Source: Micromonospora rhizosphaerae (GTDB lineage Bacteria; Actinomycetota; Actinomycetes; Mycobacteriales; Micromonosporaceae). Taken from it: 64,000 bases of DNA. The stretch covers positions 4,898,001-4,962,000 of the forward strand of contig NZ_FMHV01000002.1 of NCBI RefSeq assembly GCF_900091465.1. Reading direction: 5' to 3'. Positions 1-64,000 of this stretch are shown here, piece by piece (positions within the stretch are counted from its first letter, which is position 1; every line of letters starts with the position of its first letter). Both the position numbers and the translations under genes were made by a program. Under the pieces are notes generated by a model, which was not told the DNA's origin, did no database searches, and saw only the letters and a program-made list of their open reading frames with translations.

Positions 1-1
1 C

Positions 2-865
2 ATCGCGCTGCTGGCCGCCGGCTGCGCGGACGCCCGGTCCGGGACGCTCGGTCCGGCGCCGACCGCCGCGCCGCCCGCCGAGACCACCGCCGCCCCGCCC
101 ACCAAGGTCCCGCCGCTGACGACCGGCACCCCAACGCCGCGGCCGTCCCCGGGAACACCGACCTCGACCGGCCGGCCCGGCGACCCCGCACCGTCCGGCA
201 CCATCACCCTGCAGCTGTGGTTCGTCTCGGCCGGAAGGATCGTGCCGACCCAGCGCACCCGGCCGGCCACCGTAGCGACATCCCGGCTGGCCCTCACCGA
301 GCTGGCCGCCGGGCCATCGCCCGCCGAGGCCGCGGCCGGTCTGACCACCCTGCTGCCGACCGGCGTCGAGGTCGTCCGCATTGTCGAGGGACTGGCGGTG
401 GTGAGCCCTCCGCCGGGCTTCTCCGACGGCGGGGCAGCGACGGTCCGGCTCCGCCGGGCCCAGGTGGTCTACACCCTCACCCAGTTCCCCACCGTGCGCC
501 GGGTCGCCTTCCCGGCGGGCGAGTCCGTCTCGCGGCGCGACTACGCCGACCTCCTGCCGGCGATCGTGGTGACCGCCCCGACCATCGGCCAGCGGGTCAC
601 CAGCCCGGTGACCCTCGCCGGCACCGCGCAGGTCTTCGAGGCGACCGTCAGCATCCGCATCCTCGACAGCGCCGGACGGGAGATCGCCACCGCCTTCACC
701 ACCGCCAGTTGCGGCACCGGTTGTCGCGGTGACTACCGCACCGCGGTCGCCTACCGACTCGCCACGACCCAGCCCGGCACCGTCGAGGTGTACGAGGTAT
801 CGGCCCGCGACGGTTCCCGGATCAACGTCGTGAGGATTCCCGTCGTCGTCACCGCCAGCAGGTGA
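2..865 (+). CDS. GerMN/Gmad2-domain lipoprotein (5' partial)
   Basis: The reading frame is open from the left edge, so only the first residues of the signal peptide are missing. The visible start contains the lipobox LAAGC, predicting a lipid-anchored extracytoplasmic protein. A Pro/Thr/Ala-rich linker of about 60 residues follows, then a GerMN-like domain (ITLQLWF... to about residue 175) and a C-terminal Gmad2 immunoglobulin-like domain (IVVTAPTIGQRVTSPVTLAG). This GerMN-Gmad2 order is common in actinobacterial envelope lipoproteins. The biochemical role is unknown; envelope association is inferred from the lipobox. The gene converges on the next one, with only 11 bases between the two stops. 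Confidence 0.85.
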   Translation: MALLAAGCADARSGTLGPAPTAAPPAETTAAPPTKVPPLTTGTPTPRPSPGTPTSTGRPGDPAPSGTITLQLWFVSAGRIVPTQRTRPATVATSRLALTELAAGPSPAEAAAGLTTLLPTGVEVVRIVEGLAVVSPPPGFSDGGAATVRLRRAQVVYTLTQFPTVRRVAFPAGESVSRRDYADLLPAIVVTAPTIGQRVTSPVTLAGTAQVFEATVSIRILDSAGREIATAFTTASCGTGCRGDYRTAVAYRLATTQPGTVEVYEVSARDGSRINVVRIPVVVTASR

Positions 866-876
866 GCAAGGCACCG

Positions 877-1626
877 TCACTGCCACTGGCCGGTGAGCAG
901 CGGCGCGGCCGGTTGCTCCGCGCGCCCGATGCGCAGATCCTCGAAGATCGTGTTTCGGGCCGCCCGCTCCACCTCGGCGTCCAGGTCGATCCCGAGCTCG
1001 GCCGAGGCGTCGTGGGCCGCCCCGATCAGCACCAGCTCCACGCCCCCGTGGTCGAGGAACCGGGGCGGATCGAGCGGCGCGAACCGGCGGCCGTGGAAGC
1101 GCTCCTGCAGGTCAGCTGGGAGCTTCGCCTTGCCGGGCCCCGGCAGACCGACCCCGGGCGGCGACGGTGCCTGCGGATTCTTCACCGTGACGATGTAGCT
1201 CGCCTCGGGTTCGATGTCGAGTTCGTGCTGCGGCGGACCGAGACGATGGGGCAGCTCGAGCTGGTACGCCAGATGGGTGTGGTCGTCGTGGCGGGCGATG
1301 CTGTACGCCCCCTCGGCCGCGGGCCGAGCCGCCGGTTGCAGGCGCTCACCACGGGTCTTCGTCTCGTACTGGCGCGGCCGGAGCGCTTCGTAGAGCTGCT
1401 GTGGCCGGCTCACCACGGTGTCGACGAACCCCCAGAAGCGGTTGTGCTCGTCGATCTCGGGTAGGTGCTTGCGGCCGACCACGAGCAGCCGCAGCCGCTG
1501 CCGTCCGCGCCACGGGTGCAGCACCACCAGCAATCGCTGCACCTCCTCCAGCGAGTCCACGTGCTGCTCGCCCACCCGCGGGCGGTAGAGGAAGTAGATG
1601 TCGCCGTCCTCCAGCACCTCGCTCAT
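877..1626 (-). CDS. Conserved hypothetical protein
   Basis: A 249-residue soluble protein beginning MSEVLEDGDIYFLYRPRV. There is no signal peptide or membrane segment. It resembles uncharacterised proteins scattered through actinobacteria and cyanobacteria, but I cannot assign a named domain. The middle is basic and contains YIVTVKNP; the C-terminal part (FLDHGGVELVLIGAAHDA) looks like a small alpha/beta fold. The next gene upstream on this strand ends 15 bases before this start, so the two are probably co-transcribed. Codon use and length support a real gene; function is unassigned. Confidence 0.75.
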   Translation of the reverse strand: MSEVLEDGDIYFLYRPRVGEQHVDSLEEVQRLLVVLHPWRGRQRLRLLVVGRKHLPEIDEHNRFWGFVDTVVSRPQQLYEALRPRQYETKTRGERLQPAARPAAEGAYSIARHDDHTHLAYQLELPHRLGPPQHELDIEPEASYIVTVKNPQAPSPPGVGLPGPGKAKLPADLQERFHGRRFAPLDPPRFLDHGGVELVLIGAAHDASAELGIDLDAEVERAARNTIFEDLRIGRAEQPAAPLLTGQWQ

Positions 1627-1641
1627 GCCGAGACCGCTTTC

Positions 1642-1851
1642 CTACCGTGGCCCGCCATCGGACGCCTCGTAGATCCAGGACTCGGGCGCGCCCTGCGGCG
1701 CGCGCTCAGCCCGGCGGTATTCGATGGTCTCCACCGTCTCGTGCGGTCCGTGCAGTTTCAGCTGGTACGACGGCGGCGGGTCGTCCGCGTTCGGCACGTC
1801 CCAGCCCACGGTCTGCCCGTCGTACGGCCCGCCACGCAGGCGCACGTTCAT
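1642..1851 (-). CDS. Small conserved hypothetical protein (69 aa)
   Basis: A 69-residue ORF beginning MNVRLRGGPYDGQTV. The longer open frame around it has no plausible upstream start, so the ATG at 1851 was chosen; a GTG three codons earlier (GTGGACAAAATG) is an alternative. A weak GGGA lies about 10 bases upstream. The N-terminal RGGPYDGQTV pattern is seen in small actinobacterial proteins of unknown function, and the rest is polar. It lies directly upstream of the 249-residue hypothetical and probably shares its transcript. Confidence 0.6.
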   Translation of the reverse strand: MNVRLRGGPYDGQTVGWDVPNADDPPPSYQLKLHGPHETVETIEYRRAERAPQGAPESWIYEASDGGPR

Positions 1852-1934
1852 TTTGTCCACATCCCGACGGTAGCGAAGCCAGGTGCCGGGCGGACCCGAG
1901 TCGCCGCAACGCGTACCGTTCTTCGGCTGCCGCG

Positions 1935-2732
1935 CTATTCGTGGGTCAGACTTCGCGGGTTGGCGTCGATCTGCCGGAACATGGCGTACACCGAGTGGTA
2001 GCCGCAGGCGAACACCCCGGCCTGTGGCTGCCACGACCCGTACGCCCGGCAGGCGTTGCGGGCCCGCGCGGCGGTCTCCGATTCCATCGGGTCGTCCCAG
2101 CACCAGTCGACCGAACCCAGCCGCGGATCCGACCAGTACGGCGGCAGCACGTAATAGCGACAGCTCCCCCATCGAATCGGATCGTCGAGACCCAACTGCC
2201 GCACAGCCTCGCCGGCGGCCAGGTGATCGGGGTGGTCGTCAACGGTGTACGACGGTGCCCAGAGGCCGAGGTCCCCGCCGATGGCGTCGGCGGTGGCGAC
2301 CACCGCCGCCTTGACCTCCTCGACGGTCACCCCGTCGTTCGGCAGGCCGGCCTCGTGGATCCGGTCCTCGGTGACGCCCAGGGCGGCGGCCGCTGCCACC
2401 AGCTCCCGGTACCGGGCCGCGCCGAGGGTCCGTTCGGTCAGGGCGGCGTACCCCTCCACCGTCGGGTCGTGCGGCACGCCCCACCAGTGCGACGTCCTGA
2501 CCCCGTTGAGGATGTCCTTGACCGCAGATTTCTCGCCGCGGGTCAGCAGCAGGATGTGCACCTCCCTGCCCGCGGCGGCATGCCCGGCGAGCAGGACACC
2601 AGCAGCCAGAGTTTCGTCGTCGGGATGCGGGACCAGGAACAGCGCCGCTCGGGCGGAGGTGGGCGCCAGGCCGGGGGACCTACCCGTGGCTGTCGTGGCC
2701 GCATCGGTGGCCGGCGGGCTAGAAGGCCTCAT
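1935..2732 (-). CDS. PIG-L family deacetylase
   Basis: Member of the PIG-L/LmbE family of zinc-dependent N-acetyl deacetylases, which act on N-acetylglucosaminyl compounds such as mycothiol or GlcNAc-PI precursors. The metal-binding signature appears as PHPDDE near residue 36, and a later HPDH (in DDHPDHLAAGE) fits the second metal-binding motif. At 265 residues it is a normal size. I chose the ATG at 2732; a GTG at 2765 would add 11 residues of low-complexity sequence. The substrate cannot be read from sequence. It lies downstream of the tRNA/rtcB array on the same strand, separated by about 155 bases, and I see no functional link. Confidence 0.85.
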   Translation of the reverse strand: MRPSSPPATDAATTATGRSPGLAPTSARAALFLVPHPDDETLAAGVLLAGHAAAGREVHILLLTRGEKSAVKDILNGVRTSHWWGVPHDPTVEGYAALTERTLGAARYRELVAAAAALGVTEDRIHEAGLPNDGVTVEEVKAAVVATADAIGGDLGLWAPSYTVDDHPDHLAAGEAVRQLGLDDPIRWGSCRYYVLPPYWSDPRLGSVDWCWDDPMESETAARARNACRAYGSWQPQAGVFACGYHSVYAMFRQIDANPRSLTHE

Positions 2733-2886
2733 GCCCGACGATGATGGCGCATCGATGGCCACCACCGCCGAGGGCCACCAGGCCGCCGGCGCCGGCCCGG
2801 CCGCAAAGCGCCGCCGCTGGCCTCGCCGCCGGAAGGGACCAGACGGCTGGACCGTCGGTTGAACACACCGTCCGCGGGGCGTCTCG

Positions 2887-2955
2887 TCGCCGGACCCGGT
2901 GTCGAACCGGGCGGGCCGCCGTTATGAGCAGCAGCTGGACCCACGTCCTCCGGCG
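2887..2955 (-). tRNA. Degenerate tRNA-Met(CAT)-like gene
   Basis: A tRNA-like fold on the minus strand. It has a perfect 7-bp acceptor stem (CGCCGGA/TCCGGCG), a T-arm CCCGG-TTCGACA-CCGGG, and an anticodon arm TGCTG-CTCATAA-CGGCG with anticodon CAT and two wobble pairs. The D-arm is shrunken: GGAC-GTGG-GTCC leaves a 4-base loop and no room for normal positions 8-9. It is 69 nt including the discriminator. It may be missed by automatic tRNA callers. It could be a tRNA pseudogene, or a tRNA mimic ending the rtcB array. Confidence 0.5.
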
Positions 2956-2960
2956 GAGAA

Positions 2961-2978
2961 CCACAGTGGACGACACGA
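2961..2978. repeat. 18-nt motif, partner of the copy at 4897-4914
   Basis: The plus strand reads CCACAGTGGACGACACGA. The reverse complement of 4897-4914 differs at one base. It sits between the Met-like and Cys tRNAs. Whether it is a recombination scar, a processing site or chance is unknown. Confidence 0.6.
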
Positions 2979-2981
2979 TCG

Positions 2982-3052
2982 AGACCGAGGCGGGAATCGA
3001 ACCCGCGTTGACGGTTTTGCAGACCGTTCCCTGGCCACTCGGGCACTCGGTC
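2982..3052 (-). tRNA. tRNA-Cys(GCA)
   Basis: Cloverleaf on the minus strand: acceptor GACCGAG/CTCGGTC, anticodon stem ACGGT/ACCGT with loop CTGCAAA (anticodon GCA), and T-arm GCGGG-TTCGATT-CCCGC. The D-stem is only CCC/GGG and the variable region is 4 nt. No 3' CCA is encoded. It lies 27 bases upstream of the Met-like tRNA in the array. Confidence 0.9.
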
Positions 3053-3067
3053 GGGTGCCGGAACCAG

Positions 3068-3140
3068 TGCCCCCGGCTGGATTCGAACCAGCGACCCCCA
3101 ATTTCGGAAACTGGTGCGCTCTCCGCTGCGCCACGGGGGC
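3068..3140 (-). tRNA. tRNA-Arg(CCG)
   Basis: Cloverleaf on the minus strand: acceptor GCCCCCG/CGGGGGC, D-stem GCGC/GCGC, anticodon stem CCAGT/ATTGG (one G-T pair) with loop TTCCGAA (anticodon CCG), and T-arm GCTGG-TTCGAAT-CCAGC. Well formed; reads CGG codons. Part of the rtcB-associated array. Confidence 0.93.
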
Positions 3141-3145
3141 ATGAG

Positions 3146-3221
3146 CAGCGCGGACGGGATTCGAACCCGCAACGTGTCCCGGGTGAAAGCCGGGCGACTC
3201 TCCCCATTCGTCCACCGCGCC
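3146..3221 (-). tRNA. tRNA-Glu(TTC)
   Basis: Cloverleaf on the minus strand: acceptor GGCGCGG/CCGCGCT with a G-T first pair, short D-stem GAC/GTC, anticodon stem CCCGG/CCGGG with loop CTTTCAC (anticodon TTC), and T-arm GCGGG-TTCGAAT-CCCGT. The variable region is 7 nt, longer than usual, and the D-stem is short, so it looks more divergent than a housekeeping tRNA-Glu. Confidence 0.88.
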
Positions 3222-3237
3222 ATTCGCGTACCCGCCG

Positions 3238-3310
3238 TGCCCCGACCAGGATTCGAACCTGGGCCCTCCGGTTTCGTAGACCGGCGCGCTCTCCGCTGCG
3301 CCACCGGGGC
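3238..3310 (-). tRNA. tRNA-Arg(ACG)
   Basis: Cloverleaf on the minus strand: acceptor GCCCCGG/TCGGGGC, D-stem GCGC/GCGC, anticodon stem CCGGT/ACCGG with loop CTACGAA (anticodon ACG), and T-arm CCAGG-TTCGAAT-CCTGG. Well formed; after A34-to-inosine editing it would read CGT, CGC and CGA. It lies 38 bases downstream of the rtcB stop. Confidence 0.94.
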
Positions 3311-3348
3311 GTACGACCGGCGCCCACCCCCCGCGGGCGCCGGCCGGT

Positions 3349-4548
3349 CTAACCCTTCACGCAGACGACCTGCTTGAGGTGCGCCACCACCTCGACGAGG
3401 TCGTCCTGCTGCGCCATCACCTTGGTGATGTCCTTGTACGCGCCGGGGATCTCGTCGACCACCCCGGCGTCCTTGCGGCACTCCACCCCGGCGGTCTGCC
3501 GCGCCAGGTCGGCGGTGCTGTACGTCCGCTTCGCCTGGCCGCGCGACATCCGCCGCCCGGCCCCGTGCGACGCGGAGCAGTACGCGTCCGGGTTGCCCTT
3601 GCCGCGCACGATGTGCGAGCCGGTGCCCATCGACCCCGGGACGATGCCCAGGTCACCCCGGCCGGCGCGGATGGCACCCTTGCGGGTCACCAGCACCTCC
3701 ACGCCGTCGTAGCTCTCCTCCGCCACGTAGTTGTGGTGACACGAGATGGGCTCGCCGAACGAGACGTGCGGGAACTCGTCGCCGATCACGTTGCAGAGCA
3801 GGGCGAGCATGACGGCTCGGTTGCGCTGCGCGTACTCCTGTGCCCACCAGAGGTCCCGGCGGTAGGCGTCCATCTCCGGGGTGCCGGCGAGGAACACCGC
3901 CAGGTCCCGGTCGGGCAGGTCGACGTTGTGCGGCAGCCCGCGGGCCACCGCCATGTGCCGCTCGGCCAACTCCTTGCCGATGTTGCGGGAGCCGGAGTGC
4001 AGCATCAGCCAGACCTGACCGTCGTCGGGGCCGCCCTGCTCGACGGAGACCTCGATGAAATGGTTGCCGCCGCCGAGGGTCCCCAGCTGCCGCTGCGCCC
4101 GGGTCTCCAGCTGCGCCACCCGGCGGTCCAGGGTGCCGAACCGACGCCAGAAGGCGTCCCAGCCGGCCTGCTCGAGGCCGCGGACCCGGCGCGGGTCGAC
4201 CGCGTCGTCGCGCATCGCGAAGCCGACCGGGATGGCCGCCTCGATGGCCGAGCGCAGCGGGGCGAGGTCGTCCGGCAGGTCGGCCGCGGTGAGCGAGGTC
4301 CGTACGGCGGACATGCCGCAGCCGATGTCGACGCCGACCGCGGCCGGCGAGACGGCCTGCCGCATGGCGATGACCGAGCCGACGGTGGCGCCCTTGCCGA
4401 AGTGCACGTCTGGCATGACGGCGACGCCCTGCACCCAGGGCAGCGCGCCGATGTTGCGCAGCTGCCGCGCGGCCTGCGCCTCGATCGTGTACGGGTCGGT
4501 CCAGACCCGTACCGGCGCCCGGGTGCCGGCCAGCGGGGTGAATCCCAT
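3349..4548 (-). CDS. rtcB: RNA-splicing ligase RtcB
   Basis: A 399-residue RtcB, the GTP/Mn2+-dependent ligase that joins a 2',3'-cyclic phosphate (or 3'-phosphate) end to a 5'-OH end. Such ends are left by many tRNA-cleaving toxins. Family motifs are visible: VMPDVHFGKGATVG, GVDIGCGM with the metal-binding Cys, GTLGGGNHFIE, LMLHSGSRNIG, SCHHNYV, and near the C-terminus YCSASHGAGRRMSR with the guanylylated His in SHGAGR. All expected catalytic residues appear intact. The gene is embedded in a tRNA array, with four tRNAs upstream and five tRNA or tRNA-like genes downstream on the same strand. This suggests a role in tRNA repair (inference). Confidence 0.96.
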   Translation of the reverse strand: MGFTPLAGTRAPVRVWTDPYTIEAQAARQLRNIGALPWVQGVAVMPDVHFGKGATVGSVIAMRQAVSPAAVGVDIGCGMSAVRTSLTAADLPDDLAPLRSAIEAAIPVGFAMRDDAVDPRRVRGLEQAGWDAFWRRFGTLDRRVAQLETRAQRQLGTLGGGNHFIEVSVEQGGPDDGQVWLMLHSGSRNIGKELAERHMAVARGLPHNVDLPDRDLAVFLAGTPEMDAYRRDLWWAQEYAQRNRAVMLALLCNVIGDEFPHVSFGEPISCHHNYVAEESYDGVEVLVTRKGAIRAGRGDLGIVPGSMGTGSHIVRGKGNPDAYCSASHGAGRRMSRGQAKRTYSTADLARQTAGVECRKDAGVVDEIPGAYKDITKVMAQQDDLVEVVAHLKQVVCVKG

Positions 4549-4578
4549 CGTCGTCTCCTCGTGTCGGGGGTGTGGTCG

Positions 4579-4652
4579 AGCGGCTGGCCGGATTCGAACC
4601 GGCGATCTTCACCATGGCGAGGTGACGCGCTGCCTGACTGCGCTACAACCGC
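4579..4652 (-). tRNA. tRNA-Gly(GCC)-like, with C33
   Basis: Cloverleaf on the minus strand: acceptor GCGGTTG/CAGCCGC (one wobble), D-stem GCGC/GCGC, anticodon stem TCACC/GGTGA with loop TCGCCAT, and T-arm GCCGG-TTCGAAT-CCGGC. The central triplet is GCC (Gly), but position 33 is C instead of the nearly universal U33, which would impair decoding. It starts 30 bases upstream of the rtcB start. Confidence 0.75.
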
Positions 4653-4674
4653 ATGGTCCCGGGTGGGACCGGCG

Positions 4675-4747
4675 TAGGCCGTACGGGACTCGAACCCGTA
4701 ACCGCCCGGCTGAGAACCGGGTGAGCTGCCAATTGCTCCAACGGCCC
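4675..4747 (-). tRNA. tRNA-Glu(CTC)
   Basis: Cloverleaf on the minus strand: acceptor GGGCCGT/ACGGCCT (first pair G-T), D-stem GAGC/GCTC, anticodon stem CCCGG/CCGGG with loop TTCTCAG (anticodon CTC), and T-arm ACGGG-TTCGAGT-CCCGT. Well formed apart from the wobble first pair. Confidence 0.9.
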
Positions 4748-4777
4748 GTGCAGGATGGCGGGAACCATCCGGCGAAG

Positions 4778-4850
4778 TCCGGGACCGGGGAATCGAAGCC
4801 CGTGTCTCTCCCGCCCAAGGCGAGCGGGTCAGCCAGCTCCCTCGTCCCGG
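4778..4850 (-). tRNA. tRNA-Pro(TGG), degenerate
   Basis: Minus-strand cloverleaf with a perfect acceptor (CCGGGAC/GTCCCGG). The D-stem is 3 bp (GGG/CCC). The anticodon arm CTCGC-CTTGGGC-GGGAG has a G-G mismatch, and the T-arm CGGGC-TTCGATT-CCCCG has a C-C mismatch. The loop gives anticodon TGG with U33 present. A sound acceptor with weakened arms suggests a relaxed or specialised tRNA rather than a housekeeping copy. Confidence 0.72.
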
Positions 4851-4896
4851 ACGTGTCGCTCCGGCCGGCGCGTCGGGGCGCCGGCCGGGGTCGTGC

Positions 4897-4914
4897 TCAT
4901 GTCGTCCACTGTGG
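4897..4914. repeat. Inverted copy of an 18-nt motif flanking the tRNA/rtcB array
   Basis: Read on the minus strand this is CCACAGTGGACGACATGA. The plus strand at 2961-2978 reads CCACAGTGGACGACACGA, so 17 of 18 bases match in opposite orientation. The two copies bracket rtcB and seven of its tRNAs. The first nine bases are themselves nearly palindromic. Confidence 0.6.
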
Positions 4915-4959
4915 AGTTGAGAAGGAGCGAGGTCGCCGGCCGGGGCCGGGGCACAGGAG

Positions 4960-5032
4960 CAGGGGCGACAGGATTCGAACCTGCAACCATCGGGTTTGGA
5001 ATCCGGTGCTCTTCCGGTTGAGCTACGCCCCT
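4960..5032 (-). tRNA. tRNA-Trp(CCA), divergent
   Basis: Minus-strand cloverleaf: acceptor AGGGGCG/CGCCCCT, D-stem GCTC/GAGC, anticodon loop TTCCAAA (anticodon CCA), and T-arm GCAGG-TTCGAAT-CCTGT. The anticodon stem CCGGA/CCCGA has mismatches at both its outer and inner pairs, unlike a normal housekeeping tRNA-Trp. It is the first tRNA of the array, starting 19 bases after the intrinsic terminator. Confidence 0.82.
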
Positions 5033-5050
5033 GAGCGGAAGTGGGGTGAC

Positions 5051-5089
5051 GAAAAAGCCGCCCGGTCCCCCTTCGCGGGGCGGGCGGCT
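5051..5089 (-). terminator. Intrinsic terminator / candidate attenuator before the tRNA-rtcB array
   Basis: On the minus strand a stem AGCCGCCCG/CGGGCGGCT, with an inner CCCC/GGGG extension, is followed directly by TTTTT. It lies 18 bases after the stop of the 42-codon leader ORF and 19 bases before tRNA-Trp. A transcript from the upstream promoter must read through it to reach the tRNAs and rtcB. Confidence 0.8.
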
Positions 5090-5107
5090 GCGCGTGTCGC
5101 GCTGGCG

Positions 5108-5236
5108 CTAGTCGCGCCGCCACCCCGATTGCCAACGCTGCTGCCGGCACAGGCCCAGGGCTCGTTCGCCTTCGGGCAGCAGGGCACCGCCGCGCGGCAT
5201 GGACCGCGGGGCCTCGGTGCGGGTGCGCTGCGACAC
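5108..5236 (-). CDS. 42-codon leader ORF upstream of the tRNA-rtcB array
   Basis: A GTG start with a good ribosome binding site (GGGAG, 7 bases upstream), ending in TAG before the terminator. The peptide starts MSQRTRTEAPRSMPRGG and ends LCRQQRWQSGWRRD. Its last codons include TGC, CGG, CGT, TGG, GGG, TGG, CGG and CGC: Cys, Arg and Trp codons read by tRNAs of the downstream array, plus a Gly codon. Promoter, short ORF and intrinsic terminator together resemble transcription attenuation of amino-acid operons. It could instead encode a small functional protein. No family is recognised. Confidence 0.6.
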   Translation of the reverse strand: MSQRTRTEAPRSMPRGGALLPEGERALGLCRQQRWQSGWRRD

Positions 5237-5276
5237 GGCGTACTCCCTGGGTTGATCCGGTTGACGTTGCCCGATG

Positions 5277-5305
5277 AAGGTAAGCCCGCCGTGCGGTCGC
5301 CGCAA
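5277..5305 (-). promoter_or_regulatory. Candidate promoter of the leader ORF / tRNA-rtcB unit
   Basis: On the minus strand TTGCGG is followed after 17 bases by TACCTT, a fair match to -35/-10 elements. Transcription would start near 5270, giving a 5' leader of about 34 bases before the GTG at 5236. Confidence 0.5.
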
Positions 5306-5367
5306 TTGATATTCGGCGGTGGCACGGCCGGCGTGCGGCAGGCAACGGTCGGCGGCACGATGTGGAC

Positions 5368-6129
5368 ATGCGGCCGGGCGAGGCGAGGTCACCGGCCACC
5401 GTCGAGGAGTGGCGGCGGTGGCGGCGGGACATCTTCGGCGATCCGTACCTGGTCTGGCACGACGGGCCGGAATTCAGCCGACTGCTGCGGGTGGCGCGTG
5501 ACGACCCGGGGATGGTCAGGCGGATGCTGGCGGCCGGGCTCGAGGACGGCGACCCGGTGGCCGCGGAGTCCGTGGCGGTGCTCGCCGAGGCCGGGCTGGA
5601 GCCTCGTGGGGCGAGCCACCTGCTTCGGGCGGCGGTGCCGACCGCGTCGGGGTCCTTCCTGGTCGAGCTCGCCGTGACGCTGCACCGGTTGAGCGGCGAC
5701 GACCGGTGGGCCGAGCCGATCGTCTCGGTGCTCGGCGAGGCACGCCACTGGGGCACCCGGATGGACGCCGCGATCGCGTTGGACCGCTTCCCGCCCACGG
5801 TGACGCTGATCGGGGCGCTTGGCGGGGCGGTCCGCGACCGGGAGTACCTGGTCCGGTACCACGCGGCCAACACCCTGCTGCGGTACGCCCGGACCGACGA
5901 CGACCCAGGGAGGCCGGGCCGGCGGGTGCGGGTGGAGCAGGAGCCCCGCCTGTTCGCGCTGATCGCGACGTCCCGGGACGCGGTGCTCGGCCGCAGTTGG
6001 CGCCGGCGGGCACCGAGCGAGGAATCCCGCTGGCGGGAAGCGGCCGACGAGTTGTGCGCCCACGCGCTCGCCCGGATCGAGCGGTGGGGCGGCGACGCTT
6101 CGGCCGGGGCCGAAGGATCTGGTGCCTAA
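5368..6129 (+). CDS. Hypothetical HEAT-like protein
   Basis: A soluble protein of about 253 residues (255 if the GTG at 5362 is used; neither start has a strong ribosome binding site). The sequence is rich in short amphipathic helices (GMVRRMLAAGLEDGDPVAAESVAVLAEAG; REYLVRYHAANTLLRYA), consistent with a HEAT-like helical repeat fold. No catalytic motif is visible. It is divergent from the leader of the tRNA-rtcB array. The next gene starts 43 bases downstream, suggesting an operon. Function unknown. Confidence 0.72.
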   Translation: MRPGEARSPATVEEWRRWRRDIFGDPYLVWHDGPEFSRLLRVARDDPGMVRRMLAAGLEDGDPVAAESVAVLAEAGLEPRGASHLLRAAVPTASGSFLVELAVTLHRLSGDDRWAEPIVSVLGEARHWGTRMDAAIALDRFPPTVTLIGALGGAVRDREYLVRYHAANTLLRYARTDDDPGRPGRRVRVEQEPRLFALIATSRDAVLGRSWRRRAPSEESRWREAADELCAHALARIERWGGDASAGAEGSGA

Positions 6130-6172
6130 CCTGCCCGGGAGCACCGGGGCGGCCGGTCCGGGAGGGGCGAGC

Positions 6173-6760
6173 GTGGAGTTGAGGCGTCGGGTGGCGGAGC
6201 GGTTTCGCGAGGTCAACGGGGAGCACTTGATGACGGCGGCGGACAACGCGTACGTCAGCGAAGAGTTCGTGGTGCTCGAGGAGCTGTGCGCGGCGGCCGG
6301 TCGGGACCCGGACGACGTACGCCGGTTGATGCTGGACCGGCGGCTGCCGATGCCGGGTTATCTGCGCTCGGACGGCGCGGAGATGGTCCCGGCCGACCTG
6401 TTCGCGCTGGCCGAGCGGGCGGGCGGCCCGGAGCGGCTGGCGGCCTGGTTCATCGGGCACTGGGCGGACCCGGCGGAGGGGACGGCGGAATGGGACGCCT
6501 ACCTCAGCGGCCGGTACGTCTGCCTGCGGTCCGTCACCCCGGACAGCATCCGGCGCAAGGATGAGCTGACGGCGGCGATCCGGTCGGCGCCCGATGAGCC
6601 GGACGCCGGGTCGGCGGACTGGTCGGCCCGGCTGCACGCGCTGGTCGACGAGCTGGACGCGCTGGAGCCGGCCTTCACCGGGTACGACCGGCACCGGTTC
6701 GGCGGCCCGACCTCGCGCGACACCTGCATCGACGCGGTGCGTGCCCGATACCCGCGCTAA
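6173..6760 (+). CDS. DUF6058-like protein
   Basis: A 195-residue soluble protein. The open frame begins earlier, but the GTG at 6173 has GGAGGGG a few bases upstream and removes an unlikely Gly/Pro-rich start. The sequence YVSEEFVVLEELCAAAGRDPDDVRRLML followed by LPMPGYLRSDGAEMVPADLFAL resembles DUF6058 proteins, which are annotated as natural-product-associated but have no proven activity. The N-terminal part looks like a helix-turn-helix-like module. It probably shares a transcript with the HEAT-like gene upstream. Confidence 0.72.
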   Translation: MELRRRVAERFREVNGEHLMTAADNAYVSEEFVVLEELCAAAGRDPDDVRRLMLDRRLPMPGYLRSDGAEMVPADLFALAERAGGPERLAAWFIGHWADPAEGTAEWDAYLSGRYVCLRSVTPDSIRRKDELTAAIRSAPDEPDAGSADWSARLHALVDELDALEPAFTGYDRHRFGGPTSRDTCIDAVRARYPR

Positions 6761-6788
6761 GCCCGGCAATGCACCACCCGAACGCAGG

Positions 6789-8798
6789 TCAGCGCTGATC
6801 GGGGCGGGCGGTGACCCGCCGGGCGACGGCCAGCAGGTAGTCCTTGCGGTTGAGCGGGTTGTGGTCCCAGCGGGGTCGGCTCGGCGCGAGGCCACGGACC
6901 AGCCGGTAGTGGTCGAACTCGGATTCGAGCACGCCCTCGCCCCGGGTCAGCGCCGGCAACTGCTTCTCCAGTGCGTGCACCCGCACGGCCGGCACCTCCC
7001 CCTCCACCAGGTGGGACGTGCCGCGCATGGTGGAGGTCCGGGGTACGGCGTCGAGGCGGGCCAGCACCGGCAGGACCGTGCCGAACAGGTCGGCCGGCAG
7101 GTCGAGGCGGAAGCGGTGCATCGGCTCGTACACCCGGGTCCCGGCGCGGGTGAGGGCGTCCATCAGCACCAGCGGGGTGAGGTTGCGGAAGTCGCCGGCG
7201 GTGCTGGACATGCTCTTGTCGAAGACGCCGTGGGAGTGGCTCTGCCGGGCCCAGTAGCCGCCGTGGGTGAGGGTGACCAGGCAGTCGGTGACCTGCCAGC
7301 CGGACAGGCCCTGCCGCAGGGTCTCCCGGACCGTCTCCTCGATGGCCTTGAGGAAGGCCAGCGGCATCGAGCCGAGTTCGATGCCGAGCCGGAACTCGAC
7401 GCCGCTGCCGATCGGCGCCGGTTCGATCCGCAGGCCGACCGTGCCGAGGAAAGGGTTCGGCTCCTTGCCGATCCACTCGACTGCGGCGCCGACGCCGACC
7501 GGCCGTTCGACACAGACGGTGGTGGTCTCCCGGAAGGTCACCGCCACGCCGTGCTCGTCGGCCAGGGTGGCCTGGATGACCTCCTTCTGCACCTCGCCGT
7601 AGAGGGACACGGAGATCTCCTGCCGGAGGTCGTCCTGCCGGAGGTTGATCAGCGGGTCCTGCTCGGCGAGCTGGGTGAGGGCGGTGTGCAGCGCCGCCCG
7701 GTCGGCCGCCCGGCACGGCACGACGACCGTCTCCAGCGTCGGCGGGGAGAAGTGGTGGCGACCGGCCGGCCGATCGGGCGGCGTGCCGAGCGGGTCGCCG
7801 ATCCGGATGTCGCCCAGCCCCCAGAGCTTGGCGATCCGGCCGGCGCCGACCGACGGGCGGGGCACGGCGTCCCCATCCTCGAACACGCCGATCGCGGTGA
7901 CCTTGGCCTCCTCGTCCCGGCGGAACCGGACCCGGTCGCGGACCCGGATCCTGCCGGCGAAGATCCGGGCGTACGCGATCTTCTCGCCGGCCGGGCCGCG
8001 CTCGACCTTGAAAACCGTGCCGGAGAGCTCGGCGTCCTCGTCGCCCTCGGCCGCCGGCAGCAGCTCCGCGATGCCGGCGATCAGCGCGTCCACCCCGGCC
8101 CCGGTGATCGCCGAGCCGGCGAAGACCGGGTGTACGCGCGCCCGTCCGGTCTGCGCGGCGAGCGCCCGACGCAGCCGGCCGGAGGACACCGCGCTCTCGT
8201 CCTCGACGTACGCGGCGAGCAGCGCGTCGTCGTGCGCGGTGAGCAGGTCGACGAGCCGCTCGGTGAAGCCGGAGTCCTCGGGGCCGAAGGGGACGCAGCG
8301 AGCCGCCCAGGTGCCGGGGGCGTCGACCCGACCGGTGGCGACCACGGCCGGGGTCAGCTTCTCGGCGATCTGGCGCAGCACCCGCTCCGGGTCGGCGCCG
8401 CCCCGGTCCACCTTGTTGACGAAGACCAGGGTCGGGATGCGCAGCCGCTGCAGCGTCCGCATCAGGACCCGGGTCTGCGCCTGGACGCCCTCCACCGCCG
8501 AGACCACCAGCACCGCGCCGTCGAGCACGGCGAGTACCCGCTCGACCTCAGCGATGAAGTCGGGGTGGCCGGGGGTGTCGATCAGGTTGACCGTCACCCC
8601 GTCGACGACGAAGGAGACCACGGCGGAGCGGATGGTGATGCCGCGCTGCCGTTCCAGCGCCATGGTGTCGGTGCGGGTGCTGCCGTCGTCGACGCTGCCG
8701 AGCTGGTCGATGACGCCGGCGCTGTGCAGCAGCCGCTCCGTCAGGCTCGTCTTACCGGCGTCGACATGTGCCAGGATTCCCAGGTTCAACGTTTTCAC
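6789..8798 (-). CDS. TetM-type ribosomal protection GTPase
   Basis: A 669-residue member of the EF-G-derived ribosomal protection family (TetM/TetO/OtrA type), which removes tetracycline from the ribosome or rescues stalled ribosomes. GTPase motifs are intact: AHVDAGKTSL (P-loop), RGITI (switch I), DTPGHPDF, and NKVD near residue 130. Domains II-V follow, including the C-terminal EF-G-like region (HSHGVFDKSMSSTAGDFRNLTPLVLM). The start is GTG at 8798 with AAAGGA 11 bases upstream. A 36-codon ORF overlaps the start. Actual tetracycline resistance cannot be asserted from sequence. Confidence 0.92.
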   Translation of the reverse strand: MKTLNLGILAHVDAGKTSLTERLLHSAGVIDQLGSVDDGSTRTDTMALERQRGITIRSAVVSFVVDGVTVNLIDTPGHPDFIAEVERVLAVLDGAVLVVSAVEGVQAQTRVLMRTLQRLRIPTLVFVNKVDRGGADPERVLRQIAEKLTPAVVATGRVDAPGTWAARCVPFGPEDSGFTERLVDLLTAHDDALLAAYVEDESAVSSGRLRRALAAQTGRARVHPVFAGSAITGAGVDALIAGIAELLPAAEGDEDAELSGTVFKVERGPAGEKIAYARIFAGRIRVRDRVRFRRDEEAKVTAIGVFEDGDAVPRPSVGAGRIAKLWGLGDIRIGDPLGTPPDRPAGRHHFSPPTLETVVVPCRAADRAALHTALTQLAEQDPLINLRQDDLRQEISVSLYGEVQKEVIQATLADEHGVAVTFRETTTVCVERPVGVGAAVEWIGKEPNPFLGTVGLRIEPAPIGSGVEFRLGIELGSMPLAFLKAIEETVRETLRQGLSGWQVTDCLVTLTHGGYWARQSHSHGVFDKSMSSTAGDFRNLTPLVLMDALTRAGTRVYEPMHRFRLDLPADLFGTVLPVLARLDAVPRTSTMRGTSHLVEGEVPAVRVHALEKQLPALTRGEGVLESEFDHYRLVRGLAPSRPRWDHNPLNRKDYLLAVARRVTARPDQR

Positions 8799-8862
8799 GC
8801 AGCGTCATGTCCTTTGGATAGGTGGCGATTCCCTTCTGGATGGACATGAACGCTGCTCGCAT
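8752..8862 (-). CDS. 36-codon upstream ORF overlapping the ribosomal protection gene
   Basis: An ATG at 8862 preceded by GGAGG (9 bases), encoding MRAAFMSIQKGIATYP... and ending at 8752, 47 bases inside the GTPase gene in another frame. A second in-frame ATG, directly after AAAGGAC, lies a few bases upstream of the GTPase start. This layout fits leader-peptide or coupling control, known for several ribosome-targeting resistance genes. Expression as a peptide is inferred. Confidence 0.5.
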   Translation of the reverse strand: MRAAFMSIQKGIATYPKDMTLRENVEPGNPGTCRRR

Positions 8863-9010
8863 TGCCTGGCTCCTCCGCTCGGTCGGCTTCTGCCCGGATT
8901 GCAGCAGCCGGCCCGAGCTCCCGGCAACCGATTAACTCTTCCGACGTACGTGATCGGCGGCGTGCCCCCACCGACCGGCTGGCGTTGCGGGCGGCACGGA
9001 CCGAGGCCCT

Positions 9011-9039
9011 CATTCAGCGCCCCGTCCGAGATGGGTCAA
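9011..9039 (-). promoter_or_regulatory. Candidate promoter for the ribosomal protection gene leader
   Basis: On the minus strand TTGACC is followed after 17 bases by TGAATG. The -35 is good and the -10 weak. It would give a leader of about 200 nt ahead of the GTPase gene, containing the 36-codon ORF and segments (CGGTCGG early, CCGACCG next to the leader ribosome binding site) that could pair. Confidence 0.35.
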
Positions 9040-9085
9040 CGACCGTGACGCTAGCGGGGGCGGGGATCGATCCCTGCCGCGTCCG

Positions 9086-9478
9086 CTACGAAGCCTGCGC
9101 AACCGGCGCGGGACGGCACGCCTCCATGAAGGGGAAGCGCGCGGCGAGGTCGCCGAGCGTCGCGCCGCCCCGCCAGGCGGCGACCACCTGCGCGACCTGC
9201 GCCAGGTCGGTGGCGTCGCCGCGCGCCTGGACCTGCCCCGCCACCCTGACGTCGATCATGAAATACCGGGCCTGGGAGCCCAGGCCGACGCAGACCGTCC
9301 CCGGCTCGGACGTCAGCTCGGCGCAGGTGAACCGGCTCCGCCCCTGCTCGGGAGCGGTCACCCGGCCGACATCGAGCTGGTGCCGGGCGGCGGTCTCGGC
9401 GAGCGCGGACGCCAGCCCGCCCGCCTCGACCAGGTCCGGGTATAGGCGCACACCCAGCGCCGACGACACGTCGCTCAT
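9086..9478 (-). CDS. DUF6193-like protein
   Basis: A 130-residue soluble protein starting MSDVSSALGVRLYPDLVEAGGLASAL. The LYPDLVEAGGLA start and the later DLAQVAQVVAAWRGGATLGDLAARFPFME resemble the DUF6193 family, annotated as natural-product-associated without known activity. No catalytic residues are evident. It lies upstream of the ribosomal protection gene on the same strand, but about 220 bases and a candidate promoter separate them. Confidence 0.65.
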   Translation of the reverse strand: MSDVSSALGVRLYPDLVEAGGLASALAETAARHQLDVGRVTAPEQGRSRFTCAELTSEPGTVCVGLGSQARYFMIDVRVAGQVQARGDATDLAQVAQVVAAWRGGATLGDLAARFPFMEACRPAPVAQAS

Positions 9479-9720
9479 GACTGACTCCCACTTCCATGTG
9501 ACAGAACCAGCGGCGCGAAGGTTACGCGGAAGTTACCTGAACGCGCCTGGTCATCCTGTCCCCCCTGCCCGTCCGAGGCAATACCCGCACCTCGACCGGC
9601 ACTTCGACCGGCTGGCCGGCACCGGCGCCGCCGGGCGGCGAACCCTGGCCGAGGCGGTGCTCGCGGTGCCCGTGCTGGGGCAGGCCGCGTTCGGGGCGGC
9701 GGGGCGTAGCATCCACGCCC

Positions 9721-10527
9721 ATGGCGCGGATCCGCTGTGACTTCTTCTCCGAGGCGCTGGGCATGGGCACGTCGATGACCGTGCTCCTGCCGGAGCCGGC
9801 CTCGTCGCAGATCGGCACGGCCGGCAGCACCACGGTCGGTGACCCGCCGGTGCTGTACCTGCTGCACGGCCTATCCGACGACGACACGATCTGGACGAGG
9901 CACACCTCCATCGAGCGCTACGTCGCGCCGCTGAGGCTGGCGGTGGTGATGCCGCAGGCCGCGCGGAGCTTCTACACCGACGAGGAGCACGGCAACCGGT
10001 ACTGGACCTTCCTCAGCAGCGAACTGCCCGAGGTCTGCCGGTCGTTCTTCCGGCTCTCCGACCGGCGCGAGGACACCTTCGTCGCCGGGCTGTCGATGGG
10101 CGGCTACGGCGCGCTGAAGTGGGCGCTGCGGGACCCGGGCCGCTTCGCCGCCGCGGCCAGCCTCTCCGGGGCGTTGAACGTGGCCGAGCGGCGGGAGCAC
10201 CCGACCAGCCCGGTGGACCCGGCCGTCTGGCACACCGTCTTCGGCGACCGGCACGTGCCCGGCACGGACGACGACACCATCGCGCTGCTGGAGCGCGCCG
10301 GCGCCGACCTGCCGGCCCTCTACGTCGCCTGCGGCACCGAGGACTTCCTGTACGACGACAACACCCGCTTCGTCGAGTCCGCCCGGCGGCGCGGGATACC
10401 GCTCACCGTGGACTTCTCCCCCGGGGAGCACGACTGGGCGTACTGGGACGCGAAGATCCAGGATGCGCTGGCCTGGCTCCCGCTGCGTTCGGGCGGGGGC
10501 GACCGGCCGGGCGTCAGCGGAGGCTGA
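9721..10527 (+). CDS. Putative esterase (esterase D / PF00756-like)
   Basis: A 268-residue alpha/beta-hydrolase of the putative esterase family that includes S-formylglutathione hydrolase and acetyl-xylan esterases. YLLHGLSDDDTIW supplies the oxyanion region, GLSMGGYGAL the nucleophile elbow (Ser near residue 123), GTEDFLYDD the likely acid, and GEHDWAYWD the catalytic His. No signal peptide, so probably cytoplasmic. The substrate is unknown. The start is the ATG at 9721; no clear ribosome binding site is seen, so leaderless translation is possible. Confidence 0.85.
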   Translation: MARIRCDFFSEALGMGTSMTVLLPEPASSQIGTAGSTTVGDPPVLYLLHGLSDDDTIWTRHTSIERYVAPLRLAVVMPQAARSFYTDEEHGNRYWTFLSSELPEVCRSFFRLSDRREDTFVAGLSMGGYGALKWALRDPGRFAAAASLSGALNVAERREHPTSPVDPAVWHTVFGDRHVPGTDDDTIALLERAGADLPALYVACGTEDFLYDDNTRFVESARRRGIPLTVDFSPGEHDWAYWDAKIQDALAWLPLRSGGGDRPGVSGG

Positions 10528-10566
10528 GCGGCGGGGGCGGTGAGCCTCGCGCGCCCCTGCCGACCG

Positions 10567-11073
10567 TCAGACGCCGACGGAGCCGTCGATGGCCTCCCGC
10601 AGGAAGTCGGCGTGGCCGTTGTGCCGGGCGTACTCGTGCATCATGTGGAGCATCACCAGCCGCAGCGACACGTCCTCGCCCCACCGCGCCTGGTGGCCGG
10701 TCACGTCGAGGGACTCCGCCTCCCGCTCGATACGACGGGCGTGCTCGACCTCCCGCTGCCACGCCTCGAACGCCTCCGACCGGTCGGCCGTGCTGGCGTC
10801 GTACGCCTCCTGATAGTCGCCGGTCTCCGACCACACCAGCGGGATGTCCTCGCCGTTGATCACCCGGCGGAACCAGGTGCGCTCCACCTCAGCCATGTGC
10901 CGGACCAGGCCGAGCAGCGACAGCGTCGACGGCGGGGAGGACTGCCGGCATAGCTCGTCGTCGGTGAGGCCCTCGCACTTCATGGCGAGGGTGGCCCGGT
11001 GGAAGTCGAGGAAGGCGCGCAGCGTCTCGCGCTCCCCGGCCAGCAGGGGCGGGCCGATCCGATCGGTCTCCAC
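10567..11073 (-). CDS. DinB / DUF664 family protein
   Basis: A 168-residue four-helix-bundle protein of the DinB/DUF664 superfamily, common in actinobacteria and often linked to mycothiol-dependent chemistry. Conserved metal-site positions are visible: the His in LLGLVRHMAEVERTWF and the His pair in MLHMMHEYARHNGHADFLREAIDG near the C-terminus. It converges with the esterase, with 39 bases between the stops. Molecular function is not established. Confidence 0.85.
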   Translation of the reverse strand: METDRIGPPLLAGERETLRAFLDFHRATLAMKCEGLTDDELCRQSSPPSTLSLLGLVRHMAEVERTWFRRVINGEDIPLVWSETGDYQEAYDASTADRSEAFEAWQREVEHARRIEREAESLDVTGHQARWGEDVSLRLVMLHMMHEYARHNGHADFLREAIDGSVGV

Positions 11074-11336
11074 GGGGGGTCCTTCCTGGTACGACGGGAG
11101 CCGCGGCGGGTGCGAGGTTGCACCGGGTATCGCCGACCCAGCCGAGCTCGAACATTGGAACCCGGGCCCGACGGCCGTAGCAACCTGCCGTACCCATCGT
11201 GGGGTAGATCACGTGAACCTGTGGAACCGGTGGCGGCGATAACTCCATGGAGGCCGTCACGCCGCACCCGAGGGGCGCCGATGGACCGACCAGACCTGCT
11301 ATCGTGCTGCGGTTTTGTCACGGGGGAGGAAACGCG

Positions 11337-12626
11337 ATGTACGGTCCGACGGAAATGCCGACCGTGGAGTTCAGCCGGATACCACCGGCGCCGCCGGTCC
11401 GGCGCCGGCGCCTGCCGTGGTTGCTGTGCGGTCTGCTGGCGCTGCTGCTCCTCGGCGGCGCGCTGTACGCCGTCGCGCCGCTGCGGCACCCGCTGCCCGC
11501 CTCGACGGTCGAGCTGACCCTGCCCGCGTCGATGGCAATCCCCGGTACGGTGCCGCGGCTGCCTTGGCCGCGTTCGGGCCAGGCGATGATCTCGGTCGAG
11601 GGGCTCGGGACGGTCGGCACCTCCGGCGGGTCGAAGTCGCTGCCGATCGCGAGCGTGACGAAGGTGATGACCGCCTACGTCATCCTCACCGAGCACCCCC
11701 TCGCCGCCGGCGAGCAGGGTCCCGAGCTGACGGTCAGCGCCGAGCAGGCCGCCGCGTACCCGGCGGAGCAGGCGCGCGGCGAGTCGCTCGTCGAGGTGCG
11801 GGCCGGTGAGGTGATCACCGAACGGCAGGCGCTGCAGGCGGTGCTGCTGCCGTCGGCGAACAACATGGCGCGCATCCTCGCCGCCTGGGACTCCGGCAGC
11901 GTTTCCGCGTTCGTCGCGAAGATGAACGCCACCGCGGACCAACTCGGCATGTCCGGCACCCACTACACCGACCCGTCCGGCCTCGACCCCGACACCGTGA
12001 GTACCGCGCACGACCAGGTGATCCTGGCGAGCAAGGCGATGGCGTTGCCGGCATTCGCGGAGATCGTCAAGCAGAAGCAGGCGACCCTGCCGGTGGCCGG
12101 CACGGTGAAGAACTACAACGAGTTGGTCGGCCGCAACGGCGTGGTGGGAATCAAGACCGGCTCCACCGACGAGGCCGGCGGCTGCCTCGTCTTCGCGGCG
12201 GTGGTCAATGTCGGCGGTCGGAAGCTCACCATCGTCGGTGCCGTACTGGGCCAGCCCGGCGCCAACACCCCGGTCCAGCTGGACCGGGTGTTCGCGGTAA
12301 CCCGGTCGCTGCTGCGGTCGACGGCGGCCGCGCTCGCCGTCCACACGCTGGTCGAGGCCGGCGAGGAGGTTGCCACCGTACGCGGCCCGCTGGGCACCGG
12401 TACCACCATCAACGCCGCCGAGAAGGTCGAGGTGGTCGGCTGGCCGGGCCTGCAGGTGCGGCTCCACACCCAGATCCCGGCCGTGCCGTCGCGGATCGCG
12501 GCCGGGGCCGACCACGGCCGGCTCACCGTCAGCGCCGGCGGCGGCGAGCCGGTCGGCACGGCGCTGCGCACCGGTACCGGTATGGAACCGCCGAGCACCT
12601 GGGAACGCATCCGCCACCACCGCTGA
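11337..12626 (+). CDS. D-alanyl-D-alanine carboxypeptidase (S11-type, membrane anchored)
   Basis: A 429-residue penicillin-binding protein that removes the terminal D-Ala of peptidoglycan stems. The open frame is longer, but the ATG at 11337 has GGGGGAGG seven bases upstream. A cytoplasmic N-terminus is followed by one membrane segment (about residues 28-47). Active-site motifs are SVTK (Ser106), SAN (Ser173) and KTG (Lys273). The C-terminal beta domain lacks an obvious second membrane segment. One of three D,D-carboxypeptidase genes in the first 23 kb. Confidence 0.9.
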   Translation: MYGPTEMPTVEFSRIPPAPPVRRRRLPWLLCGLLALLLLGGALYAVAPLRHPLPASTVELTLPASMAIPGTVPRLPWPRSGQAMISVEGLGTVGTSGGSKSLPIASVTKVMTAYVILTEHPLAAGEQGPELTVSAEQAAAYPAEQARGESLVEVRAGEVITERQALQAVLLPSANNMARILAAWDSGSVSAFVAKMNATADQLGMSGTHYTDPSGLDPDTVSTAHDQVILASKAMALPAFAEIVKQKQATLPVAGTVKNYNELVGRNGVVGIKTGSTDEAGGCLVFAAVVNVGGRKLTIVGAVLGQPGANTPVQLDRVFAVTRSLLRSTAAALAVHTLVEAGEEVATVRGPLGTGTTINAAEKVEVVGWPGLQVRLHTQIPAVPSRIAAGADHGRLTVSAGGGEPVGTALRTGTGMEPPSTWERIRHHR

Positions 12627-12750
12627 CCACCGCTGCCGGCGCGGTTGTTCCATCAGTCCGTCCCACGTCTACCCGGCCCACGAGCCAGATTCAAACGATG
12701 GCTGTCGTATTAGTCTCAGCGGATCGATCCACCTTCGAAGGGATCATCCA

Positions 12751-13788
12751 ATGCACCCACACCTCAAACGTTCCGCGGTGGTCGCCTCGGCGGTCACCGC
12801 GGCGCTGGTCGCCGGCGGCACGACCGTCCAGGCGGCCGGCGACCCGTACGACCACAGCGCCACCGCCACGGTCTTCGCCCCGAACCCGGTGCAGCAGCTG
12901 GGCGACCAGACGCTGACCGACCAGAAGGACGCCGACTATCCGGCGCTGGCCGGGGCGTACCGGTCGGTGACGCTGACCAACCTCGACGGCTCCGGCACCC
13001 TCACCGGCAGGTACGTCGTGGTCAAGAGCAAGACCGGCACGCCGGCCCGGATGGTGGACGGCACCTTCCCGGCGTGGCATCGCGACGCCGACCAGTTCGA
13101 GCAGGTCATGGGCTACCACTGGGTGAACACCGCCCAGGCGTACCTGCAGTCGCTCGGCTTCGGCAGCACCCTACGGCCCGTGAACCAGCGGCAGATCGAG
13201 CTGCGGATCGACCAGTTCGGCGGGGACAACTCGTTCTTCCGTGAGGACAAGGCGAACATCACCCTGGGCAAGGGCGGCGTGGACGACGCCGAGGACGCCG
13301 AGGTGATCGTCCACGAGTACGGCCACTCGGTGCAGGACGCGCAGGTGGCCGGCTTCGGCACCAACCTGGAGTCCGGCTCGATCGGCGAGGCCTTCAGCGA
13401 CTACCTGGCCGTCGTGGTGACGAGCTGGGCCACCGGTACGCCGACGAAGACCCCGGAGGCCTGCGTGGCCGACTGGGACTCGGTCTCCTACACCCGCACC
13501 ACCCCGCACTGCCTGCGCCGGCTCGACGGCACCAAGCACTACCCCGAGGACGTACGGGGCGAGGTGCACGCCGACGGCGAGATCTGGTCGCGCGCACTGT
13601 GGGACATCCGCACCGCGCTCGGTGACCGCAGGGCCACCACGCTGATCGTGGAGGCGCAGTTCGACTTCGCCCCGGACACCTCGTTCCGGGCCGCGGCGGA
13701 GGCCACGGTCGCCGCCGCGCAGCGGCTCTACGGGACCTCCGCCGCCGCGGCGACCCGGGCCGCGTTCGAGGCCCGCGGCATCCTCTGA
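12751..13788 (+). CDS. Secreted zinc metalloprotease (M4/M36-like)
   Basis: A 345-residue exported protein. The ATG at 12751 has AAGGGA upstream and a classical signal peptide (residues 1-28, cleavage after VQA). The zinc site is HEYGHSVQD (HExxH) with a downstream third ligand in GEAFSDYLA, the arrangement of gluzincins such as thermolysin and fungalysin. The prepropeptide is short for the family. It probably acts outside the cell. It converges on the VanX-type gene with a strong hairpin between them. Confidence 0.85.
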   Translation: MHPHLKRSAVVASAVTAALVAGGTTVQAAGDPYDHSATATVFAPNPVQQLGDQTLTDQKDADYPALAGAYRSVTLTNLDGSGTLTGRYVVVKSKTGTPARMVDGTFPAWHRDADQFEQVMGYHWVNTAQAYLQSLGFGSTLRPVNQRQIELRIDQFGGDNSFFREDKANITLGKGGVDDAEDAEVIVHEYGHSVQDAQVAGFGTNLESGSIGEAFSDYLAVVVTSWATGTPTKTPEACVADWDSVSYTRTTPHCLRRLDGTKHYPEDVRGEVHADGEIWSRALWDIRTALGDRRATTLIVEAQFDFAPDTSFRAAAEATVAAAQRLYGTSAAAATRAAFEARGIL

Positions 13789-13804
13789 TCGCCCAGATCG
13801 GCGA

Positions 13805-13839
13805 CCGCCCCGGCCGGACCGACGTCCGGTCGGGGCGGG
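13805..13839. terminator. Bidirectional hairpin terminator
   Basis: Long GC-rich inverted repeat (arms of about 15 bases, one mismatch, small loop) between the converging metalloprotease and VanX-type genes. No T-run follows, as is common in actinobacteria. Confidence 0.65.
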
Positions 13840-13840
13840 G

Positions 13841-14749
13841 TCACCGCAGGGACGACCGGGCGACGGGGAAGTCGAAATATGTCGTCGGGTACGGCTCGTC
13901 GGTGAACTGGAAGTGCCACCATTCCCCGGGATAGTTCTCGAACCGCTGCGTTGCCATCAGCCGCTCGAGCAGCAGCCGGTTCTCCCGTGCGGCGCCGGTG
14001 ATGCGGGGGTCAGCGGTGTGTGCCAGCGGGTCGAAACAGTCAAACCCGGTGCCCATGTCGACGCTGTTGTCCGGGAACCGCTGACCCGGCGGCGCGGTGC
14101 AGGAGACCAAGCGCTGCCCCGGCGCGTACGCCGGCCGGGTGGGCGGCGGCACGGGGACCAGGGTGAGGTCCAGTGTGCTGCCCCGGCTGTGCGCTGTCGG
14201 CGCGCCGATGTAGCCCTCGTCGAAGAGCTTCGACTTGGCGACGTGCGGATAGAACTCCGCCTTCATCTGCTGCTCGCCGGGGAGCTTCGCCCAGGCGACG
14301 AAGTCGTCCACCGCACGCTGTGGCCGGTAGCAGTCGTACACCTTGAGGCTGCGGCCCTGAGCGAGCGCGGCGGCCTGCACCTGGTGCAGCGCCTCCGCCG
14401 CCCGCCGGGTGAGCAGGCAGAGCGGCTCCGGGTAGCCGACGATCGGCCGGCCGACGAAGTTGTGCGCGGTGGCGTACCGGATGTCGGTGTGGATGCTCGG
14501 ATCGACGTCGGAGAGCACGACGAAGTCCGCCGGGGCGCGGAGTCCGGCGGCCGTCGGGGACGGGCTCGACGGGGACGGGCTCGACGGGGACGGGGTCGGC
14601 GGGGACGGGGTCGGTGTGGGCGAGGGCCGTGCGCAGGCGGTGGCCAACAGCGCCAGGGCGAGGGCGATGACCCGGGCGGCAGACCGGCGCGGGACCCGGC
14701 CGGCCGCCGCCACGCCGCCCACCGGTAGATCAGTCCGCGTCACCCTCAC
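13841..14749 (-). CDS. D-Ala-D-Ala dipeptidase, VanX type (lipoprotein)
   Basis: A 302-residue M15 family peptidase that hydrolyses D-Ala-D-Ala. An N-terminal lipobox (LLATAC) and a Ser/Pro/Thr-rich spacer (residues about 42-68) place it outside the membrane, unlike cytoplasmic VanX of resistance clusters. Zinc-site motifs HSRGSTLDLTL and GEWWHFQ (catalytic Glu and His) are present. The GTG start overlaps the stop of the upstream D,D-carboxypeptidase (GTGA), so the two are translationally coupled. Together they could strip and degrade the D-Ala ends of peptidoglycan; a vancomycin-resistance role is not supported, as no vanH/vanA genes are present. Confidence 0.88.
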   Translation of the reverse strand: MRVTRTDLPVGGVAAAGRVPRRSAARVIALALALLATACARPSPTPTPSPPTPSPSSPSPSSPSPTAAGLRAPADFVVLSDVDPSIHTDIRYATAHNFVGRPIVGYPEPLCLLTRRAAEALHQVQAAALAQGRSLKVYDCYRPQRAVDDFVAWAKLPGEQQMKAEFYPHVAKSKLFDEGYIGAPTAHSRGSTLDLTLVPVPPPTRPAYAPGQRLVSCTAPPGQRFPDNSVDMGTGFDCFDPLAHTADPRITGAARENRLLLERLMATQRFENYPGEWWHFQFTDEPYPTTYFDFPVARSSLR

Positions 14750-16026
14750 GGGTCGCGACTATCAGCTTCGGCGTCAGGGTCACCTGAGCGGGCCCGGACG
14801 GCGTGCCGGCGACGACGGGTGATCAGCACCGCCCCGCCCGCCACCAGCAGCGTGCCGATCCCGAGCATCGGCGCGGTCCCGGGCCACGGTGCCGGGCCGC
14901 CCTCCGCGGTGCCGTGCAGCCCGGCGCCACCGGCGAGCGCGGACGGCGGCACCCTCGGCGACGGACTGCCGGAGGTCAGCTCGCCGGGCCGCACCAGCCG
15001 GCCCACGCTCACGTCCTTCGGCAGCGAGAAACCCCAGTCGAGCAGGGCGGCGCCCTGCTGCCACCCGCGCTGGTTGGGGGTCTCCGCCCCGAGCAGGGTC
15101 ACCACGAGCCGCCGTCCGTTGCGCTCCGCCGCCCCGACGTAGGTGTGGCGGGCGAGGTCGGTGTAGCCGGTCTTGCCGCCCAGCGCGCCGCGATACTGGT
15201 GGAGCAGCTGGTTGTCGTTCTGGATCTGGAAGGGCTTCTGGCGCAGCGCCGGCTGCCCGGGAATCTCGGCGGTCCGCGCCGAGTCGTACCGGCGGAAGGC
15301 CGGGTCGGCGAAGCAGGCCCGGCCGATCAGCGCGAGGTCGTACGCGCTGGTGAACTGCCCCGGTCCGTCCAGGCCCGACGGGGTCACCGCATGGGTCTGG
15401 AGCGCGCCGAGCCGGGTGGCCTCCTCGTTCATCGCGCGGATCCCGCCGGCCTGGCCGTCGCCGCCGCCGCCCAGCCGGGCCAGCGCGTTGGCGGCCTCGT
15501 TGCCACTCTTGAGCAGCAGTCCCAGCCAGATCGTCTCGATCCGGTAGCGGCCGCCGGCCACCAGGCCTACGGCGGAGCTGCCCGGCTCGATGGCCAGGTC
15601 CTCCGCGGTGAGCGTCACCTCCTGCTGCGGGTCCAGCCTCGGCAGCATCGTGGCGGCCAGCAGCAGCTTCTGCACGCTGGCCGGAGCGCCGTACTCGTGG
15701 GGACCGCAGCCGCCCAGCACCGTGCCGCTGTCCAGATCGGCGACCAGCCACGACGTCGCGGTCACCGCGGGCGGCGCGGGCACCGATGGCGGCACCACCA
15801 GGCCGGCGGTGGCCAGCGCGAGCCCGCCCACCGCACGGGCCGCCGGGTCGGCCGAAGGCGGCGGCTTCGGCGGCCGCAACGTCGGGGCAGGCACGTTCGG
15901 GCACGGTACCCGCGGGGCGACGGCCGGGACCGGGGCACCGGTGTGCGCGACGGCGACGGTGGGAACGGCCGCCGCCGGCAGGAGCGCGGCGGCGAGCAGC
16001 GTCGCCCGCAGGAGCGGAACTCTCAT
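14746..16026 (-). CDS. D-alanyl-D-alanine carboxypeptidase (copy 1)
   Basis: A 426-residue S11 penicillin-binding protein with signal peptide, catalytic domain and a C-terminal membrane anchor followed by RRRRHAVR. Motifs are SVQK in APASVQKLLL, SGN in LLKSGNEAANAL, and KTG in LGGKTGYTD. I chose the ATG at 16026; an upstream GTG at 16053 would add nine residues. It is closely similar along its length to the protein encoded at 21490-22749, so the two are paralogues. It is coupled to the downstream VanX-type gene by a 4-base overlap. Confidence 0.92.
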   Translation of the reverse strand: MRVPLLRATLLAAALLPAAAVPTVAVAHTGAPVPAVAPRVPCPNVPAPTLRPPKPPPSADPAARAVGGLALATAGLVVPPSVPAPPAVTATSWLVADLDSGTVLGGCGPHEYGAPASVQKLLLAATMLPRLDPQQEVTLTAEDLAIEPGSSAVGLVAGGRYRIETIWLGLLLKSGNEAANALARLGGGGDGQAGGIRAMNEEATRLGALQTHAVTPSGLDGPGQFTSAYDLALIGRACFADPAFRRYDSARTAEIPGQPALRQKPFQIQNDNQLLHQYRGALGGKTGYTDLARHTYVGAAERNGRRLVVTLLGAETPNQRGWQQGAALLDWGFSLPKDVSVGRLVRPGELTSGSPSPRVPPSALAGGAGLHGTAEGGPAPWPGTAPMLGIGTLLVAGGAVLITRRRRHAVRARSGDPDAEADSRDP

Positions 16027-16107
16027 GCTCACGCAGGGTAACGATGGCGACACGATCAGGTCGTCCGGTCATGCGATCGCGCCCGGCCGGCCGAGGCGGC
16101 CGGTAGG

Positions 16108-17475
16108 CTACTCCCCCGCCCGGCCGACCTCGAACACACCGTGGCCGCCACGCTCCGCGTCGACCATGAGATGGCTGACGAACGGGTACCGGCCGGGCTC
16201 GGGGAAGACGGTCTCCACGAAGCCGCCGGCGGCCGGTGCCAGGTCGAGCACCTGCGCCCCGCCAGGGTCCGGCGGCCGCAGCTGCCATTGCCCTTCCCGG
16301 TAGAGCGTGTCGAACTGGGCGCCGACGACGTGGAACGCGCTGTCCCTGTTCGGCCCGGCGTCGAGCACCCACACCCGGACCCGCTCTCCCGCGCGGGCGG
16401 TGAGCGGGCGGTGATCGTACTGGGCGACGTAGCCGTTGAAGAGGACGCCGTCGGGTCGCTCGGCCTGCATCTTCGCCAGGTCGCCGGGCTCACCGACGGG
16501 GCCTAGGTAGAGCTCGGACTGCACGAGGACGTACTCCCGGTCGACCGGGGCGAGGTCTGGCGGGTCGATGATGACTGCGCCGTACATGCCGTTGCCGATG
16601 TGGTGCAGCATCGGCATGGTCGAGCAGTGGTACATCCAGATCCCCGCCTTGGCGGCCGTGAACCGGTAGGTCAGCCGCTGGCCGGGGTCGATCGGTCGCA
16701 TGACCGCGTCGGGCGCGAGCGCGCCGGCGTGGAAGTCGACACCGTGGTCCATGCTGCCCTCGTTGACGAGGGTGACCTCGAACGTGTCGCCGATCCGGCC
16801 GCGCAGCACCGGTCCGGGCACCATGCCGTTGAAGGTCCACATCTTCTGGCGGACGCCGGGGGCCACCTCGCGCACGACCTCCCGCGCCCGCAGTTCCACT
16901 CTGTGCAGCCGGCTGGGCGGGGTCGGCGGCGCGGTGGCGTCCCGGGCGGTGAAGGCGGGCCCCGGGTCGGCCATCGGGTCGACGCGCATCGCACTCTGCG
17001 TCGGGTCGGCCGCGTGGTCGTGGCTGGCGGCCGGGGCACCCGTCGCGCTGATGCTCAGCGTCATCCCGGCCTGTCGGTGACCGGGCAGCGAGCACCAGCC
17101 GGCCAAGGCTGCGCCGATGACGCCCGCGTCGAGCCGGGCACTGCCGCCGCGGCTCACCGGCGGCGTTCGAACACCGCTCGCCAGGACGAGGTCGTGCCGT
17201 CGGTCGTCGCGGTTGGTCAGTTCGATGACCAGGCGGTCGCCGCGCGGCACGGTGATCCGGGCAGGGTGGAACCGCATTCCCTCCGCCACGACAGCGACGG
17301 TGGTGGTGTGCCCGGTCGCCGGCACCTGACCGTTGGCGGGCACGGCGCTGGGCGCCGCCACGCCGGTGACGCGCTGCGCGGCGACCCCGACGAGGACGGC
17401 CAGCAGGACCAGGGCGAGGCCGGCAGCGAAGCCGCCGAGCGGGCGGACGGGGGTGTGGCCGGTGGACGGGTTCAC
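16108..17475 (-). CDS. nirK: Copper-containing nitrite reductase with extra N-terminal cupredoxin
   Basis: A 455-residue three-domain multicopper protein that reduces nitrite to NO. After an N-terminal membrane segment, a cupredoxin domain carries a complete type-1 copper site (His94, Cys128 and His133 in WCSLPGH, Met138). The two-domain NirK core follows, with His244, His249, His283, Cys284, His292 and Met297 as copper ligands, and FHVVG supplying the likely third type-2 His. The extra cupredoxin may act as a built-in electron donor (inference). The GTG start overlaps the upstream stop (GTGA). It is the last gene of a four-gene coupled operon. Confidence 0.9.
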   Translation of the reverse strand: MNPSTGHTPVRPLGGFAAGLALVLLAVLVGVAAQRVTGVAAPSAVPANGQVPATGHTTTVAVVAEGMRFHPARITVPRGDRLVIELTNRDDRRHDLVLASGVRTPPVSRGGSARLDAGVIGAALAGWCSLPGHRQAGMTLSISATGAPAASHDHAADPTQSAMRVDPMADPGPAFTARDATAPPTPPSRLHRVELRAREVVREVAPGVRQKMWTFNGMVPGPVLRGRIGDTFEVTLVNEGSMDHGVDFHAGALAPDAVMRPIDPGQRLTYRFTAAKAGIWMYHCSTMPMLHHIGNGMYGAVIIDPPDLAPVDREYVLVQSELYLGPVGEPGDLAKMQAERPDGVLFNGYVAQYDHRPLTARAGERVRVWVLDAGPNRDSAFHVVGAQFDTLYREGQWQLRPPDPGGAQVLDLAPAAGGFVETVFPEPGRYPFVSHLMVDAERGGHGVFEVGRAGE

Positions 17476-18701
17476 GATTGTCTCCGGGCGGTGAGCAGGA
17501 CCCGGACGGCCGGCACGAGGAACTGCACCAGCGCGGCGAGGACCAGCAGTGAGGTGGTGATGCGGACGAACGGCGGGGTCGGGAGGGCGAACACCGCCAG
17601 GGCGGCGTTGGTCATCGCGAGCCGCTGCGGCCAGTGCCGGTCGAGCAGGGCGGTACGCCGGCGCACCTCGGCCGGGCCGCCGCCGAGCACCACCGGCAGC
17701 AGGTAGCTCAGCGAGCCGAGCAGGATCTGGCCGACGAAGCCGACCAGCAGGGGGACGAGCACCGCGCCGAACCGCTCGGCGGCCGGGTCCGGCGCGGCGC
17801 TGCCCAGCAGCGTCCAGGCGTCGAGCGCGAGGGCGACGAGGAGCCATCCGGCGGCGGCCGCGATCGACCAGCCGGCGAAGGAGCCCGGTGGCCGGCCGCG
17901 AGCAGCGGCGAACGCGGGTCGCAGGGCGGTCAGCGCGCCGAGGACGACCAGGACCAGGCCGGCGCCGATCACCGTACGCCACCAGGCGAGCAGACCGGTG
18001 CCGAGCAGGACGAGGCCGGTCACCACGAGGGGCAGGGCCGCCGTCGCGGCGCGGACCGCGTCCTCGGCCATCCGGGTACGCAGCACGGTCGGCCAGAGGG
18101 TCAGCAGCGTACCGAGGACGGTCAGGGTCACCCAGCCGAGCAGGTTGACGTGCGCGTGGAACAGCAGCAGCCGCGGCCGGGCGGGCTCGTCGACCACCAG
18201 CATCGCGGCGCCGACCGGGATGCCGACCAGCAGGGCGATCGCCGCGGCGAGGTAGTAGCGGACCGTGACCGCGAACCGGGTCGGCAGCGCGGCGTGCAGC
18301 CGAGCCGCCAGCCAGGCGAGGTGCGCGGCGACTGCGGCGAAGACGACGACGGCTCCGGCCACCCCGATCCAGGGGCGGTCCGCGGCGCCGCCGACCAGCA
18401 CGGCCAGCACGCCGGTGTTCAGCGTGAGGAGGCGTACGGTCTCGGCGCGCCGACTGTTCCGCGCCGGGGCCCGGAGCACCGCGACGGTGAAGTGCGCGCT
18501 CCAGATCAGGATGGCGTTCGTCGCCGCGCCGAGCAGGAAGAGGTGGATCGCCAGCCAGCGCCACGACGGCACGAAGGGGTGGCCGAAGCCCAGGGCGACG
18601 AGCCCAAGCAGGTACGCCGTCGGCAGCGCCGCCACCCGTCGATGCCAGCCGGCCCGGCCGGTCGCCACCGGCCCGGCGGGCCGGGTCTCCGTGCCGGCCA
18701 T
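17472..18701 (-). CDS. Polytopic membrane protein, NnrS-like, nirK operon
   Basis: A 409-residue protein with about twelve hydrophobic helices and several intramembrane His residues (for example IWSAHFTVAVL and LLLFHAHVNLLGW), suggesting haem or metal binding as in NnrS-type proteins of denitrification. Its start overlaps the previous stop, and its stop overlaps the nirK start. By position it probably helps NO handling or electron transfer to NirK. The family assignment is tentative because the typical NnrS signature is weak. Confidence 0.65.
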   Translation of the reverse strand: MAGTETRPAGPVATGRAGWHRRVAALPTAYLLGLVALGFGHPFVPSWRWLAIHLFLLGAATNAILIWSAHFTVAVLRAPARNSRRAETVRLLTLNTGVLAVLVGGAADRPWIGVAGAVVVFAAVAAHLAWLAARLHAALPTRFAVTVRYYLAAAIALLVGIPVGAAMLVVDEPARPRLLLFHAHVNLLGWVTLTVLGTLLTLWPTVLRTRMAEDAVRAATAALPLVVTGLVLLGTGLLAWWRTVIGAGLVLVVLGALTALRPAFAAARGRPPGSFAGWSIAAAAGWLLVALALDAWTLLGSAAPDPAAERFGAVLVPLLVGFVGQILLGSLSYLLPVVLGGGPAEVRRRTALLDRHWPQRLAMTNAALAVFALPTPPFVRITTSLLVLAALVQFLVPAVRVLLTARRQS

Positions 18702-19831
18702 CACCGCACCGCCACCGCTGGAGGCGCGGGAGCCGAGGGCCGCGCCGCGCTGGGCAGCCGGCGGACGGAGAGGGCGATGGCGCAGCCGAGGAAGCCGAGT
18801 ACGGCCGCCACGTTGGCCACCCCGGCCCACCGCCACACCGATTCGACGCCGAGGCCGTCCCCCACCGCGACGCGCAGCAGCAACGAGCCGTGCAGCAGGG
18901 CCAGCGGCGCGTAGAGCACCGGCCGGTAGGGCAGCGGGCGGCGGAGCACCGCCGGCAGGATCACCGGGGCGTGCACGAAGATCATCGACATGGTGAAGCC
19001 GAGGAAGACCGCGTGCAGGGTGGCGTCGTAGCGGGCTCCGGCTGCGGTGGCTCCGACACCGGCCCAGAGCAGGCCGGCCAGGCCGAGCCACGCGTAGCCG
19101 GCGAGGAGCCCGAGGGCGACGTAGCGGGGCAGGCCGCGGCCCCGGACGGTGCGACGCGCCACGTCGGAGACGGACAGCCAGGCGGTCACCGCCAGCAGGC
19201 TCACGCCGAACAGGTGCCCGCCGGGGCCGGTCCAGAGCAGGGTGGCGGTGGCCCCGACCGTGAGGGCGGCCAGCGCCGCCAGGCACCAGCGCGGTCCGGC
19301 CGGTGCCAGCGCCACGTGGGCGAGTTCGAGACGTTCCCCGAGGATCGTGGCCACGACGAAGGTGACGAGCCACGGCACCGCCTCGGCCAGCGGGAAGCCG
19401 GCCAGCCAGAGCAGCGTGGCCGCGTACCAGCCGAAAGCTCCCGTGGCCTGGGCGAGCAGGGCGACGCCCGGTTGCCGGCGCCAGAGCGCCCGGTAGATCC
19501 CGAGCAGGCCGACCGCGGCGGTCATCAGCATGATCTTGGCCGCCAGGCTTTCGCCGGTGAGCACCAGCAGCAGCGCGCCGATTCCGGAACAGGCCGGCGC
19601 GAGCAGGGCCCACCGGGCACCGAGGGCCACTGCGCGTTCCAGCCCGATCAGAGTGCCGACGAAGCCGAACACCATCAGTGGCCCGTGCACCTCCTCCAGC
19701 GGTCGCCGGGGTGCCGGGACCGGCACGCCGAGCAGCAGCAGGGCCGCGTACAGGCCGGTGAGCAGCGCGAACGCGCCAGCGGCCAGGACGGGTGAACGCC
19801 AGCTCACCGGTACCGGCCGGGGCCGGGTCAT
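18701..19831 (-). CDS. Polytopic membrane protein, NnrS-like, nirK operon
   Basis: A 376-residue integral membrane protein with about twelve segments. The His/Glu-containing helices EEVHGPLMVFGFVGTLIGLERAVALG and LHAVFLGFTMSMIFVHAPVILP resemble the haem-copper NnrS family induced by NO. The ATG at 19831 overlaps the stop of the regulator gene (ATGA). It lies in a coupled operon: regulator, this gene, a second membrane protein, then nirK. Confidence 0.7.
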   Translation of the reverse strand: MTRPRPVPVSWRSPVLAAGAFALLTGLYAALLLLGVPVPAPRRPLEEVHGPLMVFGFVGTLIGLERAVALGARWALLAPACSGIGALLLVLTGESLAAKIMLMTAAVGLLGIYRALWRRQPGVALLAQATGAFGWYAATLLWLAGFPLAEAVPWLVTFVVATILGERLELAHVALAPAGPRWCLAALAALTVGATATLLWTGPGGHLFGVSLLAVTAWLSVSDVARRTVRGRGLPRYVALGLLAGYAWLGLAGLLWAGVGATAAGARYDATLHAVFLGFTMSMIFVHAPVILPAVLRRPLPYRPVLYAPLALLHGSLLLRVAVGDGLGVESVWRWAGVANVAAVLGFLGCAIALSVRRLPSAARPSAPAPPAVAVR

Positions 19832-20553
19832 GCCGGGCCGTCCCCGGACACGGTCCTGGTCAGGCCGAGTCGGACCACGCAGGCGGTGGGCGCGCCGAAG
19901 GGTTCGAGCACGGCGGTCGCGTCCGGCGCTCCGCCGCGTTCCAGCGCGCCGCGGATCACGCCGGCGTGCAGCCCGCACATCGCGTCCGGGTTGCGGCCCA
20001 CGAGGTCAAGGAACGGGCAGGTGTGCAGGTGCACCTCGGCCGTGCCGCCGTCGTCGGCGCCGGTCTCGGACAGCCGCGGGGTGAACCCGAGACCGTCCAG
20101 GACGTTCAGCACCGTGCCGACGGGACCGGCGTCCTGGTCGGTCGCCGCCGCGAGGTGCCGGCCCCAGTCCTCGCCGACCCGGCCCGCCGCGGCCCGGGTG
20201 TCGCCGTCGGCGCGGGCGAGGTGGTCCAGCAAGGCGGCCGCGAGCGAGCGGTACGGGGCGGGGGCCGGCGCCGGATCGTCGTGCCCGGTGGCCCGGTAGC
20301 GCCACGCGGGGCGCCCGGGCTGGCCGCCGCCGGCCCTCGCCTTCACCAGCAGCCCCGCCTCGACCAGCCGGTCCAGGTGGGTGCGGGTGGTGGAGAGGTG
20401 CTGGCCGGTGCGCTCGGCGACCTCGGCGGCGGTCATGCCGCCATCGGCGTCGCGCACCAGCTTGAGGATGGTCACCCGGCTGGCCGTGCCGAGCGCTCGG
20501 TGGCGGGGGGTGTCGATGGTCCCGCCGGAAGGCCCTGTTCTCGGGGTTTCCAC
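19828..20553 (-). CDS. SufR-like HTH regulator with cysteine-rich C-terminus
   Basis: A regulator of about 241 residues. An N-terminal winged helix (TAAEVAERTGQHLSTTRTHLDRLVEAGLL) is followed by a C-terminal domain with conserved cysteines in HTCPFLDLVGRN, DAMCGLH and TACVV. These match the iron-sulphur ligand pattern of SufR-type ArsR-family sensors. An Fe-S cluster sensing NO or redox state would suit control of the nirK operon it heads (inference). I placed the start at GTG 20553; an ATG at 20583 would add ten unlikely residues. Confidence 0.78.
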   Translation of the reverse strand: METPRTGPSGGTIDTPRHRALGTASRVTILKLVRDADGGMTAAEVAERTGQHLSTTRTHLDRLVEAGLLVKARAGGGQPGRPAWRYRATGHDDPAPAPAPYRSLAAALLDHLARADGDTRAAAGRVGEDWGRHLAAATDQDAGPVGTVLNVLDGLGFTPRLSETGADDGGTAEVHLHTCPFLDLVGRNPDAMCGLHAGVIRGALERGGAPDATAVLEPFGAPTACVVRLGLTRTVSGDGPA

Positions 20554-20559
20554 GATGGT

Positions 20560-20567
20560 TAACGTTA
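20560..20567. promoter_or_regulatory. Palindrome in the nir/hemerythrin divergent promoter region
   Basis: TAACGTTA is a perfect 8-bp palindrome in an AT-rich patch between the divergent SufR-like regulator and the hemerythrin gene. It could be a -10 region or the core of an operator serving both directions. No longer dyad is visible. Confidence 0.35.
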
Positions 20568-20602
20568 CAACGCCGAACGGCATCAAAACTCAGGAGGGCT
20601 CC

Positions 20603-21394
20603 ATGTCACAGCCGGACCGCGCCGCCGACCGTCGCGCCGCGCAGGCCGTCGTACGGCACCACGCCGAACTGGCCGCCACCCTCGACTCGCACACCGGGCG
20701 CCTGTTGGCGGCGGCCGACCGCGGTGCCGAGACCGAGACGCTGCGCCACCGGGACGAGCTGGCCCGCTGGCTGCACGACGAACTGCTGCCGCACGCGCAG
20801 GCCGAGGAGGCCGCGATGTACCCGGCCGCCGCGGCGCTCGACCGGGGCAAGCTGCTGGTGGACGGCATGCTCCGCGAGCACGCAGCCATCCTCGGGCTGG
20901 TCTCGGAGCTGGGGAAGGCGAGCGGTCCGGCACGGGCCGCCGCTGCCGCCCGAGCCCTCGCCGCCCTGTTCGCCGTCCACCTCGACAAGGAGAACCGCCT
21001 GATCGTGCCGCTGCTGGCCGACGCCGACAAGGTGTCGCTGGCCGGGCTCCTAACGGGCATGCACAAGCTGATCGGGGCCGAGGAGAGCGGCGGTACGGGC
21101 GGATGCGGCGGCGCCTGCGCGTGCGGCGGAGACGCCCCGCCCACCGGCGCGGAGGCGGCCGTGCTGAGCATCGACCCGCGGCTGGACGTCCGAGACGTAC
21201 CCCACGCCCGGGTGCTCGCGGCCCTGGACGCGCTGCCGGCCGACGGCGCGCTGGTCCTGGTCGCCCCGCACGCTCCCCGCCCGCTGCTCGCGGAGATCGA
21301 CCGGCGGTACGGCGCCGGGATGACCACGGAATGGCTGCAGGACGGCCCGGACGTGTGGCAGATCCGGCTGCAGCGCGTCCCGGCCCGGGCCTGA
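20603..21394 (+). CDS. Hemerythrin HHE / DUF2249 protein
   Basis: A 263-residue soluble protein. The N-terminal half is a hemerythrin-like four-helix bundle with di-iron ligand residues (VVRHHAELAA, LLPHAQAEEAAMYP, LREHAAILG, FAVHLDKENRLIVPLL). A Gly/Cys-rich linker (GGCGGACACGGD) joins it to a C-terminal DUF2249 domain (DVRDVPHARVLAALDALPADGALVLVAPHAPRPLL). Such proteins are linked to NO or oxygen handling and Fe-S repair. The ribosome binding site is AGGAGG, 6 bases upstream of the ATG. It is divergent from the nirK operon and probably co-regulated with it. Confidence 0.85.
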   Translation: MSQPDRAADRRAAQAVVRHHAELAATLDSHTGRLLAAADRGAETETLRHRDELARWLHDELLPHAQAEEAAMYPAAAALDRGKLLVDGMLREHAAILGLVSELGKASGPARAAAAARALAALFAVHLDKENRLIVPLLADADKVSLAGLLTGMHKLIGAEESGGTGGCGGACACGGDAPPTGAEAAVLSIDPRLDVRDVPHARVLAALDALPADGALVLVAPHAPRPLLAEIDRRYGAGMTTEWLQDGPDVWQIRLQRVPARA

Positions 21395-21489
21395 CCGACC
21401 ACCGCGCACAGTCCGGGTGGCGTCACCGCCGTCCGACCCGGTGCCGCCGGGACCAGGCGGGCTGACAGCGGGACCGCCGTGGTCGAGGG

Positions 21490-22749
21490 CTAGGCGCGGC
21501 GTCGGCCGACGGGGCGGCGGCGCCGCGCCATCAGCAGCGTCACGACCACCCCGACCACCGCGGCGGCGCCGCCGGCGACCGGCAGAATGACCCGCCAGTC
21601 TCCCTCGGCCATGCGGCGGCCGGCCGTCACGACGGGCCCCTGCCATGGGGGTGGCGTGGCCGGCGCGCCCGGGGAACCGCTCGGGGCCGCCTCCGCCGCC
21701 GCGTCCAGCTCCCCCGGCTCGACCAGCCGGCCGACCGAGGCGTCCCGGGGCAGGGAGAACCCCCAGTCGAGCAGCTCGGCGCCCTGCTGCCAACCGCGCA
21801 ACGGGCGGGCCTCCGCGCCGAGCAGGGTCACCACCAGCCGCCGCCCGTTGCGCTCGGCGGCGCCGACGTAGGTGTGCCGGGCCAGTTCGGTGAAGCCGGT
21901 CTTGCCGCCGAGCGCGCCCCGGTACCGGTAGATCAGCTGGTTCTCGTTCTGGATCTGGAATCCGCCCTTCTTCAGGGCGGGCTGGGCCGGGATCTGGGTG
22001 CGCTCGGTGAGCGCGTACCGGCGGAACAGCGGATTGGCGAAGCAGGCCCGGGCGATCAGCGCCAGGTCGTAGGCGCTGGTGAACTGCCCCTTGCCGTCCA
22101 GCCCGGAGGGCGTCACCGCGTGGGTCTGCCGGGCACCGAGCCGGTGGGCCTCCTCGTTCATCGCGCGCACCCCGCCGGCCACCAGGTCGGGGCCGCCGCC
22201 GAGCCGGGCCAGCACGTTGGCCGCCTCGTTGCCGGAGTTCAGCAGCAGCCCGAGCCAGACCGTCTCCACCGGGTAGCGGCCGCCGACGAGCAGGCCGACG
22301 GCGGAGCTGCCCGGGGCGATCTTCAGGTCGCTCCGGGTCACGGTGACCGCCTGCTTCGGGTCCAGCTTCGGCAGCATCGTGGCCGCCAACAGCAGCTTCT
22401 GGGTGCTGGCCGGGGTGCCGTACTCGTGCGGGCCGCAGGCCCCCAGCACCGCGCCGCTGTCCAGGTCGGCGACCAGCCACGACGTCGCGGTGACCGCAGG
22501 CGGCGCCGGCGCGCCGGCCGGCGCGACCAGTCCCGGCGTGTCGAGCTGCTCCCCGCCGACGACCCGGTCCTCCGGCACGGGCGGCGGCGGCACCGGTCGG
22601 GGCGGTCGGGACACCTTCGGCGCCGCCGCCTTCGGACACGGCAGCGGCGCGGCGGCGGCCCGCGCGGGCGGTGCGGCCTGCACCGGGGCGGACACCCCGG
22701 CGCTCACGAGTACGGCGGCGGTGGCGGCGGCCAGGACCCTCGCTCTCAT
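21490..22749 (-). CDS. D-alanyl-D-alanine carboxypeptidase (copy 2)
   Basis: A 419-residue S11 penicillin-binding protein paralogous to the one at 14746-16026. It has the same order of signal peptide, Pro-rich linker, catalytic domain (STQK, SGN in LLNSGNEAAN, KTG in LGGKTGFTE) and a C-terminal anchor ending MARRRRPVGRRRA. The ATG at 22749 gives a clean signal peptide; the upstream extension of the open frame does not look coding. The two copies flank the denitrification module. Confidence 0.92.
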   Translation of the reverse strand: MRARVLAAATAAVLVSAGVSAPVQAAPPARAAAAPLPCPKAAAPKVSRPPRPVPPPPVPEDRVVGGEQLDTPGLVAPAGAPAPPAVTATSWLVADLDSGAVLGACGPHEYGTPASTQKLLLAATMLPKLDPKQAVTVTRSDLKIAPGSSAVGLLVGGRYPVETVWLGLLLNSGNEAANVLARLGGGPDLVAGGVRAMNEEAHRLGARQTHAVTPSGLDGKGQFTSAYDLALIARACFANPLFRRYALTERTQIPAQPALKKGGFQIQNENQLIYRYRGALGGKTGFTELARHTYVGAAERNGRRLVVTLLGAEARPLRGWQQGAELLDWGFSLPRDASVGRLVEPGELDAAAEAAPSGSPGAPATPPPWQGPVVTAGRRMAEGDWRVILPVAGGAAAVVGVVVTLLMARRRRPVGRRRA

Positions 22750-22917
22750 GACCAGGGAGACTATCCGCAAGATCGAATCATGCCGGGACCGGTTCCCTTG
22801 CTGACGGCCCGCGACCATTCGGGTCCGCAGGGTCACCGGCAGTCTTCGCTACGAGGTCCCAGCGGTCGGTCGCCCGCAGCCAGGCGTCGCGCGCGATGAG
22901 GGTACGGCGGCGACCCG

Positions 22918-23331
22918 TCAGCCGATCCGCCGCAGCCAGCGCCGCTGCCAGGGCGTCTCCACCGCCCGCGGGTGATGGCGGGCGCGTACCCAGTCCACCG
23001 CCCGGTCGGCCGGCAGCCCGTCGAGGACAGCCAGGGCGGCGAGCGCCGTGCCGGTTCGGCCGACGCCGCCGCGGCAGGCCACCTCCACCCGTTCCCCGGC
23101 GTACGCCCGGCGCAGCGCCTCCCGGAGCGCGTCCACGGCGTCGGCACGGTCGAGCGGCACCCAGAAGTCGGGCCAGCGGATCCGCCGGTGCGGCCAGGCC
23201 GGCGGCGGCGCGGGGGCCAGCAGCAGGGCGAAGTCGGCGGGTGAGGCCGCGGCGGCGACCCGGCGGCCGCGCACCTCGGCGCCACCGGGCAGCAGCACCA
23301 GACCGGTCCGGTCCGCCCAGGGCTCCCCCAC
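22918..23331 (-). CDS. Dual-specificity/tyrosine phosphatase-like protein
   Basis: A small phosphatase of about 137 residues with the P-loop CRGGVGRTGTA (C-x5-R) and an upstream region (FWVPLDRADAVDAL) that may carry the general acid. I placed the start at GTG 23331, because an overlapping ATG is in another frame. No signal peptide. It lies just downstream of a glycosyltransferase and a tyrosine autokinase gene, so it might dephosphorylate the autokinase, although classical Wzb partners are a different phosphatase fold. Confidence 0.75.
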   Translation of the reverse strand: MGEPWADRTGLVLLPGGAEVRGRRVAAAASPADFALLLAPAPPPAWPHRRIRWPDFWVPLDRADAVDALREALRRAYAGERVEVACRGGVGRTGTALAALAVLDGLPADRAVDWVRARHHPRAVETPWQRRWLRRIG

Positions 23332-23383
23332 CCGGCCATTGTGACCGCTCCGCGGTCGCGCGGCGCAGAGGTATCGAGGGCTG

Positions 23384-24646
23384 CTACGCCCCCTGCGGCG
23401 CCTGTCGTTCGGCCGGCTGGCCCGTCCGGGCCGCGCCCGACGCGACCTCGTGGAGCATCTGCTCGATCCGGTCGACCCCGGCACGCAGCGACATCTCCCG
23501 CAGGTAGGCGTCGCGCCCGCGGCGGCCCATGTCGGTGCGGGCGGGCGGTGGGATGGTGGAGGCCAGCCAGAACCGGTCGGCCAGCGCGGCCCAGTCCTCG
23601 GGCGCACAGGACAGTCCCGCCCGGGCCCGCTCGACGAATTCCATCGTGTCGCCGCCGGCCGAGGCGACCACCGGTGCGGCGCAGGAGAGCGCCGCCTGCA
23701 GCTTCCCGGGCACCATGCCGCGCAGCTGCGGCAGGTCCCGCAGCATCACCAACTGGTAGTCGGCCGCGGCGTAGAGGTCCGGCATGTCCAGCGGCGAGCG
23801 TCGTTCGACGAATCGGACGTTGTCCGCCTGGAGTTCGGCGGCGAGCCCCCGCACCCGCCGCTCCTCGGCCCCCGAGCCCACCAGGACCAGGTCCATCCGG
23901 TCGTTCAGCGCAGCCGCCGCCCGGACCGCGGTCTCCAGTCCCTGCCGCACGCCGATCGTTCCGGCGTGCATCATCACGCACCGGCCGTCCCGACGGATCA
24001 GGCTGCGGGAGGCCTGACTCGGGTCGACCGGCTGGAAGATCCGTTCGTCGGTCCAGTTGAGCACGACCCGCACCCGGCCCGGGTCGGCCCCGTCGTCGAC
24101 CACGAGGTCGCGCATGGACGGCGCACTGACCGCGATGCCGTCGGCCTCCTGGTAGATGCGACGCATGGTGTTGCTGATCCGACCCGACCACCGTTGATTG
24201 TCGACGCCCCGCGTCGGATCATCCTCCTCCGACCACACGTCCTGCACGTGGAGCACGGTCGGTACCCGCCCGAGCAGCCGGAGCAGGCCGGCGGTGGCGA
24301 AGGTGGTCGCCGGGAGCTGGAAGACGTACAGGGCGTCGATGTCGCTGAGGTAGCGGCGACCGGTCAGCGCCACGCTGCCGGCGAACGACAGCCAGCTCGC
24401 CATCCGCGCGCGGGTGGACCCGTCGCCGCTGGCGTACCGGGGCACCCGACGGACCGTCAGCCGATCGCTGCGGGTCTGGTGCCGCCAGCGCTGGCGCCAC
24501 CCCGGATAGGCGTGCCCGCCGGGATAGTCCGGGAAGCCGGTCAGCACGCGTACCTCGTGGCCGCGGGCGGCCAGCTCCTCGGCGAGGCTGCCCGGGATGA
24601 ACGCCGGCTCCGGCGGGAAGTGGTACGAGAGAATCCCGATCTTCAT
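23384..24646 (-). CDS. Glycosyltransferase family 4 (WbuB-like)
   Basis: A 420-residue GT-B glycosyltransferase. The N-terminal MKIGILSYHFPPEPAFIP and C-terminal MHAGTIGVRQGLET and LPQLRGMVPGKLQAALSCAAPVVAS are typical of GT4 enzymes of the WbuB type, which transfer sugars in exopolysaccharide or O-antigen synthesis. The ATG at 24646 has GGGGG upstream and begins exactly at the family N-terminus. It follows the Wzz/autokinase gene by about 155 bases on the same strand, consistent with a polysaccharide function. Confidence 0.88.
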   Translation of the reverse strand: MKIGILSYHFPPEPAFIPGSLAEELAARGHEVRVLTGFPDYPGGHAYPGWRQRWRHQTRSDRLTVRRVPRYASGDGSTRARMASWLSFAGSVALTGRRYLSDIDALYVFQLPATTFATAGLLRLLGRVPTVLHVQDVWSEEDDPTRGVDNQRWSGRISNTMRRIYQEADGIAVSAPSMRDLVVDDGADPGRVRVVLNWTDERIFQPVDPSQASRSLIRRDGRCVMMHAGTIGVRQGLETAVRAAAALNDRMDLVLVGSGAEERRVRGLAAELQADNVRFVERRSPLDMPDLYAAADYQLVMLRDLPQLRGMVPGKLQAALSCAAPVVASAGGDTMEFVERARAGLSCAPEDWAALADRFWLASTIPPPARTDMGRRGRDAYLREMSLRAGVDRIEQMLHEVASGAARTGQPAERQAPQGA

Positions 24647-24800
24647 GGTCGTACCCCCGGCGCGGCCTTCAGGCATCCGTACGCGATCGAGGTCGCGGCC
24701 GGGACCGGCGCCGACCCCCGCGGGCCGATCGGCGGTTCGCCCGCCGACTTGCGGCACTGTGCCGCTGCGATCGAGCGGTCCATCAGACCCCTGGTGACAC

Positions 24801-26267
24801 TCATCGGGGCAGCCGACTTAAATCCTGAGTCCCGTGGCCGACGTCGTCCACGCCGGCACCGTCGCCATCGCGGGCCGCGGTGGCGGCCCGGTCGGCCGGC
24901 ACGGCCGAGCCAGTGGCGGGAGCCGGCACCCGGTACGCCTCGTACTGGTACCTGTCCGCCTTGGTCACCTTGGACATGTTCAGCACGCAGCCGAGCAGGC
25001 GGACCGAGACGGAGTGCAGCGACCGCGCCGCCGCGGCCACCTGGGTGCGCGAGGTCCGCCCCTGCCGGGTGACCAGCAGCGCGCCGTCGGCCTGCACGGC
25101 GACCACCACACCGTCGGTGACGGCGAGCAGCGGCGCGGTGTCGATGACCACGATGTCCGCGGACTCCCGCAGGGTGAGCAGCAGGTCCCCCATCGCCTTG
25201 GAACCGAGCAGCTCGCTCGGGTTGGGCGGAGCGGATCCGCTGGGGAGCACCAGCAGGGACCGGTCGCCCCACCGCTGGACGACGTCACCGACCTGGGCGT
25301 CACTGATCAGCACGTCGGTGAGGCCGACGCCTCCGTCGAGACCGAGATAGTCGGCAACCTTCGGCCGCCGCAGGTCGGCGTCGATGAGCAGCACCCGCCA
25401 GCCCGCCTCGGCAAGCGCGATGGCCAGGTTGCACGCCATCGTGGTCTTGCCCTCACCCTGCATGGCGCTGGTGACGGCGATGACCCGGGCCGGCTCGTGC
25501 ACGTCGACGAAGCGCAGGTTGGTCCGCAGCTTGCGCACCGCCTCGGCCCTGGCGGAAAGCGCCGCCTCTCCGACGATCAGCGGCGCCGACTTGGCGTCGG
25601 CCTCGAACGGGATCTCGCCGAGCAGCGGACTCCCGGTGGTGCGTTGCAGGTTGTCGCCGTCGCGCATCCGGACATCGGCCACGCCACGGAGGACGGCCAG
25701 CCCCATGCCGGCCAGTAGCCCGAGAAGCGTGCCGAGGGCCAGGTTCCGCAGGGGCTGGGGGGAAACCGGGGCAGAGCTTACCCGCGGTCCGTTGACCACT
25801 TCGATCTTCATGGGTGCGGAGCCGCCTCCAGAGGAGGTCTCAACCTTCTGCACCAGCTCCGTGAACTTCACGGAGAGTGTCTGGGTGAGTCTGAGTGCCC
25901 GGGTCCGGTCCGTGTCCGTGACTGACGCCTCGAGCAGAACGGTGTCGGGCGGCGTGGACGTACTCACCTTCCGCCGGACCTGCTCGGCGGTGAGGCCGAG
26001 CGGGTTCGCCGTCACCACGGTCTGCGCCAACCGATCGCTGGTGAGCAGGTCGGCGTAGGACTTGACGCGCTGCTGGGATAAGAGGCTGCCCTGGTAGGCG
26101 TCGGTGGCCCCCTGGCTGGGACTGGCGACGAAGAAGGTCACCGAGGCGACGTACCGAGGTGTGGTCCGGACGGTGATGAGCGCGGCTGTTGCGAGTGCGA
26201 CCACGAGGGTGATCAGAACGATCCACCAGCGACGGCGGATGAGACGCAGGTAGGTACGGACGTCCAT
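24801..26267 (-). CDS. Polysaccharide chain-length determinant / tyrosine autokinase
   Basis: A 488-residue Wzz-BY-kinase fusion. An N-terminal Wzz domain has two membrane segments (about residues 14-32 and 172-193). The cytoplasmic kinase has Walker A MQGEGKTT, Walker A' LLIDADLRRP and Walker B VVIDTAP. The C-terminal tail includes a tyrosine cluster DRYQYEAY, the usual autophosphorylation site. It controls export and chain length of capsule or exopolysaccharide. The glycosyltransferase and phosphatase genes follow on the same strand; no flippase or polymerase lies nearby. Confidence 0.92.
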   Translation of the reverse strand: MDVRTYLRLIRRRWWIVLITLVVALATAALITVRTTPRYVASVTFFVASPSQGATDAYQGSLLSQQRVKSYADLLTSDRLAQTVVTANPLGLTAEQVRRKVSTSTPPDTVLLEASVTDTDRTRALRLTQTLSVKFTELVQKVETSSGGGSAPMKIEVVNGPRVSSAPVSPQPLRNLALGTLLGLLAGMGLAVLRGVADVRMRDGDNLQRTTGSPLLGEIPFEADAKSAPLIVGEAALSARAEAVRKLRTNLRFVDVHEPARVIAVTSAMQGEGKTTMACNLAIALAEAGWRVLLIDADLRRPKVADYLGLDGGVGLTDVLISDAQVGDVVQRWGDRSLLVLPSGSAPPNPSELLGSKAMGDLLLTLRESADIVVIDTAPLLAVTDGVVVAVQADGALLVTRQGRTSRTQVAAAARSLHSVSVRLLGCVLNMSKVTKADRYQYEAYRVPAPATGSAVPADRAATAARDGDGAGVDDVGHGTQDLSRLPR

Positions 26268-26583
26268 CAGGCCCCCCGCCTCGTCCGGTCAACTAGCGGC
26301 TTGAACTCCACGGAATCCCCCTACCGTCCGCAAACGCCGTGTCAGCTCTCTTATGCGCTCAATCCGTGTCAGAAACGACCAGCCCAATGTAGGCGATACG
26401 GACTCTTGAACGCCTGCAATCTCCTGAAAACGGACGAACGTCAAGCCAGCACCAGGCCTACCCGGCCGGCAGCCGGAGACGAGGGCTCCACTGCGCCCAG
26501 TCGGATAGGGTCGATGGCGGTGTGCCGGGAAGTCTGGTCGGCGATGGCCCTGCCGATCCCGGACCCCGAGGTGGACCCACCGC
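26268..26583. other. Intergenic region with no supported gene
   Basis: About 315 bases between the divergent autokinase and nhaA genes. The part nearer the autokinase is clearly less GC-rich than its surroundings, as expected for a promoter. I see no convincing -35/-10 pair, RNA or small ORF. Confidence 0.5.
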
Positions 26584-27909
26584 ATGACCGACCGCACCCC
26601 GCGCGCCGACTCCCGCCGCTCCAACCGCCTCTTCTCCCGCCGCTCCTGGCCGGAAGCGCGGTTCCTTGCCGACGTGCTGCGCACCGAGACCGTCGGCGGT
26701 GGCCTGCTGCTGCTCGCCGCGGTGGTCGCCCTGATCTGGGCCAACTCGCCCTGGCGGTCGTCGTACGCCGCTCTCGGTGCCTGGCAGCCGTGGTCCGGCG
26801 GGTCGGCGCTGCACCTGGATCTCAGCCTGGCGGAGTGGGCCGCGGACGGACTGCTGGCCGTCTTCTTCTTCGTGGTCGGCCTGGAACTCAAGCGCGAGTT
26901 CGTCGCCGGCGACCTGCGGGATCCGCGGCGGGCGGCGCTGCCGGTGGCGGCCGCGATCGGCGGCATGCTGCTGCCGGCCCTGTGCTACGTCGCGGTGACC
27001 CTCGCCGCCGGCGGCGCCGGCCTGCGCGGCTGGGCCATTCCCACCGCCACGGACATCGCCTTCGCGCTGGCGGTGTTGGCGGTGGTCAGCTCACACCTGC
27101 CGCAGGGCATGCGCGCGTTCCTGCTCACCCTGGCGGTGGTCGACGACCTCTTCGCGATCATCATCATCGCCGTCTTCTACACCGCCGGCTTCCATCCCCT
27201 GCCGCTGCTCGGCGCGCTGGTGCCGATCGGCCTCTTCGCCCTGCTCGTGCAGAAGCGACGGACCTGGTGGTGGGCGCTCATCCCGCTCGCCGCGCTCGCG
27301 TGGGCGCTGGTGCACGCCTCCGGGGTGCACGCCACGGTCGCCGGGGTGCTGCTCGGCTTCACCGTGCCGGTGCTGCCGTCCCGCGGCAGCGGACCGGGCC
27401 TGGCCGAGCGGCTGGAGCACCGGTGGCGGCCGGTCTCGGCCGGCTTCGCGGTGCCGGTCTTCGCGTTCTTCGCCGCCGGGGTGTCCCTGGTCGGCACCGA
27501 CCTGGCCGACCTGCTCACCGACCCGGTGGTGACCGCGGTGGTGCTCGGTCTCGTGCTCGGCAAGACGGTCGGAGTGTTCGGCTCGACGTTCCTGCTCGCC
27601 CGGTTCACCCGCGCCGAACTCGACGACGAGATCACCTGGGCCGACCTGTTCGGGATGGCGCTGCTGGCCGGCATCGGCTTCACCGTGTCGCTGCTCATCG
27701 GCGAGCTGGCGTTCGGCGCGGGCAGCGAGACCGACGAGAGGGTGAAGGCCGCCGTCCTGCTCGGTTCCCTGATCTCGGCAGCGCTCGCCTCGTCGGTGCT
27801 GACGCGCCGCAACGCGGCCTACCGCCGGATCGCCGAGCGGGAGAGCCGGGACGACGACGGCGACGGCGTGCCGGACGTCTACCAGCAGGATCCCGCGGAC
27901 GGCCGCTGA
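26584..27909 (+). CDS. nhaA: Na+/H+ antiporter NhaA
   Basis: A 441-residue NhaA-family antiporter that exports Na+ in exchange for H+. Twelve membrane segments are evident. Core motifs are [12 protein letters not shown] and [12 protein letters not shown], the latter holding the paired Asp residues of the ion site, and [12 protein letters not shown]. The C-terminal tail is acidic (DDDGDGVPD). The ATG at 26584 fits the family N-terminus. It appears to be a single-gene unit. Confidence 0.95.
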
Positions 27910-27957
27910 GCGGGCCGGCGGCCGTCCGGCGGCGCGCTCCCGGACGGGCCACGCCGG

Positions 27958-28173
27958 TCAGCCCCGATGCTCGGCCGTACGCTCCTCCTCGGCCTCCTCC
28001 GGCTCCTCGGTCTCCTCGTACACCGCCTCCGTGATCGGCTCGGTGAAGTCGTCAGCCGGCACCGCGACCGCCTCAGCCTTGTCCTGCTCGTCCGGGCGCG
28101 CACCCGGCGGCGGCTCGGGGGCGGTGGGCTCACCGGCGAAGCCGTACTCGTTGGGGTCGTCATGCCTGCTCAT
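27958..28173 (-). CDS. Small acidic protein (71 aa)
   Basis: A 71-residue highly acidic protein (MSRHDDPNEYGF..., tail rich in EETEEPEEAEEER). GGAGG lies 8 bases before the ATG. It looks intrinsically disordered and has no recognised domain. It lies 136 bases downstream of the GDT1-family gene on the same strand. Real expression is likely from the ribosome binding site; function unknown. Confidence 0.6.
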   Translation of the reverse strand: MSRHDDPNEYGFAGEPTAPEPPPGARPDEQDKAEAVAVPADDFTEPITEAVYEETEEPEEAEEERTAEHRG

Positions 28174-28309
28174 CCGGTTGTCCTCCGGCTATCTCCAGGG
28201 TCGACTCTCGCCGCCCACGCTAGGCGGTGAGCCTCTCGGCCGCAGCGAGGCGGCGATGTTCGGACCGGGCCAGGCGGCGTCGGTGACCAGCCCGGCCCGG
28301 ACCGCCCGG

Positions 28310-28897
28310 TCAGGGGAGCTGGCTCACCGCCTCGAGGATCAACCAGAGGCCGCAGATGGCGAAGAGCACCGCAGCGCCGTACCGGATGGTCCTCTCCGGC
28401 AGGTGCCGGCCGAGCAGCCGGCCGACCAGGATGGCCAGCGCGTCGGCGGCCACCATGCCGAGGGTGGAGCCCAGCCAGGTGCCGAACCAGCCGTACTTGG
28501 TGGCCAGGGTGATGGTGGCGAGCATCGTCTTGTCGCCCAGCTCGGCCAGGAAGAACGCCACGCCGACAGCGACGATCGCGGACCTGCCGGTCTTCTCCGC
28601 CTTGCGCCGCTCCTCCTCGGTGAGCTTGTCCCCCCGAAGGGTCCAGGCGCCGAAACCGAGGAACGCCAGGCCGGCGATGAGCGAGATCCAACCGGTGGGC
28701 AGGGCCGCGTTGAGGCCGTACCCAATCGCCACCGAGGCCAGGTGCACGATCGCGGTCGCCATGGTGATGCCGATGAGCACCGGCACCGGCTTGAACCGCG
28801 TGGCGAACGTCAGGGCCATGAGCTGGGACTTGTCGCCCAGCTCAGCGACGAAGATGACGCCGAAGCTGATCACCAGCGCGACGAGGAAACCGTCCAT
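28310..28897 (-). CDS. TMEM165/GDT1 family transporter (probable Mn2+ exporter)
   Basis: A 195-residue membrane protein with six segments in two repeats, each carrying the hallmark ELGDK motif (VAELGDKSQLMAL near residue 18, LAELGDKTMLATI near residue 115). This family (GDT1, bacterial MneA) exports Mn2+ or exchanges Ca2+/Mn2+ for H+. The ATG at 28897 has GGAAGG five bases upstream. The upstream leader contains a yybP-ykoY-like element, matching Mn2+ control. Confidence 0.92.
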   Translation of the reverse strand: MDGFLVALVISFGVIFVAELGDKSQLMALTFATRFKPVPVLIGITMATAIVHLASVAIGYGLNAALPTGWISLIAGLAFLGFGAWTLRGDKLTEEERRKAEKTGRSAIVAVGVAFFLAELGDKTMLATITLATKYGWFGTWLGSTLGMVAADALAILVGRLLGRHLPERTIRYGAAVLFAICGLWLILEAVSQLP

Positions 28898-28929
28898 GTG
28901 AACCTTCCCGATCAAGCCGGGAGGAGGTA

Positions 28930-29060
28930 CAGGGGCGCCCTCGACCCGGCTGCGACAGCCTGAGTCGAAGGTCTCGCCCGCCCTGGGACGGGGCCGCGTG
29001 GCCGGATGCGAAACGCATCAGTATGTCGACCACGACATTGGGGGCTACTCCCCTTCGCGC
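28930..29060 (-). promoter_or_regulatory. yybP-ykoY (Mn2+) riboswitch candidate
   Basis: On the minus strand, upstream of the GDT1-family gene, the leader contains GGGGAGTAGCCCC, then GTCGACATACTGATGC, and then GAGACC about 75 bases after the first segment. GGGGAGUAG, the ACAUAC/CUGA-like segment and GAGACC are the conserved parts of the yybP-ykoY manganese aptamer. Boundaries are approximate. High Mn2+ would be expected to switch the exporter on. Confidence 0.75.
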
Positions 29061-29091
29061 CGCCCAGCCTATCCCACGCCCCCGTGGCCGC

Positions 29092-30057
29092 TCAGTCGGC
29101 CCGGGCCAGCGTGACGCCGAACAACCCGTCCGGATCGGTCCAGAAGGCTTGCGGGGCGAACCCGGCGCCGGTCAGCTCGGCCGCGATTCCCTCCGGCCGG
29201 AACTTCGCCGAGACCTCGGTCCGCAGCTCCTCGCCGGCGGCGAAGTCCACATCCAGGTCGAGCACCCGCACCCGCATCGGTCGCTCGGCCCGCAACCGCA
29301 TCTCGATCCACTCGTGCTCCGGGTCCCAGAGCGCCACATGGCGGAACGCGTCCGGGTCGAAGTCCGCACCCAGCTCGCGGTTGATCACCCGCAGCACGTT
29401 GCGGTTGAACTCGGCGGTCACCCCCGCGGCGTCGTCGTACGCCGGCACGATCACCCCCGGGTCCTTGACCAGGTCGGTGCCGACCAGCAGCCGGTCGCCG
29501 GGCTCCAGCGCCGCGCGCATCGCGGTGAGGAACTCCGCCCGCTCGATCGGCAGCAGGTTGCCGATCGTGCCGCCGAGGAGGACCACCAGCCGCCGGCCAC
29601 CGGTGGGCAGCCGGTCGAGGTGCCGGGTGAAGTCGGCGACGACGCCGCGTACCCGCAACCCGGGGTAGTCGGCGGCGATCTGCGCGGTGGACTGCCGCAG
29701 CGCGCTGACCGAGACGTCCAGCGGCACGAAGGTGCCCAGGCCGCCGCGGCGGGTGAACGCGTCCAGCAGCAGCCGGGTCTTCTCCGACGAGCCGGAACCC
29801 AGCTCGATCAGCGTCTTCGCGCCGGTCAGCTCGGCGATCTCGCCGGCGTGCTCGGCCAGCACGGTCCGCTCGGCCCGGGTCGGGTAGTACTCCGGGAGCC
29901 GGGTGATCTCCTCGAAGAGCTCGCTGCCCCGGGCGTCGTAGAACCACTTCGGTGGTAGCCACTTCGGCTCGGCGGTCAGTCCCACCCGTACGTCCTCCCG
30001 CAGGCCGCGGCCGAGCTCCTGCTCCTCCAGGTAGATCTCCAATGGCTCCGCGCTCAT
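29092..30057 (-). CDS. egtD: L-histidine N-alpha-methyltransferase EgtD
   Basis: A 321-residue SAM-dependent enzyme that trimethylates histidine to hercynine in ergothioneine synthesis. Family features include PKWFYDARGSELFEEITRLPEYYPTR, the SAM motif LIELGSGSSEKTR, and the VVLLGGTIGNL segment. The ATG at 30057 has AAGGGA upstream. It follows egtC by 56 bases. No egtE lies adjacent; the next gene downstream is the GDT1-family transporter. Confidence 0.95.
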   Translation of the reverse strand: MSAEPLEIYLEEQELGRGLREDVRVGLTAEPKWLPPKWFYDARGSELFEEITRLPEYYPTRAERTVLAEHAGEIAELTGAKTLIELGSGSSEKTRLLLDAFTRRGGLGTFVPLDVSVSALRQSTAQIAADYPGLRVRGVVADFTRHLDRLPTGGRRLVVLLGGTIGNLLPIERAEFLTAMRAALEPGDRLLVGTDLVKDPGVIVPAYDDAAGVTAEFNRNVLRVINRELGADFDPDAFRHVALWDPEHEWIEMRLRAERPMRVRVLDLDVDFAAGEELRTEVSAKFRPEGIAAELTGAGFAPQAFWTDPDGLFGVTLARAD

Positions 30058-30113
30058 GAGGTGTCCCTTCCGTTGGCGAACGTCCCTGTCCCACCTGCGC
30101 AACAGATCCGGGG

Positions 30114-30860
30114 TCACGCTCCCGCCAGGGCGCGGACCCGCGCCCCGTTCGAGGTCGCCACCACCAGCTGCCCGTCCGGCACCGCCTGCCAGCCGGGTTC
30201 GTCCTCGAGGGGTTCCGAGGCCAGCAGCACGGATTCCCCGGTCGTCCGGACCGACAGCGCGTGCCCGGCAACCGTCGCCACCACCATGCGGCCGTCGGTG
30301 AGCAACAGGTTCAGCCGCGAGCCCGGGGCGGCCGCCTCGACCGCCGCGACGGTGTCGGCCATCGCCTGGACCGGGTCCTCCCTCGCCCGCAGCCGGTGCC
30401 GGAGCAGTGCCCAGAGCAGCGCGGCGTCGGTCGGCGCGTCCAGGGTGAGCAGATCGCGCACGGGCAGGTCGGCGGCGAGCGGGACCAGCGAGTCGGGCCA
30501 GCCCCGGACCACCCCGTTGTGGCTGAACAGCCAGCGACCCTCGGCGAACGGCGCGGCGGCCGTCTCCTGCACCGGCATGCCGACGGTGGCGGAGCGGACG
30601 GCGGCCAGCACCGCGCCGGCGACCGTGACGGCGGCCAGCTCCGGCAGAGTGGCGTCGCTCCAGAGCGGCCCGGCGCGCCGGTAGCGGACCGGGTCGCCGT
30701 CGCCCGGGTACCAGCCGACCCCGAAGCCGTCCGCGTTGATCGTGCCCCCGCCGCGCATGTCGCGCGGGGCCCAGGACTGCCGCAGCAGCGAGTACGGCGG
30801 GTCGTACAGCAGGCTCCGCAGGCTCACGGGCGGCCCCAGGTACGCCAGGTGCCGACACAT
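30114..30860 (-). CDS. egtC: Gamma-glutamyl-hercynylcysteine S-oxide hydrolase EgtC
   Basis: A 248-residue class-II glutamine amidotransferase-like enzyme. It begins MCRHLAYLGPP, with Cys2 as the catalytic nucleophile, and contains NADGFGVGWY and FSHNGVVRGW. It removes the gamma-glutamyl group in ergothioneine synthesis. The start at 30860 is fixed by the required N-terminal Cys. It lies 28 bases after the egtB stop. Confidence 0.94.
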   Translation of the reverse strand: MCRHLAYLGPPVSLRSLLYDPPYSLLRQSWAPRDMRGGGTINADGFGVGWYPGDGDPVRYRRAGPLWSDATLPELAAVTVAGAVLAAVRSATVGMPVQETAAAPFAEGRWLFSHNGVVRGWPDSLVPLAADLPVRDLLTLDAPTDAALLWALLRHRLRAREDPVQAMADTVAAVEAAAPGSRLNLLLTDGRMVVATVAGHALSVRTTGESVLLASEPLEDEPGWQAVPDGQLVVATSNGARVRALAGA

Positions 30861-30888
30861 CAGGCCGCACCGCCGGACCGGCGGGCGG

Positions 30889-32223
30889 TCATCCGTGCGC
30901 CTCCTCGGGCCGGGCGTCCCGGGCGCATCGGAAGCCGCTGAAGATCTGCCGCCGGATCGGGTAGTCCCAGTTGCGGAACGTGCCCCGGCAGGCCGCCCGG
31001 TCGGTGCCGAACGACCCGCCGCGCAGCACCCGGTAGTCGTCCCCGAAGAAGACCTCGGAGTATTCCCGGTACGGGAAGGCGGTGAAGCCGGGATGGCCGC
31101 GGAAGGTCGTGGAGGTCCACTCCCAGACGTCACCGATGAGCTGGTGCACGCCGAGCGGCGAGGCGCCGGCCGGGTAGGCGCCGACCGCCGCCGGCCACAG
31201 GTGCCGCTGGCCCAGGTTGGCGTGTTCGCCGGTCGGGTCCTCGTCGCCCCACGGGTAGCGGCGGGAGCGGCCGGTGGCCGGGTCCCAGCGGACCGCCTTC
31301 TCCCACTCCGCCTCGGTGGGCAGCCGCTTGCCGGCCCAGGCCGCGTACGCCTGCGCCTCGAACCAGCAGACGTGCACCACCGGCTCGTCGTCGCGGACCG
31401 GGGACCAGCGGCCGAACCGCCGGTACGCCCAGCCGTCCCCGTCGCGGCGCCAGTGCATCGGGGCGGTCAGCCCCGCCTCGGTGCGGTGCCGCCAGCCGGC
31501 TCCGCTCCACCAGCGCGGGTCGTCGTAGCCGCCGTCGGCGATGAACTCGCGGTACTGCCCGTTGGTGACCGGCGCGGCGTCGATGACGTACGCGGGCAGG
31601 TCGACGGTGTGCGCGGGACGCTCGTTGTCCAGCGCCCAGGGGTCGGTGGAGGTGCCCATGGTGAACGGGCCGGCCGGCACCAGCACCTCACCGGTCACCC
31701 GGGCCCGCGGCTCGGGCGGCGGCGGCGCGTTCAGCACCGGCGCGCCGGAGCGCAGCTGGTGGGTGGCGAGCATGGTCTCGTCGTGCTGCTGCTCGTGCTG
31801 CACGATCATCCCGAACGCGAACCCGTCGACGACCAGCTGCCGGTCCGTGAAGCGGATTCCGTCGAGCAGGTCGTACACCTTGTCCCGGACGGTCCGCACG
31901 TAGGCGCGCGCCTCGGTCGGCGGGAGCAACGGCAGCGAGGGGCGGTCCTTGCGGGGCTGCTTGAAGGCGTCGTACAGGTCGTCGATGTCCCGGCGCACCG
32001 GCTCGCGACCGCCGACGTCCCGGACCAGCCAGAGCTCCTCCTGGTTGCCCACGTGCGCCAGATCCCAGACCAGCGGGGACATCAACGGCGAGTGCTGCCG
32101 CATCAGGTCGGCGTCGTCGACCGCTTCGGTCAGCAGCGCGGTACGGGCCCGGGTCCGCTCCAGCTCCACCGCGATGCGGCTGCGCAGCTCCGTCTCGGTG
32201 CCCGGCTGTTCGGTGGTCGTCAC
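30889..32223 (-). CDS. egtB: Hercynine oxygenase EgtB
   Basis: A 444-residue non-haem iron sulphoxide synthase joining hercynine and gamma-glutamyl-cysteine. The N-terminal DinB-like domain carries iron-binding His residues (WDLAHVGNQEELWL and IVQHEQQHDETM). The C-terminal formylglycine-generating-like domain includes PAGPFTMGTS, GKRLPTEAEWEKA and FRNWDYPIRRQIFSGFRCA. The GTG start overlaps the egtA stop (GTGA). Confidence 0.95.
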   Translation of the reverse strand: MTTTEQPGTETELRSRIAVELERTRARTALLTEAVDDADLMRQHSPLMSPLVWDLAHVGNQEELWLVRDVGGREPVRRDIDDLYDAFKQPRKDRPSLPLLPPTEARAYVRTVRDKVYDLLDGIRFTDRQLVVDGFAFGMIVQHEQQHDETMLATHQLRSGAPVLNAPPPPEPRARVTGEVLVPAGPFTMGTSTDPWALDNERPAHTVDLPAYVIDAAPVTNGQYREFIADGGYDDPRWWSGAGWRHRTEAGLTAPMHWRRDGDGWAYRRFGRWSPVRDDEPVVHVCWFEAQAYAAWAGKRLPTEAEWEKAVRWDPATGRSRRYPWGDEDPTGEHANLGQRHLWPAAVGAYPAGASPLGVHQLIGDVWEWTSTTFRGHPGFTAFPYREYSEVFFGDDYRVLRGGSFGTDRAACRGTFRNWDYPIRRQIFSGFRCARDARPEEAHG

Positions 32224-33452
32224 CGGTGTCCCCTCTCCGCGGCGGCGCGCCGCCGCCGGATTGCTCGGCTCGTCTCCTCGTGCGTACCCGGTGGCAGCTC
32301 CAGTCGCGGCAGGGCGGCCAGGGCCAGGTCGAACAGGTTCGCCGCGGCGGCGGCGAGCGGCGGGTCGCTCAGGCCGTACCGGGCGGCAGCGTGCCAGCGG
32401 TCGGCCACCGGCGTCGCGACGGACAGGGCGGCCCGGGTGGTGCCCGGGTCGGCGAGCAGGGCGGCCAGCACCGCGAGCGGCACGGTCCACTCCGGACCGG
32501 GCTGCGCGTCCAGGTAGCGGACCTCCAGGTAGCCGCGCGGGCGTACCGGTGGGAAGAGCGTGCTGACGTGGTATTCCAGGTCGTCCGTGGTGGGGGGTCG
32601 GGGCAGCGCCCCGTCGATCCAGTCGGCGAAGGTGACGCCGGGCGGTGGTGTCCAGTCCGGACCGTCGTCGCGCAGGCAGAGCAGCGGCGCGGCGAGGGCG
32701 TACTCCGTCCAGGCGGCGACCGGGTCCCGGTCGGGCCGCCCCGGCGACCAGACGGGTCGGGTCCGGGCCGGGTCGATAGCCAGCCACGCGGCCATCCGTG
32801 CCGACGCCCAGCCGGTACGCCGGCCGGCGTGCCGGTCCGCGGTGGCGAACGCGGCCAGCAGCGGTGGCCCCACCGCGTGCACCGCCGCCCACCGGTCGCC
32901 CAGCCGGTCCGGCTCGCCGGCGTCCAGGCAGACCTGGAGGCCGGCGGTGCTGTACATCATGGTCCGGCCGGCCGGGCCGTGCCGGTCGAAGACGCAGCGC
33001 ATGGCCCGGTAGCGCGGGGTGTCGACGATCGGACGCGGGGCCCGCCAGGGATCGATGCCGGTACGCCCGAGGACCAGGCCGGCGGCATCCAGTACGGCGC
33101 TCAGCTCGGCGATGTCGGCCTCGGTGGCCAGGATCAGCGCGGCGATGGACGATCGCGGCGCGGTGGAGAGTTCCACCTGCCCGCCCGGCTCCACGGTCAC
33201 GGTGCTGCCGTGCCGGAGCTGATCGGCGGGGCTGGTTCCGTCGATGGTGACGGGGCTGTGCCGCCCCAGCGCCATGCGCAGTCGCTCGCGATCGACCGGT
33301 CGGGCCGGGTCGGCGGCGTCGTGCACGGTCCATTCCAGTTCGACGCCGGTCCAGGTGGGTGGGCCGGTCTTGAAGCAGATCCTGGCGATGTGCCCGGCCG
33401 CCGCGGCCGCGTCCGCGAGGACGGTGGCACGGTCCAGGTCCGGCGACATCAT
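32220..33452 (-). CDS. egtA: Glutamate-cysteine ligase EgtA
   Basis: A 410-residue GCS2-family ligase making gamma-glutamyl-cysteine for ergothioneine. Motifs include GVELEWTVHD, VTVEPGGQVELSTAP, and RGYLEVRYLDAQP near the C-terminus. Tandem ATGs at 33452 and 33449 follow an AGGAG about 10 bases upstream; the longer open frame is not supported. It is the first gene of the egtABCD operon. Confidence 0.94.
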   Translation of the reverse strand: MMSPDLDRATVLADAAAAAGHIARICFKTGPPTWTGVELEWTVHDAADPARPVDRERLRMALGRHSPVTIDGTSPADQLRHGSTVTVEPGGQVELSTAPRSSIAALILATEADIAELSAVLDAAGLVLGRTGIDPWRAPRPIVDTPRYRAMRCVFDRHGPAGRTMMYSTAGLQVCLDAGEPDRLGDRWAAVHAVGPPLLAAFATADRHAGRRTGWASARMAAWLAIDPARTRPVWSPGRPDRDPVAAWTEYALAAPLLCLRDDGPDWTPPPGVTFADWIDGALPRPPTTDDLEYHVSTLFPPVRPRGYLEVRYLDAQPGPEWTVPLAVLAALLADPGTTRAALSVATPVADRWHAAARYGLSDPPLAAAAANLFDLALAALPRLELPPGTHEETSRAIRRRRAAAERGHR

Positions 33453-33608
33453 CAAGAGACGGCTCCTCTCCCCGTGCGGGTGGCGACCGCTGCCTCCACC
33501 GCGGCGCCGCCCACCGTCACCGGTCGGGGGCGCCCTTGGTTCCACCATCTTCTGTCTAGCAGACGGAATCCGCGCCCCCGGAGAGATGAATTTTTGTCCG
33601 GATCGGTG

Positions 33609-34364
33609 TCAACCGCCGGTTTCGGTGGTCGGCTTCCCGGTCTGCGCGGCCGACGTGGGCCCCGTGACGGCCCCGGGCGACCGGGTGGCTCGGGCGCTGG
33701 GCGAGGCCTTCGGGGCCTGCTCCGGCATCAGCCGTCGGCAGAAGCCGTCGACCCGGTCGGCACCGCCGGCCGCGACCACCAGGTCGGCGAAGGTGGGCGT
33801 CTCCAGCGCCCGGGCCCGCTGCCCGGCCGGCTTGGCCAGGTAGGCCCGGCACAGGCCGGTCAGCTGCTGGGTGTCGGCCGGGCGGCCGGGTCCGCCGCCG
33901 GCGGTGCTGGGCGCGCCAGCGGTGGACGGTGAAGCACGCGGACCGCCCCCGGTGGTGCCCCCGCCCGGGGTCTGCGACTGCGATCCGTCGGCTCCGGAGC
34001 TGCCGGGCGTGGTCGGGGCGGACGGCGGAGCCGGCTCCTCGGGTCGGTCGAGACTGACCGCGGCGAACGCCGCACCGGCCGTGGCGGTGGCCGCGAGGCC
34101 GGCGAGCCAGGCGACCGCGCCGGCTCCGATCCGCCGTCGGCGGGCCGCCCGTACCGGCGCGGGAGCCGCCCGGGCCGCTCGGAACGCGGCGAGGGCCTGC
34201 CCCTCCCCGGACAGCTCGCCTGGGTTGGCCGGGGCTGCCGCGGCGGCGAGCAGCTGGACCAGCGGATCGGCGTCGGGGCTCGGGCGTCGACCGGCTCGCG
34301 CCGCGTCGAGAAGCCGCTCGGACCCCGCCCGGTCGGCGGGCCCGTCGGTCCGGCGAAAGCTCAT
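33609..34364 (-). CDS. Putative anti-sigma factor / membrane protein
   Basis: A 251-residue protein with an N-terminal cytoplasmic region (about 80 residues), one membrane segment (GAGAVAWLAGLAATATAGAAFAAV), and an outer Ser/Thr/Gly/Pro-rich domain containing two cysteines (LCRAYLAKPA and GFCRRLMPE). It starts 15 bases after the stop of an ECF sigma gene. Position and topology suggest it holds that sigma factor at the membrane; a zinc-binding anti-sigma motif is not obvious. Confidence 0.7.
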   Translation of the reverse strand: MSFRRTDGPADRAGSERLLDAARAGRRPSPDADPLVQLLAAAAAPANPGELSGEGQALAAFRAARAAPAPVRAARRRRIGAGAVAWLAGLAATATAGAAFAAVSLDRPEEPAPPSAPTTPGSSGADGSQSQTPGGGTTGGGPRASPSTAGAPSTAGGGPGRPADTQQLTGLCRAYLAKPAGQRARALETPTFADLVVAAGGADRVDGFCRRLMPEQAPKASPSARATRSPGAVTGPTSAAQTGKPTTETGG

Positions 34365-34379
34365 CAGTTCCCCCTCACG

Positions 34380-35021
34380 TCATCCGTCCGCCGGCTTGGC
34401 GTGCGGCGCGCTCGGCGCCTGCCGCCCCCGGCCGGTACGGGGGCGGGGCGCGGTGGTTCCCCAGGCCCGGCCCGACGGCTGGCCCACGTCGGAGCGTTCC
34501 AACAGCGCGGCGAGCCGGCGCAGGCCTCGGTGGGCGGCGGTGCGCACGGCTCCAGGTCGCCGGCCGAGCACCCGCCCGGCGGTCTCCGCGTCGAGTCCGA
34601 TCACCGCCCGGAGCAGCACCGCCTCCGCCTCCCGTGGTGGCAGGGTGGCGATCAGCGCGAGCGCCGCCTCGGTGCCGATCGTCTCGCCGGCCCGCTCCGC
34701 GGTGTCCGCGTCCCCGGCCAGTTCGCTGAGCGACTGCACCGGCACCGGCAGGGACGGTCGCCGGCGTTGCCGACGCAGGTGGTCCATCGCGCGGTTCCGG
34801 GCGATGGTCACGGTCCAGGCCCGGAACTCGCCGCCGGTGAAGCTGGGCAGGTCGCGGGAGATCTGCAACCAGGTCTCCGAGGCGACGTCCTCGGCGTCCG
34901 CGCCCACCAGCGCGGTGAGGTAGCGCAGCAGGCCGGGCTGCAGGCTGCGGTAGAGGAAGCGGAAGGCATCCTCGTCGCCGGCCTGCGCCGCGTCGACCGC
35001 CTCGCTCAGCTCACCGGTCAT
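34380..35021 (-). CDS. ECF-family RNA polymerase sigma factor
   Basis: A 213-residue sigma factor. Region 2 includes FRFLYRSLQPGLLRYLTALVGA, DAEDVASETWLQISRDLPSF and FRAWTVTIARNRAMDHLRRQRRR. Region 4 includes LPPREAEAVLLRAVIGLDAETAGRVLGRRPGAVRTAAHRGLRRLA. A basic, Pro-rich tail follows. It probably forms a unit with the anti-sigma-like gene downstream. The promoters it controls cannot be deduced here. Confidence 0.92.
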   Translation of the reverse strand: MTGELSEAVDAAQAGDEDAFRFLYRSLQPGLLRYLTALVGADAEDVASETWLQISRDLPSFTGGEFRAWTVTIARNRAMDHLRRQRRRPSLPVPVQSLSELAGDADTAERAGETIGTEAALALIATLPPREAEAVLLRAVIGLDAETAGRVLGRRPGAVRTAAHRGLRRLAALLERSDVGQPSGRAWGTTAPRPRTGRGRQAPSAPHAKPADG

Positions 35022-35570
35022 GGACCCGCCGTTCCCGCTCTCCGGACCGGCCCATGCCGTGGCCGGCGTGCGCGACGCCCGCCCGGTCCGGTGACCGGAC
35101 CTCCACCCGCACCATCAGTCCCCCGCTGACCCTGATCGCGCCCGGGCGCCGGAGCGCTCGGGCGGCACGTATGGACACTCGCCGCGAAGCACGGCCGTCG
35201 GCGGACATACCGTACCGGCACCAGGGGGCGAGCCCGAGTCGGGCTAACGCTAGGAGTGGTCTGGTGGACCGACAAGCCGCCGTTGACCAGGAAAAAAGTG
35301 AGAATCATCTACGGCTGCCATCGGCGTGTCGGCGTAACACCGAACTGCGCCTGAACGCTGCGCGCTGTCACCGGCGCCCGCCTGGTGCCCAAGCTGGGAC
35401 AAATGGACCGGTCAGCAAGGTTTTCTGGCCGATCGTACCCGACTCGTCCCGGTCGACCGGTCCGCCGAGGCGTCACCAGACGGCCCGCCGACCGGCTGCG
35501 GACCCGCCGCCGCCTCCGGCGGGCGGGATTGCGGGATTTGCTCCGCCCCGGCTCTGGGTACGGTATTGAG
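35022..35570. other. Intergenic region with no supported gene
   Basis: About 550 bases between the divergent sigma and Ser/Thr-kinase genes. It contains an AT-rich patch near 35285-35310 (GGAAAAAAGTGAGAATC) that may be promoter sequence, and TACGGTATTGAG just before the kinase GTG, compatible with a leaderless start. The open frames here lack protein-like sequence. Confidence 0.45.
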
Positions 35571-36923
35571 GTGTTGTCATCGGGGGTCGTGCTCAGCGGT
35601 CGGTATCGACTGGACGAACGTGTCGCCACCGGCGGCATGGGCGACGTCTGGCGTGCCACCGACCTGGTCCTCGGCCGCCCGGTCGCGGTGAAGGTCCTGC
35701 TCCCCGCGCTGGTCTCCGATCCCGACTTCATCGCCCGGTTCCGCGCCGAGGCGCGGATCATGGCGTCCCTGCGGAACCAGGGCATCGTGCAGGTCTTCGA
35801 CAGCGGCGAGGACGAGCTGGCCGACGGTAGCCGCGCCGACTACCTGGTCATGGAGTTCGTCGCGGGCGAGCCGCTGTCCAGGCGGATCGAGGCCGCCGGC
35901 CACCTCGGGGTCGGCGAGACGATGTCGATCGTGGCGCAGGTGGCCCAGGCGCTGCACGCGGCGCACGCCCGCGGCATCGTGCACCGGGACGTCAAGCCGA
36001 GCAACCTGCTGGTGCAGGAGGACGGCACCGTGGTGCTGGTCGACTTCGGGGTCGCCCGGTCGACCAACGTGACCAGCATCACAAGCACCAACGCCGTGCC
36101 CGGCACGGCCCTCTACATGGCGCCCGAGCAGGCGGCCGGCCGACCGGTCTCCGGCGCCACCGACATCTACGCCCTCGGCGCGGTGGCGTACTGCTGCCTC
36201 ACCGGCGGCCCGCCGTTCACCGGCGACAACCCGCTGCAGGTGGCCGTCAAGCACCTCGACGACGAACCGCCGGCGCTGCCGCACGACATCCCGGAGCCGG
36301 TTCGTGCCCTGGTGACCCGGGCGCTGGCGAAGGATCCGGCGGACCGGTTCTCGACCGGTGCCGCGATGGCGGAGGCGGCCAGGGCGGTTATGGCCGAGTC
36401 CCCTACCGCCATGGTGCCGGTCCGGTTGCGCAATTCGGCCGGGGTGGCGACCACCAGGGACGATCTTCCAGTCGTCTCGCCGGCACCATCGGTCTCCCCG
36501 TCGCGTCGTGGCGGGCGGCGTGGGACGCTTGTCGGCGCGCTTGCCGCGGTGCTCGTGGCGCTGGCCGCGCTCGGCGCGGCGCTCGGCGCGGCCAAGCAGG
36601 CGGATGCGCCGGCCACCACGATCAAGACCACGGAACCCGCGGTCGCGCCCACCGGCGAGGCGTCGGCCACCGAGGCGACCCCGACCGGACAGAGTAGCCG
36701 GACGCGCCGCCCGGCCGGGCCGGTCAGCAAGCGGTCTCCGTCGGCCTCCGCAACGCCGAGTGCGGCACCGAGCGCGTCCCCAGTGCCCTCGACGTCGCCG
36801 AATCCGTCCCCGACCGGGACAACGCCGCCGAGTACCGATCCGGCACCGACCGACACCTCTACCACCACCGCACCGGCACCGACGACCACCATTGCCAATC
36901 CCCCGGTCGTTCCGGGGGGCTGA
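35571..36923 (+). CDS. Serine/threonine protein kinase, membrane anchored
   Basis: A 450-residue Hanks-type kinase. The GTG at 35571 begins just before the kinase domain; the longer open frame is not coding-like. Motifs are GGMGDVW (glycine loop), AVKVLL (Lys), HRDVKPSN, DFGVAR and APEQ. After a juxtamembrane region comes one membrane segment (about residues 308-328) and a Ser/Thr/Pro/Ala-rich outer tail without PASTA repeats, so the sensing mode is unknown. It probably regulates envelope or growth functions by phosphorylation. Confidence 0.93.
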   Translation: MLSSGVVLSGRYRLDERVATGGMGDVWRATDLVLGRPVAVKVLLPALVSDPDFIARFRAEARIMASLRNQGIVQVFDSGEDELADGSRADYLVMEFVAGEPLSRRIEAAGHLGVGETMSIVAQVAQALHAAHARGIVHRDVKPSNLLVQEDGTVVLVDFGVARSTNVTSITSTNAVPGTALYMAPEQAAGRPVSGATDIYALGAVAYCCLTGGPPFTGDNPLQVAVKHLDDEPPALPHDIPEPVRALVTRALAKDPADRFSTGAAMAEAARAVMAESPTAMVPVRLRNSAGVATTRDDLPVVSPAPSVSPSRRGGRRGTLVGALAAVLVALAALGAALGAAKQADAPATTIKTTEPAVAPTGEASATEATPTGQSSRTRRPAGPVSKRSPSASATPSAAPSASPVPSTSPNPSPTGTTPPSTDPAPTDTSTTTAPAPTTTIANPPVVPGG

Positions 36924-37064
36924 GCCTCCGGCCCAACAGGCGGTGAGTGTCCGGGCTGATGTGCCCGGCCCGACACCCGCCGGTCGGGTCCCGTCCTGGC
37001 TGGACGGAACCCGGCCCGTTGACCCACGCACCTGTTGCCCGACGGTGTCACCGCCGGGTAGCGG

Positions 37065-37220
37065 TCACACCACGCCGAGCGCCTCGGCCACCGGGCGGGC
37101 AAGCGCCCGCCAGGCCGGCTGGGTAACCACACCGGCGACGGCGAAGAGCGCCACCAGGCCGGAGACGGCGACGTCGAACGCGGCACCGCGCAGCGGACGG
37201 CCGAAGATCGTACGTTCAGG
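37065..37220 (-). pseudogene. Remnant of a membrane protein gene
   Basis: An open frame of 52 codons without a start codon, bounded upstream by an in-frame stop. Its translation includes FDVAVSGLVALFAVAGVV, a good membrane helix, then a basic tail. It looks like the 3' end of a lost membrane-protein gene. Confidence 0.3.
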
Positions 37221-37352
37221 TCACCCAGCGTACGGGGCAGTCCGGCGGCAGCCGGCGGCGTGACTCCCGCCTGCCTTTAGAGCTGCCCGCACCGGCGGGG
37301 CACCGCCGCCGGTCCCTTTGATCGACGGGACCTCAGCAACCGGGGCGGTTGG

Positions 37353-37548
37353 TCAGGACGGTTCGCGATCGGCGACGAAGACGCCGAGACCCTGGTGGCC
37401 GTAGAGTTCGCCGGTCTCGATGAGGATCGTGATGGCCCTGGCGCACCGTCGACTGGCTGCCGACTTCGTACATCTCGGCGAGCGCCTTGGTCGACGGCCG
37501 ACGATGATCTACGTGACCGGTGACCGCCTGCACGGGCACCAGCTGCAT
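37353..37548 (-). pseudogene. Frameshifted GntR-family regulator
   Basis: One frame reads PSTKALAEMYEVGSQSTVRQ, a GntR winged-helix recognition region. After one extra G at about 37434-37438 the next frame continues AITILIETGELYGHQGLGVF and ends VADREPS-stop. Together they make the usual C-terminal half of a short GntR regulator. The N-terminal helix is also eroded. A real frameshift or a sequencing error would both explain this. Confidence 0.65.
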
Positions 37549-37639
37549 ACAACCCGCTGCCAGCGGTGGCCCAGACGGGGCAGCTCCAGAGGGAGCCGAG
37601 GAGGCATCTCGGCGGCGAAGGGTGGCGCGGACGGGCTGA

Positions 37640-38332
37640 TCAGGGGGTGGTCAACTCGCGCAGGCGGTTGATCTCCACCGTCTGTTCGGTGGCGACGGAG
37701 TTGGCGAACTCGGACAGGGCCTGGTCGACGCCGACCTTGAGCAGATCGGTTGCCATCGTGACGGCGCCCTGGTGGTGCTCGGTCATCATCCGCACGAAGA
37801 GCCGGTCGAAGTCCGCGCCCCGGGCGTCGGCGAGCCGCCGCATCGCCTCCGGCGACTGCATGCCCCGCATCGTGCCGTGGTCGTGGCCGGGGACCGCTGC
37901 GGGCAGACCCCGCGCGTCGAGCCAAGCACGCATCATGCCCACCTCGGGAGCCTGGGCGGCCCGGATGCGGTCGGCGACGGCGCGTACCCGCGGGTCGGCG
38001 GCCCGGTCCGGAGCGAGGGCGGCCATCTCCAGCGCCTGCTGGTGGTGCGGGATCATCATCCGGACGAACCAGACATCGAGGCTGTTGTAGCGGGGCGGCG
38101 AGCCGTCCCTGACCTCCTGCGCCGGGCGGACCGCCGCCGACTCCCCGGGCCGGCCGGGCACGATGACCGGGGGTGCGTCGGCGGAAGGCGACGGCCCCGC
38201 CCCCGACCCGCCGGCCGTACGGGCGACCGTCGATGGGGCGCCGGCACGAGACCGCAGTGTCAGGCCCAAGGCGGCCAGCAGCAGGGCCGCGACTGTGACG
38301 GCGATCAGCACGCGTCCACGTCGGCCCGTCAT
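37640..38332 (-). CDS. DUF305 family protein
   Basis: A 230-residue exported or membrane-anchored protein with one N-terminal segment (RVLIAVTVAALLLAALGLTL) and two ferritin-like DUF305 repeats: VRMMIPHHQQALEMA and VRMMTEHHQGAVTMA, each with the conserved HH. A Met/His-rich stretch (PGHDHGTMRGM) hints at copper binding. The ATG at 38332 has GGAGGAGGG upstream. It is divergent from an LVIVD-repeat gene, a frequent pairing in actinobacteria as far as I recall. Confidence 0.88.
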   Translation of the reverse strand: MTGRRGRVLIAVTVAALLLAALGLTLRSRAGAPSTVARTAGGSGAGPSPSADAPPVIVPGRPGESAAVRPAQEVRDGSPPRYNSLDVWFVRMMIPHHQQALEMAALAPDRAADPRVRAVADRIRAAQAPEVGMMRAWLDARGLPAAVPGHDHGTMRGMQSPEAMRRLADARGADFDRLFVRMMTEHHQGAVTMATDLLKVGVDQALSEFANSVATEQTVEINRLRELTTP

Positions 38333-38471
38333 GCGCGACCCTCCTCCGGTCGAGGTGACAGCGATCCTATCTATCAACAAAGGACACATCGTGTGACCCA
38401 GGTCACATTGATGCTGATCGCCGGACGGTAAGGTTTGGACACTCGCCATCCCCTTTCGAAGGGTGTCGCCG

Positions 38472-39914
38472 ATGATCAGATTCCGTACGCCTCAGGCCCG
38501 TCGGCTCCGGATCGTGAGCGTGACGGCCGCCGGCCTCCTCCTCGCCGGCGTGGTCACCGCCCCGCCCAGCAGCGCTCAAGAGACACCACTCAGTGCCGAG
38601 CCCGCCAAACCGGGCACCGGACTCGGCGTCGACGAGATCGCCCACAGCCTCAACATCCGCCAGATCGCCAACCTGCCGAAGCAGGCCCCGTTCAACACCA
38701 CGTCGTCGTTCGGCACCGACATGGCCTTCCAGGGCCACTACGCCTTCGTCGGCAACTACAACGGCTTCGTCATCTACGACATCGCCCGCGCGGACGCGCC
38801 GTCCATCGTGTCGCAGGTGCTCTGCCCCGGCTCGCAGAACGACGTGTCGGTCTACGGCGACCTGCTCTTCCTCTCCACCGACTCCTCGCGCAGCGACGAT
38901 TCCTGCCACAGCGTCTCGCAGTCCGCGACCATCAAGGAGTCCTGGGAGGGCATCAAGGTCTTCGACATCAGCGACAAGACCAGCCCGCGCTACATCAAGT
39001 CGGTTGAGACCGACTGCGGCTCGCACACCCACACCCTCGTCCCAGCCAAGGACGGCACCTCGGTCTACCTCTACGTGTCGTCGTACTTCCCGTCGGACAC
39101 TTTCCCGGACTGCCAGCCGCCGCACGACTCGATCTCCATTGTGAAGGTGCCGCTGAGCGCCCCGACCGACGCGGCGGTGGTGGCCACGCCGAACCTCTTC
39201 CCCGACGGCGGATACAAGGGTTCCAGCACCTCGGCGACCAGCGGCTGCCACGACATCACCGCCTTCCCCGAGAAGGACTTGGCGGCGGGTGCCTGCATGG
39301 GCGACGGCATCCTGATGGACATCTCCGACCGGGAGGCGCCCCGGGTCATCGACCAGGTACGCGACACGAAGAACTTCGCCTTCTGGCACTCGGCGACGTT
39401 CAACAACAGCGGCACCAAGGTGGTCTTCACCGACGAACTCGGCGGTGGCGGCGGCGCGACCTGCAACAAGCAGGTCGGGCCGAACAAGGGCGCGGACGCC
39501 ATCTACGACGTCACCGGCAGCGGCGACGCCCGCTCGCTGGCCTTCCGCAGCTACTACAAGATCCCCCGGGTGAACGCCGACACGGAGAACTGCGTGGCGC
39601 ACAACGGGTCGCTGATCCCGGTGCCCGGCCGGGACATCATGGTCCAGGCGTGGTACCAGGGCGGCATCTCGGTCTGGGACTTCACCGACTCCGCCAACCC
39701 CACCGAGATCGGCTACTGGGAGCGCGGGCCGCTCTCGGCCACCCAGCTCATCCTCGGCGGCTCCTGGTCCGCCTACTACTACAACGGCCACATCTACTCC
39801 AGCGACATCCAGAAGGGCCTGGACGTGCTGGAGATCGACGATCCGCGCACGGCCAACAACACCCGCTTCCAGGAGCTGAACGTGCAGACGCAGCCCAGCT
39901 ACCGGAACAGGTAG
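38472..39914 (+). CDS. Secreted LVIVD-repeat protein
   Basis: A 480-residue exported protein. The ATG at 38472 has GAAGGG eight bases upstream; a GTG three codons earlier sits too close to it. A signal peptide (residues 1-34, ending SSAQ) precedes a beta-propeller-like domain of LVIVD repeats (GHYAFVGNYNGFVIYDIA, GIKVFDISD, GISVWDFTDSANPTEIGYW). Several cysteines suggest disulphides. Function unknown; it shares a divergent promoter region with the DUF305 gene. Confidence 0.85.
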   Translation: MIRFRTPQARRLRIVSVTAAGLLLAGVVTAPPSSAQETPLSAEPAKPGTGLGVDEIAHSLNIRQIANLPKQAPFNTTSSFGTDMAFQGHYAFVGNYNGFVIYDIARADAPSIVSQVLCPGSQNDVSVYGDLLFLSTDSSRSDDSCHSVSQSATIKESWEGIKVFDISDKTSPRYIKSVETDCGSHTHTLVPAKDGTSVYLYVSSYFPSDTFPDCQPPHDSISIVKVPLSAPTDAAVVATPNLFPDGGYKGSSTSATSGCHDITAFPEKDLAAGACMGDGILMDISDREAPRVIDQVRDTKNFAFWHSATFNNSGTKVVFTDELGGGGGATCNKQVGPNKGADAIYDVTGSGDARSLAFRSYYKIPRVNADTENCVAHNGSLIPVPGRDIMVQAWYQGGISVWDFTDSANPTEIGYWERGPLSATQLILGGSWSAYYYNGHIYSSDIQKGLDVLEIDDPRTANNTRFQELNVQTQPSYRNR

Positions 39915-39928
39915 GCGTACCGGCCCCC

Positions 39929-39960
39929 GGGCCCGGTCCCCGCGACAGGGGGCCGGGCCC
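39929..39960. terminator. Hairpin terminator
   Basis: Arms of 13 bases (GGGCCCGGTCCCC and GGGGGCCGGGCCC, one G-T pair) between the converging LVIVD and acyltransferase-like genes. No T-run. Confidence 0.6.
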
Positions 39961-39968
39961 GACCCCGG

Positions 39969-40958
39969 TCAGCCCATTGGCAACTGGTAACGCCGCTCGC
40001 CACCGGTCGCGGTGACCAGCCGCACCTCGCCGCTGCGCAGGCCGTACGTCACCGACCAGCGGGTGTGCGGCTGCCGCACGGCGTCCAGGACGCTCAACGC
40101 CGCGGGGGCGTCCACCACCCCGCCCGCCTTGTCCAGGGCGGCCGCGATCACCCCGTACCGGTGGTCCTGCCGCAACTCCGGCTCGGGTACGCCCACCACC
40201 GGCACGTTGGTCAGCGCCTGCCAGTCGCCCCGGCCCCGCTGGACCCGCATCGTGCCGTCGACGAGCTCGACCACGGCGGACGCGCCCGTGGCGTCGGCGA
40301 GGAGGTAGTGCAGCGGCGGCCCGCCGTCGAAGTCGAGGTTGTAGCGCTCGAACACGGCGATCGCCTCGTCCACCGTGGCGGCGTTGTCAAGCACCAGGCG
40401 GAGAATGCGTACCGAACCGACCGTCGGCCGGCCCGGCACCGGACGCGCGGTCGCCCGGTCGTCGGCGGCCAGGCCCACGGCGAGGCCGCGCTCGTTCATC
40501 CCGTCGAAGGGCAGCAGCGGCGCGTTGAGCAGCCGGCGGTCACCGGCCGGATCGGGTCCCACCCCAAGGTAGGAGATGTCCACCAGGGACACCGAGGCGT
40601 AGCCGTCCGGCGGGTCGGTCCGCAGCACCAGGGCCGGGTTGGGGTCCCAGTCGAAGTTGCGGGCGAACAACGGCCGGCCGCGGTCGCCGAGGGCGGCGAA
40701 GAGCGAGCAGCCGAAGGGGCTCGCCTCGGCCGTGGCGGACGTGCCGACCGTCGGGTCGTAGTCGCCGACGTAGGTCAGCTCGTACAGCGGCAGGTCGTCG
40801 ACCTTGCGCAGGCTGGCCAGGGTCCGCTCGACCTGCCCGGCGTCCTGGCGGGACGCGGTCGGCGTCCCGGCCCGAGGCGACGCCGGGGACTGCGGATGCG
40901 AGCACGAGGTGACCGCGAGCAGCAGGGCGACACCGGTGGCGAGCAGACTCCTGCGCAT
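39969..40958 (-). CDS. Ntn-hydrolase / C45-like lipoprotein
   Basis: A 329-residue lipoprotein (lipobox AVTSC near residue 19). The mature part has FGCSLFAALGD with a probable catalytic Cys, then RPLFARNFDWDPNPAL, the pattern of linear amide C-N hydrolases and acyl-CoA:6-APA acyltransferase-like peptidases. FDGMNERGLAVGLA is also typical. It probably hydrolyses an amide outside the membrane; the substrate is unknown. It converges on the LVIVD gene. Confidence 0.78.
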   Translation of the reverse strand: MRRSLLATGVALLLAVTSCSHPQSPASPRAGTPTASRQDAGQVERTLASLRKVDDLPLYELTYVGDYDPTVGTSATAEASPFGCSLFAALGDRGRPLFARNFDWDPNPALVLRTDPPDGYASVSLVDISYLGVGPDPAGDRRLLNAPLLPFDGMNERGLAVGLAADDRATARPVPGRPTVGSVRILRLVLDNAATVDEAIAVFERYNLDFDGGPPLHYLLADATGASAVVELVDGTMRVQRGRGDWQALTNVPVVGVPEPELRQDHRYGVIAAALDKAGGVVDAPAALSVLDAVRQPHTRWSVTYGLRSGEVRLVTATGGERRYQLPMG

Positions 40959-41000
40959 ACCAGCGACGCTAGGGCAGGCACCGATGGCTGTCCATCTCCG

Positions 41001-41933
41001 TCAGCTCCCCGGGATGCGGGCCAACTGCTCCTCGATCGCCTCGGCGGTCAGGTCCGGCCGACCACCGGGATGGCCGACCGTGGCGCCGGCCGCCGCGACC
41101 GCGTACCGGGCCGTCTGATCATGCGGATCCTTGCGGAGCAGGCCGAGGGTGAGCGCGGCGACGAAGGCGTCGCCGGCGCCGGTGGTGTCCACCGTCGGCG
41201 TCTCGCTGATGGGCACGAACAACTCCCCGTCCGGCCAGACGAAGGCGTTCCCCGCCCCCGCCACCTCGACGGCAACCAGGGACGGCCCCCGGCCGAGCAG
41301 CTCCCGGCCGGCCCGCAGGGCGGTCTCGGCGTCCTTCGGCGGTTCGCCGAAGATCAGTCCGGCCTCCTTCGCGTCGGCGCGCAGCACGTCGGCGAGCGCG
41401 AGCAGCTCGGCGGCCCCGCCCGGATCGTCCGGCGCCCCGTCGAGCACCACCAGCCGGTCGGCCGACCGGGCGCACCGCGCCGCCGCCAGCGCCGCCGCCA
41501 GCGGCTGCTGCAGCTGTACGAGCACCGCCCGGGCGGCCCGCAGCGCGTCCTCCGCGCCGGCCACGTCCGCCTCGGTCAGCAGGGTCTCCCGGGGGATGTC
41601 CTCGAGGTAGCGCCAGTGGCCCTGCGCGTCGACCACGTCGACGATCAGGGCGCTCGGCGTGCCCTCCCGCCGCAGCACGGGGGCGACGTCGATGCCGTCG
41701 CTGCGCGCCTGACCCAGCAGCCGGTCGCCGACCTCGTCCTGCCCCACCACCCCGAGCAGCCCGACCCGTGCGCCGAGCTGGGCGAGGCTCACGGCCTGGT
41801 TGGCGCCCTTGCCGCCGAGCAGCTCCCGGCGGCACCGAACGCGGGCGGTTCGGGAGGGGCCGGGCACCTCGTCCACCACCAGAACGATGTCCCGCGCCAC
41901 CTGCCCGACCGCGATCGCGTCCAGTCCCACCAT
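41001..41933 (-). CDS. PfkB family carbohydrate kinase (ribokinase-like)
   Basis: A 310-residue ribokinase-family sugar kinase. The N-terminal motif LLGGKGANQAVSLAQLG and the C-terminal DTTGAGDAFVAAL, with the catalytic Asp, are intact. It is close to ribokinase in length, but a ribose or other sugar substrate cannot be fixed. It follows the asparagine synthase gene by 42 bases on the same strand; no transporter or regulator for a sugar lies nearby. Confidence 0.9.
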   Translation of the reverse strand: MVGLDAIAVGQVARDIVLVVDEVPGPSRTARVRCRRELLGGKGANQAVSLAQLGARVGLLGVVGQDEVGDRLLGQARSDGIDVAPVLRREGTPSALIVDVVDAQGHWRYLEDIPRETLLTEADVAGAEDALRAARAVLVQLQQPLAAALAAARCARSADRLVVLDGAPDDPGGAAELLALADVLRADAKEAGLIFGEPPKDAETALRAGRELLGRGPSLVAVEVAGAGNAFVWPDGELFVPISETPTVDTTGAGDAFVAALTLGLLRKDPHDQTARYAVAAAGATVGHPGGRPDLTAEAIEEQLARIPGS

Positions 41934-41975
41934 GCCGGGCTGATACCCCGGGCGGCCCTGGTCACGCCACGCCGC

Positions 41976-43586
41976 TCAGCCGGGCAGCGGCGCCTCGTCG
42001 CCCCGGGTACGGCGGGGCCCGACCAGCCGGCGGACCATCGGGATGGCGTTCCACTTCGCCGCGCCGACCAGGTCCCGGGCGTGCTCCAGGACGGTGTAGT
42101 CCGGCCGGGCCAGCCCCTCGGCGATCGCCCGGTCCAGGTCGTTGCCGCAGCGCAGCAGCACGCTGTCGAAGTCCCGGCGGACCGGTTCGAGCAGGTCGTA
42201 GCCGAAGGACCGGTGTAGCCGGGCGAAGAGCGGCTTGTAGAGGCGGGCGCGCTCGTGCAGCCCGGAAGAGTAGGACATCGGGTTCTTCGGTCGCCGTCGG
42301 ATGTAGTCGGGCAGGATGTCGGCGAACGCCCGGCGGACGATCCACTTGTCCTGTCCGTCGCGCATCTTCAGCTCCAGCGGCAGCCGCATCGCCAGCTCCA
42401 CCACGCTCAGGTCGAGGAACGGCACCCGGGCCTCCACGCCGTGGCCCAGGCTGGCCCGGTCCACCCGCTGCAGCTCCGTACGACAGAGGTTGCGGATCCG
42501 GTGCAGGAAGAGCCGGCGGGACCGCTTGGGGCCGACCTGCAGGTACATCGGGTAGCCGCCGAACAGCTCGTCCGAGCCGTCCCCGGTGAGCACCACCTTG
42601 ATCCCCAGCGCGCGCAGCCGGCGGAAGATCGGCACCGACACGATGGCGTTGATGATGTCGCCGTACTCGGTCAGCTCGGACATCCGGATCGCCTCCCGGA
42701 CGTCGGCCAGCCGGATGTCCCGCGGACGCAGCTCGATCACCTCGTGCGGCACGCCGAGGTCGGCGGCGAGCCGCCGCGCGTACGCCACGTCCGGGCTGTC
42801 CGGCACCCCGACCGTGACCGCCACGCAGTCCGGGTGCATCTCCCGCACGTGCAGCAGGGCCAGCGAGCTGTCCAGCCCGCCGGAGAGCACCACCCCCACG
42901 GTCAGGTCGGTGTCCAGCCGCATCCGGATGCTGTCGGTGAGCGCGGCACGGACGAGCAGGGCAGCCTCGTCCGGGTCGTCGATCACCGGCAGCCCGGCGC
43001 CGAGGTTGAGCAGGTCGACGTGCGGACGCAGCCGGACCCCGCGGCCCGGATCGGCCCACCCGTGGTGCCCGGGCGGCACCTCACTGACCGGGGCGCCGTG
43101 CCCGACCAGCGCCTTGACCTCCGAGGCCAGGTGCAGGCAGCCGGGGCTGCGGGTCCAGTAGAGCGGCTTCACCCCGAGCGGGTCCCGGGCCAGGTAGGCC
43201 CGGCCGGTGGCCCGCTCCACGACGGCGAAGGCGTACTCGCCGCGCAGTCGGCGTACCACGTCCTCGCCCCAGCGCAGGAAGGCCGCGAGGACCACCTCGG
43301 TGTCGCTGTCGCTGCGGAAGGTGTACCCGAGCCGCGTCAGCTCCCCGCGCAGCTCGTGGTGGTTGAAGACCTCGCCGTTGTAGCAGAGCAGGAAGCGCTC
43401 GTCGGCGGAGACCCACGGCTGCACCGCCCGGTCCCGGTCCACGATGCGCAGCCGGCGGGCACCGGCCAGCAGGCCGGTCTCCTGTCGCGTCTCGGTGACC
43501 TCCCCGCGCGGGGCGAGGACGCCGAGCATCCGGCGGAAGGTGGCCGGGTCGGCCTCGGGGCCGATGCTGAGCGCGATGCCGCACAC
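41976..43586 (-). CDS. Asparagine synthase (glutamine-hydrolysing) family protein
   Basis: A 536-residue amidotransferase. The GTG at 43586 places Cys at position 2 as the glutaminase nucleophile (CGIALSIG). LLCYNGEVFNHHELR follows, and the synthetase domain has the PP-loop SGGLDSSLAL near residue 246 and TGDGSDELFGGYP. It is shorter than LtsA-type enzymes. It may make asparagine or amidate another carboxylate, for example in the cell wall; the adjacent M15-like gene makes the second possibility worth testing. Confidence 0.88.
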   Translation of the reverse strand: MCGIALSIGPEADPATFRRMLGVLAPRGEVTETRQETGLLAGARRLRIVDRDRAVQPWVSADERFLLCYNGEVFNHHELRGELTRLGYTFRSDSDTEVVLAAFLRWGEDVVRRLRGEYAFAVVERATGRAYLARDPLGVKPLYWTRSPGCLHLASEVKALVGHGAPVSEVPPGHHGWADPGRGVRLRPHVDLLNLGAGLPVIDDPDEAALLVRAALTDSIRMRLDTDLTVGVVLSGGLDSSLALLHVREMHPDCVAVTVGVPDSPDVAYARRLAADLGVPHEVIELRPRDIRLADVREAIRMSELTEYGDIINAIVSVPIFRRLRALGIKVVLTGDGSDELFGGYPMYLQVGPKRSRRLFLHRIRNLCRTELQRVDRASLGHGVEARVPFLDLSVVELAMRLPLELKMRDGQDKWIVRRAFADILPDYIRRRPKNPMSYSSGLHERARLYKPLFARLHRSFGYDLLEPVRRDFDSVLLRCGNDLDRAIAEGLARPDYTVLEHARDLVGAAKWNAIPMVRRLVGPRRTRGDEAPLPG

Positions 43587-43590
43587 GCCG

Positions 43591-44553
43591 TCACACCCCC
43601 ATCTCGGCCTCGAACGCCCGCCGGAACCGTTGGCAGGCGGCAGGCGCGACGCAGACGTGCCAGGCCTGACCCTCGTCGACCACGTTGATCTCGCCGGCCT
43701 CCTGCCGGGCCAGCAGCAGCCCCGCCAGGATGTCCCGGACGCCGAAGCGCCGGAACCAGGCCATCTCCACATCCGCGGCGTACCCGAGGCAGTGCCCGCT
43801 GGGCACCATCGCGGCGTAACCCAGGCGGCGCAGCCGGTACTGGTGCTCGGCGCTGCGGACCAGGCTGGTCACCCAGAGCGGCGGGGTTCCCGGCGGGGCG
43901 GCCAAGGCGAGCTCCCGGCCGACGTCGTTGAGCAGGGCCACGATCTCCCGCCGCGCCCGGCGGAACATCAGCCCCGCGGTGTGCGGGGCGGCGTCCGGGC
44001 GGAGCCGGCGGCGCACGGCGCGCAGGCCCCGGCCGAGGACCGTGACCGGCTGCCCCTGGTAGCGGAAGCGGAGCAGGCCCCGGCGGCGCAGCCACTCCAG
44101 GTCGATCAGCTCGATGGAGCTGTTGACCTGCGTGTCGGTGTGGAAGGTCGGCGTGTCCCGCCACCACATCACGTCGATGCGGGAGAGCAGGAAGATCCGG
44201 ACCAGCGCGGTCAGGTCGCCGGCGGAGCTGCGGGCGTTGGGCTGATAGCGGAGCATCTCCAGCAGCAGCGTTTCCCGGGCGCCGACGAACCCCTGCGGGG
44301 TCGCGTCGAGCACCGCGGCGATCGCCGGCTCGCGCAGCCGCTGGTCCAGGAGCATCTGCCGGGCCGCGGTCGACGGGGCGTCCGCCAGGGCACCGACCTC
44401 CACCAGCAGCTCCGCCACCGCCGCCCGGTACGCCGCCAGATCCGGCTCGCGCGACGACGGCCGGCGGGCCGGCGTGGGCAGCCGGTGGGCGGGGGCGGTG
44501 GACGCGACGGCCGGCCCGGGCTGCTGGCCGGGGCTTCGGCTGGGCACTCGCAT
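43591..44553 (-). CDS. DUF5715 / M15-like protein
   Basis: A 320-residue protein without a clear signal peptide. The C-terminal region VTSLVRSAEHQYRLRRLGYAAMVPSGHCLGYAADVEMAW resembles the zinc site of M15-type D-Ala-D-Ala peptidases (H-x3-G-x2-A-D-V), and HVCV near the end may supply the last ligand. The N-terminal 200 residues are helical and unassigned. It lies 4 bases upstream of the asparagine synthase gene, almost certainly co-transcribed. Enzymatic activity is inferred. Confidence 0.7.
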   Translation of the reverse strand: MRVPSRSPGQQPGPAVASTAPAHRLPTPARRPSSREPDLAAYRAAVAELLVEVGALADAPSTAARQMLLDQRLREPAIAAVLDATPQGFVGARETLLLEMLRYQPNARSSAGDLTALVRIFLLSRIDVMWWRDTPTFHTDTQVNSSIELIDLEWLRRRGLLRFRYQGQPVTVLGRGLRAVRRRLRPDAAPHTAGLMFRRARREIVALLNDVGRELALAAPPGTPPLWVTSLVRSAEHQYRLRRLGYAAMVPSGHCLGYAADVEMAWFRRFGVRDILAGLLLARQEAGEINVVDEGQAWHVCVAPAACQRFRRAFEAEMGV

Positions 44554-44673
44554 GGTCGGGTCCTCTCTCCCGGCGGGAGACGGCGTGGATGAGCCTGAAA
44601 CACACCGTAATCACCAGGACGGGAGGTTCCGCGAGCAATCCTCCTAATCTCCTCGGAAGGGAACGGAGCGGCC

Positions 44674-45480
44674 TCATCCGGTGCGGTCGGTGCCGAACCG
44701 CCCGCTCAACCCCTGCACCTGCCCGTACGACGGGACGGTGGGGAGGTCCCCGTGCCGGCCGGACCGGGCGGCGTCGGCGACCTCGAGCGCGGCGCCGAGC
44801 GCCGCGCGGAAGAGCAGCGAGCCGGTGCTCACCCGGGCCACCCCGAGCCGGCCCAGCTCGGCCAGGTCCGGCCCACCGGGGCGGTACAGCACGTTCAGCG
44901 GCGCCGCGATCTCGGCGGCGAGCAGGCCGACGGTGTCGTCCGGTGCGCCGGGGACGAAGATCCCGTCGGCGCCGGCCGCCCGGTAGGCCCGGGCCCGGTG
45001 CAGGGCCTGCGCCAGCGGGTCCGGCGTCCCCAGCCACCAGGCGTCGGTGCGGGCGTTGACGAACAGCTCGGGCACCGCCGCCTTCACCGCCGCGATCTTG
45101 GCCACGGTCCGCTCGGGCGGCTCCAGGGTGCCGTCCGGGCGGCCGTCCTCGAGGTTGACTCCGACCACGCCCACCGCGGCCAGCTCGGCGACGTACCCGG
45201 CCACGGCCGCCGGATCGTCGCTGAACCCGCCCTCGATGTCGACGGTGAGCAGCACCGGGAGCCGGCGGAGCCGGCGGGCGAGATCCAGGTTCTCCGCCCG
45301 GGTGGCCGCCGCCGCGTCCGGCTTGCCGCTGGCCGCGGCGACCCCGAGGCTGGTGGTGCCGATCGCCGCGTGGCCCTGCGCGGCCAGCGCCGCGGCGGAG
45401 GCGTGGTCCCACGCGTTCGGCAGCAGGACCGGGCGCCCCGGCCGGTGCAGGGCCCGGAACGCGGCGTGGCGGTCGTTCAT
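44674..45480 (-). CDS. Isocitrate lyase / PEP mutase family protein
   Basis: A 268-residue TIM-barrel enzyme of the PEP mutase/isocitrate lyase superfamily. LLPNAWDHASAAALAAQGHAAIGTTSLGVA, LTVDIEGGFSDDP, GVNLEDG and NARTDAWW are characteristic; the Asp and Glu residues would bind Mg2+. The KKCGH-type catalytic motif of lyases is absent, so the exact reaction (C-C or C-P bond) is open. Its ATG overlaps the stop of the P450 gene (ATGA), indicating coupled expression. Confidence 0.85.
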   Translation of the reverse strand: MNDRHAAFRALHRPGRPVLLPNAWDHASAAALAAQGHAAIGTTSLGVAAASGKPDAAAATRAENLDLARRLRRLPVLLTVDIEGGFSDDPAAVAGYVAELAAVGVVGVNLEDGRPDGTLEPPERTVAKIAAVKAAVPELFVNARTDAWWLGTPDPLAQALHRARAYRAAGADGIFVPGAPDDTVGLLAAEIAAPLNVLYRPGGPDLAELGRLGVARVSTGSLLFRAALGAALEVADAARSGRHGDLPTVPSYGQVQGLSGRFGTDRTG

Positions 45481-46493
45481 CGGGGTCTCACCTCGAGACT
45501 GGTGGGGATGCGCAGGGTGGGGTGCGGGTCGTGGCGGACCTCCGCGTCGGCGGCGCGGCAGCGTCGGCGCAGCACGTCGACGACGCCGGCGGCCAGCGCC
45601 AGGGCGTGCCGCTCGCCGGGGCAGCCGCGCGGTCCGGCGCCGAAGGTCATCGCCCGGGCGCGTCGGCCGGGCACGAATCGGTCCGGCTCCGCGAAGACCG
45701 CGGGGTCGCGGTTGGCCGCGTCGAAGCGGAGCAGCAGCGGACTGCCAGGGCCGATCTCCCGCCCGCCGAGCCGCATCGCGGCGGTGGTGACCCGCCGGGT
45801 GGCGCGTACCGGCGGGTCGAGGCGGAGCACCTCGGCCAGCAGGTCGGCGGTCGGCGCCGACGCCGGCAGCGGCAGCAGGTGCCGGGCGGCGGCCCCGATC
45901 AGGCCGGCGGTGGCGTCGCAGGCCTGGACCAGCAGGCCGATCCGGTTCGCGGCGACCTCCGGCGGCGCCGGCGGCGACATCGCCAGCAGCGCCGACACCG
46001 CCCGGTCGGCGCGCCGCACCGCCGGCGGACCGGCACCCGGGTGGTAGGCGGCGGCCACCGCGGCCACCGCCGGCCAGGCGCCGGTCGGGTCGGCGAGGCC
46101 GAGTCCGGCGGCCAGCACCTCCAGCGGTACGCGTCGGGCCAGCCGAGCCATCACGTCGAGCTGGTCACCGGCCCGGTCGAGTTCCGCCTCGGTACGTCGG
46201 GCGGCGGCCGCGCTCAGCTCGGCAGGATCGATCCGGGCCAGCGCGGCGACACCGATCGCCCGTCGGGCCGGGTGCCGGTCCGGGGCGCTGAACCGGCTGA
46301 CCGTGCTCCGCAGCCAGGCCAGCGTGCCCGGCGGCCCCTCGGGCGCGGCCGGCACCGCGCAGTCCGGGTGGGTCAGCACCGCGCACACGTCGGCGTGCCG
46401 GGTGACCGTCCAGCCGCCGTCAGGGGCGACGGTCGGCGGTCCGCAGTCGAGCGTCTCGGGCGCGGGGCCGATCAGGGGCCAGGTAACCGTCAT
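45477..46493 (-). CDS. Cytochrome P450 (short)
   Basis: A 338-residue P450, about 60 residues shorter than usual bacterial P450s. The haem-binding loop FGAGPRGCPGERHALAL is intact, as is an ExxR-like region. The I-helix reads QACDATAGLIG rather than the usual AGxDT, and N-terminal beta-sheet regions are reduced. It may be a divergent family (CYP with unknown substrate) rather than a broken gene. It is coupled to the PEP-mutase-family gene downstream by a 4-base overlap. Confidence 0.82.
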   Translation of the reverse strand: MTVTWPLIGPAPETLDCGPPTVAPDGGWTVTRHADVCAVLTHPDCAVPAAPEGPPGTLAWLRSTVSRFSAPDRHPARRAIGVAALARIDPAELSAAAARRTEAELDRAGDQLDVMARLARRVPLEVLAAGLGLADPTGAWPAVAAVAAAYHPGAGPPAVRRADRAVSALLAMSPPAPPEVAANRIGLLVQACDATAGLIGAAARHLLPLPASAPTADLLAEVLRLDPPVRATRRVTTAAMRLGGREIGPGSPLLLRFDAANRDPAVFAEPDRFVPGRRARAMTFGAGPRGCPGERHALALAAGVVDVLRRRCRAADAEVRHDPHPTLRIPTSLEVRPR

Positions 46494-46622
46494 CGCCCGA
46501 CGGTAGGTCCGGATCGCTTCGGCCCCGACCGAACCGTCGCCTCACCGCGCTGGTTCACGGTGGCAATTTCGCGCCGGATAGCCACTCTTTCCGTGTGCAA
46601 GGGCGGGGCGGGGGTGGGTGGA

Positions 46623-47369
46623 TCAGGCGCGGCCGCCGCCGGTGGGGCGGGGTGGGGCGGGTGCCAGGTCGGTGGGGTCGAGGCCGAGGGCTGCGGCCAG
46701 GGCGGGCGTCCCGGCAGGGGTGAGCCGGACCGCGCGGCCGGTGCCGCGGACCGTCCAGCCGAGATCGAGGAAGCGCCGGCAGAGCGCCGCGCCGAGCGCC
46801 CCCGCGAGGTGCGGACGCCGCTCGGTCCAGTCCAGGCAGTCGCGGACCAGCGGGCGCCGGGCGGCGCGCAGCGGCTCGACCGGCACCCCGAGGCCGTTCA
46901 GCCACTCCAGGCCGGCCGGGGTCAGCGCGAGGCCGCCCGCCCGGTCCAGCACGCCGCGGTCGAGCAGCGCGTCGTACAGCAGCACGCCGAGCCGCCCAGC
47001 CAGGTGGTCGTAGCAGGTCCGGGCGTACGCGAGGGCGGCGCCGGCCGACGCGGCGCGCAGGGTCCGGGGCGGGGCCGGCGGGGCGGGGGCGTGGCCGGCC
47101 AGGTCCTCGATCAGCTGGGCGACCGACGGCCCGGCCAGGCGGACGTACCGGTGCCGGCCCTGCCGCTCCTCCACCAGCAGCCCGCCGCGGACCAGCCGGG
47201 TGAGGTGGTCGCTCGCAGTCGACGGCGCCACCCCGGCGGCGCGGGCCAGCTCCCCCGCGGTCCAGGCCCGCCCGTCGAGCAGGGCGAGGCAGAAGCTGGC
47301 CCGGGTGCCGTCGGCGAGCAGTGCGGCGAGGCCGGCGACCGAGCGGCCGTCGGCGGTGGTCGTGGTCAT
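46623..47369 (-). CDS. ArsR-type winged-helix regulator
   Basis: A 248-residue regulator. The N-terminal winged helix (LAALLADGTRASFCLALLDGRAWTAGELARAAGVAPSTASDHLTRLVRGGLLVEERQGRHRYVRLA) is typical of ArsR. The longer C-terminal domain has two similar helical segments and Cys residues, but no standard metal site. The start is ATG 47369, with another ATG three codons upstream. It lies 129 bases upstream of the P450 gene on the same strand and may control it. Confidence 0.85.
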   Translation of the reverse strand: MTTTTADGRSVAGLAALLADGTRASFCLALLDGRAWTAGELARAAGVAPSTASDHLTRLVRGGLLVEERQGRHRYVRLAGPSVAQLIEDLAGHAPAPPAPPRTLRAASAGAALAYARTCYDHLAGRLGVLLYDALLDRGVLDRAGGLALTPAGLEWLNGLGVPVEPLRAARRPLVRDCLDWTERRPHLAGALGAALCRRFLDLGWTVRGTGRAVRLTPAGTPALAAALGLDPTDLAPAPPRPTGGGRA

Positions 47370-47604
47370 GCCCACCATGCTGGCACGGGCACGTTTCGGT
47401 GCCGGCCGACCGGTGCCGGTACCGGGAGTGCCCCGGGAACCGGGCCTGCAAGGGCCCGCACGGACGTAAAGATCAGGTAAGGCCAGGGGCAGTCGGGGCA
47501 GCCGCCGTGCTGGCCATCGTGCTCGGCTGAACGGGAACGTGGTGCGGCCGACGGTTGTGCCGGTCGCCGCATCGCGCGGTCGTGGGTGATGAAAAGCTGG
47601 GCGC

Positions 47605-49377
47605 ATGAGTTCCGCACCCACACCGACCGACCCCACCGCGACCGACGACGGGAGCACCTTCGCAGATCTCGGGCTGCGCACCGAGTTGCTGGCCGCGCTC
47701 TCCGCCCTCGGCTACGAGGAGCCGACCCCGATTCAGCGGGAGGCCATCCCGCCGCTGCTGGCCGGCCGGGACCTGCTGGGGCAGGCGGCGACCGGTACGG
47801 GCAAGACGGCCGCGTTCGCCCTGCCGCTGCTGCAGCGGATGCCGGACGAGCGGACCGGCGGTGATCCGGTGGCGCTGGTGCTGGTGCCCACCCGGGAACT
47901 GGCGGTGCAGGTCTCCGAGGCGTTCCACCGGTACGGCAAGGACCTCGGCGCCCGGGTGCTGCCGATCTACGGCGGTCAGCCGATCGGCCGTCAGCTGCGC
48001 GCCCTGGACATGGGCGTGGACGTGGTGGTGGCGACCCCGGGCCGGGCCCTGGACCACATCGCCCGGGGCACCCTGCGGCTGGGTTCGCTGGCGACGGTGG
48101 TGCTGGACGAGGCGGACGAGATGCTCGACATGGGCTTCGCCGAGGACATCGAGGCGATCCTGGAGCACGCGCCCGAGCAGCGGCAGACCGTGCTCTTCTC
48201 GGCCACCATGCCGTCGCGGATCGACGGGCTGGCGCGTCAGCACCTGAACGATCCGGTGCGCATCCAGATCGGCCGGGAGCAGCCGGCGGCCGGTGCGCAG
48301 CCCCGGGTGCGGCAGAGCGCGTACATGGTCACCCGGGGGCACAAGCCGGCGGCGCTGGGCCGGGTGCTGGACGTGGAGTCCCCCACCGCGGCGATCGTCT
48401 TCTGCCGCAGCCGCGAGGAGGTGGACCGGCTCACCGAGACGATGAACGGCCGCGGCTACCGGGCCGAGGCACTGCACGGCGGGATGAGCCAGGAGCAGCG
48501 CGACCGGGTGATGGGCCGGCTCCGGGCGGGCACCGCCGACCTGCTGGTGGCCACCGACGTGGCGGCCCGGGGGTTGGACATCGAGCAGCTCACCCACGTG
48601 GTCAACTACGACGTGCCGTCGGCGCCCGAGTCGTACGTGCACCGGATCGGCCGGGTCGGTCGGGCCGGCCGGGAGGGGGTGGCGATCACCCTCGCCGAGC
48701 CGCGCGAGCACCGGATGCTCAAGACCATCGAGCGGGTCACCGGGCAGCGGATCAGCGTCGACAAGATCCCCACCGTGGCCGACCTGCGGGCCCGGCGGTT
48801 GGAGCTGACCCAGGCGGCGATGCGGGAGAGCCTGCTCGAAGACAACCTGGAGCCGTTCCGGGTGATCGTCGAGTCGCTGACCGACGAGTTCGACATGATG
48901 GAGGTCGCGCTCGCGGCGGTGAAGCTGGCCCACGAGGCCACCTCGCCGGGCCCCGCCGAGGAGGAGGAGGAGATCCCGCAGGTCGCGGTCCGCCCGCCGC
49001 GGGAGGCCCGACAGTACGACGGCCGCGGCGCGGAGCGGCGCGGTCGACCCCGCCCGGGCGGCACCACCCAGGTCTTCATCGGGCTGGGCCGGCGCGCCGG
49101 GGTCCGGCCGCAGGACCTGGTCGGGGCGATCACCGGGGAGACCGGGGTGAGCGGGCGGGACATCGGCTCGATCGAGATCGCCGACCGGTTCTCCCTGGTC
49201 GAGGTGCCGTACGGGGTCGCCGACGAGGTGATCGCGGGGCTGCGCGGCAGCACCATCAAGGGCCGTAAGGCGACGGTCCGCCTGGATCGTGACGGCGGCG
49301 GCGGCTTCGACGGCCGCGACCGACGTGAGCGCCGGGACCGGGACTTCGCGGCCGGCGGTCGCCGCGAGCGCGGCTGA
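47605..49377 (+). CDS. DEAD-box RNA helicase with DbpA-type C-terminal domain
   Basis: A 590-residue ATP-dependent RNA helicase (CsdA/DeaD type). Motifs are GYEEPTPIQREAIP (Q), ATGTGKT (I), PTREL (Ia), TPGR, DEAD (II), SAT (III), and HRIGRVGRAG (VI). The tail has a DbpA-like RNA-binding domain (TQVFIGLGRRAGVRPQDLVGAITGETG) and an Arg/Gly-rich end. It acts in ribosome assembly or RNA turnover, often in cold. The ATG at 47605 fits the family N-terminus. Confidence 0.94.
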   Translation: MSSAPTPTDPTATDDGSTFADLGLRTELLAALSALGYEEPTPIQREAIPPLLAGRDLLGQAATGTGKTAAFALPLLQRMPDERTGGDPVALVLVPTRELAVQVSEAFHRYGKDLGARVLPIYGGQPIGRQLRALDMGVDVVVATPGRALDHIARGTLRLGSLATVVLDEADEMLDMGFAEDIEAILEHAPEQRQTVLFSATMPSRIDGLARQHLNDPVRIQIGREQPAAGAQPRVRQSAYMVTRGHKPAALGRVLDVESPTAAIVFCRSREEVDRLTETMNGRGYRAEALHGGMSQEQRDRVMGRLRAGTADLLVATDVAARGLDIEQLTHVVNYDVPSAPESYVHRIGRVGRAGREGVAITLAEPREHRMLKTIERVTGQRISVDKIPTVADLRARRLELTQAAMRESLLEDNLEPFRVIVESLTDEFDMMEVALAAVKLAHEATSPGPAEEEEEIPQVAVRPPREARQYDGRGAERRGRPRPGGTTQVFIGLGRRAGVRPQDLVGAITGETGVSGRDIGSIEIADRFSLVEVPYGVADEVIAGLRGSTIKGRKATVRLDRDGGGGFDGRDRRERRDRDFAAGGRRERG

Positions 49378-49384
49378 GAAGGGA

Positions 49385-49418
49385 CCGAGGCCCCCGGTCG
49401 ATCGACCGGGGGCCTCGG
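49385..49418. terminator. Perfect bidirectional hairpin terminator
   Basis: A 34-base perfectly palindromic inverted repeat (each arm 17 bases, starting CCGAGGCCCCCGG) between the converging helicase and lon genes. No T-run, as is common in high-GC actinobacteria. Confidence 0.75.
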
Positions 49419-49458
49419 TGTGCCTGGTCCCGCCCCGGGTGTGCCGGAGCAGGCACGG

Positions 49459-51795
<2,337 letters not shown>

Positions 51796-51817
51796 CGAAC
51801 ACCTGCTATCGCGTTGA

Positions 51818-51838
51818 GTTGAGCGTGTCAGGCTCAAG
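51818..51838. promoter_or_regulatory. HAIR element (HspR operator) upstream of lon
   Basis: Read on the minus strand: CTTGAGC, 7 bases, GCTCAAC. This matches the HspR HAIR consensus CTTGAGT-N7-ACTCAAG at most positions. It is 23 bases upstream of the lon start, so it overlaps the promoter or 5' leader. Confidence 0.75.
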
Positions 51839-52053
51839 TAACAAAGCGTTCCCCTTGTTCCGGGTTGTGACCCAGACCACTCCCCTCGCCCTCCCCGGCC
51901 GGCCCCGCACCGGGGGCTGACACCCGGCGGCAGACGATTCCGGCGTACGGATTTGCGACCCGCCGAATGCAGAACAACGGGTATTGTTGCGAATTCGCCG
52001 CGCGGTGCGTCAAACTCTTAGCCACACCCCGCCCGACACAGGGAGCAATCGCG

Positions 52054-52401
52054 ATGGCAAGGAAAGTAATCACCGTTCTGACCGACGATCTCGACGGCGG
52101 AAAGGCCGATCGGACCGTCGAGTTCAGTCTGGACGGCGTGGCGTACACCATCGACGTCTCCGACGAGAACGCGGGCGTCCTGCGCAAGGCCCTGGACCCG
52201 TACATCAACGCTGGCAGGCGGATGGGCCGCGGAGCGCTCGACGCGGGCCGCGCCACTCGCCGCCCGGGGCGTCCGGCCACCTCCGGAATGGACCGCGAGC
52301 AGAACCGGGCCATCCGGGAATGGGCCGCCAAGAACGGCTACGAGATTTCCGAGCGGGGCCGCATCCCGGTCTCTGTGGTGGAGGCGTACAAGAACCGCTG
52401 A
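52054..52401 (+). CDS. lsr2: Nucleoid-associated protein Lsr2
   Basis: A 115-residue Lsr2, the actinobacterial H-NS analogue that silences AT-rich DNA. The N-terminal dimerisation domain ([18 protein letters not shown]...) and the C-terminal DNA-binding domain with the RGR hook ([17 protein letters not shown]) are complete. The ATG at 52054 has AGGGAG upstream; the longer open frame is not coding. Promoter sequence is likely in the AT-rich stretch 51960-52020. Confidence 0.95.
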
Positions 52402-52605
52402 GCGAGCGGGCAAAGATCACCTTCCGGCACCCCGGGGTCACGCTGAGAAATCGGCGGCGGCCCCGGTGCTGTTTTCCGTGTCGTTAGCAAATTCCGCCGA
52501 GTGGGCGCGGGACCCGGGGCCTGTGCCGGGGCGTGACCGGCGCCACCATGATCAACGCGAGGCCGGGGAGTCGTCGCCGGCGCTGACCTGAACGGGCGAC
52601 CGGGG

Positions 52606-52629
52606 CCGTCCGGGTACGCCCGGACGGCG
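52606..52629. terminator. Hairpin terminator
   Basis: Perfect stem GCCGTCCGGG/CCCGGACGGC with loop TACG, 13 bases beyond the stop of the Gly/Asn-rich exported protein gene (minus strand). Confidence 0.65.
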
Positions 52630-52642
52630 CCCGGACCGTCGC

Positions 52643-53941
52643 TCAGTTCACCCGGATCCGCACCACGTCGAACGCGGGGGTCTGGTTGGCCCGCTCCATC
52701 ATCGGGATCCGGTGCGAGCCGTCACCGGCCCAGACCGCGCACTGGGCGAGACCCGACTGCGGCAGGCCCGGAATCTGAATGATCACGTCGTCCGGCTGGG
52801 CGCCGCCCCGACCGTCCTCGGTGGCCACGAAGAACGCCGGCACGTCCTGGGGCGCCGGTGGCTGCCGGGTGCTGTTCAGCATTCGGCAGGCGGTGTGGAA
52901 GTGGCCCCGCACCAGCCCCTGGTCGTTGAGCAGCGAACTCTCCAGGTAGTAGCCGCCCTGACCCGCCGCGAGGAAGCGGTCCCGGACCAGGTTCTGGGTG
53001 GTCACCCGCAGATTGAAGGGCTGGTTGCGCCGGACCTGGTTCGGGAACTGTGTGATCAGCAGCGACGGATTGTTCGCCGCCGCGCCGACCTCACCGAATG
53101 CGGTGCTCACACAGCGGTCACCGGCCTGGAAACCGTCATGCGGCTGCAGTTTGCTGTTGCCGCAGTCCTTGGCCAGCACACCCAGCCCGTTGCCGTTGTT
53201 CCCACCGTTGTTGCCGCCGTTGTTGTTCCCGCCATTGTCGTTGCCACCGGCGTTCTGGCCGCCATTGTCGCTGCCGCCCGTGTTCTGACCACCGTTGTCG
53301 CCGGTGTCGTTTCCGCCGGCATTCTGACCCGCGTCGGCGAGGGCGCACTGGGCGAGCTGGTCGAGGCCCTCCGGCCGCTGCGCCGCCCGGCCGATGGCGG
53401 TCGCGATCCGGTTCAACGTCGCGGTCCGCTCGTCGGCCAAGGGCCGCAGGACGACGTTGTTGATGAAGTCCTGGTCGTTGCGGCTGCCGTCGGCGGCGAG
53501 CCGTCGGTTCGCCTCGGCGATCTGCGCGTCCAGCAGCGCAAGGTTGCGGTCCACCTCGGCGCGGGCCTGGTCAGGGATCTGGGGGAGCCTGGCCTTGACG
53601 TCCGGGCAGGCCACGGTGGGGGCACCGGCGGCGGCGCCACCGGCCTTGACCGACTGGCACTCGGCGACCGACATCTGCCCGTCGCCCCAGTGGTTTCGCA
53701 CCCAGCGGCCGTTCTGCCAGGTCCGGGTGGTGCTGCCCCGCCCGCTCGGTGCGGTCGCGCCGGGACTGGGGGCGACGCACGACGCCGCGACGGTGCGGCT
53801 GTCCGTCCGCCGGTCCTGGGCGGACGAAATCTGGGTCACGGCGACGATTGCGCCGAAGACCGCGAGCGTGCCGACAACGGCCAGCAGTCGCTTGCTCCGC
53901 GCGTTACCGGATGACCGGCGCGCCCCTCTGGACCTGCGCAT
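52643..53941 (-). CDS. Exported protein with Gly/Asn-rich repeat
   Basis: A 432-residue protein with a basic N-terminus and one membrane segment or signal (LLAVVGTLAVFGAIVAVTQI). It then has an unassigned domain with conserved cysteines, a low-complexity Gly/Asn repeat (units such as GGNDNGGNNNGG, residues about 205-250), and a C-terminal domain (SLLITQFPNQVRRNQPFNLRVTTQNLVRDRF). Homologues are common in actinobacteria without known function. The repeat may be variable between strains. Confidence 0.75.
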   Translation of the reverse strand: MRRSRGARRSSGNARSKRLLAVVGTLAVFGAIVAVTQISSAQDRRTDSRTVAASCVAPSPGATAPSGRGSTTRTWQNGRWVRNHWGDGQMSVAECQSVKAGGAAAGAPTVACPDVKARLPQIPDQARAEVDRNLALLDAQIAEANRRLAADGSRNDQDFINNVVLRPLADERTATLNRIATAIGRAAQRPEGLDQLAQCALADAGQNAGGNDTGDNGGQNTGGSDNGGQNAGGNDNGGNNNGGNNGGNNGNGLGVLAKDCGNSKLQPHDGFQAGDRCVSTAFGEVGAAANNPSLLITQFPNQVRRNQPFNLRVTTQNLVRDRFLAAGQGGYYLESSLLNDQGLVRGHFHTACRMLNSTRQPPAPQDVPAFFVATEDGRGGAQPDDVIIQIPGLPQSGLAQCAVWAGDGSHRIPMMERANQTPAFDVVRIRVN

Positions 53942-54228
53942 CGAATTGCTCTCCTTCTCGATCCGGTAGTTGGCCCGTGATCCCGGCGGACCGACGGAAC
54001 TTCGGGGTGAGGATCACTGCGACGCGTCGATGAGCGACGATGCCTTTCCGCTCCGTCTCCCGCGCTCGCCGGCGCGCCTCGGGAAGATCTGCGTCCATTC
54101 CCGGTGGAGTACGGAGCGGCGACGGTGCTGGTTCAACGCCGGATCGGGGAATTCGAGAAGGAGATGCTCAACCGGCACAGGGGGGAGGCCGGCCATTTCG
54201 GCCCGGAGCGGTTCCTCGACGGGCGCGG

Positions 54229-55122
54229 TCAGTCGGCGCAGAGGTGGTCGAACGCGAAGCCGCCGTCCAACTCGTCGCGGCGGCCGGCCAGCAGCCGGAG
54301 GTCCCGGCGCAGCTGGTCCCGGTCCACCAGCAGCGGCTCGGCGGCGTCGAGGTCGCGCAGCCGCTCCCCGACCGCCAGCGCGGCCAGGTCCTCGGCGAGC
54401 CGGGCCGGGTCGACCCCGCACGAGAACCGCTGGTCCCAGAGCTGGACCCGCTCGAGGAGGCACCGTCCGGGCCGCACCTCGACCCAGCTCCACCCCTCGG
54501 CGGGGCTGTTCTTCCAGCGCACGTGCAGGCCCCGGATGATGGGATCCGCGAGCTGCCGGTTCACGTACGCCTCGACGGCGGCGGCCCGGGCCAGGGCACC
54601 GAGGTCGTTGACGTGGCCGCTGCGCCCATCCGGCAGCCGGCCGATGATGTCGCGGAACCCGACCGTCGGCTGCTCACCAGAGTCGGGCTCGGGGCTGGCG
54701 GCGTCCGCGTAGCCGCGCGCATCGATGACGTACTCGACGATGCGGCGGCCGTGGTCGGCGCCGCGCAGGGTCGGCGACTCGATCCGCAGCACCTCCAGGC
54801 CGACCGCCGCGCAGACCGCGTTCTTCATCCGCTCGGCGCGCTGCTCCGGCGAGCCGGCGGCCGGCGGCGGGGCGATCTCCACGGCGAACACGGGCCGGCC
54901 GCTGTCGGCGGCGCAGACCACTTGGTCGAAACCCTCCCGGATCGCGGAGCTCCACTGGTGGCCGGTGATGCCCGGCGGACGCCCCTGCACCAGCTCGCTG
55001 AGCCGCCGCGACGCGTACACGACCTGACCGGCCCGGGTGAGCAGCGGCGTGCCCCCGGCCGTGATCGGACGCAGCCAGGTGCCGTCCTCGCTACCGGTGC
55101 CCGTCATCCTCGCCAGATCCAT
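54229..55122 (-). CDS. DUF2726-like protein
   Basis: A 297-residue soluble protein. LLTRAGQVVYASRRLSELVQGRP, then FDQVVCAADSGRPVFAVEI and RMKNAVCAAVGLEVLRIES resemble the DUF2726 domain, a restriction-endonuclease-like fold. The usual D-x-E-x-K catalytic residues are not clearly intact, so nuclease activity is doubtful. The C-terminal part is helical and unassigned. ATG 55122 is used; ATG 55107 is possible. Confidence 0.6.
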   Translation of the reverse strand: MDLARMTGTGSEDGTWLRPITAGGTPLLTRAGQVVYASRRLSELVQGRPPGITGHQWSSAIREGFDQVVCAADSGRPVFAVEIAPPPAAGSPEQRAERMKNAVCAAVGLEVLRIESPTLRGADHGRRIVEYVIDARGYADAASPEPDSGEQPTVGFRDIIGRLPDGRSGHVNDLGALARAAAVEAYVNRQLADPIIRGLHVRWKNSPAEGWSWVEVRPGRCLLERVQLWDQRFSCGVDPARLAEDLAALAVGERLRDLDAAEPLLVDRDQLRRDLRLLAGRRDELDGGFAFDHLCAD

Positions 55123-55311
55123 CCGTTGATCGGTCGACCCGTCGAGTCTAGGGCGTCGATCATGGTGGGCGACCCGTCGGTGCGGTCCGTGGCCGCCACC
55201 GAGGGAGCCCGCGGGACGTTCGAGCCGAACCTTGCCACGTTATAGGCGACTGACCAGGGCGAGAGCGGGTACGCCGGGGTCATCAGCCGGCCGGCACCAG
55301 CGGAGGTGGGC

Positions 55312-55500
55312 ATGACGCGGCAGCAGTTCGGGTTCCTCGCCGGGTTCCTCCTGGTCGCGGTCTGGGCGCTCGGCGGTGCCGGCGCGGCGGCGGCCGCCAC
55401 CCTGGCCGGCCTGGTCGGCTGGCTGCTGGTCCGGGTCCTCGACGGCGAGGTGACCACGGCCGGGCTCGCCGACCGGGCGGCCCCGACCCGACGACGCTGA
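55312..55500 (+). CDS. Small membrane protein
   Basis: A 62-residue protein with two hydrophobic segments separated by a short turn. GGAGG lies 5 bases before the ATG at 55312. It is followed after 13 bases by the Asp23 gene, so it is probably the first gene of that operon. No family is recognised, but small membrane proteins in this position are usual in actinobacterial Asp23 operons. Confidence 0.7.
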   Translation: MTRQQFGFLAGFLLVAVWALGGAGAAAAATLAGLVGWLLVRVLDGEVTTAGLADRAAPTRRR

Positions 55501-55513
55501 CCGGGGCGCCCGA

Positions 55514-55849
55514 GTGACCGGCACCCTGCCCCGTCGCGGCCGCACCGCGCACGCGCACGCCGACGCGGCGCCGGGCCGGACCGAGGACCGCGCCTGCCGG
55601 CTCGCGGAGGACGCGACGCGACACATTCCGGGCGTCTACGCCCCGGCCGCGGTGACCGTCCGCGCCGACGGGCAGGCGGCCCGCGTCTACCTCGACCTCC
55701 TGGTGGGCTACGGCGAGCACCTGCCGACGATCACCGAGGCGGTGCGCCGCCGGGTCGCCGCCCGGATCGAGGCGCACACCGGCCTGCCCGTGCAGGGGGT
55801 CACCATCACGGTGGTGGACGTGGTCCTCCCCGGCGAGGAGCCCGGCTGA
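55514..55849 (+). CDS. Asp23/Gls24 family envelope stress protein
   Basis: A 111-residue Asp23/Gls24 protein. The domain covers most of the length (RLAEDATRHIPGVYAPAAVTVRADGQAARVYLDLLVGYGEHLPTITEAVRRRVAARIEAHTGLPVQGVTITVVDVV). The family binds a membrane anchor (AmaP) and is linked to cell-envelope stress. The GTG start at 55514 leaves a short basic N-terminus. Neighbours are membrane proteins in the same operon. Confidence 0.88.
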   Translation: MTGTLPRRGRTAHAHADAAPGRTEDRACRLAEDATRHIPGVYAPAAVTVRADGQAARVYLDLLVGYGEHLPTITEAVRRRVAARIEAHTGLPVQGVTITVVDVVLPGEEPG

Positions 55850-55850
55850 C

Positions 55851-56369
55851 ATGCGAACGGCCAACCGGGTGGCCACCCTGCTGCTCGCCGTCGCCCTGCT
55901 CGCCGGCGGGCTGCTCGTCGCGGTCGAGGCGCTGCTCGCGGCGGTGGGCAGCCCGGGGCTGCTGCTCCCCCGCTGGTACGCCACCCTGACCGGCACCCGC
56001 TGGCAGGACGGTTCGGTCCGCGCGGTGGCGGCCGGGGTGACCCTGCTCGGCCTGGTGATCCTCGCCGCTGAGCTGCGCCGGTGGCGTCCGACGCGGCTAC
56101 GGCTGACCGAGGACGACGGCTGGCACCTGCACCGGCGCTCGGTGGAGCGGCGGCTGGCCCGTGCGGCCCGGTCGGTGCCCAGCGTACGACGGGCCCGGGT
56201 CCGGATCCGCCGACGCGGCGACGCCTGGCGACCCCGGGTCACCGCCACCGGCGACCCGGCGGCCGTCTCCGACGTGGAGTTCGCCGTACACCGGGAGCTG
56301 GACCGGCTGGCGGCGCCCTCGCGCGGCCGGATCGAGGTCCGGCTCATCCCCGCCCGGCGGACGACATGA
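55851..56369 (+). CDS. DUF6286-like membrane protein
   Basis: A 172-residue protein with two N-terminal membrane segments (about 8-28 and 61-80) and a cytoplasmic basic domain with Asp23-partner-like features (RRSVERRLARAARSVPSVRRARVRIRRRG). It resembles DUF6286 proteins that accompany Asp23 genes. Its start lies 1 base after the Asp23 stop, and its stop overlaps the next start (ATGA). Confidence 0.8.
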   Translation: MRTANRVATLLLAVALLAGGLLVAVEALLAAVGSPGLLLPRWYATLTGTRWQDGSVRAVAAGVTLLGLVILAAELRRWRPTRLRLTEDDGWHLHRRSVERRLARAARSVPSVRRARVRIRRRGDAWRPRVTATGDPAAVSDVEFAVHRELDRLAAPSRGRIEVRLIPARRTT

Positions 56370-56917
56370 GCAACGCCGCGCATCGGCTGCTGTGGACGGT
56401 GATCGCCCTGCTGCTGACCGCCCTGGGCGGGACCGGGCTGGCCGTGAGCCTGGACTGGCTGCCCGGCGCCGGCGCACCGCTGCTCGGCACCGGCCTGCTG
56501 CACTGGTGGCGGGCGGGCGCGCCGTGGAGCGTCCTCGCCGTGGCGGTCGGCGGGGCGCTGCTCGCCCTGCTAGGGCAGCGGCTGATCGCCCGGGAGCTGC
56601 GGGTGCCGGGCCGGGTGGCCGGGACCCTGGTGCACCCGGGCAATGGCGCCGGTCGGACCCGGGTGGCCAGCGGACTGCTGACCGGCGCGCTGGAGCGGGA
56701 TCTGCTGCGGGAGCCGGGGGTGCGCCGGGCGCGGGTGGTGCTCACCGGCGCGGTGGCCCGGCCGGACGTCTGGATCGAGGTGCACCTCGACCCGCGCACC
56801 GGCACCGCCGCCGTCCGCGAACACGTGGACGCCGCGGTCCGCCGGTTCGCGGCGACCGTCGGCTGCCGGCCGGCGCACCTGGACGTGACCGCCCGGGTGG
56901 ACCAGGCCCGGCCCTGA
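56366..56917 (+). CDS. AmaP-like alkaline shock membrane anchor
   Basis: A 183-residue protein with two membrane segments and a cytoplasmic domain (GLLTGALERDLLREPGVRRARVVLTGAVARPDVWIEVHLD) like AmaP, the membrane anchor of Asp23. The ATG at 56366 overlaps the upstream stop (ATGA). With the three upstream genes it makes a four-gene envelope-stress operon. Confidence 0.8.
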   Translation: MSNAAHRLLWTVIALLLTALGGTGLAVSLDWLPGAGAPLLGTGLLHWWRAGAPWSVLAVAVGGALLALLGQRLIARELRVPGRVAGTLVHPGNGAGRTRVASGLLTGALERDLLREPGVRRARVVLTGAVARPDVWIEVHLDPRTGTAAVREHVDAAVRRFAATVGCRPAHLDVTARVDQARP

Positions 56918-57038
56918 CCAGCCGGACAGGGCCGGACGACCACGTGGCGAGCGGCTTTGCGGGCGCCCGCGGCCCCGCTCGCGATCCCCACCGACGTGCG
57001 GCATGATCGGTCCGGCCGGGCGGCGGAAGGGGACGGGC

Positions 57039-57764
57039 GTGCGAGTGGTGTCCCTGGTGCCGTCGCTGACCGAGGCGGTGGCGCTGACCCGGCCCGAGGT
57101 GCTGGTCGGGGCCACCGACTGGTGCACCCACCCGGAGGGGCTGGACGTCGCCCGGGTGGGCGGCAGCAAGTACCCGGACCTGGACGGGGTGCTCGCGCTC
57201 CGACCCGACCTGGTCCTGCTCAACCAGGAGGAGAACCGCCGCGAAGACGCCGAGGCGCTGGTCGCCGCCGGGGTGCCGGTACGGGTCACCTTTCCGCGTA
57301 CCGTGCCGGAAGCGCTGACCGAGCTCGGCGAGCTGGTCACCGCGCTCGGCGCGACGACCGAGCCGGACTGGCTCGTGGCGGCCCGCCGGGCCTGGGCCGC
57401 CCTGGCCGAGCCCACAACGTCGCGGCGGGCGGTGGTCCCGGTCTGGCGCCGGCCCTGGGTGGTGCTCGGCGGGGAGACCTTCGCCGGTGACGTGCTGCGC
57501 CGGCTCGGCGTGGCCAACCTGTACGCCGACCACGCCGAGCGCTACCCCCGCCCCGACCTGGACGAGCTGCGCGGCCGCGGGCCCGAGCTGGTGGTGCTGC
57601 CGGACGAGCCGTACCGGTTCACCGCCGACGACGGGCCGGAGGTCTTCCCCGGCGTCCCGTGCGCGCTGGTCTCCGGCCGGCACCTGACCTGGTACGGCCC
57701 CTGTCTCGCGGAGGCCCCCGCGGTGCTCGCCGCCCAGCTCGCCCACCCACTCCGAGCTGCCTGA
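57039..57764 (+). CDS. BtuF-like helical backbone metal receptor
   Basis: A 241-residue protein of the periplasmic cobalamin/iron-siderophore binding fold (VRVVSLVPSLTEAVALTRPEVLVGATDWCTHPEGLDVARVGG, GVLALRPDLVLLNQEENRREDAEAL). It lacks a signal peptide and lipobox, so it is probably cytoplasmic. No ABC transporter gene is adjacent. The GTG at 57039 has GGAAGGGG upstream. The Cys-His and acidic residues at the cleft suggest a metal or corrinoid ligand, but this is unproven. Confidence 0.85.
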   Translation: MRVVSLVPSLTEAVALTRPEVLVGATDWCTHPEGLDVARVGGSKYPDLDGVLALRPDLVLLNQEENRREDAEALVAAGVPVRVTFPRTVPEALTELGELVTALGATTEPDWLVAARRAWAALAEPTTSRRAVVPVWRRPWVVLGGETFAGDVLRRLGVANLYADHAERYPRPDLDELRGRGPELVVLPDEPYRFTADDGPEVFPGVPCALVSGRHLTWYGPCLAEAPAVLAAQLAHPLRAA

Positions 57765-57786
57765 ACGGGGCGAGGGGAGGTGGCGC

Positions 57787-58485
57787 TCAGGCCACCGGCG
57801 TGACCTGTCCCGGATCCAGCTCGACCAGGGTGGTGTCGTCCACGTCGTACCCGATCGCGTTGTGGACCTGGATCACGCCGCTGACCTGGCCGGCGAGGCG
57901 GCCGGCGAGTTCGACGGCGGTCCGCCGGTCCAGCCGGCCGTCCAGCGTGACCTCGCCGTCGCGGACCTGCACGGTGACCAGGCCGTCCCGCACAGCGAGC
58001 ACCCGGCGCAGCACCTCCTGCACCACGTCCTCGCGGATCTCCGCGTCGGTGCGCAGGTGCACCCGGAGCAGATCGCTGCGGGTGACGATGCCGACCAGCC
58101 GACCGAGGTCGTCCAGCACCGGCAGCCGCTTGACCGCCTCACGGTCCATCAGCCGGGCCGCCGCCGGCAGGGACGCCTCCGAGTACGTCGTCACCGCGGG
58201 CCTGGTCATCAGATCTCTGGCGACCAGCGCGCCGGCCTTCTCCCGCGCGGTACGCCGACGCCGCCCCTCGAAGATCCGCCGCTCGTCCGGGTGACCGGCC
58301 CGCTCGATCTTGTGGAGCAGATCCGCCTCGGAAACCACACCCAGCACCCGACGGAAGTCGTCCACCACCGGCACGGCGCTGATGCCCCGCCGGACCAGCA
58401 CGTCGACGATCCGGCGGTACGGGGTTTCCTCCCCCACCGTCGCGACGTCCCTGGTCATCACGTCGCCCACCTGCCACGTCCTCAT
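57787..58485 (-). CDS. CBS-pair and BON domain protein
   Basis: A 232-residue protein with two CBS domains (VGDVMTRDVATVGEETPYRRIVDVLVRRG and RDLMTRPAVTTYSEASLPAAARLMDRE) followed by a BON domain (VLAVRDGLVTVQVRDGEVTLDGRLDRRTAVELAGRLAGQVSGVIQVHNAI). CBS pairs usually bind adenine nucleotides; BON domains bind lipid. GGAGG lies upstream of the ATG at 58485. Such proteins are stress-induced in many actinobacteria. Confidence 0.9.
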   Translation of the reverse strand: MRTWQVGDVMTRDVATVGEETPYRRIVDVLVRRGISAVPVVDDFRRVLGVVSEADLLHKIERAGHPDERRIFEGRRRRTAREKAGALVARDLMTRPAVTTYSEASLPAAARLMDREAVKRLPVLDDLGRLVGIVTRSDLLRVHLRTDAEIREDVVQEVLRRVLAVRDGLVTVQVRDGEVTLDGRLDRRTAVELAGRLAGQVSGVIQVHNAIGYDVDDTTLVELDPGQVTPVA

Positions 58486-58711
58486 CACGACCTCCTCGGC
58501 GGTTGTTCCACTGGCGACGGTATGGCCGCACCGGCGCCCCTGGTCAGGGGCGGTCGACCGGCCCGGAAAGGCCGACCGGACCGGGATGGAAGAGGTCCAA
58601 GGTCCCGGGCAGGAGCGGCCCGGTCGGCCCTGCCCGGGCCGCCGCCGCAGAGATGGAATGGAGTTGCCATCGGAAAGCGCGGTGCGAGGCAGAAGAAGGG
58701 ACGTGGAGACC

Positions 58712-59278
58712 ATGACCGCGACAATCGAGCGGATCACCGCCAACACCAGGGCTCCGGCGGCCGAGACCACCCGGGACGTCGAGACCGTCCGTCAGCGGGC
58801 CGCCCGGTACGTCTTCGCCGGACTGCGGATCGCCCTGGGCTGGATCTTCCTCTGGGCCTTCCTGGACAAGATGTTCGGCCTCGGACACGCCACCCCGGCG
58901 AAGAACGCCTGGATCAACGGCGGCAGCCCCACCAAGGGCTTCCTCGCCTTCGGCGCCACCGGCCCGTTCAAGGGGCTCTACAACGGGATCGCCGGCGCGG
59001 CCTGGGCGGACTGGCTGTTCATGATCGGCCTCGCGGCCATCGGCCTGGCACTGGTCCTCGGCATCGGGATGCGGGTCGCCGCGGTCGCCGGCGGGATCCT
59101 GATGGTCATGATGTGGACGGCCGTGCTCCCCCCCGAGAACAACCCGTTCATGGACGACCACCTGATCTACGCGGGTCTGCTGGCCGGCCTGGCCCTGGTC
59201 GGCGCCGGTGACACCCTCGGACTCGGCCGGGCCTGGGCGAGGCTCCCCATCGTCCAGCGGCTCCCCTGGCTGACGTGA
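58712..59278 (+). CDS. DoxX family membrane protein
   Basis: A 188-residue DoxX-like protein with four membrane segments (RIALGWIFLWAFLDKMFGL; WLFMIGLAAIGLALVLGIGMRVAAVAG; and others). A soluble N-terminal 30 residues precede them. I used the ATG at 58712; a GTG three codons upstream, close to AGAAGGG, is possible. The function of this family is not clear; some members act in thiosulphate or redox chemistry. Confidence 0.85.
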   Translation: MTATIERITANTRAPAAETTRDVETVRQRAARYVFAGLRIALGWIFLWAFLDKMFGLGHATPAKNAWINGGSPTKGFLAFGATGPFKGLYNGIAGAAWADWLFMIGLAAIGLALVLGIGMRVAAVAGGILMVMMWTAVLPPENNPFMDDHLIYAGLLAGLALVGAGDTLGLGRAWARLPIVQRLPWLT

Positions 59279-59300
59279 ACCATCAGGCACTACCCACAGG

Positions 59301-59327
59301 GCGGGCGTCACCGGCGGTGACGCCCGC
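59301..59327. terminator. Hairpin terminator after the DoxX gene
   Basis: Perfect 12-bp stem GCGGGCGTCACC/GGTGACGCCCGC with a 3-base loop, 22 bases after the stop and followed by CGTTTCG. Confidence 0.7.
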
Positions 59328-59452
59328 CGTTTCGTACGCCCACCGGTCCCCGCCGCTGCCCGGCTGCGGGGACCGCCGCGCATCGGCCGGTCGCGATCGG
59401 GCAGGATCGGCAGAGACCGGATGAATCACCCACCGAGGTAGGAGACCTTCGC

Positions 59453-59821
59453 ATGGACAAGCCCGAAGTAGGCCCGATCGAGGGTGCCCCGCCCGCCGAT
59501 CTCGTCATCGAGGACATCACCGTCGGCGAGGGCCCGGAGGCCCAGCCGGGTCAGGTGGCCAGGGTGCACTACGTCGGGGTGGCCCACTCGACCGGGCGCG
59601 AGTTCGACGCGTCGTGGAACCGCGGTGAGCCCTTCGAGTTCCCGCTCGGCGGCGGCCAGGTCATCGCCGGCTGGGATCGGGGTGTGGTCGGCATGAAGGT
59701 CGGCGGCCGTCGCCGGCTGACCATCCCGCCGCACCTGGGTTACGGCGACCGGGGCGCCGGCGGCGTCATCAAGCCGGGCGAGACGCTGGTCTTCGTGGTC
59801 GACCTGCTCGGCGTCCGCTGA
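59453..59821 (+). CDS. FKBP-type peptidyl-prolyl isomerase
   Basis: A 122-residue single-domain FKBP. Typical motifs are ITVGEGPEAQPGQVARVHYVG, GREFDASWNRGEPFEFPLGGGQVIAGWDRGVVGMKVGGRRRLTIPPHLGYG and VFVVDLL. Active-site aromatic and hydrophobic residues are preserved. No signal peptide, so cytoplasmic; it catalyses prolyl cis-trans isomerisation. ATG 59453 is preceded by an AGGAG region. Confidence 0.94.
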   Translation: MDKPEVGPIEGAPPADLVIEDITVGEGPEAQPGQVARVHYVGVAHSTGREFDASWNRGEPFEFPLGGGQVIAGWDRGVVGMKVGGRRRLTIPPHLGYGDRGAGGVIKPGETLVFVVDLLGVR

Positions 59822-59834
59822 TCCGCCACCCGTA

Positions 59835-59874
59835 CCGCAGGGTGCCGTCGGCATCCCCGCCGGCGGCCCTGCGG
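59835..59874. terminator. Hairpin between the FKBP and STAS genes
   Basis: Stem CCGCAGGG/CCCTGCGG with further internal pairing, between two converging genes; probably a bidirectional terminator. Confidence 0.5.
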
Positions 59875-59894
59875 TCTGCCGGGCCCGCCGCCGA

Positions 59895-60260
59895 TCAGAC
59901 TCCCACCAGCTCTCCCAACCCCGGCGCACCGGCGGTCGTCGATTCCCGGATCGGCATCACCCGGTGCAGGCCGGTGGCGCGCAGCACGCGGGCCACCACC
60001 GGATCCGGGTCGACCAGCACCAGCTCGCCGCCGCGGGCCCGGATCCACAGGTGGGCCGCGACCAGCGCGCGCACCGCAGCGGCGGAGAACACCCGGACGC
60101 CGGCCAGATCCAGCCGCAGCACCGGCCGCGCCGGGGCCGCCCAGAGCGCGGCCCGGAACGCCCCGACCGTGGCGATGTCGATCTCACCGACCGCTCGGAC
60201 GTCCACCACGTGGTCGCCGACGCTGGTCTCGGCGTGGAACCGGTCGCTGCGCTGTCCCAT
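59895..60260 (-). CDS. STAS-domain anti-sigma factor antagonist
   Basis: A 121-residue STAS protein (HAETSVGDHVVDVRAVGEIDIATVGAFRAALWAAPARPVLRLDLAGVRVFSAAAVRALVAAH). It resembles SpoIIAA-type antagonists, where a Ser near LAGVRVFSAAAV would be phosphorylated by an anti-sigma kinase. The kinase and sigma partners are not in the window. ATG 60260 was chosen; the longer open frame has no supporting sequence. Confidence 0.88.
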   Translation of the reverse strand: MGQRSDRFHAETSVGDHVVDVRAVGEIDIATVGAFRAALWAAPARPVLRLDLAGVRVFSAAAVRALVAAHLWIRARGGELVLVDPDPVVARVLRATGLHRVMPIRESTTAGAPGLGELVGV

Positions 60261-60420
60261 GTCGAGCAACCTATCCGGCGGGACCGACAGTTCCGCCCGA
60301 CCGAGACACCGGATCCGGGTACGTCCCGGGTCCGACCCGGAGGAACTCGGGGTCCGACCCTGGACGCGGCCGGTCGGCCACCCGGCAGGGCGAGGCCGAT
60401 CCGCCACGCCGCAGACGCGG

Positions 60421-60448
60421 CCGGTCCGCCACCTCGGTGGCGGACCGG
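60421..60448. terminator. Perfect hairpin terminator after the L,D-transpeptidase gene
   Basis: A 13-bp perfect stem (CCGGTCCGCCACC and its complement) with a 2-base loop, 22 bases beyond the transpeptidase stop on the minus strand. Confidence 0.7.
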
Positions 60449-60470
60449 CCGTCCGTGATCGTTCCTCCCG

Positions 60471-61742
60471 TCAGCCGCCGGCCGAGGGGGCGGGTGCGGC
60501 CGGTGCGGGCGACCCGCCGCCGGCCACCGCACCCGGGTGCGGCGTGGCGCTGTGGGTGGGCGCGAGCCCGGCCGGGACCGGCAGCGCGCTCCCCTTGGCG
60601 AACTCGTCCCAGCTGACGTTCCAGGCGGTGAAGCCGTTGCCCTGGTCCAACTTCACCTCGGTGCCCTTGACGGTCACCAGGTCGCCGACCTGCGTGATCC
60701 CCATCAGCCAGTGCGCCGCCGCGGCAGAGACGTTGGTGCAGCCGTGCGAGACGTTGATGTTGCCCTGGTCCCCCTCCGACCACGGCGCGGAGTGGATGAA
60801 CTCGCCGCCCCAGGTCAGTCGCTGCGCGTCGTCCACGTCGACCACGTAGCCCCCGTTCGGGTCGCCACGGGTGTCGAAGGTGGTCCGGTCGAACTTCTCC
60901 ATGATCACCATCTTGCCGCTGGAGGTCGGGGTGCTCGACTTGCCGAGGCTCACCGGGATCTTGCGGAGCAGCTTGCCGTCCTGGTAGACCGACATCTGCT
61001 TGGTGCCGTTGTCGATCTCGAGGGAGACCTGCCGGCCGATCTTCGAGGTCGCGGTGCGGTCAGCGTCGCCGATGGCGTTCTTGCCGATCGGCAGCCCCTG
61101 CAGGGCGCTCCGTACGCTGATCTTCGTGTCGGGCTTCCAGAAGTCGGGCGCCCGGTATTCGACCTGCTTGCCGTCCTTCACCCACGACCAGGTGCCCGGC
61201 TGCGGCGGGTCGGTCTTCACGAACAGTCGCCGTTGCACGTCCGCCCGGGCCTCTTTGGGAATTGGCGGATCGAAGGCGACGGTCACCGGCAGAGCCGTCC
61301 CGTACGTCTGTTTACTGGTGAAATAGAGCTCGCTGGTGATGGCCGGCTTGGTCGATTTCGCCGCCGTGGTGAACGTCGTCTTCTGCGTGGTGGTCCGTCC
61401 CTTGTCGCCGGTCGCGGTCACCTCCGCCGTGTACGTCTTCGAGTTCTTCAATGGTTTGGCCGGCACCCAACCGGACCCGTCCTCCCTCGGTTCGGCCGCG
61501 ACCGGCGCGCCCTTGTCGTCGGTGAGCCGCACCGCGGTGATCTTCCCACCCTTGACGGTGGCGCCCACCTCCGCGCTGATCGGCACGTCGCGGGACTTGT
61601 CACCCGGCGTCACGGTCAGCGACGGGCCGACAGCCTTCTTGCCGTGCACTCCCGGCTTCTGGTCGGCGGTGCATCCGCCGAGGACCAGCGGTGTGGCTGC
61701 GATGGTTACCGCGATTAGCGTGAATCGCCGCCGCACATACAT
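60471..61742 (-). CDS. L,D-transpeptidase (LdtMt2-like lipoprotein)
   Basis: A 423-residue lipoprotein (LVLGGC lipobox near residue 24). Two immunoglobulin-like domains (about residues 40-250) precede a YkuD catalytic domain with HGCTNVS, the active-site Cys motif (Ser-His-Gly-Cys). It cross-links peptidoglycan through 3-3 bonds using tetrapeptide donors, which D,D-carboxypeptidases such as those at 11.3-22.7 kb would supply. A Ser/Pro/Ala tail follows. The ATG at 61742 fits. Confidence 0.93.
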   Translation of the reverse strand: MYVRRRFTLIAVTIAATPLVLGGCTADQKPGVHGKKAVGPSLTVTPGDKSRDVPISAEVGATVKGGKITAVRLTDDKGAPVAAEPREDGSGWVPAKPLKNSKTYTAEVTATGDKGRTTTQKTTFTTAAKSTKPAITSELYFTSKQTYGTALPVTVAFDPPIPKEARADVQRRLFVKTDPPQPGTWSWVKDGKQVEYRAPDFWKPDTKISVRSALQGLPIGKNAIGDADRTATSKIGRQVSLEIDNGTKQMSVYQDGKLLRKIPVSLGKSSTPTSSGKMVIMEKFDRTTFDTRGDPNGGYVVDVDDAQRLTWGGEFIHSAPWSEGDQGNINVSHGCTNVSAAAAHWLMGITQVGDLVTVKGTEVKLDQGNGFTAWNVSWDEFAKGSALPVPAGLAPTHSATPHPGAVAGGGSPAPAAPAPSAGG

Positions 61743-61955
61743 ATTCCGCCCCCCTTTTCCACTCCCCTTGGTTCACATTCTGTAGGGCCGACGGGAAGGG
61801 GATGCTTGCTTCGGCGGAATTGGTCGGGCGAAACGACATCGGTTTCGGCCTCCGCGTACTGGAATGGGAATTGCGGCATCCGACGGGCCCGGCGTCACAA
61901 TGTGGCCGAACTGCGCCCGAGCGGACCGGGACGACCGATTCGACCCAGCCGACGC

Positions 61956-63635
61956 TCAGGTCCAGTCATCGTCACCGTGGTTGCGTTCCCACCGGCCGCC
62001 GATGAGCGGGGTGTCCAGCCGGGTGGGGCCCTCCATGTTGCCCGCGAGGTCGTTGTCCTCGATTCGACAGTCGACGCAGCTGCCCTGTTCGGTGATCCAG
62101 AGCCCGTGGGTCTGGGCGCGGGGCTCCCTGCCGTCCCAGATCCGGTTGCCCCGGATGGTGGCCGCGTCGAGCGGCGCGTTGACGCTGATGCCGGCCCGAA
62201 TGTCGGGCGCGGCCGGCAGCTCGTACCGGGAGCCCGGGGCGGGAATGGCCCCGCTCCAGCCGGTGAACGAGTCGGGCCGGATCGGTGCGAGGGTCAGCTC
62301 GGTGTCGTTGTTCGCCGCCACCACCGCGATGTCGTCACCCACCTTGACCACCTTGCCCCGGTGTTCGTCGTGCTGCCAGGTCGCGCGACGGTCGACCACC
62401 AGCTTCTCGCTGTACCGCACCGAGTCGCCGCCCCCGGAGACGGCCGAGCCACACTGCCGGCCGTTGCCCCGGATCCGGTTGTTGACCACCATCGCGTCGT
62501 GGATCGGCCGGTCGATCCGGATCGCGTCGACGCTGTTGCCGTAGAAGTCGTTGCTCTCGATGACGATCTCCCGCGCGGTCTCCTGTTCCTCCCCGCCCAG
62601 GCTGCGCTGGTGGTAGCCGTATCGGCCGTTGCCGCTGATCCGGTTGCCCCGGATGGTGTACGGGCCTGGGGTGTTGCCAATGCTGACCCCGTCGCGCAGG
62701 TTGCCGTCGATCACACAGTCGGCGAGGATGCCGCCGCGTCCGGCCGTGCCGGAGGTGCCCTTCGCCGAGACGTGGAAGCCCGCCTCCAGGTTGCCGGTCA
62801 TCGTGCAGGCAGAGACGATCAGGCCGTTGGCGCCCCAGTCCGAGATGCCGAAGCGGTTGCCCTGGGCGTGGCAGCCGATGATCCGGATGCCGCGCGGCCG
62901 CAGTTCGCCGGCCTTCTGCAGTTCGAGGAAAATACCGTTGGTGGCGTTGGCGATCGCCGTGCAGTTGATCACGTTGAACCTCTCGACGCTGCCCCACCCG
63001 CCGATCCCGATGCCGATCCCGGCGCCGCCCAGCTCGGTGCCGTTGTCCAGCCGGCCGCAGCCGACCACCAGCACCCCGTCGATCAGGGTGTCCTGGAGGA
63101 AGTCGCACCCCAGCCCGGTGGCGGCGGTGTGGTGGATGTAGAGGTTGCGGAAGACGCCCCGGACCAGATACTGCAGGCCCAGTCCCTTGGCCAGCGGGTT
63201 GTACTCGGCGGACGAAACTCCCGAGCCGTCGATCTCGAAGTCGGCGAAGGTGCAGTACTTCAGGTGCCGTTCCCGGTCGGCGCCGTGGTGCTTGGCCGTG
63301 TGGAAGGCCAGCGGGGCCGGATCGGCCCGGTTGCCGGCGTTGCTGAGCACGAACCGGGTGGCGCCGGGACCGGCGCCGAGCAGGGAGACCCCGCTCCGCC
63401 ACACCGTGCCTGCATCCCGCATCGAATAGACCCCGGGCGGGCAGTAGATCACCCGGGCCCGCCCGTCCGCGGCGTACGCGTCACCGAGCCGGTCCACGAG
63501 CGCGGCGAACGCGGGCTGGTCGTTGGTCGTCCCGTCGCCCACGAGGCCGTGCTCGCGCGCATTGCAGAGCAGTGGAGCACCGGCGACCGGGTGCGGCCGC
63601 ACGCCGCCGGCGGCGGGCATGTGCCGGTACTCCAT
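61956..63635 (-). CDS. Right-handed parallel beta-helix repeat protein
   Basis: A 559-residue protein. After an N-terminal Pro-poor segment (HGLVGDGTTNDQPAFAALVDRLGDAYAADGRARVIYCPPGVY, the pectate-lyase-like start of the fold), it consists of repeated beta-helix coils (NGIFLEL, NRFGISDWGANGLIVSACTMTGN, RGGILADCVIDGNLRDGVSI). No signal peptide is evident after the ATG at 63635, so export is unclear. GGAGG lies upstream. It may be a polysaccharide lyase or a structural or phage-tail-like protein; catalytic residues cannot be identified. Confidence 0.8.
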   Translation of the reverse strand: MEYRHMPAAGGVRPHPVAGAPLLCNAREHGLVGDGTTNDQPAFAALVDRLGDAYAADGRARVIYCPPGVYSMRDAGTVWRSGVSLLGAGPGATRFVLSNAGNRADPAPLAFHTAKHHGADRERHLKYCTFADFEIDGSGVSSAEYNPLAKGLGLQYLVRGVFRNLYIHHTAATGLGCDFLQDTLIDGVLVVGCGRLDNGTELGGAGIGIGIGGWGSVERFNVINCTAIANATNGIFLELQKAGELRPRGIRIIGCHAQGNRFGISDWGANGLIVSACTMTGNLEAGFHVSAKGTSGTAGRGGILADCVIDGNLRDGVSIGNTPGPYTIRGNRISGNGRYGYHQRSLGGEEQETAREIVIESNDFYGNSVDAIRIDRPIHDAMVVNNRIRGNGRQCGSAVSGGGDSVRYSEKLVVDRRATWQHDEHRGKVVKVGDDIAVVAANNDTELTLAPIRPDSFTGWSGAIPAPGSRYELPAAPDIRAGISVNAPLDAATIRGNRIWDGREPRAQTHGLWITEQGSCVDCRIEDNDLAGNMEGPTRLDTPLIGGRWERNHGDDDWT

Positions 63636-63701
63636 CTGGTTCCTCCCCTCCGTGACCGGGGCTGGCATTCCCGGTGCATCGAGTGAGAAACGGCGATGAA
63701 A

Positions 63702-63731
63702 CGGCCCCGGCCCCGAGCGGGGCCGGGGCCG
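63702..63731. terminator. Strong GC hairpin terminator
   Basis: Near-perfect inverted repeat (CGGCCCCGGCCCC and its complement, small loop) just beyond the acyltransferase stop on the minus strand. Confidence 0.65.
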
Positions 63732-63737
63732 GGCGGG

Positions 63738-64000
63738 TCAGACGTTCGCGACCAGCAGCGCCGGCTGCTCGACGCAGTCGGCGACGTGCCGCAGGAAGCC
63801 GCCCGCCACGCCGCCGTCGCAGACCCGGTGGTCGAAGGTCAGGCTGAGCTGGGTCACCTTGCGGACCGCGAGCTGACCGTCGACCACCCAGGGCTTGTCC
63901 ACGATCCGCCCCACCCCGAGCAGCGCCGCCTCGGGGTGGTTGATGATCGGGGTGGAACCGTCCACACCGAACACGCCGTAGTTGTTCAGGGTGAAGGTGC
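63738..64000 (-). CDS. Dihydrolipoamide acyltransferase, C-terminal fragment (5' partial)
   Basis: The 3' end of a gene running off the right edge. The visible part (NNYGVFGVDGSTPIINHPEAALLGVGRI... LSLTFDHRVCDGGVAGGFL) is the catalytic end of a 2-oxo-acid dehydrogenase E2 subunit: DHRVCDG holds the catalytic His/Asp, with Cys replacing the more usual Val/Ile/Ala. Which complex (pyruvate, branched-chain or 2-oxoglutarate) cannot be told from this fragment. Confidence 0.88.
   Translation of the reverse strand, partial: TFTLNNYGVFGVDGSTPIINHPEAALLGVGRIVDKPWVVDGQLAVRKVTQLSLTFDHRVCDGGVAGGFLRHVADCVEQPALLVANV

Follow-up and report, generated by a model that had tools for sequence, protein, structure and literature searches.

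In Anabaena PCC 7120, a trn operon with 26 tRNA genes and rtcB are both placed under TrcR, a ribbon-helix-helix repressor described for cyanobacteria (PMC10272220). According to the available text, the WblC/WhiB7 regulon counts tRNA synthetases and a tetM gene among its members, besides six genes for tRNAs, and its promoters follow the consensus GAAAWY, 3 bp, TKGMNN, 16–19 bp, TANNNT (PMC7157823); attenuation by an upstream ORF (uORF) was reported for whiB7 (Lee et al., 2022, as cited in PMC10287673). Like the locus studied here, mycobacterial, plasmid, and phage tRNA arrays bring together large tRNA sets, there on mobile DNA (PMC5966550, PMC12803027). The role proposed for such arrays and for phage tRNAs acting as counter-defence (PMC10264068) is to outlast tRNA-cutting defences, and altered anticodon loops are reported in the accessible parts of these accounts.

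The locus lies in a window of 64,000 nucleotides (the whole stretch of Micromonospora rhizosphaerae DNA analysed). A promoter, a 42-codon leader ORF, and an intrinsic terminator precede the first array tRNA on the minus strand, followed on that strand by the tRNAs Trp, Pro, Glu, and Gly, rtcB, and the tRNAs Arg, Glu, Arg, and Cys. Our preferred reading, with a probability of about 0.58, is that the locus constitutes a translation-stress operon providing stand-in tRNAs and RNA repair, which shares its ancestry with a mobile-element cassette.

Composition of the array and its distribution

The features of the unit, in the order of transcription, are as follows.

5277..5314, minus strand: WblC/WhiB7-like promoter, GAATAT, 3 bp, TTGCGG, 17 bp, TACCTT (published consensus, PMC7157823)
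5108..5236, minus strand: leader ORF, 42 codons, GTG start, TAG stop, rich in Arg, Gln, and Trp (ORF list)
5119..5125, minus strand: predicted antiterminator 5' strand GGGTGGC, in the Gly-Trp-Arg codons just 5' of the stop (partial-transcript folding, pair counts)
5104..5118, minus strand: predicted hairpin 1, into whose loop the leader stop extends (pairing in 91.3% of cells)
5090..5102, minus strand: predicted hairpin 2, in the interval from leader stop to terminator (pairing in 87.6% of cells)
5056..5089, minus strand: intrinsic terminator AGCCGCCCG...CGGGCGGCT with T-tract (stem pairs)
4959..5032, minus strand: tRNA-Trp(CCA) (ARAGORN, Rfam)
4904..4921, minus strand: conserved element CTCAACTCCACAGTGGAC in the spacer from tRNA-Trp to tRNA-Pro (20 genus loci)
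4777..4850, minus strand: tRNA-Pro(TGG) (ARAGORN)
4674..4747, minus strand: tRNA-Glu(CTC) (ARAGORN, Rfam)
4578..4652, minus strand: tRNA-Gly(GCC), with an unusual anticodon-loop C33 (ARAGORN, Rfam)
3349..4548, minus strand: rtcB, RNA ligase, 399 aa (Pfam RtcB)
3237..3310, minus strand: tRNA-Arg(ACG) (ARAGORN, Rfam)
3145..3221, minus strand: tRNA-Glu(TTC) (ARAGORN, Rfam)
3067..3140, minus strand: tRNA-Arg(CCG) (ARAGORN, Rfam)
2981..3052, minus strand: tRNA-Cys(GCA) (ARAGORN, Rfam)
2961..2974, minus strand: TCGTCCACTGTGGT, complement of the spacer element (pairing counts)
2888..2955, minus strand: tRNA-Met(CAT)-like sequence (near-identical to the tRNA-Met of L170)

The single-strand tRNA-rtcB-tRNA arrangement, with its promoter, short ORF, and terminator, that had been described in an initial annotation was thus recovered: ARAGORN called all eight named tRNAs (2981–5032) on the minus strand, and seven of the eight, all except tRNA-Pro, reached the Rfam gathering score. 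The protein matched PF01139 over the whole profile (1–426, E 7e-123) and contained the motifs DIGCG, GGGNHF, LHSGS, HHN, and SHGAGR, which we take to be the Cys/His metal and guanylylation motifs of RtcB. Its best solved relatives were TTHA1785 and PH1602. It is the second, divergent RtcB of the genome, 30% identical to the other one, and an rtcB of this type is encoded in 149 of 160 Micromonospora genomes. The annotated Met(CAT)-like gene fared less clearly. Neither ARAGORN nor Rfam called it in the window, yet a near-identical sequence was called as tRNA-Met(cat) in the relative L170 and recurs in L168; it is therefore either a remnant or an unusual tRNA-like sequence that has been conserved.

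Each of the eight isoacceptors has another copy in the genome, and in this respect the annotated "spare" tRNAs behind a leader were borne out; the unit of such tRNAs and the ligase recurs in relatives. The array tRNAs look functional rather than decayed, judging from their alignments: 96.7–100% of stem cells were kept, with compensatory changes, in structures predicted from the same alignments. Such changes affected 9 of 21 pairs in Arg-ACG, 12 of 21 in Gln, and 8 of 20 in Cys. With tRNA structure so kept, and no sign of tRNAs built for being cut in place of others, the suggestion that they serve as decoys finds no support here. The spacer element CTCAACTCCACAGTGGAC is the 5' half of a long-range inverted repeat, in which 13–14 of 14 positions were paired in 11 of the 20 loci with the 5' element (10–12 in a reversed-element control); together with TCGTCCACTGTGGT it could possibly form a stem that encloses the transcript from the Pro to the Cys tRNA.

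For the search of related genomes proposed along with the annotation, 110 loci of the genus were read, 47 with 1–10 tRNAs and 63 with none. Core isoacceptors recur in them, such as Glu-CTC (31 copies), Arg-ACG (29), Gly-GCC (24), and Gln-CTG (21). A leader, counted where the leader model matched ahead of the first tRNA or of rtcB at E<1e-5, was present in 97 of the 110 loci and absent from 13. At E<=1e-3 the model had no match elsewhere in these loci, and even at E<=10 it had none across 75 other loci (657,606 bases). Since 97 of 110 loci match upstream and nothing matches elsewhere or in the control bases, the pattern is not due to chance. A class-wide attenuator model search, with stricter filters, recovered 3 of 394 genomes, all Micromonospora. 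A similar promoter, 42-codon leader ORF, terminator-like stem, tRNAs, and rtcB occur in Kribbella (L068), to whose leader the attenuator model gave no match.

Relationship to a virus-like contig

The IMG/VR contig L327 carries a homologous leader (R1, E 2.8e-6), 33 tRNAs, and an rtcB 79% identical to that of the array, as well as phage-type integrase and PNKP-phosphatase genes. All eight isoacceptors of the window are colinear with L327 (8/8), and none of 1000 shuffles was as good. The array tRNA-Glu(CTC) has an identity of 0.65 to the canonical copies of its own genome and 0.90 to the copy on the virus-like contig. Judging from this likeness, the unit most likely shares ancestry with a mobile-element cassette of leader, near-full tRNA set, and rtcB; we infer the direction of descent between the mobile cassette and the chromosomal unit.

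The chromosomal unit holds a part of the tRNA set of the mobile cassette, and often consists of just the leader and rtcB.

Because 51 of the 97 leader-bearing loci have no tRNA nearby, the leader and rtcB are the constant part of the unit, and to call the array self-contained, as had been suggested, is too strong. The persistence of this pair in the tRNA-less loci and the colinearity with L327 would also suit a host that needs rtcB and the leader alone, the tRNAs being leftovers of a mobile array that undergo loss. In keeping with this, the tRNA-less label changes at least 17 times on the rtcB tree, eight of the changes being forced by well-supported branches, with gains and losses not separated. 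However, where tRNAs are present their cloverleaf stems are maintained through many compensatory changes, and recurring core isoacceptors are not expected for long of neutral passengers. We therefore consider this explanation unlikely.

Promoter and leader

The promoter of the window (GAATAT-CAA-TTGCGG-17-TACCTT) has one mismatch in GAAAWY and is one of two sites of WblC type on both strands of the window; a generic scanner reported no promoters and one other terminator-like site, missing both the promoter and the terminator of the array. With the published spacing and −10 box, the form GAAWWY was found in 28 of 99 genus leaders and exact GAAAWY in 1 of 99, while none of 76 other loci matched. 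A relaxed motif of an A/T run and TTG[AC], loosened after the sequences had been read, was carried by 93 of the 99 genus leaders, against 0.6 expected and 1 antisense. Upstream of rtcB it occurred in 53 of the 75 other loci, against 2.2 expected by letter shuffles, 3 antisense, and 1 downstream, which, if the motif is what it seems, would bring this RtcB into a WhiB7-type response, and it was absent from the remaining 22. Of 40 loci drawn largely from further genera of the family, 26 lacked it, or 27 if one match within a terminator T-tract is discounted. The genome encodes a WhiB protein (L424) with an RGRPRK AT-hook, a hallmark of WhiB7, and a WblC-type motif, a uORF, and a terminator were read by eye upstream of its gene. 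The array promoter resembles the translation-stress promoters of WblC/WhiB7, and control of the array by WblC may be supposed.

Bacteria often carry tRNA genes in groups, and the locus could be an ordinary tRNA operon that supplies extra tRNAs for abundant growth codons, the short ORF and terminator being an unrelated small upstream gene. This is highly improbable, given that all eight isoacceptors are redundant and that the leader ORF and terminator precede the unit in most loci, including tRNA-less ones, and recur on the virus-like contig and in other genera. In addition, a tetracycline ribosome-protection-like gene and whiB7 have the same type of promoter.

An ORF of 36–44 codons with its stop 16–25 nt before the terminator stem was found in 86 of the 110 genus loci, with three different stop codons in use, and is presumably translated. 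In the window, the terminator 5' arm (5082–5088) can pair alternatively with 5119–5125. When the A site was placed at codon −10, codons −6 to −2 paired with this arm in 83 of the 86 leaders, scored at a minimum of 4 pairs in partial transcripts; when the stretch before the terminator was shuffled, the pairing occurred in 541 of 1720 cases (31%), the leaders being related and not independent. With a ribosome at the stop codon the antiterminator is lost by construction, because its strand is then covered. At equilibrium with codon −10 occupied, the mean stem probability of the terminator had a median of 0.94, with 7 of the 86 leaders under 0.5; for the window leader it was 0.96–0.97. The terminator wins at equilibrium, and the switch would therefore have to be kinetic. 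Covariation was thin. Both-side changes were present at 3 pairs of the terminator stem; a one-column slide of the terminator structure gave no fewer doubly changed cells (23 vs. 20), though 30% of cells then paired vs. 92%. In the antiterminator, one pair (13/54) covaried, reading CG, UG, or UA. Taken together, the WblC-like promoter and the leader ORF with its alternative antiterminator agree with the attenuator-like, stress-responsive leader of the initial annotation.

Alternatively, the leader may act as a specific sensor, in which the array tRNAs read its Arg, Gln, Trp, and Cys codons and their loss stalls the ribosome and induces replacements and RtcB. The codons whose occupancy would free the antiterminator (−13 to −9) read Cys-Arg-Gln-Gln-Arg in the window, and the commonest residues there over the 86 leaders are Cys, Arg, Arg, Gln, and Arg. 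In loci with at least 3 tRNAs, Gln accounts for 10.7% and Trp for 6.1% in frame, against 0.5–1.8% out of frame. Leaders of loci with the array tRNA had more cognate codons than all others for Gln-CTG (3.5 vs. 1.8, p=9e-5), Trp (2.6 vs. 1.7, p=0.002), Glu-CTC (p=5e-4), Gly-GCC (p=0.003), and Leu-CAG (n=4, p=0.002), in p values uncorrected for kinship or number of tests. However, Arg(ACG), Arg(CCG), Cys, Pro, and Leu-GAG had no such association, and within tRNA-bearing loci those for Trp (p=0.07) and Glu (p=0.29), likewise uncorrected, dropped out. In-frame TGG and CAG were better kept (18% and 27% changed vs. 67% and 72% out of frame), whereas TGC was kept worse (49% vs. 27%). In frame, the leader dN/dS was ~1 and did not fall below the out-of-frame value; on these estimates, the amino-acid sequence of the leader is without overall conservation. 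The Trp codons near the stop double as the antiterminator strand and therefore have another cause for their conservation, and Arg-rich leaders are kept in tRNA-less loci too. Hence, specific sensing seems to us doubtful.

Proposed mechanism and comparison with known systems

The translation-stress operon that we favour rests on the parts, their order and conservation, the redundancy and structural constraint of the tRNAs, and the colinearity with L327, all of them properties of the DNA itself. In this model, the WblC/WhiB7-type promoter would start a transcript that encodes the short leader peptide first. A ribosome reaching the leader stop would cover GGGTGGC, allowing the terminator to fold and to stop transcription before the tRNAs. 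If a drug, tRNA shortage, or tRNA cleavage left the ribosome stalled or lagging in the leader, GGGTGGC would be free to pair with the terminator 5' arm, and the polymerase would continue into the tRNAs and rtcB. The array would thereby be co-transcribed under attenuation, and its putative cellular output would be stand-in tRNAs and an RNA ligase able to rejoin cyclic-phosphate/5'-OH RNA ends. Of the tRNA damage response suggested earlier, the stress-responsive part is retained; the leader looks like a general translation-stress switch, and nothing in the sequence features examined here ties it to damage as such.

A more specific and rather speculative version would be a host-adopted mobile counter-defence cassette (full tRNA set, RNA ligase, and leader attenuator) serving as a tRNA-replacement system. 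Its leader would gauge the reading of Cys, Arg, Gln, and Trp codons, and shortage would release replacement tRNAs whose altered anticodon loops (Gly C33, Arg A37) would escape the cutting enzymes, together with RtcB mending the cut ones. C33 is found in 20 of 24 array copies of tRNA-Gly(GCC).

If the preferred model holds, one transcript switches on replacement tRNAs and RNA repair under translation stress in these actinomycetes, a virus-like element carries a homologous switch, and the question why tRNA arrays that look redundant are retained in bacteria and phages gains an answer that can be tested. The leader, of ~200 nt, is directly assayable with a reporter.

The main texts of PMC5966550 and PMC12803027 do not contain the word "ligase," and the available text of these papers and of PMC10264068 describes no leader or attenuator. 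Some phages resemble the array in having RtcB and tRNAs in one genome, viewed as tRNA repair, with no leader attenuator in the available description (PMC7824862); in phages Weasels2 and Cece, rtcB is >1 kb from the nearest tRNA. The rsr-yrlBA-rtcBA operon under RtcR is likewise an RtcB operon that answers broken tRNAs, but there a CARF-domain activator binds tRNA fragments, and the abstract mentions no spare tRNA set (PMC7790460). The WblC/WhiB7 regulon shares with the array an AT-rich promoter element 3 bp before the −35, although the word rtcB is absent from the main text of PMC7157823. The whiB7 uORF has the same logic of short ORF, ribosome stalling, and terminator, but involves another gene and another leader peptide (PMC10287673); the genome's own whiB7 has a uORF and a terminator as well. 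Similar to the array, the Anabaena system places spare tRNAs and rtcB under one regulator, and is kept off during normal growth and released from repression by antibiotics that target translation. Unlike in Anabaena, where the tRNAs (plasmid) and rtcB (chromosome) are separate loci governed by a repressor, as far as the available text goes (PMC10272220), here rtcB lies inside the array, behind a leader ORF and a terminator.

Composition of the array and state of its tRNAs

The unit spans positions 5314 to 2961 on the minus strand of the window, within a genome of 7.18 Mb (G000:C2). The arrangement claimed in the initial annotation was present: a promoter, a 42-codon ORF, and an intrinsic terminator are followed by tRNAs Trp(CCA), Pro(TGG), Glu(CTC), and Gly(GCC), by rtcB, and by tRNAs Arg(ACG), Glu(TTC), Arg(CCG), and Cys(GCA). 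The Met-like gene included there received no call in the window, although a nearly identical sequence was called tRNA-Met in the relative L170. The RtcB of the unit matches PF01139 over its full length and is 30% identical to the other of the two RtcB proteins encoded by the genome.

All eight array isoacceptors are also present elsewhere in the genome (duplicates from overlapping loci set aside). The stems of the array tRNAs were paired in 96.7–100% of the cells and carried compensatory changes, the structure having been predicted from the same alignments; judged from sequence, such conservation is a mark of tRNA use. The earlier suggestion of decoy tRNAs was thus unsupported, since the stems are preserved and the tRNAs appear usable. 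U33 is nearly universal in tRNAs; C33 occurs in 20 of 24 copies of the array tRNA-Gly(GCC) (window 4578–4652). Most array Arg tRNAs carry A37 (27/29 for ACG and 6/10 for CCG), at the site where VapC11 needs GG according to one report (PMC6459853). VapC resistance was rejected as a general rule because array Gln mostly retains GG, and it is only a hint.

A conserved inverted repeat lies in the Trp–Pro spacer (window 4904–4921) and at the array end (2961–2974). It pairs at 13–14 of 14 positions in 11 of 20 loci and is possibly a processing stem around the transcript. The conserved element of this spacer may be a boxA, a candidate reading suggested by a resemblance to rRNA leaders. An exact second copy at G000:C2:4819606, antisense within an ORF that we take to resemble a cytochrome b subunit, was set aside as coincidence. 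Elsewhere in the window, ARAGORN called a 96-nt tRNA-Asp(GTC) at 39889–39984 (minus strand), for which no Rfam match exceeded the gathering score and which is probably a false call.

Leader, attenuator, and promoter

A nucleotide profile built from 16 leaders matched (E below 1e-5) in 97 of the 110 Micromonospora rtcB loci, 51 of the matching loci being tRNA-less; some of the matches were partial, without the ORF or terminator. The profile had no match elsewhere in the genus loci, nor in 75 other loci totaling 657,606 bases. An Rfam scan of the leader gave nothing except tRNA below E 0.5, and an sbcD match (E 0.59) was taken as chance. The leader ORF comprised 36–44 codons in 86/110 loci, with its stop (TAG, TGA, or TAA) 16–25 nt 5' of the terminator stem, and Arg, Gln, and Trp were enriched among the in-frame residues.

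An antiterminator was sought by folding transcripts still lacking the 3' arm of the terminator. In the window, GGGTGGC, formed by the last Gly-Trp-Arg codons before the stop, pairs with GCCGCCC in the terminator 5' arm. When the A site was placed at codon -10, an antiterminator of at least four pairs was predicted in 83 of 86 leaders (40/42 tRNA-bearing and 43/44 tRNA-less), and in 541/1720 controls (31%) in which the stretch before the terminator was shuffled. The folding energy of the partial window transcript drops stepwise once the ribosome passes codon -9. A ribosome at the stop covers the antiterminator strand, and the loss of pairing there is true by construction. This modeled relation between ribosome position and antiterminator follows the logic by which ribosomes control attenuation. 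Once complete, the transcript favors the terminator, whose median stem probability is 0.94 with the A site at codon -10 and which falls below 0.5 in 7/86 leaders. Covariation was seen at one pair only of the antiterminator and at three pairs of the terminator, where a one-column slide yields equally many doubly changed cells. The attenuator reading was strengthened by partial-transcript folding across leaders and by the shuffled control, and more specific readings were weakened by the fuller account of covariation and by the codon tests.

These codon tests concerned a leader sensing particular tRNAs. Compared with all other leaders, cognate codons were commoner in leaders accompanied by array Gln-CTG, Trp, Glu-CTC, Gly-GCC, or Leu-CAG, in statistics that ignore kinship and the number of tests. 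Leaders with array Arg, Cys, Pro, or Leu-GAG showed no such excess, and the Trp and Glu associations lost significance when restricted to tRNA-bearing loci. Codon matching was demoted as the main claim because Arg and Cys lacked association and the leader dN/dS was ~1. Given these mixed results, the uncorrected kinship and test number, and the dN/dS value, we prefer to regard the leader as a general switch that would open when ribosomes lag.

The WblC consensus has been given as GAAAWY - 3 bp - TKGMNN - 16–19 bp - TANNNT (PMC7157823). The window promoter reads GAATAT-CAA-TTGCGG-17-TACCTT. The strict test with a -10 box, in its GAAWWY form, was passed by 28/99 genus leaders and 0/76 other loci, and the exact GAAAWY form was found in 1/99 leaders; this consensus was rejected as too narrow. 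Over the whole genome, the array promoter was the only match to the strict pattern. A relaxed core (four A/T, 3–4 nt, TTG[AC]), defined after reading the sequences, was present in 93/99 genus leaders (0.6 expected by letter shuffles; 1 antisense). In other rtcB loci, almost exclusively actinobacterial, it was present in 53/75, against 2.2 expected by shuffles, 3 antisense, and 1 downstream. The core motif occurred in 14 of 40 loci retrieved across the family, 39 of which were from other genera, or in 13 without one match to a terminator T-tract. The stretch of the second RtcB gene of the genome contained no core site.

Only two core sites occur on both strands of the 64-kb window, the array promoter and one at ~8935, an A/T-run and TTGC motif upstream of the minus-strand gene 6789–8798. 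This gene scores best against models for tetracycline ribosome protection (Otr(A)/Tet family), at values below their curated cut-offs, and 18 of the 82 loci that exceed 6 kb encode a similar protein close to rtcB. A core-type motif, a uORF, and a terminator were also read by eye at the WhiB7-like gene of the genome (L424).

Occurrence in the genus, the family, and mobile DNA

The array-type rtcB is encoded by 149 of 160 genus genomes at E<=1e-100, a few copies being truncated; 110 of these loci were read, including that of the window and one that is incomplete. With tRNAs counted on the same strand as far as 1 kb before rtcB or 1.4 kb after it, the search of related genomes proposed earlier recovered tRNA-rtcB arrays: at least one tRNA was present in 47/110 loci, at least three in 23, and none in 63, with a maximum of ten. 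The commonest were Glu-CTC, Arg-ACG, Gly-GCC, Gln-CTG, Trp, and Pro. In a rapidly built RtcB tree of 116 rows, the tRNA-less state must change at least 17 times, and well-supported branches force 8 of these changes; therefore, losses or gains of array tRNAs have been numerous.

A homologous cassette was found on a 104-kb virus-like contig from IMG/VR (L327), in which a 39-codon leader ORF and an attenuator (covariance model R1, E 2.8e-6) precede 33 tRNAs and an rtcB 79% identical to that of the window. The window isoacceptors are colinear with this contig at 8/8, equally good shuffles numbering 0/1000. With the exceptions of Gly and Arg(CCG), the window tRNAs (six of eight) are nearer to the L327 copy than to the canonical copies of the genome; the largest contrast is that of Glu(CTC), at 0.90 to the L327 copy versus 0.65 to the canonical one. 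A phage-type integrase gene lies near the cassette, together with a PNKP-type 3'-phosphatase gene (L327:2976–3596), possibly encoding a second RNA-end-healing enzyme. Among the best 80 loci with related rtcB in virus collections, 17 had at least three tRNAs in the stretch examined. Two actinobacterial plasmids with rtcB (L283 and L284, of 173 plasmid records) had no tRNA within 4 kb.

Locus L244, from a different genus of the family, carries 22 tRNAs around rtcB with the promoter motif and attenuator. For 13 tRNAs, its order agrees with that of L327; its similarity in order to the window array was not significant (p 0.15), nor was that of Kribbella L068 or Rhizocola L245 relative to L327 (p 0.17 and 0.15). 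In the family, R1 detected the attenuator upstream of rtcB or its array at eight distinct loci (E 0.0003–0.05), with L057 and L245 taken as one and an L267 match at the rtcB end left out. In Kribbella L068, tRNAs and rtcB follow a similar promoter, a leader ORF of 42 codons, and a stem resembling a terminator; R1 did not recognize this leader.

Leaders also occur at further sites. In G091 (L325, minus strand), a second copy precedes a tRNA array beginning Trp-Pro-Ala-Glu-Gly-Gln, with no rtcB in the stretch read. In the genome of the window, a promoter-like site, a 29-codon ORF, and an attenuator (G000:C2:404857–404933; L326:1501–1577) lie upstream of an HNH endonuclease gene, and the switch therefore forms a small family. 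This genome has a second tRNA array (G000:C2:2662011–2663088; L031) with 11 ARAGORN calls, one of unassigned anticodon. It is colinear with L327 for 7/7 shared types, and the promoter motif is absent from its upstream stretch.

Proposed mechanism and precedents

In the most likely mechanism, translation trouble would both raise WhiB7 activity and slow ribosomes in the leader; these effects would act in the same direction, giving a transcript with stand-in tRNAs and RtcB, which may mend the tRNAs, rRNA, or another substrate. Searches of the main texts of open-licence papers revealed no rtcB embedded among tRNA genes and preceded by a leader attenuator, with a homologous unit on a virus-like element. 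The individual pieces are already known. A precedent for the first step, the rise of WhiB7, is found in Mycobacterium abscessus, in which cleavage of tRNA-Ser by VapC5 strongly increases whiB7 (PMC10287673), and Anabaena offers one for joint control of spare tRNAs and rtcB (PMC10272220).
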